This document shows positions 1-40,541 of a stretch of DNA of 40,541 nt, in pieces (the first letter of the stretch is position 1; the number at the start of each line of letters is the position of its first letter). Both the position numbers and the translations under genes were made by a program. The DNA lies in contig DASTYK010000161.1 in the NCBI GenBank assembly GCA_035764935.1, forward strand, positions 1 through 40,541. Direction: 5' to 3'. The stretch is from Longimicrobiales bacterium (GTDB taxonomy: Bacteria > Gemmatimonadota > Gemmatimonadetes > Longimicrobiales > RSA9). The notes beneath the pieces were generated by a model that saw nothing but the letters and a program-made list of their open reading frames with translations, was not told the origin of the DNA and ran no database searches.

Positions 1-26
1 ACCCTGTGTTCTTGACTGCGGGCCGG

Positions 27-53
27 GGGCCCGGGGCCGTGGGCCCGGGGCCG
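27..53. repeat. Direct repeat of a 13-bp GC palindrome-rich unit
   Basis: GGGCCCGGGGCCG occurs at 27-39 and again, exactly, at 41-53, a 14-bp period. The unit contains the self-complementary GGGCCC, so it can also form stems. It lies in the ftsA-ftsZ spacer. Confidence 0.7.
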
Positions 54-152
54 GTACGACCCTGTTATCTCACGCGCACCTGTCTGCGTGCGCCGCTCCA
101 TCTATCTCGAACCCGCCCGAAGGCGGTGCTGCTGTTCCAGCCGTTCCACCGG

Positions 153-170
153 GCCCGGCCCGGGCCCCGG
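153..170. repeat. 18-bp GC element, inverted copy inside ftsA
   Basis: GCCCGGCCCGGGCCCCGG at 153-170 is the exact reverse complement of 564-581 inside ftsA. The internal copy encodes the Pro-Gly stretch LPGPGPG of FtsA. Such low-complexity GC palindromes can arise by chance in GC-rich DNA, so the mobile or REP-like nature is only a possibility. Confidence 0.55.
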
Positions 171-181
171 CCCGCCGTCCC

Positions 182-1417
182 CTAGAAGAACTCCCTCAGC
201 CAGTTCCCCACCCGCACGATCGCGCTCTCGCCCCAGCGCCCGCCGATGCCGGCCTCGAGTGCGTAGTCGGCGCCCATCAGTGCCAGCCCCGTGGCGGTCG
301 CGAACTGCGGGCGCTTCACGGAGTCGGCGAGTCCGCCGAGCCCGTCGCCGGCGATGCCGATGCGGACGGGCATGCTGAACGCGTGCTGTGCGACTTCGGT
401 CGCGCCCTCGAGTCCTGCGCCGCCGCCGGTCAGCACCGCACCGGCTCCGAGCTTGCCGCTCTCGCCGGCGTTCTCGATCTCGCGCGCCACGAGGCCGAGG
501 ATCTCGTCGAGCCGCTGCTCGATGATGTGCGCGATCAGCTCGCGCGCGACGAGCCGTTTGGAGCCGGGGCCCGGGCCGGGCAGCTCCACGCTCTCGCGCG
601 GGTCGACGAGCTGCGTGTAGGCGACGCCGTGCTTCTCCTTGGCCTTCTCCGCCTCGGCGAACGTGATCGAGAGCCCCTTCGCGAGATCATTGGTCACGGT
701 CGAGCCGCCCCACGGGATCGACGCGAGGTGGCGCATCTTCCCCTCACGGAAGATCGCGAGCTCCGTTGTGGCACCACCGAGATCGACGAGTGCGACACCG
801 ACGTCCTTTTCATCGTCCGTCAGCACCGCGTGCGCGGTCGCGAGCGGCTCGTGGATCGTGCGCTCGATGCGGTAGCCGGCGCGGCTCACGGCCTTGCGCA
901 GGTTCTGGCTCGCGTTGATCGCACTCGTGATGATGTAGACCTCGGCCTCGAGTCGCGTGCCGGCCATGCCGATCGGATCGCGGATGCCGCGCTGGTCGTC
1001 GACGATGTACTCCTGCGGCAGCACGTGCAGCACTTCGCGATCCGCCGGCACGACGACAGCCCGTGCGACCTCATGCACGCGCTTCACGTCCGCCGCCGTG
1101 ATCTCCTCGCCGTGCACAGCGACGACGCCGTTCGATGTGCGCGCATGGATGTACTCGCCAGCGACACCGGTGAAGACGCGCTCGCAGGAGACGCCGGCCA
1201 TCAGCTCGGCTTCCTTCATGGCGGCACGCACCGAGTCGGTCGTGCCCTCGATGTCGGTGACGACCTCGCGGCGCATGCCGCCGGTTTTCGTCTGCCCGAC
1301 GCCGAGCACCTTGATCGACGCCTGTCCCTTCACCACGCTCGCGACTTCCGCGATCACGGCACACGTCTTCGTGGATCCGATATCGAGGCCGGCAACGAGG
1401 TTCGCTCGGGTCGTCAT
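182..1417 (-). CDS. ftsA: Cell division protein FtsA
   Basis: Actin-like ATPase that tethers FtsZ to the inner membrane and recruits late divisome proteins. The 411-residue protein shows the actin-fold motifs GLDIGSTKT (10-18), VDLGGATTE (211-219) and LTGGGAGLEG (329-338). It ends in an amphipathic helix (about 398-411, IVRVGNWLREFF) typical of the FtsA membrane-targeting tail. The ATG at 1417 is chosen because homology starts there; an in-frame extension upstream is low-complexity Arg/Ala and overlaps ftsQ. It lies 2 bases after the ftsQ stop. A Pro-Gly run at residues 280-285 is a small lineage-specific insertion encoded by a GC palindrome. Last dcw gene visible; ftsZ should follow off the edge. 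Confidence 0.97.
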   Translation of the reverse strand: MTTRANLVAGLDIGSTKTCAVIAEVASVVKGQASIKVLGVGQTKTGGMRREVVTDIEGTTDSVRAAMKEAELMAGVSCERVFTGVAGEYIHARTSNGVVAVHGEEITAADVKRVHEVARAVVVPADREVLHVLPQEYIVDDQRGIRDPIGMAGTRLEAEVYIITSAINASQNLRKAVSRAGYRIERTIHEPLATAHAVLTDDEKDVGVALVDLGGATTELAIFREGKMRHLASIPWGGSTVTNDLAKGLSITFAEAEKAKEKHGVAYTQLVDPRESVELPGPGPGSKRLVARELIAHIIEQRLDEILGLVAREIENAGESGKLGAGAVLTGGGAGLEGATEVAQHAFSMPVRIGIAGDGLGGLADSVKRPQFATATGLALMGADYALEAGIGGRWGESAIVRVGNWLREFF

Positions 1418-1419
1418 CC

Positions 1420-2184
1420 TCAGCTCTGCTTCCTTGCACGGTCGCGACCTGGCGTCACGACGATCTGATCGCTGTAGCGCGCCTCGACGCGGCGCAGGTC
1501 GCGCAGCTCCCCGCGCGCTCCGAGGTCGGCGAGCGTGAGCCGCAGCTCGCGCAGCCGCTCCGGCGTGAGCGAGTCCGGCAGCAGCACTTCCGCGCGCGTC
1601 GGTCCGCGCATCATCAGGCGGATTCCGCCGCCCTCTGCCGGCGCGATCTCGGAGATCCATGCTGCGAGTGCGGGCTCGTGCACCCGGATCGTCGCCATGG
1701 CCGCTGCCATCCGCACCGTTGCATGATCCGCGAAGCGGCCGTTCGATGCAGGCCGCGATGCAACACCGATCACGGGCAGGTCGAGTGGCTCACTCGTGGG
1801 GTCGAACGTGAGCGCGTGCCCCTCGGCACTGATCGCGACCAGCTCCGGTGTGCGCGCCCATGCCACTGGTTCCGCTTCCGTCACGCGCAGCACGATCGTG
1901 TCCGGGACGCGCCGCTCGATCTCGACGGCCGCGATCATCGGGTGCGCCACCAGTTGCGCATGCCACGGCCCGACGTCGTCGAACACGGTGGCGTCGCTCG
2001 CGATGCCACTCGCGGCCAGCACGGCCTGCGGCGTCATGTAGCGCGTGCCGAGCACTTCCACCCGCTCGACCTGGAACGCGCCACCGGCACGCAGTGCGAT
2101 CGGAGCCGCGGCGGCAGCCCCGGTCAGCAGCAACGCAGCGGCGAGCACGCGCAGCCAGCGGATCCGTAACACACGTCCGATCAT
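1420..2184 (-). CDS. ftsQ: Cell division protein FtsQ (POTRA domain)
   Basis: Bitopic inner-membrane divisome protein that bridges early and late division proteins through FtsL/FtsB. The 254-residue protein has a basic N-terminus, one membrane segment (about 10-30) and a POTRA-like domain starting VERVEVLGTRYMTPQAVL (about 39-56), followed by the FtsQ beta domain. The region containing ERRVPDTIVLRVTEAEPVAW is typical of FtsQ/DivIB. Sequence conservation in this family is low, but size, topology and position between murC and ftsA agree. The ATG overlaps the murC stop by 4 bases (ATGA), which suggests translational coupling. Longer in-frame upstream reading lies inside murC and is not credible. 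Confidence 0.93.
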   Translation of the reverse strand: MIGRVLRIRWLRVLAAALLLTGAAAAAPIALRAGGAFQVERVEVLGTRYMTPQAVLAASGIASDATVFDDVGPWHAQLVAHPMIAAVEIERRVPDTIVLRVTEAEPVAWARTPELVAISAEGHALTFDPTSEPLDLPVIGVASRPASNGRFADHATVRMAAAMATIRVHEPALAAWISEIAPAEGGGIRLMMRGPTRAEVLLPDSLTPERLRELRLTLADLGARGELRDLRRVEARYSDQIVVTPGRDRARKQS

Positions 2185-3578
2185 GCGGCCTCCGCGAAGC
2201 GCGCGTACACGGCACGAATCGCCGTGTCGATGTCCCCCGCACCCATGCCGATGCAGACGTCCTGGTCGACCAGCACGCGCCCCAGATCGTCCTGCAATGC
2301 GTCGAGAGTCGGGGTGTAATGGACGCCGTCCGCCCCTGCGCGCCGCGCCGCATTCACGATCATCTCGCCCGTCACGCCTTCGATCGGCTGCTCGCGGGCA
2401 GCGTACACGTCGGTGACCCAGACCGCGTCCGCCTGCGCCAGCGCGTAGCCGAACTCGACCGCCAGGTCGCGTGTGCGGCTGTACAGGTGAGGCTGGAACA
2501 CCGCGACGATGCGCTGGCCCGGGTACACACTGCGCGCGGCCGCGAGTGTTGCGGCGATCTCCGTCGGATGGTGAGCGTAGTCGTCGACGAACGTCACGCC
2601 GCGTGCGGTGCCGACCACCTGGAACCGGCGCGACACACCGTGGAACGCTGGCAGCGCCCGCTGCACCGCATCGAACGAAGCGCCTGCGTGGCGCGCAAGC
2701 GCGATCGCCGCGAGCGCATTGCGCACGTTGTGCAGCCCCGGCACACCGAGCATTACCTGCCCGAGCGGCTCGTCGTTGTCGTGCACCTGGAACCGTGTGC
2801 TGCTGCCCGTCGGCGCAACGTCGGTCGCGCGCAGCCCGGCGTACGTGCGCGTGCCGTAGCGCACGACCCGGGGGTCGCTCGCCGGCAGCAGTCCCGACGC
2901 ACCCTCGTCGTCGGCGCACAGCGCGATCAGGCCATCCTGCGGGACCCGCGCGAGCAGCTCACGGAATGCCGCGTGGATCTCCTCGATCGAGCCGTAGATG
3001 TCCATGTGATCGGCTTCGACGGACGTGACGGCGACCGCCTCCGGCTGCAGCGTCAGGAAGGACCGGTCGTACTCGTCCGCCTCGACCACGTACAGCCGGC
3101 TCTCGCCGCGGCGCAGGCCGCCGCCCCAGGCTTCGACGCGCCCACCGACGAACGCCGTCGGGTCCAGGCCTGCCGAATCGAGAATCGCAGTCAGCATCGC
3201 CGTCGTCGTCGTCTTGCCGTGCGTGCCCGCGACGGCGAGCACGGTGCCCGCGTTCACGAACGCGCCGAGCGCCTGTGCACGCTTGAGCACAGGGATGCCG
3301 CGCTCACGAGCCGCCTGCAGCTCCGGGTGCGACGGCGGCACGGCGGCCGTGACCACGACGGCCGCCGCATCGGCTACATGGGCCGGGTCGTGCTGTGCAC
3401 TCACCTGCACACGGTCGCCGAGCAGCGACTGCGCGGCCGCTGCATGCAGGTCGCAGCCGGTCACGCGCGCACCCGCCCGCATCAGGGCGTCGGCGAGCGC
3501 CGACATCCCTGCACCGCCGATCCCCATGAAATGGATCGTGCCGCGCTGCGCGAGTGCGAGCAGATCGACGCTGCTCAT
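2181..3578 (-). CDS. murC: UDP-N-acetylmuramate--L-alanine ligase MurC
   Basis: Cytoplasmic ATP-dependent ligase adding L-Ala to UDP-MurNAc, the first peptide-stem step. The 465-residue protein has the N-terminal nucleotide-sugar binding glycine motif (MGIGGAGMSALA, about 18-29), the ATP loop AGTHGKTTTT (117-126), the central Mur ligase motif with EADEYDRSF, and the C-terminal region with YAHHPTEI. Usual length for the family. The ATG at 3578 overlaps the murG stop by 4 bases, and its own stop overlaps ftsQ. In many bacteria murB and ddl sit between murC and ftsQ; here they do not. Confidence 0.98.
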   Translation of the reverse strand: MSSVDLLALAQRGTIHFMGIGGAGMSALADALMRAGARVTGCDLHAAAAQSLLGDRVQVSAQHDPAHVADAAAVVVTAAVPPSHPELQAARERGIPVLKRAQALGAFVNAGTVLAVAGTHGKTTTTAMLTAILDSAGLDPTAFVGGRVEAWGGGLRRGESRLYVVEADEYDRSFLTLQPEAVAVTSVEADHMDIYGSIEEIHAAFRELLARVPQDGLIALCADDEGASGLLPASDPRVVRYGTRTYAGLRATDVAPTGSSTRFQVHDNDEPLGQVMLGVPGLHNVRNALAAIALARHAGASFDAVQRALPAFHGVSRRFQVVGTARGVTFVDDYAHHPTEIAATLAAARSVYPGQRIVAVFQPHLYSRTRDLAVEFGYALAQADAVWVTDVYAAREQPIEGVTGEMIVNAARRAGADGVHYTPTLDALQDDLGRVLVDQDVCIGMGAGDIDTAIRAVYARFAEAA

Positions 3579-4705
3579 GCGGCCCCCGGCAGCAGGCGAG
3601 CCAGCTGTTCGGCGATCTCGCGCGCAGCGTCCGGATGTGCGCGCCCGCGCGCGGCGGCACGCATCGACTCCTGCCGCGCAGGGTCTGCGAGCAGGTCCGC
3701 CAGCGCCCGCCACAGCACGCTGCCGGTCAGCGTCGCCTGCGGCAGGTGCAGCGCCGCGCCGGCCGCGTCCAGCGCCTGCGCGTTGTGCGTCTGGTGATCG
3801 GCGGCGGCCGTCGGCAGAGGAACGAGCAGCATCGGCACGCCCCACGCGAGCAGCTCCGCGGTCGCCATAGCACCCGCGCGTGACACAGCGACGTCGGCCG
3901 AGCTTAGCGCATCGTTCATTGCGTCGATGTAACCCACGGCGCGCACCCAGTCGGCCGCGCCCAGCCGCTCGATCTCGGCACCGATGGCATCGATGTGGCT
4001 CGGGCCGGTGGCCCACAGGATCTCGAGCTTCGACGCAGGCCGCTGCAGCTCACCGGCGGCCACCGCACGCAGTGCCTCGAGCAGCGCATCGTTGAGCGCG
4101 AGTGCTCCCTGGCTGCCGCCGACGATCAGCACCACCGTCGAATCGGGGGACAGGCCGAAACGTGCACGTGCGGCGGCACGGTCGATCTGCGCGGGCGGCC
4201 GGATCGGATTGCCGAGCGCGAACACCTCCGTGTTGCGGCCCGGCTTCATCCGCTGCGCGGCCTCGGGGAAGCCGAGATGCACCTGGGCCGCAAAGCGCGC
4301 CAGCATCCGCACGGTCAGGCCCGGAAACGAATTCTGCTCCTGCACGGCGAGGGGCACGCCCGCCGCTACTGCGAACAGGCCGGCGGGCGCACTCGCATAG
4401 CCGCCCGTTGCGACGACGAGCCGGGGCGAGAAGCGCATGAACAGGCGCCCGAGACCGAGGAAGCTGCGCGACAGCCCCATCATCGTGGTCGCGTTGCGCC
4501 AGACCTGCGCACGGTAGACCGGATGGAACGGCAGCAGCGTGTGCGGGACGCCGCGCTGCGGCAGCACACGCGCCTCCACACCTCGCTGCGCACCGACGAA
4601 GTGCACCTGCGTGCCGGGACGCACCTCCTGCAGCGCATCCGCGAGAGCGAGCGCGGGATACAGGTGCCCGCCCGTGCCGCCGCCGGCAAAGAGCACGCGA
4701 CTCAC
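3575..4705 (-). CDS. murG: MurG, undecaprenyl-PP-MurNAc-pentapeptide GlcNAc transferase
   Basis: Peripheral inner-membrane GT28 glycosyltransferase that converts lipid I to lipid II using UDP-GlcNAc. The 376-residue protein carries the N-terminal G-loop GGGTGGHLYP (8-17), the QEQNSFPGL motif (about 122-130) and the donor-side loop GGSQGALALN (196-205). The start is a GTG at 4703-4705 overlapping the ftsW stop (GTGA); the first residues SRVLFAGGGTGGH match the family N-terminus, so the in-frame ATG 20 codons upstream is rejected. Part of the coupled dcw string. Confidence 0.98.
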   Translation of the reverse strand: MSRVLFAGGGTGGHLYPALALADALQEVRPGTQVHFVGAQRGVEARVLPQRGVPHTLLPFHPVYRAQVWRNATTMMGLSRSFLGLGRLFMRFSPRLVVATGGYASAPAGLFAVAAGVPLAVQEQNSFPGLTVRMLARFAAQVHLGFPEAAQRMKPGRNTEVFALGNPIRPPAQIDRAAARARFGLSPDSTVVLIVGGSQGALALNDALLEALRAVAAGELQRPASKLEILWATGPSHIDAIGAEIERLGAADWVRAVGYIDAMNDALSSADVAVSRAGAMATAELLAWGVPMLLVPLPTAAADHQTHNAQALDAAGAALHLPQATLTGSVLWRALADLLADPARQESMRAAARGRAHPDAAREIAEQLARLLPGAA

Positions 4706-5877
4706 TCGGCCTCCCTGCTCGAGCGGCGGGCGATGTTCATCAGGATGCCCACCGCGGCCATGCATACGATCAGGCTGGAGCCGCCGTACGAGATGAACGG
4801 CAGCGTCACGCCGGTCGTGGGGATGAGCGCACTGTTCACCGCCATGTGCAGCAGCGCCTGCACCACGATGAGGTTCGTGACGCCGATCGCGAGCAGGCTG
4901 CCGAACAGATCCGGCGCGTTACGGGCGACACGGTAGCCGATCAGTGCGATGCCGCTGTAGGCGAGCACCAGCGCCGCCATGCCGATGAAGCCCCACTCTT
5001 CGCCGATCATTGCGAAGATGAAGTCGTTGTGCGGCTCGGGCAGGAACCCGAACTTCTGCTGGCCGTGACCCAGCCCTCGTCCGAGCAGGCCGCCGCTGCC
5101 GAGCGCGATCAGCGCCTGCGTGATCTGGTAGCTGACGCCGGCGGGGTCATGCGTCGGATCGATGAACGCCAGGATCCGGCGCATCCGGTACCCGACACCG
5201 CTCACCTGCGTCAGCAGGAAGGGCAGCATCAGCGCGCCGAGCACCACGAAGTGCGCGATGCGCGCACCGCCCGCGAACAGCACGAGCGCCGCGAGCAGCA
5301 CGACCAGTGCGGCCGCCGACATGCTGGGCTGCATCATGATCAGTGTCGCGACCGTTCCCCACACGAGCAGGAAGGGCAGCAGTCCCTTGCTCAGGCTGCC
5401 CAGCCGGTCCTGCTTGCGCACGGCGACCGCGGCCGTCCAGATGATCAGCACCAGCTTCGCCAGCTCGGAGGGCTGCCCCTGGATCCCACCGAGGTCGATC
5501 CAGCGACGCCCGCCGTTCACGCGCGGCGCTATGCTCTCGGTGCCCGGCAGCAGCACGAAAACGAGCAGCCCGACGACGACCAGCAGCATCGGCCAGGCGA
5601 AGAAGCGGAGCACCCGGTAGTCGAGGTACGCCATGACGGCGAGGAGCAGCAGACCGAGCGAGCCGCCGATCGCCTGGCGGATCACGAAATGGTAGTCGGC
5701 CAGCCCGTCCGTCTGCGCCTTGATCGCGCTCGCGCTGTACACGGCGACCAGCCCGAACGACAGCAGCGCAACCGCCAGCAGCAGCAGCACGGGCGCTTCC
5801 CATCCGCGGCTCAGTCGCGTGAGCGCCTGGGCGTTCAGGTCCGCATGCGCGCGCGGCGCCACGGCTGCCCGGCTCAT
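4702..5877 (-). CDS. ftsW: FtsW, SEDS-family septal glycan polymerase
   Basis: Polytopic SEDS protein that polymerises lipid II at the septum together with the class B PBP FtsI. The 391-residue protein has about ten hydrophobic segments, with the first near residues 29-50. It carries the family signature PTTGVTLPFISYGGSSLI at about 353-370 and FAMIGEEWGFIG before it. The N-terminal 25 residues are a cytoplasmic basic tail. ATG at 5877 overlaps the murD stop by 4 bases. FtsW is preferred over RodA because of the dcw context and the PTTG-TLPFISYGGSS form. Confidence 0.97.
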   Translation of the reverse strand: MSRAAVAPRAHADLNAQALTRLSRGWEAPVLLLLAVALLSFGLVAVYSASAIKAQTDGLADYHFVIRQAIGGSLGLLLLAVMAYLDYRVLRFFAWPMLLVVVGLLVFVLLPGTESIAPRVNGGRRWIDLGGIQGQPSELAKLVLIIWTAAVAVRKQDRLGSLSKGLLPFLLVWGTVATLIMMQPSMSAAALVVLLAALVLFAGGARIAHFVVLGALMLPFLLTQVSGVGYRMRRILAFIDPTHDPAGVSYQITQALIALGSGGLLGRGLGHGQQKFGFLPEPHNDFIFAMIGEEWGFIGMAALVLAYSGIALIGYRVARNAPDLFGSLLAIGVTNLIVVQALLHMAVNSALIPTTGVTLPFISYGGSSLIVCMAAVGILMNIARRSSREAE

Positions 5878-7223
5878 GCCTCACCTCGCGCAAGCGCGCG
5901 GAACGCGTCGCCGCGCTCCTCGTAGTTGCGGAACATGTCGAAGCTGGCGCATGCCGGCGCCAGGAGCAGCGCATCGCCGGGCCGTGCACGCGCTGCGGCG
6001 TGTGCCACGACGTCGCTGAAGCTGCCATCGACGCGCTCGAGCGCGACGACGCCGCCCAGCTCACGCTCGATGAGATCCGCCGCCGCGCCGTATGCGACCA
6101 CCAGCCGGACGTGGCTGCGGAGCCCGTCCCCGAGGCCGGCGTAGGGCTCGCCCTTGTGCACGCCGCCGAGCAGCAGCACCGTCGGCCGCGTCATGCTTTC
6201 CAGCGCGACGCGCGCCGATGCAACGTTGGTCGCCTTGGAGTCGTTCACCCAGAGAACGCCGTTGCGCTCGCCGATCACCTCCAGGCGGTGCGGCAGTCCC
6301 GGGAACGTGCGCAGCCCTTCCCGCACGGCATCGACACTCGCACCGGCGGCTACACTTGCGATCGCGGCGGCCAGCGCGTTCGCGCGGTTGTGTCGTCCCA
6401 GGATGCGCAGCTCCGCGGTGCCCAGCAGCGCCGTGGCGGTGCCGCTCATGTTCAGCAGGAGTTGCTCACCGCTCAGCCAGCCGCCGCGCTCGGTCGAGGC
6501 GAGCGGGGTGTGAACGCGGAACACGTAGCGCGTACCCGGCGCATCCGCGGCCAGCGAGAGCACGTCGGCCTCCTCCCCGTTGAGAACCCACGTACTCTCA
6601 CTGACCGCGTTGTCGAAGAGATGCGCCTTGTCTGCGTAGTAGTCCCTTACACTCGCGTACCGATCGAGATGGTCCGGTGCGAGGTTCGTCACGACGCCGA
6701 TGCGCGGCGCGAACGTGTCGACATCCGCGAGCTGGAAGGAGCTCGCCTCCACGACCACCCAGTCCGGCGCATCGTTGCGCAGCGCAACTTCGGACAGCGG
6801 CGTACCGATGTTGCCGGCCGCCGGCGCGTCATAGCCGGCTGTCGTGAGCAGATGGGAGGCGAGCGCCGTCGTCGTGCTCTTGCCATTGGTTCCCGTGATC
6901 GCGACCACCGGTGCGTCCAGGTAGCGGTACGCGAACTCGAGCTCGGACATGCGCGTGACGTGCGCAATGCGCGCATCGCCCAGCACCGTGGCGGTCGGCG
7001 GGATGCCGGGACTGACCACGATGGTGTCGCACTGCGCCAGCCGTGCGACGTCGTGGCCGCCCGTCTGCGCTTCACCGCCCGCCGTGCGGATCTCCTCCGC
7101 CGCCGCGCGCAGCTCCGCGGTGTCGCCGGAATCCGAGGCGTACACGCGCGCGCCGCGCGCCAGCGCGAGTCGCGCCGCCGCGCGCCCGCTGCGCGCAAGT
7201 CCCAGGATGCCGACGTTGGTCAT
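5874..7223 (-). CDS. murD: UDP-MurNAc-L-alanine--D-glutamate ligase MurD
   Basis: Cytoplasmic ATP-dependent ligase that adds D-Glu to UDP-MurNAc-L-Ala. The 449-residue protein has an N-terminal Rossmann motif (GILGLARSGRAAA, about 5-17), the ATP loop GTNGKSTTT (111-119), the NLAPDHLDR central motif and the VNDSKATN motif. The ATG at 7221-7223 overlaps the mraY TGA by one base (TGATG); 13 codons of upstream in-frame sequence belong to mraY. Canonical position between mraY and ftsW. Confidence 0.98.
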   Translation of the reverse strand: MTNVGILGLARSGRAAARLALARGARVYASDSGDTAELRAAAEEIRTAGGEAQTGGHDVARLAQCDTIVVSPGIPPTATVLGDARIAHVTRMSELEFAYRYLDAPVVAITGTNGKSTTTALASHLLTTAGYDAPAAGNIGTPLSEVALRNDAPDWVVVEASSFQLADVDTFAPRIGVVTNLAPDHLDRYASVRDYYADKAHLFDNAVSESTWVLNGEEADVLSLAADAPGTRYVFRVHTPLASTERGGWLSGEQLLLNMSGTATALLGTAELRILGRHNRANALAAAIASVAAGASVDAVREGLRTFPGLPHRLEVIGERNGVLWVNDSKATNVASARVALESMTRPTVLLLGGVHKGEPYAGLGDGLRSHVRLVVAYGAAADLIERELGGVVALERVDGSFSDVVAHAAARARPGDALLLAPACASFDMFRNYEERGDAFRALARGEA

Positions 7224-8332
7224 CAACGGATCTTCAGCGTGCTGAATGCGACCAGGCTGCACAGGATCCCCAGGATCCAGAAGCGCATGATGATCTTGCT
7301 CTCGGCCCAGCCCTGCTTCTCGAAGTGGTGGTGCAACGGCGCCATCGCGAGCAGCCGCTGCCCGCGTCCCTGCGTGCGCGCCGTGTACTTGAACCAGCCG
7401 ACCTGCGCCATCACGCTGATCGCCTCCACCACGAAGACGCCGCCCACGATGACGAGCAGGAACTCACCCTTGATCAGAACGGCCACTGCGCCCAGCGCAC
7501 CGCCCAGCGCGAGCGAGCCGGTGTCCCCCATGAACACTTCCGCGGGGTGCGCATTGAACCAGAGGAATCCCAGCGTCGCACCGGCCAGCGCGACGCAGAA
7601 GATCGACAGCTCACCCGCGCCGGCCATGTAGAACAGTCCGAGGTAGTTCGACGTATCGACGCGACCGATCACGTATGCGAAGACACCGAACGTCGCCGCC
7701 GCGATGGCCGAGAGTCCGCCCGCGAGGCCGTCCAGGCCGTCCGTAAGGTTCACCGCGTTCGAGCTGCCCGCGAGGACGAGCATCACCCACGGGATGAACA
7801 GGACCGGCAGGATGAACGCGACGTGGTAGTCGGCGAAGAACGGAACGCTGGTCCAGTGCGTCGGGATGTCCGACGCGGGCCAGATCAGCAGCACGATTCC
7901 GACGATGATGCCGATCATGCCCTGGCCGATCAGCTTGTACTTGCCGACCAGTCCCTCGGTGCGACGACGCACGACCTTCAGGTAGTCGTCCAGGAAGCCG
8001 AGTGCGCCCAGCCAGACCATGACGGCCATCGCGATCAGCACGTACTCGTTGGTGAGGTCCGCCCAGAGCAGCGTGCCGATCAGGGTTGCGACGATGATGA
8101 GCACACCGCCCATGGTCGGCGTGCCCGCCTTGGCCAGGTGCGACTGCGGCCCCTCCTGTCGCACGACCTGCCCGAAGCGCAGACGCTGCAGCCACCGGAT
8201 GATCGGCGGACCGAACAGGAACGCGATCATGATGGCCGTCGCCATGCCGCCCGCTGCACGGAACGTGATGTAGCGGAACAGGTTGAGAAACGAGTACTGG
8301 TCCGCCAGCGGGTACAGCAGGTGATAGAGCAT
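7223..8332 (-). CDS. mraY: Phospho-MurNAc-pentapeptide transferase MraY
   Basis: Integral membrane enzyme that moves phospho-MurNAc-pentapeptide to undecaprenyl phosphate, giving lipid I. The 369-residue protein has about ten membrane segments. Family motifs seen: SHLAKAGTPTMGG (about 64-76), the Asp pair in FLDDYLKV (113-120), NLTDGLDGLAGG (195-206), and HHHFEKQGW (334-342). Length is normal. It lies 3 bases after the murF stop and its TGA is shared with the murD ATG. Confidence 0.98.
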   Translation of the reverse strand: MLYHLLYPLADQYSFLNLFRYITFRAAGGMATAIMIAFLFGPPIIRWLQRLRFGQVVRQEGPQSHLAKAGTPTMGGVLIIVATLIGTLLWADLTNEYVLIAMAVMVWLGALGFLDDYLKVVRRRTEGLVGKYKLIGQGMIGIIVGIVLLIWPASDIPTHWTSVPFFADYHVAFILPVLFIPWVMLVLAGSSNAVNLTDGLDGLAGGLSAIAAATFGVFAYVIGRVDTSNYLGLFYMAGAGELSIFCVALAGATLGFLWFNAHPAEVFMGDTGSLALGGALGAVAVLIKGEFLLVIVGGVFVVEAISVMAQVGWFKYTARTQGRGQRLLAMAPLHHHFEKQGWAESKIIMRFWILGILCSLVAFSTLKIR

Positions 8333-8335
8333 CGC

Positions 8336-9829
8336 CTACGCTTTCCCGCCCTCGGGCGCGTTGGTGTTACGGGGGTGCTCCGCCGAGGGCGCGTCGTCAC
8401 GCCCGTCGGTAATCGTTTCGATCGCCCGCGACCCGAAGGCCTCCCCGTGCGGGTGGAGCACTCCCCATGTCTCTGCGAACCGCGGCAGCAGTCGCTCCAG
8501 CGCGACACCGCGCGATCCTTTCAGCAGTACGATCTCGTTACCGTGCAGCCGGCCCGCGAAGCGCGCGTACGCCTCGAGCGGATCGGCCTCCCGGATCAGC
8601 CGGTCACCCAGCGCCGCCGCATGCTCGTCGAACGCCGCGACGAAGTCGCCCGTCGCAACGATCAGGTCCACGTCACTCGCAGCGACCTCGCCCGCCGTCT
8701 CCGCGTGCAGTCGCCCGCTCTCGGCGCCCAGCTCGCGCATCGTGCCGAGCACCGCGACCCGGCCACCAGCACGCGGCAGCGAAACGAGCAGATCGATTGC
8801 GGCCTGCACGCTGGCCGGGTTCGCGTTGTAGCAGTCCGCGATCACGGTCATGGCGCCGTAATGGTGGAACTCGCCGCGCATCTTCGCCGGCGCGAGCTGC
8901 GCCATGCCGGTGACCGCACCGTCCATGTCGACGCCGAGCTCACTCGCGATCGCCAGCGCGAGCAGCGCGTTGCGCGCGTTGTGCCGGCCGCGCAGCTGCA
9001 ACGCGATGGTGCGTCCCTGCCAATCGAAACGGACCGCGCCGTCCTCGTCGAGCCGCACGTTCGTTGCACGGTACGCGGCATCGGCATCGCTGCCAGTCCC
9101 GACGACGACCACCCGCGACACCAGTGCGCGCGCGCGGGCGGCGAGAGCGGTCGGCTCGTCCGGGACCGCGGCCATTCCGCGCTCCGACAGCCAGGGCAGC
9201 ACCGACGTCTCCTCGCGCAGCACACCATCCAGGTCACCCAGCCCCTCCAGGTGCTCGGCGCCGATCGACGTGATCACCGCCACGTCCGGCTCCACGATGC
9301 CCGCCAGGCGCGCAACCTCTCCCGGCGTGTTCGTGCCGATCTCCGCTACGACGACTTCCGTGCCCGCCGGCGTGGCGAGCAGCGTCAACGGCGCGCCGAT
9401 CAGGTTGTTCAGGTTGCCCGTGGTCGCATGAACGCGGTACTTCGACGCCAGTGCGGCACGCAGCAGGTCCTTGGTCGTGGTCTTGCCGTTCGCGCCGGCC
9501 ACCGCGACAACCGTCCAGCCCATGCGACGCCGGTGGAAGCGGCCGATGCGACCGAGTGCGCGCAGCGTGTCCTCGACGAGGTAGAGGTGCAGCGACCCGG
9601 GTGCGTCTTCAGGTATGCGCTGCACCACCGCTGCCGTCGCGCCCGCGTCCGCTGCCTGCTGCAGGTACTCGTGCCCGTCATGGTTCTCGCCGACCAGCGC
9701 AACGAACACCTGCCCGTGCGCCAGAGAGCGCGTGTCGGTGCTGATGCCGGTGTAGACCGCCCCGTCGGACCGGGCGTCCGTCCCGATGCCGAGGGCCGCG
9801 CAGATCGCCGCGTGCGTCCAGGTGCTCAT
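8336..9829 (-). CDS. murF: UDP-MurNAc-tripeptide--D-Ala-D-Ala ligase MurF
   Basis: Cytoplasmic ligase that adds the D-Ala-D-Ala dipeptide, completing the pentapeptide precursor. The 497-residue protein shows the N-terminal Mur domain (GISTDTRSL, about 28-36), the ATP loop GANGKTTT (112-119), the EIGTN motif, RGRHNARNALLA, and DCYNANP (typical MurF form). The long upstream in-frame extension is murE in another frame. The ATG at 9829 overlaps the murE stop by 4 bases. Residues after about 465 form a polar tail (EAFGSRAIET...) slightly longer than usual. Confidence 0.97.
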   Translation of the reverse strand: MSTWTHAAICAALGIGTDARSDGAVYTGISTDTRSLAHGQVFVALVGENHDGHEYLQQAADAGATAAVVQRIPEDAPGSLHLYLVEDTLRALGRIGRFHRRRMGWTVVAVAGANGKTTTKDLLRAALASKYRVHATTGNLNNLIGAPLTLLATPAGTEVVVAEIGTNTPGEVARLAGIVEPDVAVITSIGAEHLEGLGDLDGVLREETSVLPWLSERGMAAVPDEPTALAARARALVSRVVVVGTGSDADAAYRATNVRLDEDGAVRFDWQGRTIALQLRGRHNARNALLALAIASELGVDMDGAVTGMAQLAPAKMRGEFHHYGAMTVIADCYNANPASVQAAIDLLVSLPRAGGRVAVLGTMRELGAESGRLHAETAGEVAASDVDLIVATGDFVAAFDEHAAALGDRLIREADPLEAYARFAGRLHGNEIVLLKGSRGVALERLLPRFAETWGVLHPHGEAFGSRAIETITDGRDDAPSAEHPRNTNAPEGGKA

Positions 9830-11313
9830 CGTGCCGCTCCGTTCGTACTCTCGAGCAGCTCGTGCACGATTGCGGCCTCGTCGAACGGCCGCTTCTCCGT
9901 CCCGATCACCTGGTACGTCTCGTGGCCCTTCCCCGCGAGCAGGATGATGTCGTCCGCCGATGCCATGTCGAGCGCCGCAGCGATCGCAGCGCGACGATCC
10001 GTGATGCGCACGTAGCCGTCCCGCATCCCGCCGACGATCTCGTCGATGATGGCGTCCGGATCCTCGGTGCGCGGATTGTCCGACGTTACGATCGCGACGT
10101 CCGCTCCCTCCTGCGCTGCGCTGCCCATCAGCGGGCGCTTGCCCCGGTCGCGATCGCCACCCGCGCCGAAGACGACGATCACCCGGCCGTCGGTGAGCGG
10201 GCGCAGCGTTGCAAGCGCACGCTCCAGCGCATCGGGTGTGTGGGCGTAGTCGCGCAGCACGGGACACGGGATGGCGGTGAGCCGCTCGAGCCGCCCCGGT
10301 ACCTGCGGCGTCGTCTCGAGCTGGTGCGCGATCTCGTCGGGCGCGAAATCCAAAGCCACACCCACCGCGGCCGCCGCAAGCGCGTTGGATACGTTGTACG
10401 CGCCGAGCAGCGGCAGTGAGACGGGCACCGCACCCTTCGGCGTTTCCAGCCGGAAGTGCGCACCACGGCCGTCGATCTCCAGGTCGCGGGCGGTGATGTT
10501 GGCGTCGTGATGGATGCCGAAGCGCAGCAGCCGCGCGCCCTTTGCGCCGAGCGAATCCCACGCGCGGTCGTCGGCATTGGCAATTGCCCAGCCGTCCTCG
10601 CGCAGCAGATCCTCGAGCTGCAGCTTCGCCTCGAGATACGACTCGAGTGTGCCGTGGTAGTCGAGATGATCCCGGCTCAGGTTCGTGAAGACGCCGGCAT
10701 CGAACCGGAGCCCGTGCATGCGCCCCTGGTGCAGCGCGTGCGACGACGCCTCCATCGCGAGCGCACGCACGCCGCGGTCGACCAGGGCGCGCAGTGTCGC
10801 CGCAAGCTCGACCGGGCCGGGTGTCGTCAGCGTGTCACTGCCGCTCACGATCTGGCCGCGCTCCAGCACCGCGCCCAGCGTTCCGAGCGATGCGCTCGGC
10901 CAGCGCGCCGCCAGAACGTGGCGCACCAGCCAGGCGGTCGTCGTCTTGCCGTTCGTGCCCGTGATGCCGACCAGCACGAGATCGTCCTGGGGATCACCGT
11001 ACACCACGCTCGCAGCGACCGCCGCCGCGCGGCGGCCGTCACGAACGATGATGCGCGGGGTGGGACCGGTGTCGTCCGCGCGCTCGGCGATCACGGCGAC
11101 CGCGCCTGCGTGCACGGCGAGCGGGATGAAATCGTGGCTGTCGCGCGCGGTGCCATGCCATGCACAGAACACCATACCGGGCTCGACGCGCCGGCTGTCA
11201 TCCGCGATGCCGCCGACCTGCAGGTCGACGGCCGGCCGCGGGCCCGCGAGCAGACCCGCATTGTCGAGCCGCTCGACGATGGCGCGCAGCGGGACCTCGC
11301 GCGGGCGGCTCAC
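9826..11313 (-). CDS. murE: UDP-MurNAc-tripeptide synthetase MurE (meso-DAP type)
   Basis: Cytoplasmic ligase adding the third stem residue to UDP-MurNAc-L-Ala-D-Glu. The 495-residue protein has the ATP loop GTNGKTTT (119-126), the NLSRDHLDYH motif, and DNPR at 412-415. In this family DNPR marks enzymes that use meso-diaminopimelate rather than L-lysine, so the wall is predicted to be of the DAP type. The ATG overlaps the ftsI stop by 4 bases. Full length, no oddities. Confidence 0.98.
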   Translation of the reverse strand: MSRPREVPLRAIVERLDNAGLLAGPRPAVDLQVGGIADDSRRVEPGMVFCAWHGTARDSHDFIPLAVHAGAVAVIAERADDTGPTPRIIVRDGRRAAAVAASVVYGDPQDDLVLVGITGTNGKTTTAWLVRHVLAARWPSASLGTLGAVLERGQIVSGSDTLTTPGPVELAATLRALVDRGVRALAMEASSHALHQGRMHGLRFDAGVFTNLSRDHLDYHGTLESYLEAKLQLEDLLREDGWAIANADDRAWDSLGAKGARLLRFGIHHDANITARDLEIDGRGAHFRLETPKGAVPVSLPLLGAYNVSNALAAAAVGVALDFAPDEIAHQLETTPQVPGRLERLTAIPCPVLRDYAHTPDALERALATLRPLTDGRVIVVFGAGGDRDRGKRPLMGSAAQEGADVAIVTSDNPRTEDPDAIIDEIVGGMRDGYVRITDRRAAIAAALDMASADDIILLAGKGHETYQVIGTEKRPFDEAAIVHELLESTNGAAR

Positions 11314-13310
11314 CGGCCCTCCGGACGCGCCAGTACGCGCACGAGCGTGCCCTGCGGAACGGCAGCACCGGCGTCCGGCCAGGTCGCGCTCACCACACCG
11401 GCACCATCGACCTGTACACGCACGCCGGAGGCATGCAGCACGCGCACAGCATCGCGCAGCGGCAGGTCGACCACGTCGGGAACGTCGACCTCCGGGGCGC
11501 TCCTGGCCGGCTGGCCCGTGGACGACCCGTCGAGCGCCAGCACGAAGGGGCCGCGCCCCTCCAGTGAGCGCGCAGCGTCGTGCTTCCGCACGGCAGCGGG
11601 TATCGCCGGTGTCTCCGGAAGCAGCGCGGGCTCCGCCGCAATCGTGCGCCGGTCGAAGGGCGCGTGATGCGCCGCCAGCGCCGCCTCCAGCGCACTGCGC
11701 GTGATCGGGGCGGCCGTGGCGCCGCCGTAGTACGCACCCTTCGGCTCGTCGACCTTGGCGAGGAACACGAGCTGCGGGTCATCCGCGGGGAAGTAGCCGG
11801 CGAACGACGCAGTGTACGCGCCCGGCACGTAACGGCCGTTCTCGGCGATGCGGGCCGTGCCCGTCTTGCCTGCTACCAGGAAGGGACCGAGGGCCGCCTG
11901 CTGCCCGGTGCCGCCCTCCACGACGTCGATGAGCGCAGCGCGCAGCTGCTCCGACACGGCTTCCGGCACGACGCGCCGCACCACTGTCCTCTCGTACGAT
12001 TCCTGGACGCGACCATCGCGCGTGCGCACCTCGCGCACCAGCCGGGGCTCGAGCAGCTCGCCACCATTCGCCAGCGCTGCATAGGCGAGCGCCATCTGCA
12101 GGGGCGTGACCGAGATCTCGTACCCGATCGCGAGCGACGGCTGCGACTGCCTGGACCAGCCGCGCGGCGCGCGGAGCAGTCCCCCACTCTCCGAGGGATA
12201 GTCGATGGCCGTGGGGGAGCCGAAGCCGAAATCACGCAGGTACTGGTACTGCGTCGCGGGATCGAGCCGCATCGCGAGCTTCGCGAGCGCCACGTTGGAC
12301 GACTTCTGCAGCGCCTCGTGCACCGTCAGCCAGCCGTAGCCGTGCACGTCGCTGATCGTGCGCCCGAGGTACGTCCAGTTCCCCTGCTCGGCGAACACAC
12401 TGTCCGTCATGCGCGCTCGCCCGGCAGCCAGCAGCGAGGCGACCAGGAACGGCTTGATCGTGGACCCCGGCTCGTACGGCTCGGTGACCGCGCGCCAGTT
12501 GCTGGCAGCGCCGTCACGACCCCGGCTCGCGGCAGCAAGCACGTCGCCCGTGCGCGGATCCAGCAGCAGGAACTCGCCGCCTGCCGCACGCGTGCTGTCG
12601 ATCGCAACACGCAGCGCCTCGTCCGCGATGGACTGCAGCTCCGCATCCAGCGTGAGGTACACATCCTGGCCCGGCTTCGGCTCGACGACGCGCACCATGG
12701 CGCCGGGAATCGGGCGACCGCGCGCGTCGCGCCGGACCGTCGCACGGCCGGGCTCGCCTCGCAACACGTCGTCCAGTTCCATCTCGAGTCCGCCGAGCGC
12801 CGTCCCCTCCGCGTTCACCCGGCCCAGCAGCTCGTGCGCGATCGTGCCGTGCGGGTAGAACCGCTGCTGCACCGTCTCGAAGTGCACGCCCTGCACGCCG
12901 TCCAGCGCCTCGCGCGCCGCCGCACCGAACCGGCCGCGCAGCACGACCCAGCGCCGCTTCACGTCCGTTGCACGCCGCGCCTCACGCAGGCTGACACCAC
13001 CCACCTCCGTCAGCGCGCTGATCACCCGCTCACGATCCTTCACCTCGCGCGGCGCAATCGCGATGCGATAGACGTCGCGGCTGGCCGCCAGCGGCACGCC
13101 ATTGCGGTCGTAGATCGTGCCGCGCGGCGCAGGCAGCGAGAGCCCCTGCTCCTGCTGCTGCTCCGCGCGCTCCGCCCACTCCACGCCCTCGCCCAGCGTG
13201 AGATGGGCCGTGCGCGCCATCACCACGCCCGCACCGCACAGCACGCCCAGCAGCAGCACGCGGCGACGCAGGGCCGGCGCGCGCGGCGCGGCTTCCCTGC
13301 GCCGGCTCAC
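11310..13310 (-). CDS. ftsI: Class B penicillin-binding protein FtsI with one PASTA domain
   Basis: Septal peptidoglycan transpeptidase working with FtsW. The 666-residue protein has a basic N-terminus, one membrane anchor (about 16-33), a pedestal domain beginning PRGTIYDRNG (62-71), and a transpeptidase domain with STIK (283-286, nucleophile Ser283), SSN (337-339) and KTGT (482-485). Residues about 607-662 (VDVPDVVDLPLRDAV and onward) form a single C-terminal PASTA repeat, common in many lineages but absent from E. coli FtsI. The start is GTG at 13310, overlapping the ftsL stop (GTGA). Size and context identify it as the division PBP. Confidence 0.97.
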   Translation of the reverse strand: MSRRREAAPRAPALRRRVLLLGVLCGAGVVMARTAHLTLGEGVEWAERAEQQQEQGLSLPAPRGTIYDRNGVPLAASRDVYRIAIAPREVKDRERVISALTEVGGVSLREARRATDVKRRWVVLRGRFGAAAREALDGVQGVHFETVQQRFYPHGTIAHELLGRVNAEGTALGGLEMELDDVLRGEPGRATVRRDARGRPIPGAMVRVVEPKPGQDVYLTLDAELQSIADEALRVAIDSTRAAGGEFLLLDPRTGDVLAAASRGRDGAASNWRAVTEPYEPGSTIKPFLVASLLAAGRARMTDSVFAEQGNWTYLGRTISDVHGYGWLTVHEALQKSSNVALAKLAMRLDPATQYQYLRDFGFGSPTAIDYPSESGGLLRAPRGWSRQSQPSLAIGYEISVTPLQMALAYAALANGGELLEPRLVREVRTRDGRVQESYERTVVRRVVPEAVSEQLRAALIDVVEGGTGQQAALGPFLVAGKTGTARIAENGRYVPGAYTASFAGYFPADDPQLVFLAKVDEPKGAYYGGATAAPITRSALEAALAAHHAPFDRRTIAAEPALLPETPAIPAAVRKHDAARSLEGRGPFVLALDGSSTGQPARSAPEVDVPDVVDLPLRDAVRVLHASGVRVQVDGAGVVSATWPDAGAAVPQGTLVRVLARPEGR

Positions 13311-13597
13311 GGCAGCACCTCCGTCGTGTCACTCACGATCACGATCTCCGACGCGGCAGGAACGCGCAGGTCCAGGCGCCGCGCCGCAGCCGCGAGCACG
13401 CGCGGCCTGCTCTCCAGCCGCTGCGCCTCGTGCACGAGCCGCGCTCGCTCCGCTTCCGACAGCGCACGATCCTGCCGGACCGCGTCCAGCTCGCGCATCA
13501 CCTCCAGCGCACGACTCTGCCGCCACACGACGCTGGTCAGCGCAGCGAACAGCGCCGCAAACGCGACCGCCGTCCGGATCGTGCCGCGCGCCGCCAT
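13307..13597 (-). CDS. ftsL: FtsL-like bitopic division protein
   Basis: Small 96-residue protein in the ftsL slot between rsmH and ftsI. It has a short basic N-terminus, one membrane segment (about 8-25) and an extracytoplasmic, Arg/Glu-rich helical stretch (about 30-75) fit for a coiled coil, then a short hydrophobic tail (SEIVIVSDTTEVLP). FtsL proteins are poorly conserved, so the call rests on topology, size and position. The ATG at 13595-13597 shares one base with the rsmH TGA; upstream in-frame sequence is rsmH. Known partners are FtsB and FtsQ; no ftsB is visible here. Confidence 0.82.
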   Translation of the reverse strand: MAARGTIRTAVAFAALFAALTSVVWRQSRALEVMRELDAVRQDRALSEAERARLVHEAQRLESRPRVLAAAARRLDLRVPAASEIVIVSDTTEVLP

Positions 13598-14520
13598 CAG
13601 GCCGCCTTCCGCCAGGCGCGCAGCTTCGCACTGCGCGCACGCGGGTTGGCTTCCACTTCCGACGCACCCGCAGTCACCGGCTTGCGCGTGACCAGTCCGC
13701 CCAGCGCACGGCCGCGGCACCTGCACACCGGCAGCTCCGGCGGGCACACGCAGTCGCGGCTCCACTCGCGGAACGCATCCTTCACCTGCCGGTCCTCCAG
13801 CGAGTGATACGACAGCACCACGAACACGCCGTTCGGCTCCAGCCGGTCGCGCAGCGCAGGCAGCGCCCGGGCGAGAACCCCCATCTCGTCGTTCACCGCG
13901 ATCCGCAGCGCCTGGAAGATGCGCGCCCGATCCTGGTTCGTCGTGCGCGGACCGAGCGCCGTGTCGATCGCTCCCAGCAGGTCGTCGCTCGTGCGGAATG
14001 GCTGCGTGCGACGCCGCTTCACGACCTCACCCGCCAGCCGCCGCGAACGCCGCTCCTCGCCGAACCGGTAGAACACGTCCGCCAGCTCGCGCTCCTCCAG
14101 CTCGTTCAGCAGGTCCGCCGCGGTCGGAACCGCGGCCGAGCCAGCCGCCATGCGCATGTCCAGGGGTGTGCCGGGGCGGAAGGAGAAGCCCCGTGTCTCT
14201 TCATCGATCTGATGCGAGGAGATGCCCAGGTCCAGCAACGCACCGGCGAGCGACTCCTCCAGCCGCTCGGCGGCATCCGCAAAGTTGGATTCGACCAGCC
14301 GCACCCGTCCACCGAACCGCTCCAGCCGCGCACCCGCCGTCGCCAGCGCGTCCGGGTCCTGGTCCACACCGATCACCCGCGTGTCGTCGCTCGCCTCGAG
14401 AATCGCTTCCGTATGGCCGCCTCCGCCCAGCGTGCCGTCGAAGTACAGGCCGCCCGACTCCGCGCCCAGGTACGCAACCACCTCGCGCACCATCACCGGA
14501 TCGTGATACGCGCGCGCCAT
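13597..14520 (-). CDS. rsmH: 16S rRNA (cytosine1402-N4)-methyltransferase RsmH (MraW)
   Basis: SAM-dependent methyltransferase that modifies C1402 of 16S rRNA. The 307-residue protein begins ARAYHDPVMVREVV, the usual RsmH N-terminus, with the SAM loop TLGGGGHT (30-37), a DQDPDAL acidic strand end, DLGISSHQID and the C-terminal LSYHSLEDRQVK motif. ATG at 14520 directly abuts the mraZ stop (14521). Standard second gene of a dcw cluster. Confidence 0.98.
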   Translation of the reverse strand: MARAYHDPVMVREVVAYLGAESGGLYFDGTLGGGGHTEAILEASDDTRVIGVDQDPDALATAGARLERFGGRVRLVESNFADAAERLEESLAGALLDLGISSHQIDEETRGFSFRPGTPLDMRMAAGSAAVPTAADLLNELEERELADVFYRFGEERRSRRLAGEVVKRRRTQPFRTSDDLLGAIDTALGPRTTNQDRARIFQALRIAVNDEMGVLARALPALRDRLEPNGVFVVLSYHSLEDRQVKDAFREWSRDCVCPPELPVCRCRGRALGGLVTRKPVTAGASEVEANPRARSAKLRAWRKAA

Positions 14521-14976
14521 CTACAGGAAGATCTGCGCTGCGAACCGTTCGAACTCGCCGCTCTGCTCGCCCACGGCGCCTTCGAACAGCTCCGGGTTCC
14601 AGATCTCGACCTTGTCGATCGCTCCCACCAGCAGCGCCTGTCCATCGAGCTGCGCTGCATCCTTCAGACGCGCCGGCACCAGAATCCGACCCTGCGCGTC
14701 AGGCACCACCTCCACCGCATTCGACATCATCCGCAGAACCCACATGCGCGCCTCCGGCTGACGACGCAGCAGGTCCTGCAACCGCTCCTCCACCTCCGCC
14801 CACGTGCCCTCCGGATACAGCGTCAGCGCCGGCGCATGCGCCTGGATCAACACAAATGCCTGATCCGCCGCCTCCCGCCGGAAGGCGGCTGGCAGACTGA
14901 CCCGACCTTTGCTGTCGAGCTGGTTCTGGTAACTGCCCAGAAACTTGACCCGCGACGGGGCGCGCGTGCCGGCCAA
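14521..14976 (-). CDS. mraZ: Transcriptional regulator MraZ
   Basis: Ring-forming AbrB-like DNA-binding protein that represses its own dcw operon in studied bacteria. The 151-residue product has two SpoVT/AbrB modules: YQNQLDSKGRVSLPAAFR (about 16-33) and a second with DAQGRILVPARL. No ATG or GTG precedes the conserved FLGSYQNQLD at a useful distance: the codon before KFLG is GTC. A TTG at 14974-14976 has AAGGAG five bases upstream, so I choose TTG. The length is then typical (E. coli MraZ is 152). An upstream ATG giving 170 residues would run through the operator region, which makes it unlikely. Confidence 0.93.
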   Translation of the reverse strand: MAGTRAPSRVKFLGSYQNQLDSKGRVSLPAAFRREAADQAFVLIQAHAPALTLYPEGTWAEVEERLQDLLRRQPEARMWVLRMMSNAVEVVPDAQGRILVPARLKDAAQLDGQALLVGAIDKVEIWNPELFEGAVGEQSGEFERFAAQIFL

Positions 14977-14981
14977 AAGGG

Positions 14982-14987
14982 CTCCTT
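14982..14987 (-). promoter_or_regulatory. Shine-Dalgarno of mraZ deciding a TTG start
   Basis: On the minus strand AAGGAG lies exactly five bases upstream of TTG (14974-14976). This is the only strong ribosome site near the conserved MraZ N-terminus and fixes the start. Confidence 0.75.
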
Positions 14988-15017
14988 GGTTGTCCGAGCG
15001 ACTCGGAGGAAGTAGTT

Positions 15018-15052
15018 CCCCACTTCTCCCCACTTCCTCCCACTTCGCGCCA
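15018..15052 (-). promoter_or_regulatory. MraZ operator: TGGGN box array
   Basis: Minus strand, reading toward mraZ: TGGCG (15048-15052), TGGGA (15038-15042), TGGGG (15028-15032), TGGGG (15018-15022), each 10 bp apart with 5-bp spacers (CGAAG, GGAAG, AGAAG). E. coli MraZ is known to bind TGGGN repeats with 5-nt spacers ahead of its own gene. Three boxes are perfect and the promoter-proximal one is degenerate. The array starts just after the -10 element, so bound MraZ should block initiation or escape. Confidence 0.88.
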
Positions 15053-15054
15053 CC

Positions 15055-15083
15055 ATACTACGCCCCGCTGTTTTGGCCGTCAA
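15055..15083 (-). promoter_or_regulatory. dcw (mra) promoter, sigma70 type
   Basis: Minus strand: -35 TTGACG (15078-15083), a 17-bp spacer, then -10 TAGTAT (15055-15060). Each hexamer is one or two bases from consensus and the spacing is ideal. The predicted transcription start, near 15048, falls at the first MraZ box, leaving a leader of about 70 nt before mraZ. Confidence 0.82.
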
Positions 15084-15150
15084 GAGTTTTCTCACCGCCG
15101 TCCCTCGATGTTTCGGCGGACCAGGTCATGGGATCGCACCATGCGGTCCA

Positions 15151-15165
15151 TGGGATGGCATCCCA
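15151..15165. repeat. Inverted repeat upstream of the lipid kinase gene
   Basis: TGGGATG and CATCCCA (7-bp arms, one-base centre) at 15151-15165, about 90 bp before the 15255 start, in the divergent intergenic region 15084-15254. It could be an operator; no protein can be assigned. It is not in MraZ-box spacing. No clear promoter for the plus-strand gene was recognised. Confidence 0.45.
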
Positions 15166-15254
15166 CCGGCTACGCCGCATGGCCTTCCCTCCGCCGGGTG
15201 TTGCGGCGCTGCCCTTGCACGGCGACGAGACACCCTGTGAAGCGACACCCGGAA

Positions 15255-16157
15255 ATGAACATCACGCTGATCGTCAAACCCGCCCTGCCGGCCGTCATGG
15301 AGCAGCTCCGCAACGCTGCATCCCGGATGCGCGCGGCGGGTCACGCGGTGACCTTTCTGGTCACGTGGGAAAAGCCCGACCTTTCCCGCTTCGCGCGCGA
15401 AGCGGCGGATGGCGGTGCTGACCTGGTGATCGCGGCGGGTGGCGACGGGACCCTGAACGGCATCGTCCAGGGGCTCATGAATGCCGCACGGGAGGCGCCG
15501 CCGCTGGCCGTGATCCCCACCGGCACGGCCAACGACTTCGCGAACGGGCGCGGCATCCCGACCGACATCGATGCAGCGATGGACGTGGCGCTGCACGGGC
15601 GCGCGACGGAGGTCGACATTGCGTGCGCCAATGACCGCTGGTTCATCAACGTGTCGACGGGGGGCTTTGGCGCTTCGGCAGCACGCGCGGCGGGCGGCAC
15701 ACTGAAGCGTCGACTGGGCGGGCTCGCCTACATCCTGAGCGGTGCGCGGCGCCTGCTGCGTCTACGCCCCGAGCGCGCGCGCTTCATGGTGGATGGCAGG
15801 CTGATCCACGACGGGGCATTCGTATTCTTCGCCGTGGCGAATGGTGAGCGCACGGGTGGCGGGACTCTCGTCGCGCCGCGCGCCGATGTGCGCGATGGCT
15901 GTCTCGACCTCACCATCGTGCGGGCGGGCTCACGCAGCGACTTCATCCGTCTGCTCCCGCAGCTGCGGGCCGGCACGCACCTGGCGAGTCCGGACGTCCT
16001 GTACACGCGTGGCGCCCGCATCGAGGTTCACTCTCCGCGCAGACTGGACGTGAACCTGGACGGTGAGCCGATGCGCGCGCGCGCTGTGCACTACGTGGTG
16101 CACCCGCGTTCACTGAGGCTCGTGCTCCCGGAAAGAGAAGACGGGCCGGAGCGTTGA
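15255..16157 (+). CDS. YegS/DgkB-family lipid kinase
   Basis: Predicted ATP-dependent lipid kinase of the diacylglycerol kinase catalytic family; the bacterial relatives act on diacylglycerol, phosphatidylglycerol or sphingoid lipids at the inner membrane. The 300-residue protein shows the nucleotide loop AGGDGTLNGI (about 61-70) and PTGTANDFA (88-96), the two hallmark motifs, then a beta-rich C-terminal domain (NVSTGGFGA, VANGERTGGG, LDGEP). The ATG at 15255 follows GGAA and starts at the typical MNITLIVKP; an upstream in-frame stretch is not conserved-looking. Transcribed away from dcw. Substrate cannot be told from sequence. Confidence 0.9.
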   Translation: MNITLIVKPALPAVMEQLRNAASRMRAAGHAVTFLVTWEKPDLSRFAREAADGGADLVIAAGGDGTLNGIVQGLMNAAREAPPLAVIPTGTANDFANGRGIPTDIDAAMDVALHGRATEVDIACANDRWFINVSTGGFGASAARAAGGTLKRRLGGLAYILSGARRLLRLRPERARFMVDGRLIHDGAFVFFAVANGERTGGGTLVAPRADVRDGCLDLTIVRAGSRSDFIRLLPQLRAGTHLASPDVLYTRGARIEVHSPRRLDVNLDGEPMRARAVHYVVHPRSLRLVLPEREDGPER

Positions 16158-16173
16158 TCGCCCCGGCCCGTCT
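16139..16173. terminator. GC-rich hairpin between convergent genes
   Basis: Arms AGACGGGCCGG (16139-16149) and CCGGCCCGTCT (16163-16173) form an 11-bp perfect stem around a 13-base loop that contains the stop codon of the lipid kinase gene. It lies between convergent genes ending at 16157 and 16194 and could serve both. There is no U-tract, so termination strength is uncertain. Confidence 0.55.
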
Positions 16174-16193
16174 CGGTCTGGCGTGTCGTCGGA

Positions 16194-17924
16194 TCAGCCG
16201 CGCTTGATCAGCGCGTTCTGAATCTCGATGTACTGATCGACGTTCTGCAGCAGCTGCTGACGCTGCTGTGCCTGCTCGGTGTAGCCACCGGCCTGCTCGA
16301 GCCAGCGCTTGGCCTCCTGGAAGACCGGGAGCGACGCGCGGGCGGATGCAACCGTGCTCGGCTTCTGCATCTCCAGCGCCTTCTGGAACAGCGCGTAACC
16401 GTGGAAGAAGTTGATCATCCCGGTCGTTGCCGACGACGTCGCGAACTCGCGTGCAACGTTGTAGTACGAGATCGCCGTGTCGAAGCGCTTGTTCTTGTGG
16501 TGGTTGTTGTAACCCTGCGCGAAGATCGGACGCGCCAGGTCATCACCACTCGCAACCTCACCGTTCTGCAGCGCCTTCCGGAACGCGGCCTGTGCTGCGC
16601 TCAGGTTGCCGTCCTCGAGCTGCCAGGAGCCGAGCCGCGCGTTGACCGCGTACTGCGGATCGATCTGTGTGACGCGGTTCAGCGTGCGCAGTGCCTCGTC
16701 CGTGCGATCGGCGGCGGCGAGGGCGTCGGCGTACGCCGACAGCAGCGCGGCATCGTTCGGCACGCGCTGGATCGCGCGCTCACCGAATGCGACCGCCTCG
16801 TCGTTCCGCTCGAGCAGACGGTACGCGACGAGCATGTTCGTCATCATCGTGACGTCCGGCGTGTCCGTCTGCATCTCGAAGGCGCGGTTGTAGTAGCCCA
16901 GCGCCTTCTCCAGCAGGCCCTGCACGTCCGGCGAGACGTCGCCCTGAGGCGAGTTCTCGATGACCTCACGCGCCGACGCCAGCGCAAAGTGGCCGGCGTA
17001 CTGCAGCGTCGTGACGTCAGCGTCCGCAGTCGAGGTGGCTCCGCCCTCCTCGACCAGCATCAGCGCACCGCGCGGATCGCCGGCCGCGGCGATGTCGGCC
17101 GCGATCTTGAGGCGGACCGCCTGGTCACCCGGGTTCAGCTCCAGGTACTGGTGCAGGTACTGCTGCGACTTCTCCTGCTGGCCAAGGCGCGCCGCGACCA
17201 CGCCCGCCGCCAGGATCGCGTCCTGGTGCACCGGGTTGATCTCGATCGCCTTCTCGAACGTCGCGAGCGCAACGTCGTCCTGGCCCGCGTTCATGTACGC
17301 GCTCGCCAGGTTGTACTGGTTCGACGCCGAGTTCGGGTTCGCCTCGACGACCTTGCCGCACTGCTCGATGGCGGCATCCCACGCCTGGCGCTGCAGCTCG
17401 TCGTTGCAGAACACCGCGAGACGGAGCTGCCCGAGGTACTGCTCGAACGCGCCGGCGATCTGCGCCGCCGCCTGCTTCGCCTGCGTCGCCGCAAACGGTG
17501 CGACCTCGAACTCCTCGCCCGTGGTCGGAACCACGAACCTGGTCGCCACCTGCCGGTTGTCGCCCGACTCGCTGTACTCACCGCACATCACGAGCTCGGC
17601 CCCGATCTGGACGGCCAGCTGGCGCGCCTTGATGCAGTCGCGGATGTCCTCTTCCTTCAGGCCGAACTTCTTCAGCGCGTCCTTGAGGACCTTCTCCTCG
17701 ACCGGCGCGTGCGTCGCAAACTCGTCCAGTGCCTTGCGGACTTCCTTGCCGACGTCCTTGCCGAAATTGTCCTTGGCGCCCGCCTGGGGAGCCAGCGCAG
17801 GGACAAGGACGCGGTATCGTCCGCCGTCCTGCGCCTCGGCCGGCGCTGCAGTGACTGCAGCAGCAGCGACAGCCGCAACAAAGGCGAGCGGCGCCAGCCG
17901 ACGATGGTTGCGTGCACGATCCAT
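16194..17924 (-). CDS. Secreted/periplasmic TPR-repeat protein
   Basis: A 576-residue protein with a Sec signal peptide (basic MDRARNHRR, Ala-rich core, likely cleavage after AEA at about 31) and many tetratricopeptide-like helices (for example NPNSASNQYNLASAYMNAGQ, NPVHQDAILAAGVVAARLGQ). TPR arrays mediate protein contacts; no catalytic motif was seen. The first 150 residues (RYRVLVPALAP..., CIKARQLAVQIGAELVMCGEY) look like a separate domain resembling a TolB-N/curli-type nucleating fold, but I cannot name it. I choose ATG 17924 because GGAG lies nine bases upstream; the ATG at 17939 lacks a ribosome site. Function unknown. Confidence 0.8.
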   Translation of the reverse strand: MDRARNHRRLAPLAFVAAVAAAAVTAAPAEAQDGGRYRVLVPALAPQAGAKDNFGKDVGKEVRKALDEFATHAPVEEKVLKDALKKFGLKEEDIRDCIKARQLAVQIGAELVMCGEYSESGDNRQVATRFVVPTTGEEFEVAPFAATQAKQAAAQIAGAFEQYLGQLRLAVFCNDELQRQAWDAAIEQCGKVVEANPNSASNQYNLASAYMNAGQDDVALATFEKAIEINPVHQDAILAAGVVAARLGQQEKSQQYLHQYLELNPGDQAVRLKIAADIAAAGDPRGALMLVEEGGATSTADADVTTLQYAGHFALASAREVIENSPQGDVSPDVQGLLEKALGYYNRAFEMQTDTPDVTMMTNMLVAYRLLERNDEAVAFGERAIQRVPNDAALLSAYADALAAADRTDEALRTLNRVTQIDPQYAVNARLGSWQLEDGNLSAAQAAFRKALQNGEVASGDDLARPIFAQGYNNHHKNKRFDTAISYYNVAREFATSSATTGMINFFHGYALFQKALEMQKPSTVASARASLPVFQEAKRWLEQAGGYTEQAQQRQQLLQNVDQYIEIQNALIKRG

Positions 17925-18277
17925 TAGCAGGGTCTCCATTGGGGATATGGACACATGAGGCGACCGACCGGGTCGCCGACAACACTCTAACCCCTTGTAT
18001 CACAAAAGGTTCGCCGGTTTCACGCCCTTCCCCGGCGGCTCCGGCGCACGGCTGGTCCCTACACTGTTCGGCAGAGGCCGGCCATTCTATGTACAGTCGC
18101 GCTCGTGTCGCAAGGAGCGGACCTGATCATGCTGGATTCTGAGCGACCGGGGGGTTGGCATGCGTCCGGTCGTTGTGCTGGTTTGGTTACACAGTGGGAC
18201 GGGGCGGGTTCCGCCTGGGACGGACGGTCCGGAACATCGCTTGCACCGGAGCGGGCCGAACGGTCAGGAGGGGGAGC
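17925..18277. other. Divergent intergenic region (353 bp)
   Basis: No gene is supported. It separates the minus-strand TPR gene from the plus-strand gene at 18278. The only clear structure is the inverted repeat at 17959-17977. Less GC-rich patches near 17995-18010 and 18085-18100 may hold promoters, but no -35/-10 pair with good spacing was found. A reading frame from about 18105 or 18130 overlaps the next gene and looks like noise. Confidence 0.5.
17959..17977. repeat. Inverted repeat in the leader of the TPR gene
   Basis: GGCGACC (17959-17965), five bases, GGTCGCC (17971-17977). It lies 34 bp before the chosen start of the TPR gene. It could be a leader hairpin or an operator; evidence is only the symmetry. 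Confidence 0.4.
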
Positions 18278-18703
18278 ATGGACCAGCGGGAGCGGGCGGC
18301 GCGGTTTCGCGCCGAGGTTGTGGAAGCGGCGCACGCTTCAGGTGTGGCGCGCAGGCACGAGGAGCTGATCGAGCGCGCGACGTCGGATGGCCGGTTGTCG
18401 ATCGAGGACGCCGAGCAGGCATACACCCTGGCTGAGCAGGAATCCCTGGAGCCGGGGTACGCCCTGGCTCTGGTTCGCTCGGGTTACCTCGTGCGCGAGC
18501 TGGTGCCGCCGGACCCGCCGGAGGAGGCGATGCAGCAGGACGCGCCGGGATGGATCCGCCCCGCGGAATCGGACGAGCTCGTGGAGGAGCGCAGGCTGCG
18601 CTCGAGCCTTCGCCGCCTGCGCCACATGCTGGAGCGCTGCGCCACGCCCGCCGAGGCCGCCGATTCCTACCTGGCCGAGCCGGATGTCGCGGCGGATGAC
18701 TGA
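18278..18703 (+). CDS. Hypothetical protein, acidic and helical
   Basis: Not recognised. A 141-residue soluble protein with no membrane segment or signal peptide, rich in Glu, Arg and Ala and mostly helical. It contains a segment SDGRLSIEDAEQAYTLAEQE (about 33-52) and an Arg-rich helix (about 101-117). The ATG at 18278 is preceded by GGAGGGGGAG, an excellent ribosome site, which fixes this start over longer frames. It converges with the small membrane protein gene ending at 18710. No function can be proposed. Confidence 0.72.
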   Translation: MDQRERAARFRAEVVEAAHASGVARRHEELIERATSDGRLSIEDAEQAYTLAEQESLEPGYALALVRSGYLVRELVPPDPPEEAMQQDAPGWIRPAESDELVEERRLRSSLRRLRHMLERCATPAEAADSYLAEPDVAADD

Positions 18704-18709
18704 GCCGGT

Positions 18710-19030
18710 CTAGCGCCGGAGGTAGCTCGGCTGCCGTTCGTCCCAGGGGAGCTGTTCCGCGTGGGGCACGGCGAGCCCGTCGCCCTGCATGCGACGGCTG
18801 GCGCCGACCAGCCGCTCTGTGAACTCCGCCCGTTCCTCCACCAGGTTCAGTCTTTTCGAGAGGTGGTCGATCTCGGCCTGCAGGCGCGCGACCTCGTTCT
18901 GGTCCGCGCGATTGGCCTGCCTGTCGCGCGCGACCTGCTCGATGACCAGTCCGATCTTCTTCGTGAGCGGCCTCAGGATCAGGACCGCCGCGATGCACAG
19001 AAACATGATGATCGGAATCAGCTCTTCCAT
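18710..19030 (-). CDS. Small membrane-anchored coiled-coil protein
   Basis: Not recognised by family. The 106-residue protein has one N-terminal membrane helix (about 4-21, IPIIMFLCIAAVLILRPL), then a charged heptad-like helix (about 28-75, with EVARLQAEIDHLSKRLNLVEERAEF), and a polar tail. The layout resembles phage-shock or envelope-associated small proteins, but that is only topology. ATG at 19030 has GGGGAG seven bases upstream. It is divergent from the reductase gene at 19199. Confidence 0.72.
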   Translation of the reverse strand: MEELIPIIMFLCIAAVLILRPLTKKIGLVIEQVARDRQANRADQNEVARLQAEIDHLSKRLNLVEERAEFTERLVGASRRMQGDGLAVPHAEQLPWDERQPSYLRR

Positions 19031-19198
19031 GGTTTGGCTCCCCGTGACCTGGCGCGTGATGACCGGTGATCTACGGTCGGCCGTGTACCCGGGTTTCGCG
19101 GGCGGAGTCCGGGGGCCGTCATGCGGGGCGACGCCTGCACGCTTGCCCTGCCTCCCTCGCGCCGCGCATTCTCCGGGTCCACCGGCGAGGGGAACGGG

Positions 19199-20041
19199 AT
19201 GCTTGCAGCGGGCACACTCGAGGGGAAGCGGATTCTCGTAACAGGCGGCGGTTCGGGGCTCGGGCTCGCGATGACCGAACGCTTCCTCCAGCTGGGAGCG
19301 CGCGTGGCGATCACGTCGCGTTCGGAGGAGCGGCTTCAGTCCGCGCTGGCGCAGCTCGATGCCGGTGACGCGTGCATCGCGGGCCCGGCAGACGTGCGGG
19401 ACCCGGATGCGGTCAACGCGGCGGTGGAGAGTGTCGTCCGGCGGCTGGGCGGCATCGACGTGCTGGTCAACAACGCCGCGGGCAACTTCCTCGCACCCAC
19501 CGAAGAGCTTTCACCGAATGGCTTCGACGCGGTCGTGCGCACCGTGCTGCACGGCACCTTCCACGCGACGTCGGCCGTCGGCCGGCACATGATCGCGACC
19601 GGCAACGGTGGCGTCATCCTGAGCATCGTCACGACATACGCATGGACCGGCTCCGCCTTCGTCGTGCCGTCTGCGGCGTCCAAGGCAGGTGTGCTCGCGA
19701 TGATGCGTTCGCTCGCAGTGGAGTGGGCGGAGTACGGCATCCGGACCGCCGCGATCGCGCCCGGTCCCTTCCCCACTGAAGGCGCGTTCTCGCGCCTGGT
19801 ACCAACGGCCGACGCAGAGGACCTGATGCGACGTCGCATTCCGCTGAAGCGATTCGGTCGTCCGGCAGAGCTGGCAGAGCTCGCCGCATTTCTGATCAGC
19901 GATTCGGCCGCGTTCATCACGGGCGAGTGCGTGACGATCGACGGCGGCGAATGGATCGGCAGTGGTGGGGAGTTCAACATGCTGACGCAGATGCCGCGCG
20001 AGCGCATCAAGGAGATGATGCGCTCGCTGCGGCCCAGGTGA
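19199..20041 (+). CDS. DECR1-like 2,4-dienoyl-CoA reductase (SDR family)
   Basis: NADPH-dependent reductase predicted to act on 2,4-dienoyl-CoA esters during beta-oxidation of polyunsaturated fatty acids. The 280-residue SDR has TGGGSGLG (15-22) and NNAAG (91-95). The canonical YxxxK tyrosine is replaced by Ser (SAASK), but a Tyr at 147 lies exactly 15 residues before Lys162. This matches the active-site layout of mitochondrial DECR1, as do TGSAFVVPSAASKAG, GPFPTEGAFSRL and a C-terminal GGEFN. ATG 19199 has GAGGGGAA upstream. It ends one base before the convergent peptidase gene. Unrelated to the flavoenzyme FadH of E. coli. Confidence 0.88.
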   Translation: MLAAGTLEGKRILVTGGGSGLGLAMTERFLQLGARVAITSRSEERLQSALAQLDAGDACIAGPADVRDPDAVNAAVESVVRRLGGIDVLVNNAAGNFLAPTEELSPNGFDAVVRTVLHGTFHATSAVGRHMIATGNGGVILSIVTTYAWTGSAFVVPSAASKAGVLAMMRSLAVEWAEYGIRTAAIAPGPFPTEGAFSRLVPTADAEDLMRRRIPLKRFGRPAELAELAAFLISDSAAFITGECVTIDGGEWIGSGGEFNMLTQMPRERIKEMMRSLRPR

Positions 20042-20042
20042 G

Positions 20043-21818
20043 CTACTTGCTGCCCGTCAGCTCGAACGCTGCGCGGTTGTTCTCGACCTGTATGTCGAGC
20101 AGCACATTGGCAGGATCGAGCACGGCTTCCTGCGGCGCCTCATCCAGACGGAACGTCACGACCTGCCGCGTGTCGCGACTGTCCAGCGTGCGCCTCTCAC
20201 CATTCACCTGCAGCTCGACGGGCATCCATGCTTCGCCCTCGCGCACGACCTCGACGCTCGCCACCCACGTGCCTCCGTCCTGTTGTGCGCGCGCACTCGT
20301 AATGCGGTAGTCCAGCGTCGCCGTCGTATGGATCCACTGGTCGAAGAACCAGTCCAGGTCAGCGCCCGCCGCAGTCTCGAACGCCACACGCAGGTCCTCT
20401 TCCGTGACGTGCTGCAGCGCCTTCTCCTCGTAGAACAGTCGCAGGGCCCGGCGGAACGTGTCTTCTCCCAGGTACTCCCGAAGCATGCGGAAGACGAGCG
20501 ACGGCTTGGTGTAGGTCATCGCGCTGTACGTGCGCGGGTCCCGGAACTCCGCCGACTCCAGTGCGATCGGCTGCGTCTGCCCGGCGCGCTCCATGCGCCG
20601 GATCCCCTCGAGCGAGTTGGCCCACATGTCCGCCGGTGCGCCCTGCTCCTCGAAGTACCAGTTGGTCAGGAAGGAGTCGAAGCCCTCGTCGAGCCAGCCC
20701 TCCCTCCACTCGTTGTTTCCGAAGATGCCGTGCACCCACTGGTGCCCGATTTCGTGCACGATCAGGCCCTCACTGGCCGACCCGTCCATGATCATCATCG
20801 GGAACTCGGTGCCGCCGGGCTCGATGCGGTGCACGTTGGTGATCTGCGGCCACGGGTAGGGACCGAAGACGTCGCTGAAGAACGCGATCGCGTTCTTCGT
20901 GCGCTCCACCGCAACGCCGTCGTCCCACGCAGTGTCGCCCGGCTGATAGAGCACGTGCACAGCAACGTCGCCGATGCGCCCGCCCTCGTAGATGTAGTCC
21001 GGGTTCGTGCTCCACGCGAAATGGTGAACATCCTCCGCGAGCCAGCGGACGCGCTTGCGCCCCTCCGCAGTTGCGTCGTCCAGGAGGCCGAGCGGCTGCG
21101 CAGCGGGCGCATCGTACGCATCGCGCCTGAGCCAGGGCTCAGGGCCCGTTGCCCGTGCCGCCGCCCAGCCGGGATCGCCCTCGACCGGGATGCCGGTCGC
21201 GCCGATCACCTGGTCCGCCGCGACGTCCAGCGTCACGTCGAAGGTTCCGTACTCACCGTAGAACTCGCCCTGCGGCAGCAGCGGCCGCGTTGCCCATCCG
21301 GTGTGGTCGTAGACCGCGATGCGCGGGTACCACTGGGCGAAGTCGTGATGGCGGTCCCGCCGCCCCTGGCGGCGCGGCAGCGTCGCCAGCCGGGTCTGCC
21401 AGTCGATCATCACCGTCGCGCTCGCGCCGGGCGCCAGCGGCTCCGGCAGCGCGATCGCAACGACGGTCGAATCCGGTGCGCCCCGATACTGTGGCTGCAC
21501 CGTGCGCTCACCCACCCGGACGGCGGTGATCCGCTCGAAGGCGTGATCCTCGGACCCCAGGTCCTGGAAACGCCGCTCGCCGTACTCGAGCTCACGGCGC
21601 GCCCAGGCGCTGTTCGGCCGGAACGCGTTCAGCTCGAGGTGGAAGTACAGCGAATCGAGCGTGTCGGACGAGTTGTTCGTGTAGTCGAGCCTGGCTCGCG
21701 CGGTGAGCACGTCCGTGCTCTCGTCGAGCGTGGCCTCGATCCGGTACGCGATGTCCTGCTGGAAATACGTCGTATCCGCGGGCGCGGCGAACAGCAGTGC
21801 GAGCAGCGCAATCTTCAT
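20043..21818 (-). CDS. M1-family zinc metallopeptidase, exported
   Basis: Predicted zinc aminopeptidase of the M1 (gluzincin) family. The 591-residue protein has an N-terminal beta domain, the substrate motif GGTEFP (335-340, the equivalent of GAMEN), the zinc site HEIGHQ (355-360) and the third ligand Glu378 in WLDEGF, giving HExxH-x18-E. It ends with a beta domain. A short hydrophobic N-terminus (KIALLALLFAAPA) suggests export. I choose ATG 21818 (AGGTGG five bases upstream); a GTG nine bases further up is possible. Substrate unknown. It is 13 bp downstream of the small membrane protein gene and likely co-transcribed. Confidence 0.92.
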   Translation of the reverse strand: MKIALLALLFAAPADTTYFQQDIAYRIEATLDESTDVLTARARLDYTNNSSDTLDSLYFHLELNAFRPNSAWARRELEYGERRFQDLGSEDHAFERITAVRVGERTVQPQYRGAPDSTVVAIALPEPLAPGASATVMIDWQTRLATLPRRQGRRDRHHDFAQWYPRIAVYDHTGWATRPLLPQGEFYGEYGTFDVTLDVAADQVIGATGIPVEGDPGWAAARATGPEPWLRRDAYDAPAAQPLGLLDDATAEGRKRVRWLAEDVHHFAWSTNPDYIYEGGRIGDVAVHVLYQPGDTAWDDGVAVERTKNAIAFFSDVFGPYPWPQITNVHRIEPGGTEFPMMIMDGSASEGLIVHEIGHQWVHGIFGNNEWREGWLDEGFDSFLTNWYFEEQGAPADMWANSLEGIRRMERAGQTQPIALESAEFRDPRTYSAMTYTKPSLVFRMLREYLGEDTFRRALRLFYEEKALQHVTEEDLRVAFETAAGADLDWFFDQWIHTTATLDYRITSARAQQDGGTWVASVEVVREGEAWMPVELQVNGERRTLDSRDTRQVVTFRLDEAPQEAVLDPANVLLDIQVENNRAAFELTGSK

Positions 21819-21831
21819 TGGCTCCACCTGG

Positions 21832-22185
21832 TTAGATCACGTACAGCACTGCAGTCACCGCTGCAGCACTGATCAGTGCGGATGCATGGACGACCGCTGC
21901 CTGGCGACGTACCCGGTAGCGCTCCATGGCATCCTCGATGTCCTCGACGCCGCCGCCCATGTCGCGCTGACCGCGCGCGGCGAGTCGCACGCAGGTCCGC
22001 TCCCGCACCTGCAGCAGCCCGTATGTCGCGGCCAGCAGCGGAGCAAACGCGAGCAGCCGCACGGCGCGCGGCAGGGCGAAATGCGACTGCGTCCAGACCA
22101 GCGCCAGCGCGATCGCGCCGCCGGCAATACCGAGCAGCAGGCGTCGGCGCAGGGCCGTACCGCCGATGTTGGCGACTCGTTCCAT
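21832..22185 (-). CDS. Hypothetical membrane protein, three membrane helices
   Basis: Not recognised. A 117-residue protein with hydrophobic segments at about 14-31, 41-59 and 101-117, and a charged loop between the last two (RERTCVRLAARGQRDMGGGVEDIEDAMERY). The ATG at 22185 has GGAG ten bases upstream; upstream in-frame sequence is Arg-rich noise. It precedes the M1 peptidase by 13 bp and is divergent from the GntR regulator. Confidence 0.72.
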   Translation of the reverse strand: MERVANIGGTALRRRLLLGIAGGAIALALVWTQSHFALPRAVRLLAFAPLLAATYGLLQVRERTCVRLAARGQRDMGGGVEDIEDAMERYRVRRQAAVVHASALISAAAVTAVLYVI

Positions 22186-22326
22186 GTGCGGCTTTCTCCG
22201 GCAGCATCGTGGCGCGGTGCTCCCGTGCGCGCAAGTGCGTGCCGAGCGGCCCTTGATGCCCCTTGGAGCCCGAGCCCGGCCGCGCCCGGTCCCCCTGCCG
22301 ACTCCGCCGATACGCAATGCCCGCCA

Positions 22327-22355
22327 TTGACGCGCGCAAGGGAAGAACCTACTTG
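22327..22355 (+). promoter_or_regulatory. Weak promoter candidate for the GntR-Rieske unit
   Basis: TTGACG (22327-22332), a 17-bp spacer, then TACTTG (22350-22355). The -35 is good, the -10 poor. It lies upstream of the palindrome at 22400-22417. Low confidence. Confidence 0.3.
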
Positions 22356-22399
22356 TAGCGTACCCGCCGGATATTCCAGGACCGACACTGACGAGGCCA

Positions 22400-22417
22400 C
22401 GGATCGAGCTCGATCCG
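22400..22417. promoter_or_regulatory. Perfect 18-bp palindrome, candidate GntR operator
   Basis: CGGATCGAGCTCGATCCG at 22400-22417 is exactly self-complementary and lies 27 bp before the regulator's start codon. FCD-type GntR regulators bind palindromes and often control their own unit, so this is a natural operator candidate. The binding itself is inferred. Confidence 0.6.
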
Positions 22418-22444
22418 CCGGCACCCTTTCACACGACGAATGCC

Positions 22445-23125
22445 GTGACCGAGCCCTGGCCGATCATCCGCTCCAAGACGCTGTCCGACCACGTGTACCA
22501 CGTGCTCCGCGCGCGCATCGGCCGCGGTCTGTACGACGCGGGTCAATTCATTCGGGAGCAGGAGATCAGCGAGGCGCTGGGGGTGAGTCGCACGCCGGTG
22601 CGCGAGGCGCTGGCGCGGCTGGCCAGCGAGGGGCTCCTCGAACGGATCCCGCACCGCGGCTTCCGGGTTTCCGTCGAGCCACTGGTGGATGCGCTGGAGC
22701 TCTATCCGATCGTCGGGTCTCTCGACCTGCTGGCCGGCAAGCTCGCCTTCCCCAACCTCACGGATGCCGACTTCGCGGAGCTGGAGCGAATCAACGCTGA
22801 GCTTGCGAGCGTCATCCGGGCCGGTGACACGGCGCGCGCGGTCGAGCTGAACTATGCGTTCCATCGGCACATCTCCGAGCGCAGCGGCAACAGTCGGCTG
22901 GCGGCCATGCTGGACGATCTGCGTACCCGCATCCTCCCGTGGGAGATGTGGTACTTCGAGAATGTCGAGGACCCGGAGCACCAGTCGGTGGACGAGCACG
23001 CGGAGATTCTCGCCGCGGTCCGTGCCGGCGACTTCGATCGCGCAGCCTCGATCTTCGAGTCCAACATGTTCTGGACGTATCGCGTGCTGCTCGCTTCACC
23101 GGAAGCGATGAACGGACATGCCTGA
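22445..23125 (+). CDS. GntR-family transcriptional regulator, FCD type
   Basis: The 226-residue protein has an N-terminal winged helix (about 12-78; IREQEISEALGVSRTPVREALARLASEGLLERI is the GntR signature region) and a C-terminal all-helical FCD ligand domain (about 85-215; motifs NYAFHRHI and DEHAEILAAVRAGD supply the usual metal/ligand His residues). Such regulators respond to small organic acids or related metabolites. The start is GTG at 22445. Its last 8 bases overlap the Rieske oxygenase gene, so it probably controls that enzyme, with the ligand related to the enzyme's substrate or product. An 18-bp palindrome sits just upstream. Confidence 0.92.
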   Translation: MTEPWPIIRSKTLSDHVYHVLRARIGRGLYDAGQFIREQEISEALGVSRTPVREALARLASEGLLERIPHRGFRVSVEPLVDALELYPIVGSLDLLAGKLAFPNLTDADFAELERINAELASVIRAGDTARAVELNYAFHRHISERSGNSRLAAMLDDLRTRILPWEMWYFENVEDPEHQSVDEHAEILAAVRAGDFDRAASIFESNMFWTYRVLLASPEAMNGHA

Positions 23126-24221
23126 GAACGGCTTCACCGTTGACCCGGACATCCGCCGTGCCGCAACCCTGCCGTCGGCACTGTACCATGATCCCGAATG
23201 GTACCGGCTGCAGCAGGAGCGCATCTTTGCGCGTTCCTGGCAGTGGGTCGGCACGCGCGCACAGCTTCGAACGCCCGGTCGCACGGTTCCGTTCACGCTG
23301 CTCGACGGCTGCCTCGACGAGCCACTGGTGCTGACACACGACGATGACGGTGTGCTGCACTGCCTGTCCAACGTGTGCACGCACCGCGGGGCCCTCGTCG
23401 TGGAAGGCGCGGGACATCAGCGCTCTCTGCGCTGCCGCTATCACGGGCGCCGCTTCACGCTGGGCGGGCGATGCACGTTCATGCCGGAGTTCGAGAACGT
23501 CGAGGGATTCCCCTCCGCCGCCGACGACCTGCCGGAGCTGCCACTCGGGGAGCTGGGCCCGTTTCTGTTCAGCGGCATCGACCCGATGATGCCGTTCGCC
23601 GACTGGATCGAACCGCTGCGCCCGCGCATCGAGTGGATGCCGTTCGACGAGTTCGTGGAGGACCCATCGAGTGCGCGCGACTACCTGATCCGCGCACACT
23701 GGGCGCTGTACGTCGACAACTATCTCGAGGAGTTCCACATCCCGTTCGTGCACGCGTCGCTCGCGGAAACGATCGACTACGCAACGTACGCGACAGAGAC
23801 ATATGCGTGGGCATCGCTGCAGCTGGCACTGGCGAACGAGGGGGAGCACGCGTTCGAGCTGCCGGCGGGACATCCCGATCACGGCAGGCGTGTCGCAGCG
23901 TTCTATTACTGGCTGTTCCCCAACCTGATGCTCAACTTCTACCCCTGGGGCATCTCGCTGAACCTCGTTACACCGCTCGGACCGGATCGCACGCGTGTCT
24001 CGTTCCGCTCATGGGTGTGGGACGCATCAAAGCGGGAGCAGGGCGCCGGCGCGGGACTGCACCGGGTCGAGATGGAGGACGAGGAAGTCGTCGAATCCGT
24101 GCAGCGCGGCGTGCGCTCCCGCCTCTACGACCGGGGCCGCTACTCCGCGCGTCGCGAGATCGGCACGCACCATTTCCACACACTGCTCGCGCGGACGCTG
24201 CAGCAGGCGCAGGGCACCTGA
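23118..24221 (+). CDS. Rieske non-heme iron oxygenase, alpha subunit
   Basis: Predicted ring-hydroxylating or quaternary-amine-type oxygenase. The 367-residue protein has a Rieske [2Fe-2S] site, CTH (87-89) and CRYH (106-109), and a mononuclear iron site in VDNYLEEFHIPFVH (199-212; His207 and His212), with an acidic third ligand probably in EDEE (about 320-323). The C-terminus (VQRGVRSRLY...GRYS...REIGTHHFH) is typical of the family. No reductase, ferredoxin or beta subunit is nearby, so electron partners lie elsewhere. The ATG overlaps the GntR gene by 8 bases. The substrate cannot be predicted from sequence. Confidence 0.9.
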   Translation: MPENGFTVDPDIRRAATLPSALYHDPEWYRLQQERIFARSWQWVGTRAQLRTPGRTVPFTLLDGCLDEPLVLTHDDDGVLHCLSNVCTHRGALVVEGAGHQRSLRCRYHGRRFTLGGRCTFMPEFENVEGFPSAADDLPELPLGELGPFLFSGIDPMMPFADWIEPLRPRIEWMPFDEFVEDPSSARDYLIRAHWALYVDNYLEEFHIPFVHASLAETIDYATYATETYAWASLQLALANEGEHAFELPAGHPDHGRRVAAFYYWLFPNLMLNFYPWGISLNLVTPLGPDRTRVSFRSWVWDASKREQGAGAGLHRVEMEDEEVVESVQRGVRSRLYDRGRYSARREIGTHHFHTLLARTLQQAQGT

Positions 24222-24533
24222 AGCGCGCGCGGCGACTGCGACGGTCACAGGCCGGGGGAACATCGCCTGCCGTGCCCCAAATGGCGGCCGCATCGTTTTC
24301 TGGGAAATGCGCGCTGAGGGATTCGAACCCCCGACCCCCTCGTTGTAAGCGAGGTGCTCTGGACCAGCTGAGCTAAGCGCGCGTCCGGATAAGCTCGCGC
24401 AGCCGGGGCCGCAAGGCAACCGCCCGGACCCTGCTGCGCGAACGTCTTGCCGCGCCGCTGCATTCCCGGCAGAATCCCGCCCCTGAGGCGGCGTCTCGCA
24501 TGGCGCCGCGAGTCCCACCCGAGCGTCCGCGGG
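24222..24533. other. Intergenic region around the tRNA gene
   Basis: Apart from the tRNA-Val gene at 24308-24382, no gene is supported. 24222-24307 lies 3' of the tRNA and after the Rieske gene stop, with no clear hairpin plus T-run. 24383-24533 must hold the tRNA promoter (minus) and the permease promoter (plus), but none could be read with confidence. Confidence 0.5.
24308..24382 (-). tRNA. tRNA-Val (anticodon UAC)
   Basis: A 75-nt cloverleaf on the minus strand: acceptor stem GCGCGCT/AGCGCGC, D arm GCTC/GAGC, anticodon stem CCTCG/CGAGG with loop CTTACAA (anticodon TAC, U33 present), five-base variable loop, T arm GGGGG/CCCTC with TTCGAAT, and discriminator A. The 3' CCA is not encoded; it must be added after transcription. 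No intron and no neighbouring tRNA. Confidence 0.96.
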
Positions 24534-26348
24534 ATGTCCGACACACTCCTCGTCTACGTCATACTCGCTGCCACGATCGCGCTGTTCATGAGCGAGCGAC
24601 TGCGTCTCGATGTCGTCGCATTGCTCGCGCTGCTGGCGCTCATGATCAGTGGCGTACTCACACCCGCCGAGTCGCTCGCGGGCTTTTCGGACCCCGTGGT
24701 CATCATGATTGCGGCGCTCTTCGTCGTTGCGGGCGCCATGCTCCGGACCGGTCTTGCGGAGCGCTTCGGCGGATTCCTGGGCCGCTTTGCGGGCGGCGGT
24801 CGGCGTCGTGCGACGGCGGTGGTCATGCTGGGCACGGGACTCCTGTCTGCCTTCATGAGCACCACCGGCACCGTGGCGCTGATGCTGCCGGTCGTCACGT
24901 CGCTCGCGCACAGGGCGCGTCTGAGCCCGTCGCTGATGCTGATGCCGCTCGCGATCAGTGCACTGCTCGGCGGGCTGCTCACGCTGATCGCGACTCCGCC
25001 GAACATCATCGTTGCGAACCAGCTCGTGGAAGCGGGCTACGCGCCGTTCAGCTTCTTCGACTTCACCCCGGTCGGTCTCGTGCTGCTCGGGATCGGCATT
25101 CTCCTGATCACGCTGTTCGGCGGCCGCGTGCTGCCCGCAAGAGCCCCCGTCGACCGTCCGGCCGGCACGGAGGGCGTCACGCTGCTCCCGGGCACGGAGC
25201 TGGTCGAGGGCTACGAGCTGGGGCAGCCGACGCGGCTGCGCGTGAGCGCTGCCTCGCCGCTGATCGGCACGTCCCCCGCGGAAGCCGGGCTGCGCAGCAG
25301 GTTCGACGTGAATGTCGTGGCGATCCACCGGCCGCAGCGGCGCACCGGGCGCATGGATCGGCTTCCGCGCACCGCGGAGCAGCCGGTGCGCGCAGGCGAC
25401 GAGCTGGACGTGCACGGGCCCGCGGACGCGATCGAGGCGATGGCAGCAGAGATCGGGCTCGAGCACCTCGGCATCGTCGCTGCTCCTGAGACGGAGCTGG
25501 CGGAGGTCCTGCTCACGCCCCGCTCCCGCCTGGTGGGTGAGACCCTGTCGTCGGTTCGATTCCGGAGTCGCAACAGCGTCAACGTTCTTTCCGTGCGACG
25601 CCAGGGTCAGCCGCTGGTCGGTGCGCTGGCCGACATTCCGCTGCGCTTCGCCGACACGCTGCTCGTGGCAGGCACGGCCCCGGCGATCGAGCGGCTGCGC
25701 AATGATCCTGACTTCGTCGTCGTCGCACGCACCCACGACACGCGGACGGGCGGGCCATTCTCCCGCCGCGAAATTGCGGCGCTGCTGATTCTCGTGGGCA
25801 TGCTCGTGCTCCTTGCCTTCGAGCTGCTGCCCGCCGTCGCCGCCGTGCTGGTTGCTGCTGTCGCCATGGTGCTCACCGGCTGCCTGCATGCAAACGAGGC
25901 ATACCGCGAGATCAACTGGGAGAGTGTCGTCCTGATCGCGGCGATCCTGCCGATGGCAACGGCACTGCAGAAGACGGGTGGGGTCGACCAGATCGTGGCA
26001 CTGCTCGGTCCGGTGGCCGCAGTGGGGCCGATCGCGCTGCTCGCGGCAATCTACGTGCTGACGGGCGTCATGGGCCTGTTCATCTCGAACACGGCCACGG
26101 CAGCCCTGGTCGCGCCCGTTGCACTGGGGGCTGCCGTCCAGCTCGGCGTTTCCCCCTACCCGGTGCTCATGACCGTCGCCATCGCATCCTCCGCAGCATT
26201 CTCGACACCCGTGTCCACACCGGCGAACATGCTCGTGCTCGGTCCGGGCGCCTACCGCTTCCGCGATTACGTGCGCGTCGGCGTCCCGCTGCAGGTCATC
26301 ATCGGGATCGCAACGCTGGTGATCGTGCCGCTGCTGTTTCCGTTCTGA
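24534..26348 (+). CDS. SLC13-family permease with RCK_C (TrkA-C) domains
   Basis: Predicted inner-membrane anion/cation symporter of the SLC13/DASS or related ion-transporter group. The 604-residue protein has N- and C-terminal membrane halves (about 1-205 and 420-604) and a hydrophilic middle (about 220-415) with two RCK_C-type modules (RVSAASPLIGTSPAEAGLRSRF... and LTPRSRLVGETLSSVRFRSR...). Half-site motifs: FMSTTGTVALMLPV and ISNTATAALVAPV, plus TPPNIIVAN. ATG 24534 starts the first membrane helix; only GCGGG precedes it. The substrate (sulfate, dicarboxylate or other) cannot be stated. It converges with a small membrane protein gene 24 bp away. Confidence 0.9.
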   Translation: MSDTLLVYVILAATIALFMSERLRLDVVALLALLALMISGVLTPAESLAGFSDPVVIMIAALFVVAGAMLRTGLAERFGGFLGRFAGGGRRRATAVVMLGTGLLSAFMSTTGTVALMLPVVTSLAHRARLSPSLMLMPLAISALLGGLLTLIATPPNIIVANQLVEAGYAPFSFFDFTPVGLVLLGIGILLITLFGGRVLPARAPVDRPAGTEGVTLLPGTELVEGYELGQPTRLRVSAASPLIGTSPAEAGLRSRFDVNVVAIHRPQRRTGRMDRLPRTAEQPVRAGDELDVHGPADAIEAMAAEIGLEHLGIVAAPETELAEVLLTPRSRLVGETLSSVRFRSRNSVNVLSVRRQGQPLVGALADIPLRFADTLLVAGTAPAIERLRNDPDFVVVARTHDTRTGGPFSRREIAALLILVGMLVLLAFELLPAVAAVLVAAVAMVLTGCLHANEAYREINWESVVLIAAILPMATALQKTGGVDQIVALLGPVAAVGPIALLAAIYVLTGVMGLFISNTATAALVAPVALGAAVQLGVSPYPVLMTVAIASSAAFSTPVSTPANMLVLGPGAYRFRDYVRVGVPLQVIIGIATLVIVPLLFPF

Positions 26349-26372
26349 GTGCTGTGGCGGTGCGGACGAACG

Positions 26373-26579
26373 CTACAGAATGATGCCGAGAGGGACGAGC
26401 ACGGCGTAGCCGAGAACGAGCAGGAGCGGTGCGGCCACCGTCGAGCCGCGCGCGAGCAGCATGTAACCGAGGGCGATCGCGACGAGTCCCAGGACCAGCA
26501 GGATCGCATTGATCGCGGAGAACTTGAGCGCCGCCTTCTGGGCGGCCGCCGTCCTGGTCGTGCGCTGGCGAGTCGACAT
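26373..26579 (-). CDS. Small two-helix membrane protein (DUF3098-like layout)
   Basis: A 68-residue protein with a basic N-terminus, two membrane helices (about 23-42 and 47-67) and a short GSTVAAPLLLVLGYAVLVPLG ending. The layout resembles DUF3098 small membrane proteins, but the similarity is judged by eye. The start is uncertain: ATG 26579 lacks a strong ribosome site, and a longer form from 26624 would add 15 residues. It lies 68 bp downstream of the HD-GYP gene on the same strand. Confidence 0.65.
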   Translation of the reverse strand: MSTRQRTTRTAAAQKAALKFSAINAILLVLGLVAIALGYMLLARGSTVAAPLLLVLGYAVLVPLGIIL

Positions 26580-26647
26580 GGAGGCAATGTCGAGGGGCGT
26601 CGGCGCAGCGTCAAGGTGGCCCATGGCGGCGTGGCTGCCGCCCTGCG

Positions 26648-28267
26648 CTACGCGGCCACGCCGTAAGCCTTCCGCGCTCGCGTACCCGCCGTCCGCGCCT
26701 GGCTGCGCCGCGCCTCGAGCAGTTGACGGAAGAGCTGGAAGAGCTCGGGGTCGAAGGCAGTGCCGGAATCGCGCTCCATGATGCGCATCGCTTCCGCGTG
26801 GCTGAGGGCCGGGCGGTAGCTGCGGGCCGTCGTGAGGGCGTCATAGACGTCGGCGACGCAGAGAATGCGTGCGGTCAGCGGGATCTCGGTGCCGCTCAGC
26901 CCGTCCGGGTACCCCTTTCCGTCCCACCGCTCGTGATGGTTCCGCACGACGGGCCGGATGTCCCACGGGAAATTGAGCGGCGCGACGATCTCGTCGCCCA
27001 CCGTGGTGTGACTTCGCATCAGCGCCCATTCCTCGTCGTTCAGGGCACCGGGCTTGTTCAGCACTTCTTCGGGCACTGCCGTCTTGCCCACGTCGTGCAG
27101 GTAGCCGCCCATCCGCAGCCAGGTCAGGTCGCGGCGGTTGAAGCCCAGCGCCTCCGCGATCATGCACGCGTAATCCGCGACGCGCTGGCAGTGACCGGCG
27201 GTGTAGCGGTCCTTGGACTCGATCGACTCGCCCCATTCGCGCACGACGCGCAGGTACGATGCCTCCAGCTGGTCCAGGCGACGATCCAGGTCGAGCACTT
27301 CATGGTTCGCCTGCAGCTGCTCGAACAGCGTGTGCGCATGATTCAACGCACGCAGCGCATCCGTATTGCGAGTGCAGGCGAGGTGCAGGAGCGCCCACTC
27401 GGCGTGGCACTCCGCGTCGAGCAGGCGATCGTCCGCCTGCCCGGCGAGCTGCACGCCCTGCCGGAAATGCGTGTCCGCGAGCCCGACCATGCCCATCTCG
27501 CGGTACAGCATGCCGTACATCTTGTGCGCTTCGCCCAGCCCCTGCTTCACGTCGAGCCGCGCGAACACCTCGTAGGCGCGATCGCAGCTTTCCCGTGCCT
27601 GCGTGTGCTGGAGCTGCGCGAGATGGAGCTCGGCACGATTCAGCTCGATGGTTCCGATGAGGCCCGTATCCCGCAGCCGCTCGGCCAGGTCGAATGCACG
27701 ATCGAAGCACACCTCCGCGGCGTCCCATTCACCGCGGTCGACGTGTGCCATGCCCATGTTGTTGCGCGTCCAGCATGCCGCGCGGTGATCGCCCAGGCGC
27801 TCGAACCGCTCCAGCGCCGAGGCGTAATGCACGAGTGCATTGTCGACGTCACCGCGGATGTTGGCGAGCGTGCCGAGGTTCTGGTGAACCATCGCGCCGA
27901 GCCGCTCATCGCCGATCTCGTCAGCGAGCTCGCCGGCCTGCCCGTACAGCGCCTGGGCACTCTCGACGTTGCCGCGAATCTGCTCGATGATTGCCAGACA
28001 GTTCACCGCCGAGGCAAGCTGCGGCGTCAGGGATGTCGCGAGCGCGATCGCATGACTGGCCTCGTAGGCCTCTGCGGCCAGCTCCGTCGCACCCCACTCC
28101 CGGTGCAGGTTGCCGATCCAGCGCAGGATGTCCGCGGCGTCCGCAGCAGTGCCACCACGTGGTACGCCACGCAGGGCCTCCTCGTAGTGGGCGAGAGTAC
28201 CCTCGAAATCACCAGCACTGGCCGCCGCGCGCGCAGCATCCACGCACGCGGCGATCGTCGACACCAT
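26648..28267 (-). CDS. TPR and HD-GYP domain protein
   Basis: Predicted cyclic-di-GMP (or related) phosphodiesterase. The 539-residue protein has an N-terminal TPR array (about 10-330), a short helical linker, and a C-terminal HD-GYP domain: YLHDVGK (389-395), then HHERWDGKGYP (444-454), VADVYDALTTARSYRPA and an SGTAFDP ending. All core HD-GYP motifs are intact, so activity is likely. There is no receiver, PAS or membrane domain; the TPR region is the probable input. GGAG lies eight bases before the ATG. It follows the lipoprotein gene by 17 bp, so the two are probably one transcript. Confidence 0.93.
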   Translation of the reverse strand: MVSTIAACVDAARAAASAGDFEGTLAHYEEALRGVPRGGTAADAADILRWIGNLHREWGATELAAEAYEASHAIALATSLTPQLASAVNCLAIIEQIRGNVESAQALYGQAGELADEIGDERLGAMVHQNLGTLANIRGDVDNALVHYASALERFERLGDHRAACWTRNNMGMAHVDRGEWDAAEVCFDRAFDLAERLRDTGLIGTIELNRAELHLAQLQHTQARESCDRAYEVFARLDVKQGLGEAHKMYGMLYREMGMVGLADTHFRQGVQLAGQADDRLLDAECHAEWALLHLACTRNTDALRALNHAHTLFEQLQANHEVLDLDRRLDQLEASYLRVVREWGESIESKDRYTAGHCQRVADYACMIAEALGFNRRDLTWLRMGGYLHDVGKTAVPEEVLNKPGALNDEEWALMRSHTTVGDEIVAPLNFPWDIRPVVRNHHERWDGKGYPDGLSGTEIPLTARILCVADVYDALTTARSYRPALSHAEAMRIMERDSGTAFDPELFQLFRQLLEARRSQARTAGTRARKAYGVAA

Positions 28268-28284
28268 CTGCCCCGCTCCCAGGT

Positions 28285-28893
28285 CTAATTGGCCGCCAGA
28301 CAGTAGCGGCTGAAGTGGTCGAGCTTCGCCGTGACCGTCCTGCTCTGCGTGTCGAGCGTGCTCGGCATCTCCTCGATCGCCCCGCCCGGCAGGAGCCGCA
28401 GGATCACCAGCTTCGACGGGTCGCTCACGTTCGTCGCGCGCGAGTACGTCAGCGTCAGTGACACCGGCTTTTCGAAGCCACGTTCACCGACGTCGATGAT
28501 CCGGCCGAACAGGCCCGAGATGGTGGCGTCCAGCTCCACCTCGACGTACCCGGGGCGGGCCACCAGCATGGTGAACAGCACCGGCCGATCCACGGCGCCC
28601 GCGGGAACGGTGATCGTGTGACCGAGCAGCGAGATGCTGCCGCCGTTGATGCCGATGATCTTGGAAACGTCCAGATCGAGCGGCAGCGACAGCCGCTCCT
28701 GGACCAGCGTGTAGTCGCCGACTTCGGACGGACCGAGCAGTCCGCCCAGCAGGCCGTCGAGGCCGAGCAGCGCCGTCTCCGTCGGTGCCGGCTCGAACTG
28801 CGGCGCAGCCACGTCCTGGCTGCACGAAATGCCGGACACGACGATCGCGGCAAGCGCCAGCGCGCCGATTCGATTCACCCAGCGTCGGGTCAT
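28285..28893 (-). CDS. Putative lipoprotein with ZU5-like domain
   Basis: A 202-residue exported protein: basic MTRRWVNRIG, hydrophobic core, then GISC with Cys24 as likely lipid site (the lipobox is not ideal). The mature part has a beta-rich segment (GGSISLLGHTITVPAGAVDRPVLFTM, about 107-132) that resembles the start of a ZU5 domain, followed by EVELDA and VGERGFEKPVSLTLTYSRA. AGAGGT lies four bases before ATG 28893. It sits 17 bp before the HD-GYP gene, so it might report envelope state to it, but that is only proximity. Confidence 0.75.
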   Translation of the reverse strand: MTRRWVNRIGALALAAIVVSGISCSQDVAAPQFEPAPTETALLGLDGLLGGLLGPSEVGDYTLVQERLSLPLDLDVSKIIGINGGSISLLGHTITVPAGAVDRPVLFTMLVARPGYVEVELDATISGLFGRIIDVGERGFEKPVSLTLTYSRATNVSDPSKLVILRLLPGGAIEEMPSTLDTQSRTVTAKLDHFSRYCLAAN

Positions 28894-29108
28894 CGTTACC
28901 TCTGCGGTATGGGGGCAGGTCGATTTGTACGGGCACGCCTGGAGCAGAGACCGTGCCTCACCATGTAACTGCAATAGCGTCAACGTGTTGATATGAGCCG
29001 ATCACCCCGGCCAACCCGCGGATCAGAATACTTTTTTTCCGGTGTTGTGGCGCGTCGGCTACACGCGCGAATCCCGTGCACATTCCGCGTAGAACTGCTC
29101 CTGCCGCG
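28894..29108. other. Intergenic region with A/T tract (215 bp)
   Basis: It holds the leader and promoter of the lipoprotein gene (minus strand). Seen: a run of seven T on the plus strand (29032-29038), a TCAAC-GT-GTTGA repeat (28980-28991), a 6-bp hairpin GGCACG/CGTGCC (28932-28957), and a TTGACG hexamer on the minus strand (28978-28983) with no good -10. No gene seen. Confidence 0.5.
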
Positions 29109-30272
29109 TCATCCTTCGGCAGCGGAGTCGGGCTGCGGGCCGCGTTGGCGACTGTCCTGCCCGTGCGGGGGAGGACCGGGCTGGCCCTCGCGTGTCGGGG
29201 GGCCGCTGCTTTCCCGGCCGACCTCCGGCTGCGCGACCGGTCCGGGGCGTGGCGCACTGTCCCCTCCCCCGCCCTCCCGCTGCGCGAGCGGTCCGGGCCT
29301 CTGCGCACTGTCCTCGCCGCCGTCCTCCCGCTGCGGCCCGTCCGGCGGCTCCGGCATCAGCCAGTAGGCAGGATCGTCGGGGATCTCATTCGCCCGCAGC
29401 CGTTCCAGCCGCGCCCGGTTGTAGCGCCTGCGGATCATCCAGATTGCGACGACGATCCCACCGGCGATGCTCCACAGCACGGCGCCCTGGGCAAGGAAAC
29501 GAAGCCAGCCGTACTCGCGCCGGACGTGCTTGCTCCAGTCCTGCTCGAAGCGTGCGAGCGTGAACCGGTACGTGGCGCGCATCGCCTCGTCGAGCGACGC
29601 ACCGGCTGCCCAGCGGTCGAGCAACTGTGCGAGCGCGGGTTCACCTCCGTGCGAGTAGAGGTAGCGCATGGCGCTGGCTGACAGCAGGTACGCGATGCGG
29701 GCGTCGGTGGCGCCGGCCGGCCAGAGCAGGTCGAGCGAGTCGAGTGGCGGCGCGCGGCCGGTGAGGAATGCGACGCGCAGCAGCCAGTCAGCCTCCTGGT
29801 CGAGCTGTCCGGCGGTCCAGGTCGCGTAGCCTTCGGTGAACCAGCGCGGCACCTGCGCGGTCCGGAGGTGGCGCTGGAGCGCGACGTGTGCGAGCTCGTG
29901 GCGCAGCGTGCGTCGCAAGTCGGTGGGTGAGCGCACGCGCGGCGCGTATGCCGGCAGAACGATCCGTTCGAGGCGCGGAAAGGCAACGCCCGCGCCCCAC
30001 TCCGGTGCGAGTCCGCCGGTCCATTCGGAGAACGTGGCCTCGTCCGGGGCCAGCAGGACGGTGATCTCGCTGCCGCGCGCATGGATGTCGGTGGGCAGCC
30101 CGGGGAACGACTGGATCGCCTGGGGGAGGATCGCGCGTGCGAGCGCCTCTTCCCCCGGCTGGAACCGCACGACGACGTCGTCGCGGCGGATCCCGTCCAG
30201 TTGCTGCGCACCAGTGGGGAGTGCAAGCGAGGCGAGGATTGCCAGGCACGCCGCGAGCGCGCGCCGCAGCAT
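29109..30272 (-). CDS. Membrane-anchored peptidase-MA family protein
   Basis: Predicted zinc metallopeptidase. The 387-residue protein has a signal sequence (MLRRALAACLAILASLALPTGAQ), an extracytoplasmic gluzincin domain with HELAH (125-129) and Glu147 in WFTEGYA, one membrane helix (about 259-280, followed by RRRYNRARLE, so the tail is cytoplasmic), and a Pro/Gly/charged low-complexity tail with a 17-residue tandem repeat (315-348). All zinc ligands are present. ATG 30272 is chosen because it begins the signal peptide; the ribosome site is weak. It lies 79 bp after cheB at the end of the signalling string, so it may be an add-on rather than a core part. Confidence 0.85.
   Translation of the reverse strand: MLRRALAACLAILASLALPTGAQQLDGIRRDDVVVRFQPGEEALARAILPQAIQSFPGLPTDIHARGSEITVLLAPDEATFSEWTGGLAPEWGAGVAFPRLERIVLPAYAPRVRSPTDLRRTLRHELAHVALQRHLRTAQVPRWFTEGYATWTAGQLDQEADWLLRVAFLTGRAPPLDSLDLLWPAGATDARIAYLLSASAMRYLYSHGGEPALAQLLDRWAAGASLDEAMRATYRFTLARFEQDWSKHVRREYGWLRFLAQGAVLWSIAGGIVVAIWMIRRRYNRARLERLRANEIPDDPAYWLMPEPPDGPQREDGGEDSAQRPGPLAQREGGGGDSAPRPGPVAQPEVGRESSGPPTREGQPGPPPHGQDSRQRGPQPDSAAEG
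29229..29330 (-). repeat. 51-bp tandem repeat coding 17-residue units
   Basis: Two consecutive 51-bp copies encode REDGGEDSAQRPGPLAQ and REGGGGDSAPRPGPVAQ in the cytoplasmic tail of the peptidase-MA protein; a third, decayed unit begins PEVGRESSG. In-frame, so the protein stays intact. Not a CRISPR or mobile element. Confidence 0.85.
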
Positions 30273-30351
30273 CGCACCAGGGCGACCCGGGTGGGACAGA
30301 GCGGTCGCGCCCCCGCCAGGGGTCGCGTCGTTCGCGAGCCGGCCCGGCACC

Positions 30352-31506
30352 TCAGCGCGCGTCGTGCAGCTCGCGCGTGATGGTCGTGATGCGGCCGCCG
30401 ATGGCGGGCAGCGGAAGAATCTCATCCGCATAGGGTGCGGCCGCGCGGGGCATGCCCGCAATCACGGCGCTTGCCTCGTCCTGCGCGATGGTGCGGGCAC
30501 CGACCGCATGCAGGGCACGCATCCCCTCGGCGCCGTCGCGTCCCATGCCCGTCAGCACCACGCCCAGGCTGGCCGGTCCGAAGGTGCGTGCGACGGCCGT
30601 GAACAGCACGTCCGCGGCGGGTCGCACGCCGCGCAGCGGTGGCTCGTCGACGAGCTGGATGCAGATCCCGTCCGGTGTGCGGTGCAGCCCCATGTGGTGC
30701 GTGCCCGGTCCCAGGTAGACGTGCCCGCCGTGCACGAGCTCCCGGTCGCGCGCGATGCTGACGGGGAGAGGGCACTCGGCCGCGAGCCGCTCCGCGAAGC
30801 GCTCGGTGAATGTCGACGGCATGTGCTGCACGACGAACACCGCGCACGCCGCGTCCTCCGGCAGCGCGGCCACCAGGTCGAGCAGCGCGCTCGGCCCGCC
30901 GGTCGATGCCGCGATCGCGACTGCGCACGCGGCGGGCCGCTGCTTCTGCCGGATCCGGCGCGCCCGCTGCAGCGCACCGGCCACCGCGATCCGCAGGCGC
31001 AGGTTGCGGAGACGAGCGTCCAGTGCCGCATCGAGCGCGCTCAGCAGCCGTTCCTCGAATTCCCTGTGCTCAGCCGGATCGCTGCCCGGTTTGACCACGT
31101 ACTCCACGGCGCCGTACTCGAGGGCGCGCAGGGCAGGATCGGCCATGCGCTCGGTGTGAGAGGAGACGATCACGACGGGCCGCGGCAGTTCGCTCATGAT
31201 GTAGCCGAGCGTTTCGACACCGCCGAGGTCCGGCATCTCGAGATCCAGTGTGAGCACGTCCGGCTTCTCCCTGTGGAGCAGCCGGATCGCCTCGAACCCC
31301 GTACCGGCCTCGCCCGCCACCTCCCAGCGGCCTGTCGCCTCCACGATGTCGCGGATGAGCTGTCGCATCATCGGCGAGTCGTCGACGATGACGATGCGCG
31401 CCCGGCCGCCGCGCTGACGGGCCCCTCCGCCCTGTGCGTCGGCTGCGCGCTGCTGCACGGGCTTCTCGTCGCGTCGCGAGTCGAAGCCACCAGTGACGCC
31501 GCTCAC
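30352..31506 (-). CDS. cheB: CheB, receptor methylesterase/deamidase response regulator
   Basis: Removes methyl groups from, and deamidates, chemoreceptors. The 384-residue protein has a receiver domain (about 36-155) with VDDSP (41-45), phospho-acceptor Asp88 in LTLDLEMPD and Lys139, and a CheB methylesterase domain (about 190-384) with the catalytic triad Ser201 (AASTGGPS), His228 (QHMPSTF) and Asp324 (GMGRDGAEGM). The start is GTG 31506, overlapping the cheD stop; the first 35 residues are a charged extension of uncertain use. It would normally be phosphorylated by CheA, which is not in view. Confidence 0.96.
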   Translation of the reverse strand: MSGVTGGFDSRRDEKPVQQRAADAQGGGARQRGGRARIVIVDDSPMMRQLIRDIVEATGRWEVAGEAGTGFEAIRLLHREKPDVLTLDLEMPDLGGVETLGYIMSELPRPVVIVSSHTERMADPALRALEYGAVEYVVKPGSDPAEHREFEERLLSALDAALDARLRNLRLRIAVAGALQRARRIRQKQRPAACAVAIAASTGGPSALLDLVAALPEDAACAVFVVQHMPSTFTERFAERLAAECPLPVSIARDRELVHGGHVYLGPGTHHMGLHRTPDGICIQLVDEPPLRGVRPAADVLFTAVARTFGPASLGVVLTGMGRDGAEGMRALHAVGARTIAQDEASAVIAGMPRAAAPYADEILPLPAIGGRITTITRELHDAR

Positions 31507-31991
31507 AGCGTGACCTCCGGCTCCAGCGCGGACGTCACGAGCAGCTGGCCGGTGCTCATGTCGAGGAACACGCTGCGACCGTGCTCGCCGCCCACCTCCT
31601 CGCCCTCGAGCGGCACCCCGGCGCACTCCAGCGCCTCGCGCACCGCATCGACGTTGCGCTGGCCCAGGCGCAGGCCGTACTCCGGGAGCAGCGCCGCAAA
31701 CATCGATGCACCGCCGGCGATCCGTGCCGTGATGCGGGCGGGCTCGGCGCCATGCTCGACCATGCGCTCGAGCAGCTCCGGTACGGCAGTCGTCGCAAAG
31801 CGGCCGGGCGGTGCCGACCTGCGGGTGCGCAGGGGCTTCGGCAGCATGGCGTGCGCGAGACCGCCGACGCGGCTCTCGCGGTCATAGAGAGCGATCGCGA
31901 CGCACGAGCCCAGCCCGATCGTGAAGAGCACACCGTGCTCCCGCGCGACCTTCACCTCCCCGATGCGCACCGGCACGCGTTCGGTCGTCAT
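31503..31991 (-). CDS. cheD: CheD, chemoreceptor glutamine deamidase
   Basis: Deamidates receptor glutamines; in other bacteria it also interacts with CheC. The 162-residue protein shows IGLGSCV with catalytic Cys30, GGLAHAMLP with His47 (17 residues later, the same spacing as in characterised CheD proteins), and the conserved IAGGASMF segment. Full length. ATG 31991 overlaps the cheR stop by 4 bases, and its own stop overlaps the cheB GTG. Confidence 0.96.
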   Translation of the reverse strand: MTTERVPVRIGEVKVAREHGVLFTIGLGSCVAIALYDRESRVGGLAHAMLPKPLRTRRSAPPGRFATTAVPELLERMVEHGAEPARITARIAGGASMFAALLPEYGLRLGQRNVDAVREALECAGVPLEGEEVGGEHGRSVFLDMSTGQLLVTSALEPEVTL

Positions 31992-32890
31992 GCCCGTCGA
32001 AAGATGCGTTCCCGGTTGGCCGCGACGTTGAAGCCGGCGGCATTTGCGCCGAACAGCGTCTCGACCTTGCCGAGCACCAGGAACCCCGACGGCACGAGCG
32101 ACGCTGCGAACCGTGCGAAGATGCGGTCCTGCATTTCGCGTTCGAAATAGATGATGACGTTGCGGCAGATGATGAACTGCAGCGCCTGCGGGTAGTCGTC
32201 GCGCAGCAGGTCGAGCGTTTCGAAGCGGACGAGCGAGCGCACTTCGGGGCGCACCCGGTAGGTGCCGTCGAGTGCATCGAACCAGCGGTCCCGCACCGCC
32301 TCCGCGGTCTCCGTCAGAGCGTAGGCGCCGTACTCCGCACGCCGCGCCGTCGCGAGAGACCCTTCGTCGATGTCGGTGGCGAGGATCTCGAAGCGGTCGA
32401 GCGGCAGCCGCTTCGCGGCGGCATACTCGTGCAGCAGGATCGCGAGCGAGTACGGTTCCTCACCGCCGGCGCAGCCGGCGCTCCACAGCCTGACCTGCCC
32501 TTCCATCCGGAACAGCTCCGGGACGACACTGGTGCGCAGCGCGTCCCAGACCTCGGCGTTCCGGAAGAACTTGCTGACATTGATCATCACCGTGTCGAGC
32601 AGCCGCTCCCGCTCGGCGATGTCCTGCTCGAGCAATGCGCCGTAGTCCCGGTACCGGTGCAGCCCGTGTGCGCGCATGCGCACCGCGATGCGCCGTCTCA
32701 GGCAGCGCTCCTTGTAGCCGCTGCAGTCGAGGCCGACATGGCGGGTGATCAGCACCTTCAGCTCATCCAGCTCCGCCGCATCGCGCGGGTCCAGATCGCC
32801 GTTGGCCAGCGGAAGCGAGGAGTGCACCGCGGGCAGCGCCTGCAGCGCGCGCCGCACGCGCTGGTGACGCTCGTCCGGTGCTTCAGGCAT
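31988..32890 (-). CDS. cheR: CheR, chemoreceptor methyltransferase
   Basis: SAM-dependent glutamate O-methyltransferase. The 300-residue protein has an N-terminal helical domain (LITRHVGLDCSGYKERCLRRRI), then NVSKFFRN, the SAM motif WSAGCAGGEEPYSLA and the ATDID strand, a late motif FIICRNVIIYF, and a final LGKVETLFG (the family usually has LG..E). There is a PATAN-TPR gene immediately upstream whose last 8 bases overlap this start. CheR, CheD and CheB follow each other with overlaps. Confidence 0.96.
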   Translation of the reverse strand: MPEAPDERHQRVRRALQALPAVHSSLPLANGDLDPRDAAELDELKVLITRHVGLDCSGYKERCLRRRIAVRMRAHGLHRYRDYGALLEQDIAERERLLDTVMINVSKFFRNAEVWDALRTSVVPELFRMEGQVRLWSAGCAGGEEPYSLAILLHEYAAAKRLPLDRFEILATDIDEGSLATARRAEYGAYALTETAEAVRDRWFDALDGTYRVRPEVRSLVRFETLDLLRDDYPQALQFIICRNVIIYFEREMQDRIFARFAASLVPSGFLVLGKVETLFGANAAGFNVAANRERIFRRA

Positions 32891-34508
32891 GCTCTTCGGC
32901 GCGCGTGATCTGCAGGTTGTTCCGGACCACTTCGTTGTCCGGGTTCAGCTCGAGCGCGCGCGTCCATGCACGCAGTGCCTGGTCACGGTTGCGGTTGCGG
33001 AGGTGCAGGTTGCCGAGCTTCGCCCAGACATCATCCCCGAGCGCGGGCTCCAGCTCGGCCGCTCGGCGATAGTGCTCGATCGCCTCCTCGAGCAGGCCGC
33101 GACGGTAGGACACGTCTCCCAGGTTCTTGTGTGCCTGGGCGATCCCGGGATCCTCCTCCATCGCGCGCCGGTACGAGCGATCCGCCGCGTCGAGATCCCC
33201 CCGTCGTTCGTGCAGCAGCCCTTCGAGCAGCAGCAGCGGCGCACATTCCGGGTAGAGCTGCAGGCCCGCCGCAACGAGACGGTCTGCCTGGTTGCGACGG
33301 CTGCGCACCGCGGCGCACAGCGCGGCGAGGTAGAAGTACGCGGCCGCAGGCTGCTCCTCCTCGGCGAGGCGCACGCGGTACTCCTCGAACTCGCGAGCAG
33401 CGGCGGCGTAGTGAGCGCCGGTCAGCAGCGTCGTTGCACGCTGCAGCGACACGAGCGGCGTGCCCGCACGCAGCCCCTCTGCCTCGTTCAGCACCAGCAG
33501 CGCGTCGGGCGTGCGACCCAGCCGCCGCAGCGCCACGGCGAGGTTGACGAACGCGCCATAGCGCGGGCCGGCGTCCTCCAGCAGGCTCTTGAGCTGGCGG
33601 ACCGCGTCGCGGTACTCGCGCCTGCGCAGTGAGATGAGCGCGAGCTGGAAGCGCGCAACGTGATCATTCGCGTCCAGGTCTGCGACCCGCTGGAACTCGC
33701 GCGACGCTTCATCGAGCATGCCTGCCCTGGCGAACGCGATGCCCAGGTTGCGTCGCTCCTGGATCTCGGCATCGCGCGCCCGGACGGGCTCCTCCGCGCG
33801 CCGGCCGACCTGGTGCGCGAAGCCCGCCTGCAGGAGTCCGAACAGCGCCTTGCCGACTTCGAACTCGGTGTAGCCGGTCTGGTCGACGATGTCGCCCAGC
33901 GCACGTGTGCCGTCGAGCAGCGGAACCAGGTCCTCCTGTTCCGGCGTGAGCGCCACGCTCGCGGTGTCGAGCCTGCTGTGGTCCACTTCGAAGAGCAGAT
34001 CGAACGAGGCGATCTTCTTCTCGATCAGGCTCCACTCGTCGACCCGACGTGCTGCCTCGAGCAGCAGGCTTTCCGGATTGATCGACACGACGACGTCCGC
34101 GGGGTCCGGCCTCTCGTCGACCTCGAAGAAGAAGTTGCCCCGCGACCACGTGAAGAGGTGGTAGATCGCCTCCTCGATCTGCATGCGGATGTAGCGTGTC
34201 AGGTCGCCCGGCGTGATGATGCGCCGCTCGACGAGCAGCTCGCCGACCCGCTTGTCCGGCTGCCGCGCCTGCTGCACCAGGACCTCGTCGAGCTGTTCCT
34301 GTGCGATCTCGCCGTCCCGCACGAGCAGATCGCCGAGCCGGTCACGCCGGTTGACGATGCGTGCGTACGTGATCCGGCCCTGGTCGAAGTAGATCTGGCC
34401 GAAACGCGAGCGGTCCGCGACGGACAGGCATCCGGTCTTCTGCCCCAGCGCCAGGAGCTGGCAGACATCAGCCAGGCTCGCTTCCTTGAGGCTGCCCTTG
34501 ATCGCCAT
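32883..34508 (-). CDS. DUF4388 (PATAN)-TPR protein, copy 2
   Basis: Scaffold-type protein of 541 residues. Residues 1-150 form a DUF4388/PATAN-like domain (MAIKGSLKEASLADVCQLLA, TGCLSVADRSRFGQIYFDQG), with a second related stretch (about 55-140). A winged-helix-like segment follows (about 190-235, DIVDQTGYTEFEVGKALFGL), then a TPR array (about 250-541). It is a clear relative of the protein at 38823-39950 in the same string. PATAN domains are linked in the literature to phosphorelay and GTPase signalling, with no enzymatic activity. ATG 34508 is 3 bases after the AAA+ gene. Exact partner unknown. Confidence 0.88.
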   Translation of the reverse strand: MAIKGSLKEASLADVCQLLALGQKTGCLSVADRSRFGQIYFDQGRITYARIVNRRDRLGDLLVRDGEIAQEQLDEVLVQQARQPDKRVGELLVERRIITPGDLTRYIRMQIEEAIYHLFTWSRGNFFFEVDERPDPADVVVSINPESLLLEAARRVDEWSLIEKKIASFDLLFEVDHSRLDTASVALTPEQEDLVPLLDGTRALGDIVDQTGYTEFEVGKALFGLLQAGFAHQVGRRAEEPVRARDAEIQERRNLGIAFARAGMLDEASREFQRVADLDANDHVARFQLALISLRRREYRDAVRQLKSLLEDAGPRYGAFVNLAVALRRLGRTPDALLVLNEAEGLRAGTPLVSLQRATTLLTGAHYAAAAREFEEYRVRLAEEEQPAAAYFYLAALCAAVRSRRNQADRLVAAGLQLYPECAPLLLLEGLLHERRGDLDAADRSYRRAMEEDPGIAQAHKNLGDVSYRRGLLEEAIEHYRRAAELEPALGDDVWAKLGNLHLRNRNRDQALRAWTRALELNPDNEVVRNNLQITRAEEHA

Positions 34509-34511
34509 GCC

Positions 34512-36365
34512 TCAGCCTGCCTCCGTCTCCAGCCAGTCTTCGACGTACGGCCACTGCCAGAGCACCTTCTCCGTACTGCGGAAGAAGTCGTCGATCGGCA
34601 GCTGCGGCTCCGATGGCGCCGCATCCTCGAGTACGTCCGTCAGATCCGGCTCGACCTGCGCCACCGGGATCTCCTGCGTCGCCAGTGCGACCCGTGGTTC
34701 CACCCACGCGGGCACGTCCCGCCCGGACTCACCCGGCGTCGCTACCGTGCGGGCGGCAACTTCCTCCTCCTCTTCGCTCTCGGCCAGCTCGACGACGAGC
34801 CCGCTCTCCAGCCGCGTGCGCAGCCGCTCCTCCAGCCCCTCGAGCGCGCGTGGCTGCACCTCCGCGGCAAAGACGAGCTGCCCGCCCGCCCGCACGATGT
34901 CATCGAAAAGATGGAACAGCTCCTCCTGTACGCGTTCCGTTCCGGCAATCGCATCGACGTCGTCGAGCAGAAGCAGCCGCGCACGGCGGTAGCGCGAGCG
35001 CCAGCCATCCACGTGGTTGCGCTGGATCGCGTCCATCAGCTCCTCGCCGAACTCCGGGCCGGTGAGGTACGCGATCGCGGTGTCGGGTGAGTGCCGGCGC
35101 ACCTCGTTCGCGAGGGCGACCAGCAGTGCGCTCTTGCCTGCTCCGGCGGGACCGTGCACGAACAGCGGATTGTAGCGGCTGGCGGGCGCTTCACCGACCG
35201 CGCGGGCCGCTCTCACCGCGAACAGCGAGGCCGGCAGCGCCAGCTCGTCGAAGCTGGGCGATGTCGACGGCTGCGGCAGCGAGCGGGTGCGCGCCTCGAC
35301 CGCCGCGAGCAGCGACTCCGCGTCGTGCAGCCGGTCGGGATTGCGCAGCACCTCGAGCCGCTCCAGCTCCGGCGCCTCCGCGTCCAGCTCGCGAATGCGT
35401 GTCCCGATCGAGCGAAGCCGCTCGATGTCGTTCTCGTACTCTTCGATCAGCGTGTCCGCATCCGCCTCGCTGACCGGCGTGTCCAGGGCCATCTCCAGGC
35501 GGCGTGTGCGGAACCCCTCGCCTTCCCAGCGCAGGATCGCATCCGCGAGCATCTGTTCCGCGGATACGCCGCTCACCACTTCGCCGACTGCACCGGCAAT
35601 GTCATTCAGGAACGCCCCGAACTCGTCGGCCTTGCGCGTCTCCACGCCCACGCCGAGCAGATGCGCGACCTCCTCGGCGGTCACGGTGCGCTCTTCCAGC
35701 TCCTGGACCGCGAGCACCCGGTTCAGTGCGCCCTGCAGCTCACGGACGTTGGTGAACTCCACACGGGCGAGCGTTTCCGCCACACCGGGTGCCAGGGTCT
35801 GCCCGCGCTCCTCGGCCTTGCTGCGCGCAATCACGATGCGCGTCTCGTACTCCGGGCTGCCGATGTCGGCGATCAGGCCCCCGCTGAAGCGCGTGAGCAG
35901 GCGCTGGTCGAGATCGTCGATCTCGGTCGGTGGCCGGTCACTCGCGAGCACGACCTGGCCGCCGCGCGCCGTGAGCAGATCCCACGCACGCAGCAGCTCC
36001 TCCTGTGCACCGCGCCGTCCTGCCAGGAACTGCACATCGTCGAGCAGCAGCAGGTCCGCATGCCGCAGGCGGTTCCGGAACGCGTCGCGCTCGCCCGCCT
36101 GGATCGCGCTCATGACGCCTTCGAGCAGGTGCTCGAGTGTCTCGTAGATGACGGTCAGGTTGGCGTGCACGCGGCGCGCGTGGACGCCGATCGCCATCAC
36201 GAGGTGCGTCTTGCCGAGCCCTGAATTGCTGTAGAGAAAGAGCGGGTTGTACGCGGCGCCCGGGGCGTCGGCAACACGACGCGCCGCCGCAGCGGCGAGG
36301 CGGTTGGCGGCGCCGACGACGAAGTTGTCGAAGGTGAAGCGCGTGTCCAGGTCCAGCGTGCTCAT
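34512..36365 (-). CDS. Tandem DnaA-like AAA+ protein without DnaA domain IV
   Basis: A 617-residue protein with two AAA+ modules. Module 1 (about 10-240) strongly resembles DnaA domain III: FDNFVVGAANRLA, NPLFLYSNSGLGKTHL (Walker A 46-53), LLLLDD (105-110), ASDRP sensor I, RLLTRF (155-160) and NVRELQGALNR sensor II. A helical linker (about 245-365) leads to module 2 (about 371-530): SFDELALPAS..., Walker A GPAGAGKS (405-412), LLLLDD (464-469), EERLRTRLESG; it lacks a sensor II/lid. A short acidic tail ends in DFFRSTEKVLWQWP. The HTH domain IV that DnaA uses to bind DnaA boxes is absent, so a replication-initiator role is unlikely. ATG overlaps the GTPase stop by 4 bases. Function unknown; a GTPase-linked polymer or switch is a guess. 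Confidence 0.9.
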   Translation of the reverse strand: MSTLDLDTRFTFDNFVVGAANRLAAAAARRVADAPGAAYNPLFLYSNSGLGKTHLVMAIGVHARRVHANLTVIYETLEHLLEGVMSAIQAGERDAFRNRLRHADLLLLDDVQFLAGRRGAQEELLRAWDLLTARGGQVVLASDRPPTEIDDLDQRLLTRFSGGLIADIGSPEYETRIVIARSKAEERGQTLAPGVAETLARVEFTNVRELQGALNRVLAVQELEERTVTAEEVAHLLGVGVETRKADEFGAFLNDIAGAVGEVVSGVSAEQMLADAILRWEGEGFRTRRLEMALDTPVSEADADTLIEEYENDIERLRSIGTRIRELDAEAPELERLEVLRNPDRLHDAESLLAAVEARTRSLPQPSTSPSFDELALPASLFAVRAARAVGEAPASRYNPLFVHGPAGAGKSALLVALANEVRRHSPDTAIAYLTGPEFGEELMDAIQRNHVDGWRSRYRRARLLLLDDVDAIAGTERVQEELFHLFDDIVRAGGQLVFAAEVQPRALEGLEERLRTRLESGLVVELAESEEEEEVAARTVATPGESGRDVPAWVEPRVALATQEIPVAQVEPDLTDVLEDAAPSEPQLPIDDFFRSTEKVLWQWPYVEDWLETEAG

Positions 36366-36988
36366 CCGCCACCCCTCGCCGCGACCGGATCGACCGGTGC
36401 GCGGAACCGGCGCGAAAGGCTCTGCAGCACGAGCTGGCTGATCGACTTCAGCGTGTCGAAGACACCGTTGCCGCTCAGGGCCGACGCAGGAAACGCGGGC
36501 ACCCCCCGGAAGTTCAGCAGGTCGTCCAGCTCTTCGATCGAGGCCACGCCGGGGAGATCCCGCTTGTTGTACTGCAGCACCATCGGGAACTCGCGAGGCT
36601 CGATGTTCTCCTCGAGCAGATTCTCGTGCAGGTTGCGCAGGCTCTCCATGTTCTCATCGAGCTGCTCGCGCTGCGAGTCCGCGACGAACACGACGCCGTC
36701 CGCACCGCGCAGCACCAGCTTGCGCGTCGCGTTGTAGTAGACCTGGCCCGGCACCGTGTAGAGCTGCATGCGCGTGCGGAAGCCGGAGATCGTGCCCAGG
36801 TCGAGCGGCAGGAAATCGAAGAACAGCGTGCGATCCGTTTCCGTAGCGAGCGAGACCATCGGTCCCTTCCGCTCCTCCGGCACGAACGCATGCACGTACT
36901 GCAGATTGCTCGTCTTGCCCGAACGGCCGGGGCCGTAATAGACGATCTTGCAGGTGATTTCCTTCGTCGAGTAATTGACCAGCGACAT
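36362..36988 (-). CDS. MglA-family small Ras-like GTPase
   Basis: Predicted GTP-binding switch. The 208-residue protein has the MglA-type P-loop YYGPGRSGKTSNLQYV (17-32), TRTLFFDFLPLDLG-like switch I (52-65), TVPGQVYYNATRKLVLRGADGVVFVADSQ-type switch II (VPGQ 79-82, without the Asp of classic Ras DxxG), the NKRD motif (141-144) and SALSGNGV. In Myxococcus and Thermus, MglA sets cell polarity and is controlled by roadblock GAP MglB. Here two roadblock genes lie immediately upstream. AGGGG is close to ATG 36988. Start extension upstream is unlikely. Confidence 0.93.
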   Translation of the reverse strand: MSLVNYSTKEITCKIVYYGPGRSGKTSNLQYVHAFVPEERKGPMVSLATETDRTLFFDFLPLDLGTISGFRTRMQLYTVPGQVYYNATRKLVLRGADGVVFVADSQREQLDENMESLRNLHENLLEENIEPREFPMVLQYNKRDLPGVASIEELDDLLNFRGVPAFPASALSGNGVFDTLKSISQLVLQSLSRRFRAPVDPVAARGGG

Positions 36989-36995
36989 CTCGCCC

Positions 36996-37490
36996 CTATC
37001 GACTGGATGCGTCAGGCTGGAACACGCGCTGGAGTCCCTCCTCCAGGTCGCGCTCGAACGTCTGCTGCGTGGTCTGCTCACCCGGCAGCACCCGGAACTC
37101 CGCGAGCTGTCCGACCTGCTCACTCAGCTTCCCGAAGAAGAGCTGCACCAGGCCGAGCGAGGATTCCGTGTCGAAGATCACCACGAAGATCAGGTCCTCG
37201 ACGGGTGTCCGCAGCGTTGCGAGGAACAGGTCCTGTTCCGTGCCGGCGTGATGGAGGTGCTGCCACGGCCCCGCACCGGTGAGCCGACCGAGCGCGTTCG
37301 CCGCTGCATGGGCTGCCGCGGCGAGCGACGCAACGTTCATCACCTCGTAGCGGCGCGCGAAGCCGTGCTGCGCGAGCACCTGTCCGCTGCCGGTCACGAC
37401 CAGGGCGATGCGCGCGCGCGATTCCCGCACGAACGTCTGGATCGGCGCACGCAGCGCCTCCACCACCCTCGGCAGCTCCGCGACTCTCAC
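36996..37490 (-). CDS. Roadblock/LC7-domain protein A (MglB-like)
   Basis: A 164-residue protein with a roadblock/LC7 fold (about 10-125: helix, VVTGSGQVLAQHG, NVASLAAAAHAAANALG, IFVVIFDTESSLGLVQLFF). Roadblock proteins dimerise and bind MglA-type GTPases, some as activating (GAP) factors. A C-terminal tail (about 130-164) is helical and acidic. The start is GTG 37490, overlapping the previous roadblock gene's stop. It is 7 bases before the GTPase gene, so it is the most probable regulator of it. Confidence 0.85.
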   Translation of the reverse strand: MRVAELPRVVEALRAPIQTFVRESRARIALVVTGSGQVLAQHGFARRYEVMNVASLAAAAHAAANALGRLTGAGPWQHLHHAGTEQDLFLATLRTPVEDLIFVVIFDTESSLGLVQLFFGKLSEQVGQLAEFRVLPGEQTTQQTFERDLEEGLQRVFQPDASSR

Positions 37491-37834
37491 TGCAGCGACT
37501 CCGCCGCCCGCTGCGTCTCGAGCCGGACCAGGCCCAGCTGGGCATCGCGCTCGGCAACCGCAATCACGAGCATCTCACCCGCGCTGGAAACGACCACGTG
37601 TCCCGCGGTCGCCTCCAGCTGCAGCGTGTGCACGCCGTCGTATCCTCCCGTCTGCGCGGCGCGCTGCGCCCCGCGATACATCGCGGCGGCGAGCGCTGCG
37701 ACCGCGCCGCTGTCCACGCCCGCAGCGACATCCGCCGCCACCGGCACACCCGCCTTCGCCTCCACCACGAGTGCACCAGCCACGCCGCTGACGCGGCTCA
37801 GCCGTTCCAGCGCGTCCGTGTAGCGGGCCGTCAT
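37487..37834 (-). CDS. Roadblock/LC7-domain protein B
   Basis: A 115-residue single roadblock domain: MTARYTDALERLSRVSGVAG, then ALVVEAKAGVPVAADV, an Ala-rich helix (about 40-58), TLQLEATAGHVVVSSAGEMLVIAVAE and a final helix. This is the classical MglB length and layout, with little beyond the fold. ATG 37834 overlaps the upstream gene's stop by 4 bases, and its own stop overlaps the GTG of roadblock A. It could pair with roadblock A or with the C-terminal domain of the TPR-roadblock protein. Confidence 0.85.
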   Translation of the reverse strand: MTARYTDALERLSRVSGVAGALVVEAKAGVPVAADVAAGVDSGAVAALAAAMYRGAQRAAQTGGYDGVHTLQLEATAGHVVVSSAGEMLVIAVAERDAQLGLVRLETQRAAESLQ

Positions 37835-38826
37835 GCGTACGCCTCCAGGAACTGCTGTGCGAGCGATGCCGCATGCGCCGCACTGCGCATCATCCAACCG
37901 GCCGGTGCACCGCTGCGGGCAACGAGCAGGATCACGGCGTCGGGTCCTGCGGGCGCGATGTGGAGCGCCGCGCTGCCTGCCTCGATGAGCAGCCCCTCCC
38001 ACGCCCCGAGCCCCAGCATCGCCGCGGTGCGTGCTGCTTCACCGGTGACGCTGCCGAGCACCGCGGCAAGCGCGTCGGCCGCCCTGTCACTGTCATCGAG
38101 CGCACCGGCCAGCACCATCCCGCGCGTGTCGAGCAGCAGCGCACCGAGCACCGGGCCGGTCACGATCGCGTCGAACAGCCGGGCAGGATCCGGAACTGCG
38201 TGCACGGGCGGCGCCGGCTGCTGCGCCGCGCTCCACGCAGGCTGGTCTGCCGGCGCGAGCGGTGCCCAGGCATCCGGCTCCGGCAGCACTGCCGGCTCGG
38301 GCGCTGCGCTCACCACGTCCGCCGCGCGCGTGTCAGCCGCCGCGGCGTGAGTCGTGAGCGGGTCGGGCGCCTGCGTCCAGGGCTCGACCGGGACCGGCGC
38401 GGCGTCTTCCGCATCCATCCGGTCGGCGACGAAGCGCAGTGCCTCGCGCACGGCCTCGTCATCCGGTCGTATCAGCGACGCGCGCTCCAGCCGGTTGCGC
38501 GCCTGTGCCAGCTGCCCGTTCTCCAGGTGACAGAACCCGAGTCCGCGCAGCGCATCGAAGTTGGACGGGTCGAGGCGCAGCACGAACGACCACTCGTCGG
38601 CCGCACGCGCGTAATCGCCGCGATCGATGTACAGCAGTGCGAGCAGCCCGTGCGCATCCGCGTTGTCGGGATGGTGCTCGAGACCGCGCAGACACAGCCG
38701 CAGCGCTGCGTCAGGTCGGTTCTGCCGCCGGTACGCGCGCGCGAGCGGCAGGAACACGAGCGACCTGGGATCGGCCGCCAGCTCCTCGCTCCAGCGCTGC
38801 AGGTCCGCCGGCAACGGCTTCTTCAT
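37831..38826 (-). CDS. TPR protein with C-terminal roadblock-like domain
   Basis: A 331-residue protein. Residues about 8-135 form TPR repeats (LARAYRRQNRPDAALRLCLRG, DNADAHGLLALLYIDRGDY, DPSNFDALRGLGFCHLENGQ). Residues about 140-205 are a Pro/Ala-rich linker. Residues about 210-331 form a roadblock-like domain (FDAIVTGPVLGALLLDTRGM..., LGSVTGEAARTAAMLGLGAW, AALHIAPAGPDAVILLVARSG). No catalytic residue applies to this fold. ATG 38826 overlaps the PATAN gene's stop by 4 bases. It is the third roadblock module in the string; the roadblock call here is weaker than for the other two. Confidence 0.78.
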   Translation of the reverse strand: MKKPLPADLQRWSEELAADPRSLVFLPLARAYRRQNRPDAALRLCLRGLEHHPDNADAHGLLALLYIDRGDYARAADEWSFVLRLDPSNFDALRGLGFCHLENGQLAQARNRLERASLIRPDDEAVREALRFVADRMDAEDAAPVPVEPWTQAPDPLTTHAAAADTRAADVVSAAPEPAVLPEPDAWAPLAPADQPAWSAAQQPAPPVHAVPDPARLFDAIVTGPVLGALLLDTRGMVLAGALDDSDRAADALAAVLGSVTGEAARTAAMLGLGAWEGLLIEAGSAALHIAPAGPDAVILLVARSGAPAGWMMRSAAHAASLAQQFLEAYA

Positions 38827-39950
38827 GCGATCAGTCCCTTTTCCACGATCCGTGCAATGTCCCGCACGGCGATCAGTCCGTTCGCGACCAGCTCGCGGCG
38901 CGTGCCGCTCGGCGCAACGCGCAGGTACGTTTCCCACGCATTGGCCGTGCGCTGCAGGTCGCCCGTCTGCACGGCCGAGTAGCCGAGATGGAAGTGCGCC
39001 TCCGCCGACATCGGATCGAGCAGCGCGGCGCGCGCGAATGCCTCCGTCGCGGCCCGCATGCGACTTTGCGCGAGCAGGGTCCGTCCCGACAGCAGTGCGA
39101 TGTCCGCGCGCTCGGGATACGACGACTCGAGATCCGATGCGAGCTTCTGCGCCTGCTCCAGCTCTCCGTCCTGCATCAGCCGCTCGATGTCCTGCATCGT
39201 CGCCTGGAGCTGCGCATCCGATACGCGCGTGTGCCGCTCCTCGACTTCGACCACGCCTGTGCTCACCAGCCCGAAGATCGTCTTTGCGACGTCGAAGGAG
39301 CTGCGTGCCAGGTCGGCCGCGATCTGGCGGACGTCGCGCTCGCCATCCACCTGTGCCAGCACTTCCCATTCCTCCGGCCGCAGGTCGAGCGGTGTGTCCG
39401 TGCGATCCGCGGTCGGCGCGAGCACCGGTATCGATTCGGGGCTGGGCACCTTGGACTCGAGCCGTGTCCACTCGTCGATGCGCCGCGCGCCCTCCATCAG
39501 CAGCGATTCGACACGCACGCGCGCGAGCAGCCGCGGGCCCGCCATGTCCGCGCGCTCCTCGAATTTGAAGTACCCCTCCGTCCACGCCATCACCTCGTAG
39601 ACGGTTTCCTCCATCTGGAACCGGAGCTGCTGCTCGAGCACGTCCTCGGCGATGCTGCCCATCTCCAGCAGCACCTCCGCCAGACGGCGCGTCGGATTCG
39701 CCCGCTGGATCTCCAGTGCCCGGTCCAGCTCGCGCTGCGTCAGCTTGCCCGCGCGGATCAGCAGCTGCCCCAGCCGACGCGTGGAGCGACGGCGCACCGC
39801 GAAGATGATCGTACCCTTCGCGAAGTGAATGATCGCCTCGTCGTTCCAGCGATCCGAGCGGACGGTCAGCACGCCTGTCTTGTGCGCCAGGTCGAGCAGC
39901 TGCAGCACGTCCTGGATGCTCAGCTCCTTGAGCGGCCCCTCGATCGCCAT
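38823..39950 (-). CDS. DUF4388 (PATAN)-TPR protein, copy 1
   Basis: A 375-residue protein with an N-terminal DUF4388/PATAN-like domain (MAIEGPLKELSIQDVLQLLD, KTGVLTVRSDRWNDEAIIHF), a middle winged-helix-like segment (about 195-240, DVRQIAADLARSSFDVAKTIFG) and a short TPR tail. Domain order and many residues match the protein at 32883-34508 (for example MAIxGxLKExS at the N-terminus), so the two are diverged duplicates within one operon. ATG 39950 is one base after the previous stop. PATAN proteins are known as adaptor-like domains in signalling; the specific partner is unknown. Confidence 0.87.
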   Translation of the reverse strand: MAIEGPLKELSIQDVLQLLDLAHKTGVLTVRSDRWNDEAIIHFAKGTIIFAVRRRSTRRLGQLLIRAGKLTQRELDRALEIQRANPTRRLAEVLLEMGSIAEDVLEQQLRFQMEETVYEVMAWTEGYFKFEERADMAGPRLLARVRVESLLMEGARRIDEWTRLESKVPSPESIPVLAPTADRTDTPLDLRPEEWEVLAQVDGERDVRQIAADLARSSFDVAKTIFGLVSTGVVEVEERHTRVSDAQLQATMQDIERLMQDGELEQAQKLASDLESSYPERADIALLSGRTLLAQSRMRAATEAFARAALLDPMSAEAHFHLGYSAVQTGDLQRTANAWETYLRVAPSGTRRELVANGLIAVRDIARIVEKGLIA

Positions 39951-39951
39951 C

Positions 39952-40541
39952 TCAGTGGCTCCAGTCCGGCGTCGGATCGACCGGCGCGTCAGGGTGCGTC
40001 GGCATCAGTGCCTCGAGTCCGGCCAGCGCATGCTGGTGACCCGGGTCGAAGTGCAGCACGCGTCGGAACGCAACACCGGCCTCCGTCACGCGCCCGAGGC
40101 GGGTCAGCAGTGTGCCCAGGCGCACGAGCCCGTCCAGGTGATACGGATCCACCGTCAGCAGATCGACGAGCACGTGCACCGCATCGCGCAGGTGTCCGCG
40201 CCTGGTCTCCAGGTCGGCCAGTGCGAATGCCGCTTCCCCGTAGCTCGGCAGCACGTCGAGCGCTGCACGGAATTCGCGCGCCGCGGCGTCCTCGTCGCCA
40301 CCCAGTGCGTACGAGCGGCCGAGCGCGACGCGCGCCGCGACCGCGAAGTCGTCGAGCTCGAGCGCCCGGCGCAGCACACGCTCCGCCGCAGCCATCTCGC
40401 CGATCCGGGCGTGCGCGGTGCCCGCAAGCACGAGCAGTGGCACATCGTCGGGGGACGCTGCGAGCGCACGATCGAGCGAGCGGCGTGCACGCGCCGCATC
40501 GCCGGCCATGAGTGCTGCCTCACCGACCATGCGCGCGCTCA
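39952..40541 (-). CDS. TPR-repeat protein (5' end beyond window)
   Basis: The visible 3' part encodes about 196 residues of TPR repeats (DAARARRSLDRALAASPDDVPLLV, AAERVLRRALELDDFAVAARVALGRS, DVLPSYGEAAFALADLE). The frame stays open to the right edge. The first in-frame ATG (40530) falls inside a TPR helix, so the real start most likely lies outside the window. It leads the string of signalling genes, one base before copy 1 of the PATAN-TPR gene. Confidence 0.75.
   Translation of the reverse strand, partial: SARMVGEAALMAGDAARARRSLDRALAASPDDVPLLVLAGTAHARIGEMAAAERVLRRALELDDFAVAARVALGRSYALGGDEDAAAREFRAALDVLPSYGEAAFALADLETRRGHLRDAVHVLVDLLTVDPYHLDGLVRLGTLLTRLGRVTEAGVAFRRVLHFDPGHQHALAGLEALMPTHPDAPVDPTPDWSH

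Follow-up and report, generated by a model that had tools for sequence, protein, structure and literature searches.

Sequence analysis of a box array that is very probably the MraZ operator of the dcw cluster in a Longimicrobiales bacterium, and of its reversed counterparts in a sister family

MraZ is a ring-shaped oligomer of AbrB-like subunits, and work by Eraso from 2014 is said to have described MraZ boxes at the Pmra promoter of E. coli. At the PmraBc promoter of B. cenocepacia, binding of MraZ to the promoter fragment was reported by EMSA, and four repeats with a 10-bp period (7 nt plus a 3-nt spacer) were identified, located downstream of the -10 element and over the start of the dcw operon (PMC7761207). 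For Mollicutes, AAAGTG[T/G] is given as the MraZ operator word, and deletion of mraZ is reported to raise the expression of the cluster in M. genitalium (PMC8475190). Moreover, the titles of two cryo-EM entries (PDB 9r4j and 9sz7) name MraZ together with its promoter and with a '4 box promoter'.

The DNA analysed here, referred to as the window, is a stretch of 40,541 nucleotides from a Longimicrobiales bacterium (GCA_035764935.1, contig DASTYK010000161.1; Table 1). Downstream of the -10 hexamer, its minus strand carries four successive decamers, GTGGCGCGAA GTGGGAGGAA GTGGGGAGAA GTGGGGAACT, which form an array of one degenerate GTGGC box and three GTGGG boxes with a period of exactly 10 bp, about 40 bp upstream of mraZ. 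The array thus comprises at least three direct GTG/TGGG boxes with a 10-bp period and, on the predicted promoter, sits after the -10 element and over the transcription start. A sequence-only reading of this region had claimed TGGGN boxes at exact 10-bp steps directly past the promoter, which were recovered at the claimed place on the minus strand, and a degenerate fourth box over the predicted start, which corresponds to box 1. The latter lies immediately before and over the predicted transcription start, about 7 nt past the -10 hexamer. A TGGC box after the -10 element is common to the window and three other loci (L014, L020, L024). The same reading had described a near-consensus promoter with a 17-bp spacer; the promoter and its spacer are present, but TTGACG-17 bp-TAGTAT matches only 9 of the 12 consensus bases and is therefore fair rather than near-consensus. 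It was the sole promoter-like match within 2.5 kb, with 0.2 expected.

Table 1. Positions of the promoter elements, boxes and dcw cluster genes in the window.
Feature	Coordinates	Strand	Remarks
-35 hexamer TTGACG	15083-15078	-	promoter scan
-10 hexamer TAGTAT	15060-15055	-	17-bp spacer from -35
Box 1 TGGCG, degenerate	15052-15048	-	covers predicted transcription start
Box 2 TGGGA	15042-15038	-	
Box 3 TGGGG	15032-15028	-	
Box 4 TGGGG	15022-15018	-	last box of the array, ends at 15018
Shine-Dalgarno-like AAGGAG	14982..14987	-	
mraZ	14521..14976	-	PF02381 3.1e-26; TIGR00242 98.3 bits vs cut-off 98.35
rsmH (mraW)	13597..14520	-	
ftsL, probable	13307..13765	-	TIGR02209 1.9e-07, below cut-off
ftsI-type penicillin-binding protein with PASTA domain	11310..13310	-	
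murE	9826..11313	-	
murF, mraY, murD, ftsW, murG, ftsA (further dcw genes)	182..10561	-	

The array of the window resembles PmraBc in its four repeats, their 10-bp period and their position past the -10 element and over the start (PMC7761207). B. cenocepacia belongs to a different phylum and has start site and binding data, whereas in the window the start site and the operator are predicted from the sequence. In E. coli (L041), three TGGG boxes at 10-bp steps, as in the window, lie between the promoter and mraZ; the imperfect box differs in position, being a GGGT slot nearest the gene in E. coli and the degenerate box nearest the -10 element in the window. The Mollicutes operator likewise consists of direct repeats, built around a GTG core and bound there by MraZ, although its word is A-rich and has a weaker G run than that of the window (PMC8475190).

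The array is immediately followed by mraZ, the first gene of the dcw cluster, and the position before this cluster claimed from the sequence was confirmed by the genes downstream, from rsmH, a probable ftsL, ftsI and murE through to ftsA. On its other flank, the promoter faces a divergent gene for a YegS/DAGK-type lipid kinase. Translation of mraZ probably starts at the TTG codon at 14976, behind AAGGAG: read from this codon, the product (LAGTRAP...) aligned with the MAGTRSP... (ATG start) of L004 and L006, and a longer frame starting at GTG 15033 would begin within the box array. The predicted structure of the window MraZ (pLDDT 89.5) matched MraZ chains at Z of 18-19, among them M. genitalium MraZ, the above cryo-EM entries included (Z of about 18). 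An alignment of 41 MraZ members, associated with both forward and reversed arrays (see below), showed shared invariant residues including D24, G27, R28, D96 and R100, and the DxKGR and DxxGR motifs were conserved. Named relatives sharing 57-63% identity with the MraZ protein were MAGs of Gemmatimonadota; the scan of named relatives comprised seven, four of them Gemmatimonadota, and their loci were displayed outside the matrix scoring described below.

Concerning the expectation by chance, three exact boxes occurred once in the window, the mean over 100 shuffles being 0.01, and four GTGG at 10-bp steps had one exact match, with a shuffle mean of 0.09 even when two mismatches were permitted. One of 20,000 local shuffles reached the array. 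At the genome level (3.83-Mb draft), the three-box word had a single match and the reversed-pattern control two, so that it is the location of the word, which by itself can recur, that is decisive. As for a wider MraZ regulon, no second three-box site was found in the genome of the window, and off-site matches across 41 genomes were about as rare as those of the reversed-pattern control; at the present stringency, the predicted regulon is the dcw operon only.

The distribution of the array was examined in every genome with MraZ from two surveys (41/41 and 83/200, with 25 in both). These 99 genomes provided 100 mraZ upstream loci, as one genome held two copies; 99 loci were scored, L005 being too short. 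A decamer weight matrix was built from 23 forward arrays belonging to families f1 and f3, and the threshold was placed at the 99.9th percentile of the scores of 3960 shuffles. On this basis, an array was detected in 85 of the 99 upstream regions, on the gene strand in 56 and on the opposite strand in 29. These 85 include the 23 training arrays; outside f1 and f3, 62 of 74 loci passed. The spacing was also apparent from direct counts made without the matrix: three or more successive TGGG were present at a step of 10 in 56 of 93 loci and at steps of 6-9 and 11-15 in none. For TGG runs, step 10 accounted for 77 of 93 loci, and no other tested step exceeded 2 of 93 (family f10, L016 and L086 excluded). 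Among 61 forward-type loci, 124 TGGG pairs on the gene strand were 10 bp apart, one was 9 bp and one 11 bp apart, and none at distance 10 was found on the other strand. The sequence-only reading had named absence of the array from relatives as evidence that would count against it; the array proved instead to be widespread. A chance low-complexity repeat could be suspected from the control counts, which give about one to two three-box words expected per genome. The low expectation in the window (0.01) and a placement kept across the phylum argue against such a repeat, which has next to no probability and is refuted by the conservation.

The array was also tied to the presence of mraZ. A matrix scan upstream of rsmH in relatives without MraZ detected it in none of 19 loci, 17 genomes of this control being valid, as L123 (contig end) and L127 (inner piece, split gene) miss the upstream region. 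The array is thus kept with mraZ (85/99 loci) and absent without it (0/17 valid genomes). In the survey of the phylum, 117 of 200 genomes (families f4, f5 and others) had no MraZ match, and rsmH was found in 18 of the 20 MraZ-less genomes searched, with no array before it. In genus g12, four short additional frames of 92-106 aa, among them G020:C171:8926-9027 and G022:C1:1126966-1127067, gave weak matches to one half of the MraZ profile.

The 14 loci under the threshold comprised two at contig ends (L016, L086), four of family f10, five of f2, two of f7, and L011. The five f2 loci leaned to the reverse strand, four of them with degenerate arrays, and the two f7 loci (L054 and L106) had degenerate boxes. 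No clear array was seen upstream of mraZ in L011 and in L032, the latter being the fifth of these f2 loci. The f10 loci (L059, L102, L103, L104), which belong to another, distant class of the phylum, were devoid of TGGG arrays and had GTG at 10-bp steps, with eight GTG pairs at distance 10 on the gene strand; they look closer to the Mollicutes word AAAGTG[T/G] (PMC8475190) than to TGGG. In family f7 (L054-L057, L092, L101, L105-L107), additional TGGT/TGGG/GGGG boxes were observed upstream of the -35 element at steps of about 10 bp, besides the array after the -10 element. Such boxes on both sides of the promoter could possibly form a two-sided operator.

Within the Gemmatimonadota surveyed, the arrays on the opposite strand point to a change of orientation in the sister family f2. 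Among its 49 loci, 29 had a reversed array (CCCAC at 10-bp steps; e.g. L012, L018, L021, L053, L058, L073, L096), 5 a weakly reversed one and 15 a forward one. Read on its own strand, the decamer consensus was almost identical in forward and reversed arrays, with GTGG, mostly a further G, and an A-rich spacer. The orientation of the promoter was unchanged, and in most of the loci with a placed promoter only a few bases lay between the -10 element and the beginning of the reversed array, these gap counts being rough as the promoter finder misplaced or missed promoters in many f2 and f7 loci. A three-box run on both strands was found in no locus. One genome (G204) had two full-length MraZ genes, each with a reversed array (L052 and L099).

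In a tree of the MraZ proteins, all 15 f2 loci with a forward array formed one clade (100/99), and the orientation required two changes on the best tree. A topology constraining all reversed loci to one clade was not rejected (p-AU 0.246), so that the flip took place once or twice. On this sequence evidence, the flip of the array in f2 looks real. No report of reversed MraZ arrays was found in a literature search. The MraZ operator is likely to be free in its polarity, the array having turned once or twice in one family of the order while the word, the step, the number of boxes and the place at the promoter were kept; a sister family with a reversed array makes the forward polarity inessential to the MraZ code.

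Both orientations also bear on the reading of the G-rich run as a G-quadruplex, in DNA or RNA, for which S. aureus offers a precedent: a G-quadruplex is reported to lie directly downstream of its mraZ promoter, and such motifs are said to recur in other bacteria (PMC11796246). Of the 85 arrays, 33 did match a pattern of four G3 runs on one strand, but the other 52 did not, and four GGG runs with loops of 1-7 were absent from both strands of the region upstream of the window mraZ. In addition, the initial T and the 10-bp step, neither of which a quadruplex needs, are conserved, and 29% of the boxes in reversed arrays have no third G and yet keep GTGG at the 10-bp step. As the T and the step are kept and the window is free of the pattern, a quadruplex fails to explain the conservation; this structure is very improbable as the basis of the array and was rejected.

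A role of the boxes mainly in translation or in the leader, as a Shine-Dalgarno-like G-rich stretch or a hairpin, was given an even smaller place and was considered extremely improbable. The array does contain GGAGG, and GGAGGAAGT at 15040-15032 is complementary to ACTTCCTCC just downstream (window 15008-15040). However, the leader fold was no better than that of shuffles (z = -0.48), mraZ has its own AAGGAG close to the start, and reversed arrays place CCCAC in the leader; this explanation was rejected.

The array is very probably the operator recognised by MraZ, a transcription factor whose gene stands first in the dcw cluster, and none of the observations made spoke against this assignment. 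The proposal of an E. coli-type MraZ code in a distant lineage is borne out by the array itself, the downstream mraZ, the 10-bp step and the position after the -10 element, all conserved in relatives, and by the TGGG boxes at the same 10-bp steps before mraZ in E. coli, and the reading of the array as a MraZ operator is supported as far as sequence can tell. Direct repression from one face of the DNA fits the array. Subunits of the MraZ ring would set on successive GTGGGRNNNA boxes along one helical face, and MraZ bound over the start site would occlude it and block RNA polymerase, so that mraZ and the genes co-read with it would be repressed. A fall in MraZ would then allow expression of the cluster, and a rise would stop its own synthesis.

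The arrangement is ordinary and already described, since the same anatomy has been published with EMSA in B. cenocepacia and a cryo-EM entry carries MraZ with a '4 box promoter' in its title; the window holds an instance of it in a little-studied phylum. The MraZ code, shown experimentally in a few model bacteria, is thereby extended to a phylum with little genetics. The survey also suggests that, where G-rich 'quadruplex' motifs have been described in front of mraZ in other bacteria, a comparison with MraZ boxes should come first. The reversed arrays of family f2 offer a naturally occurring test of whether a direct-repeat operator depends on its orientation: if both orientations repress, MraZ would act by simple occlusion, with no directional contact with RNA polymerase.
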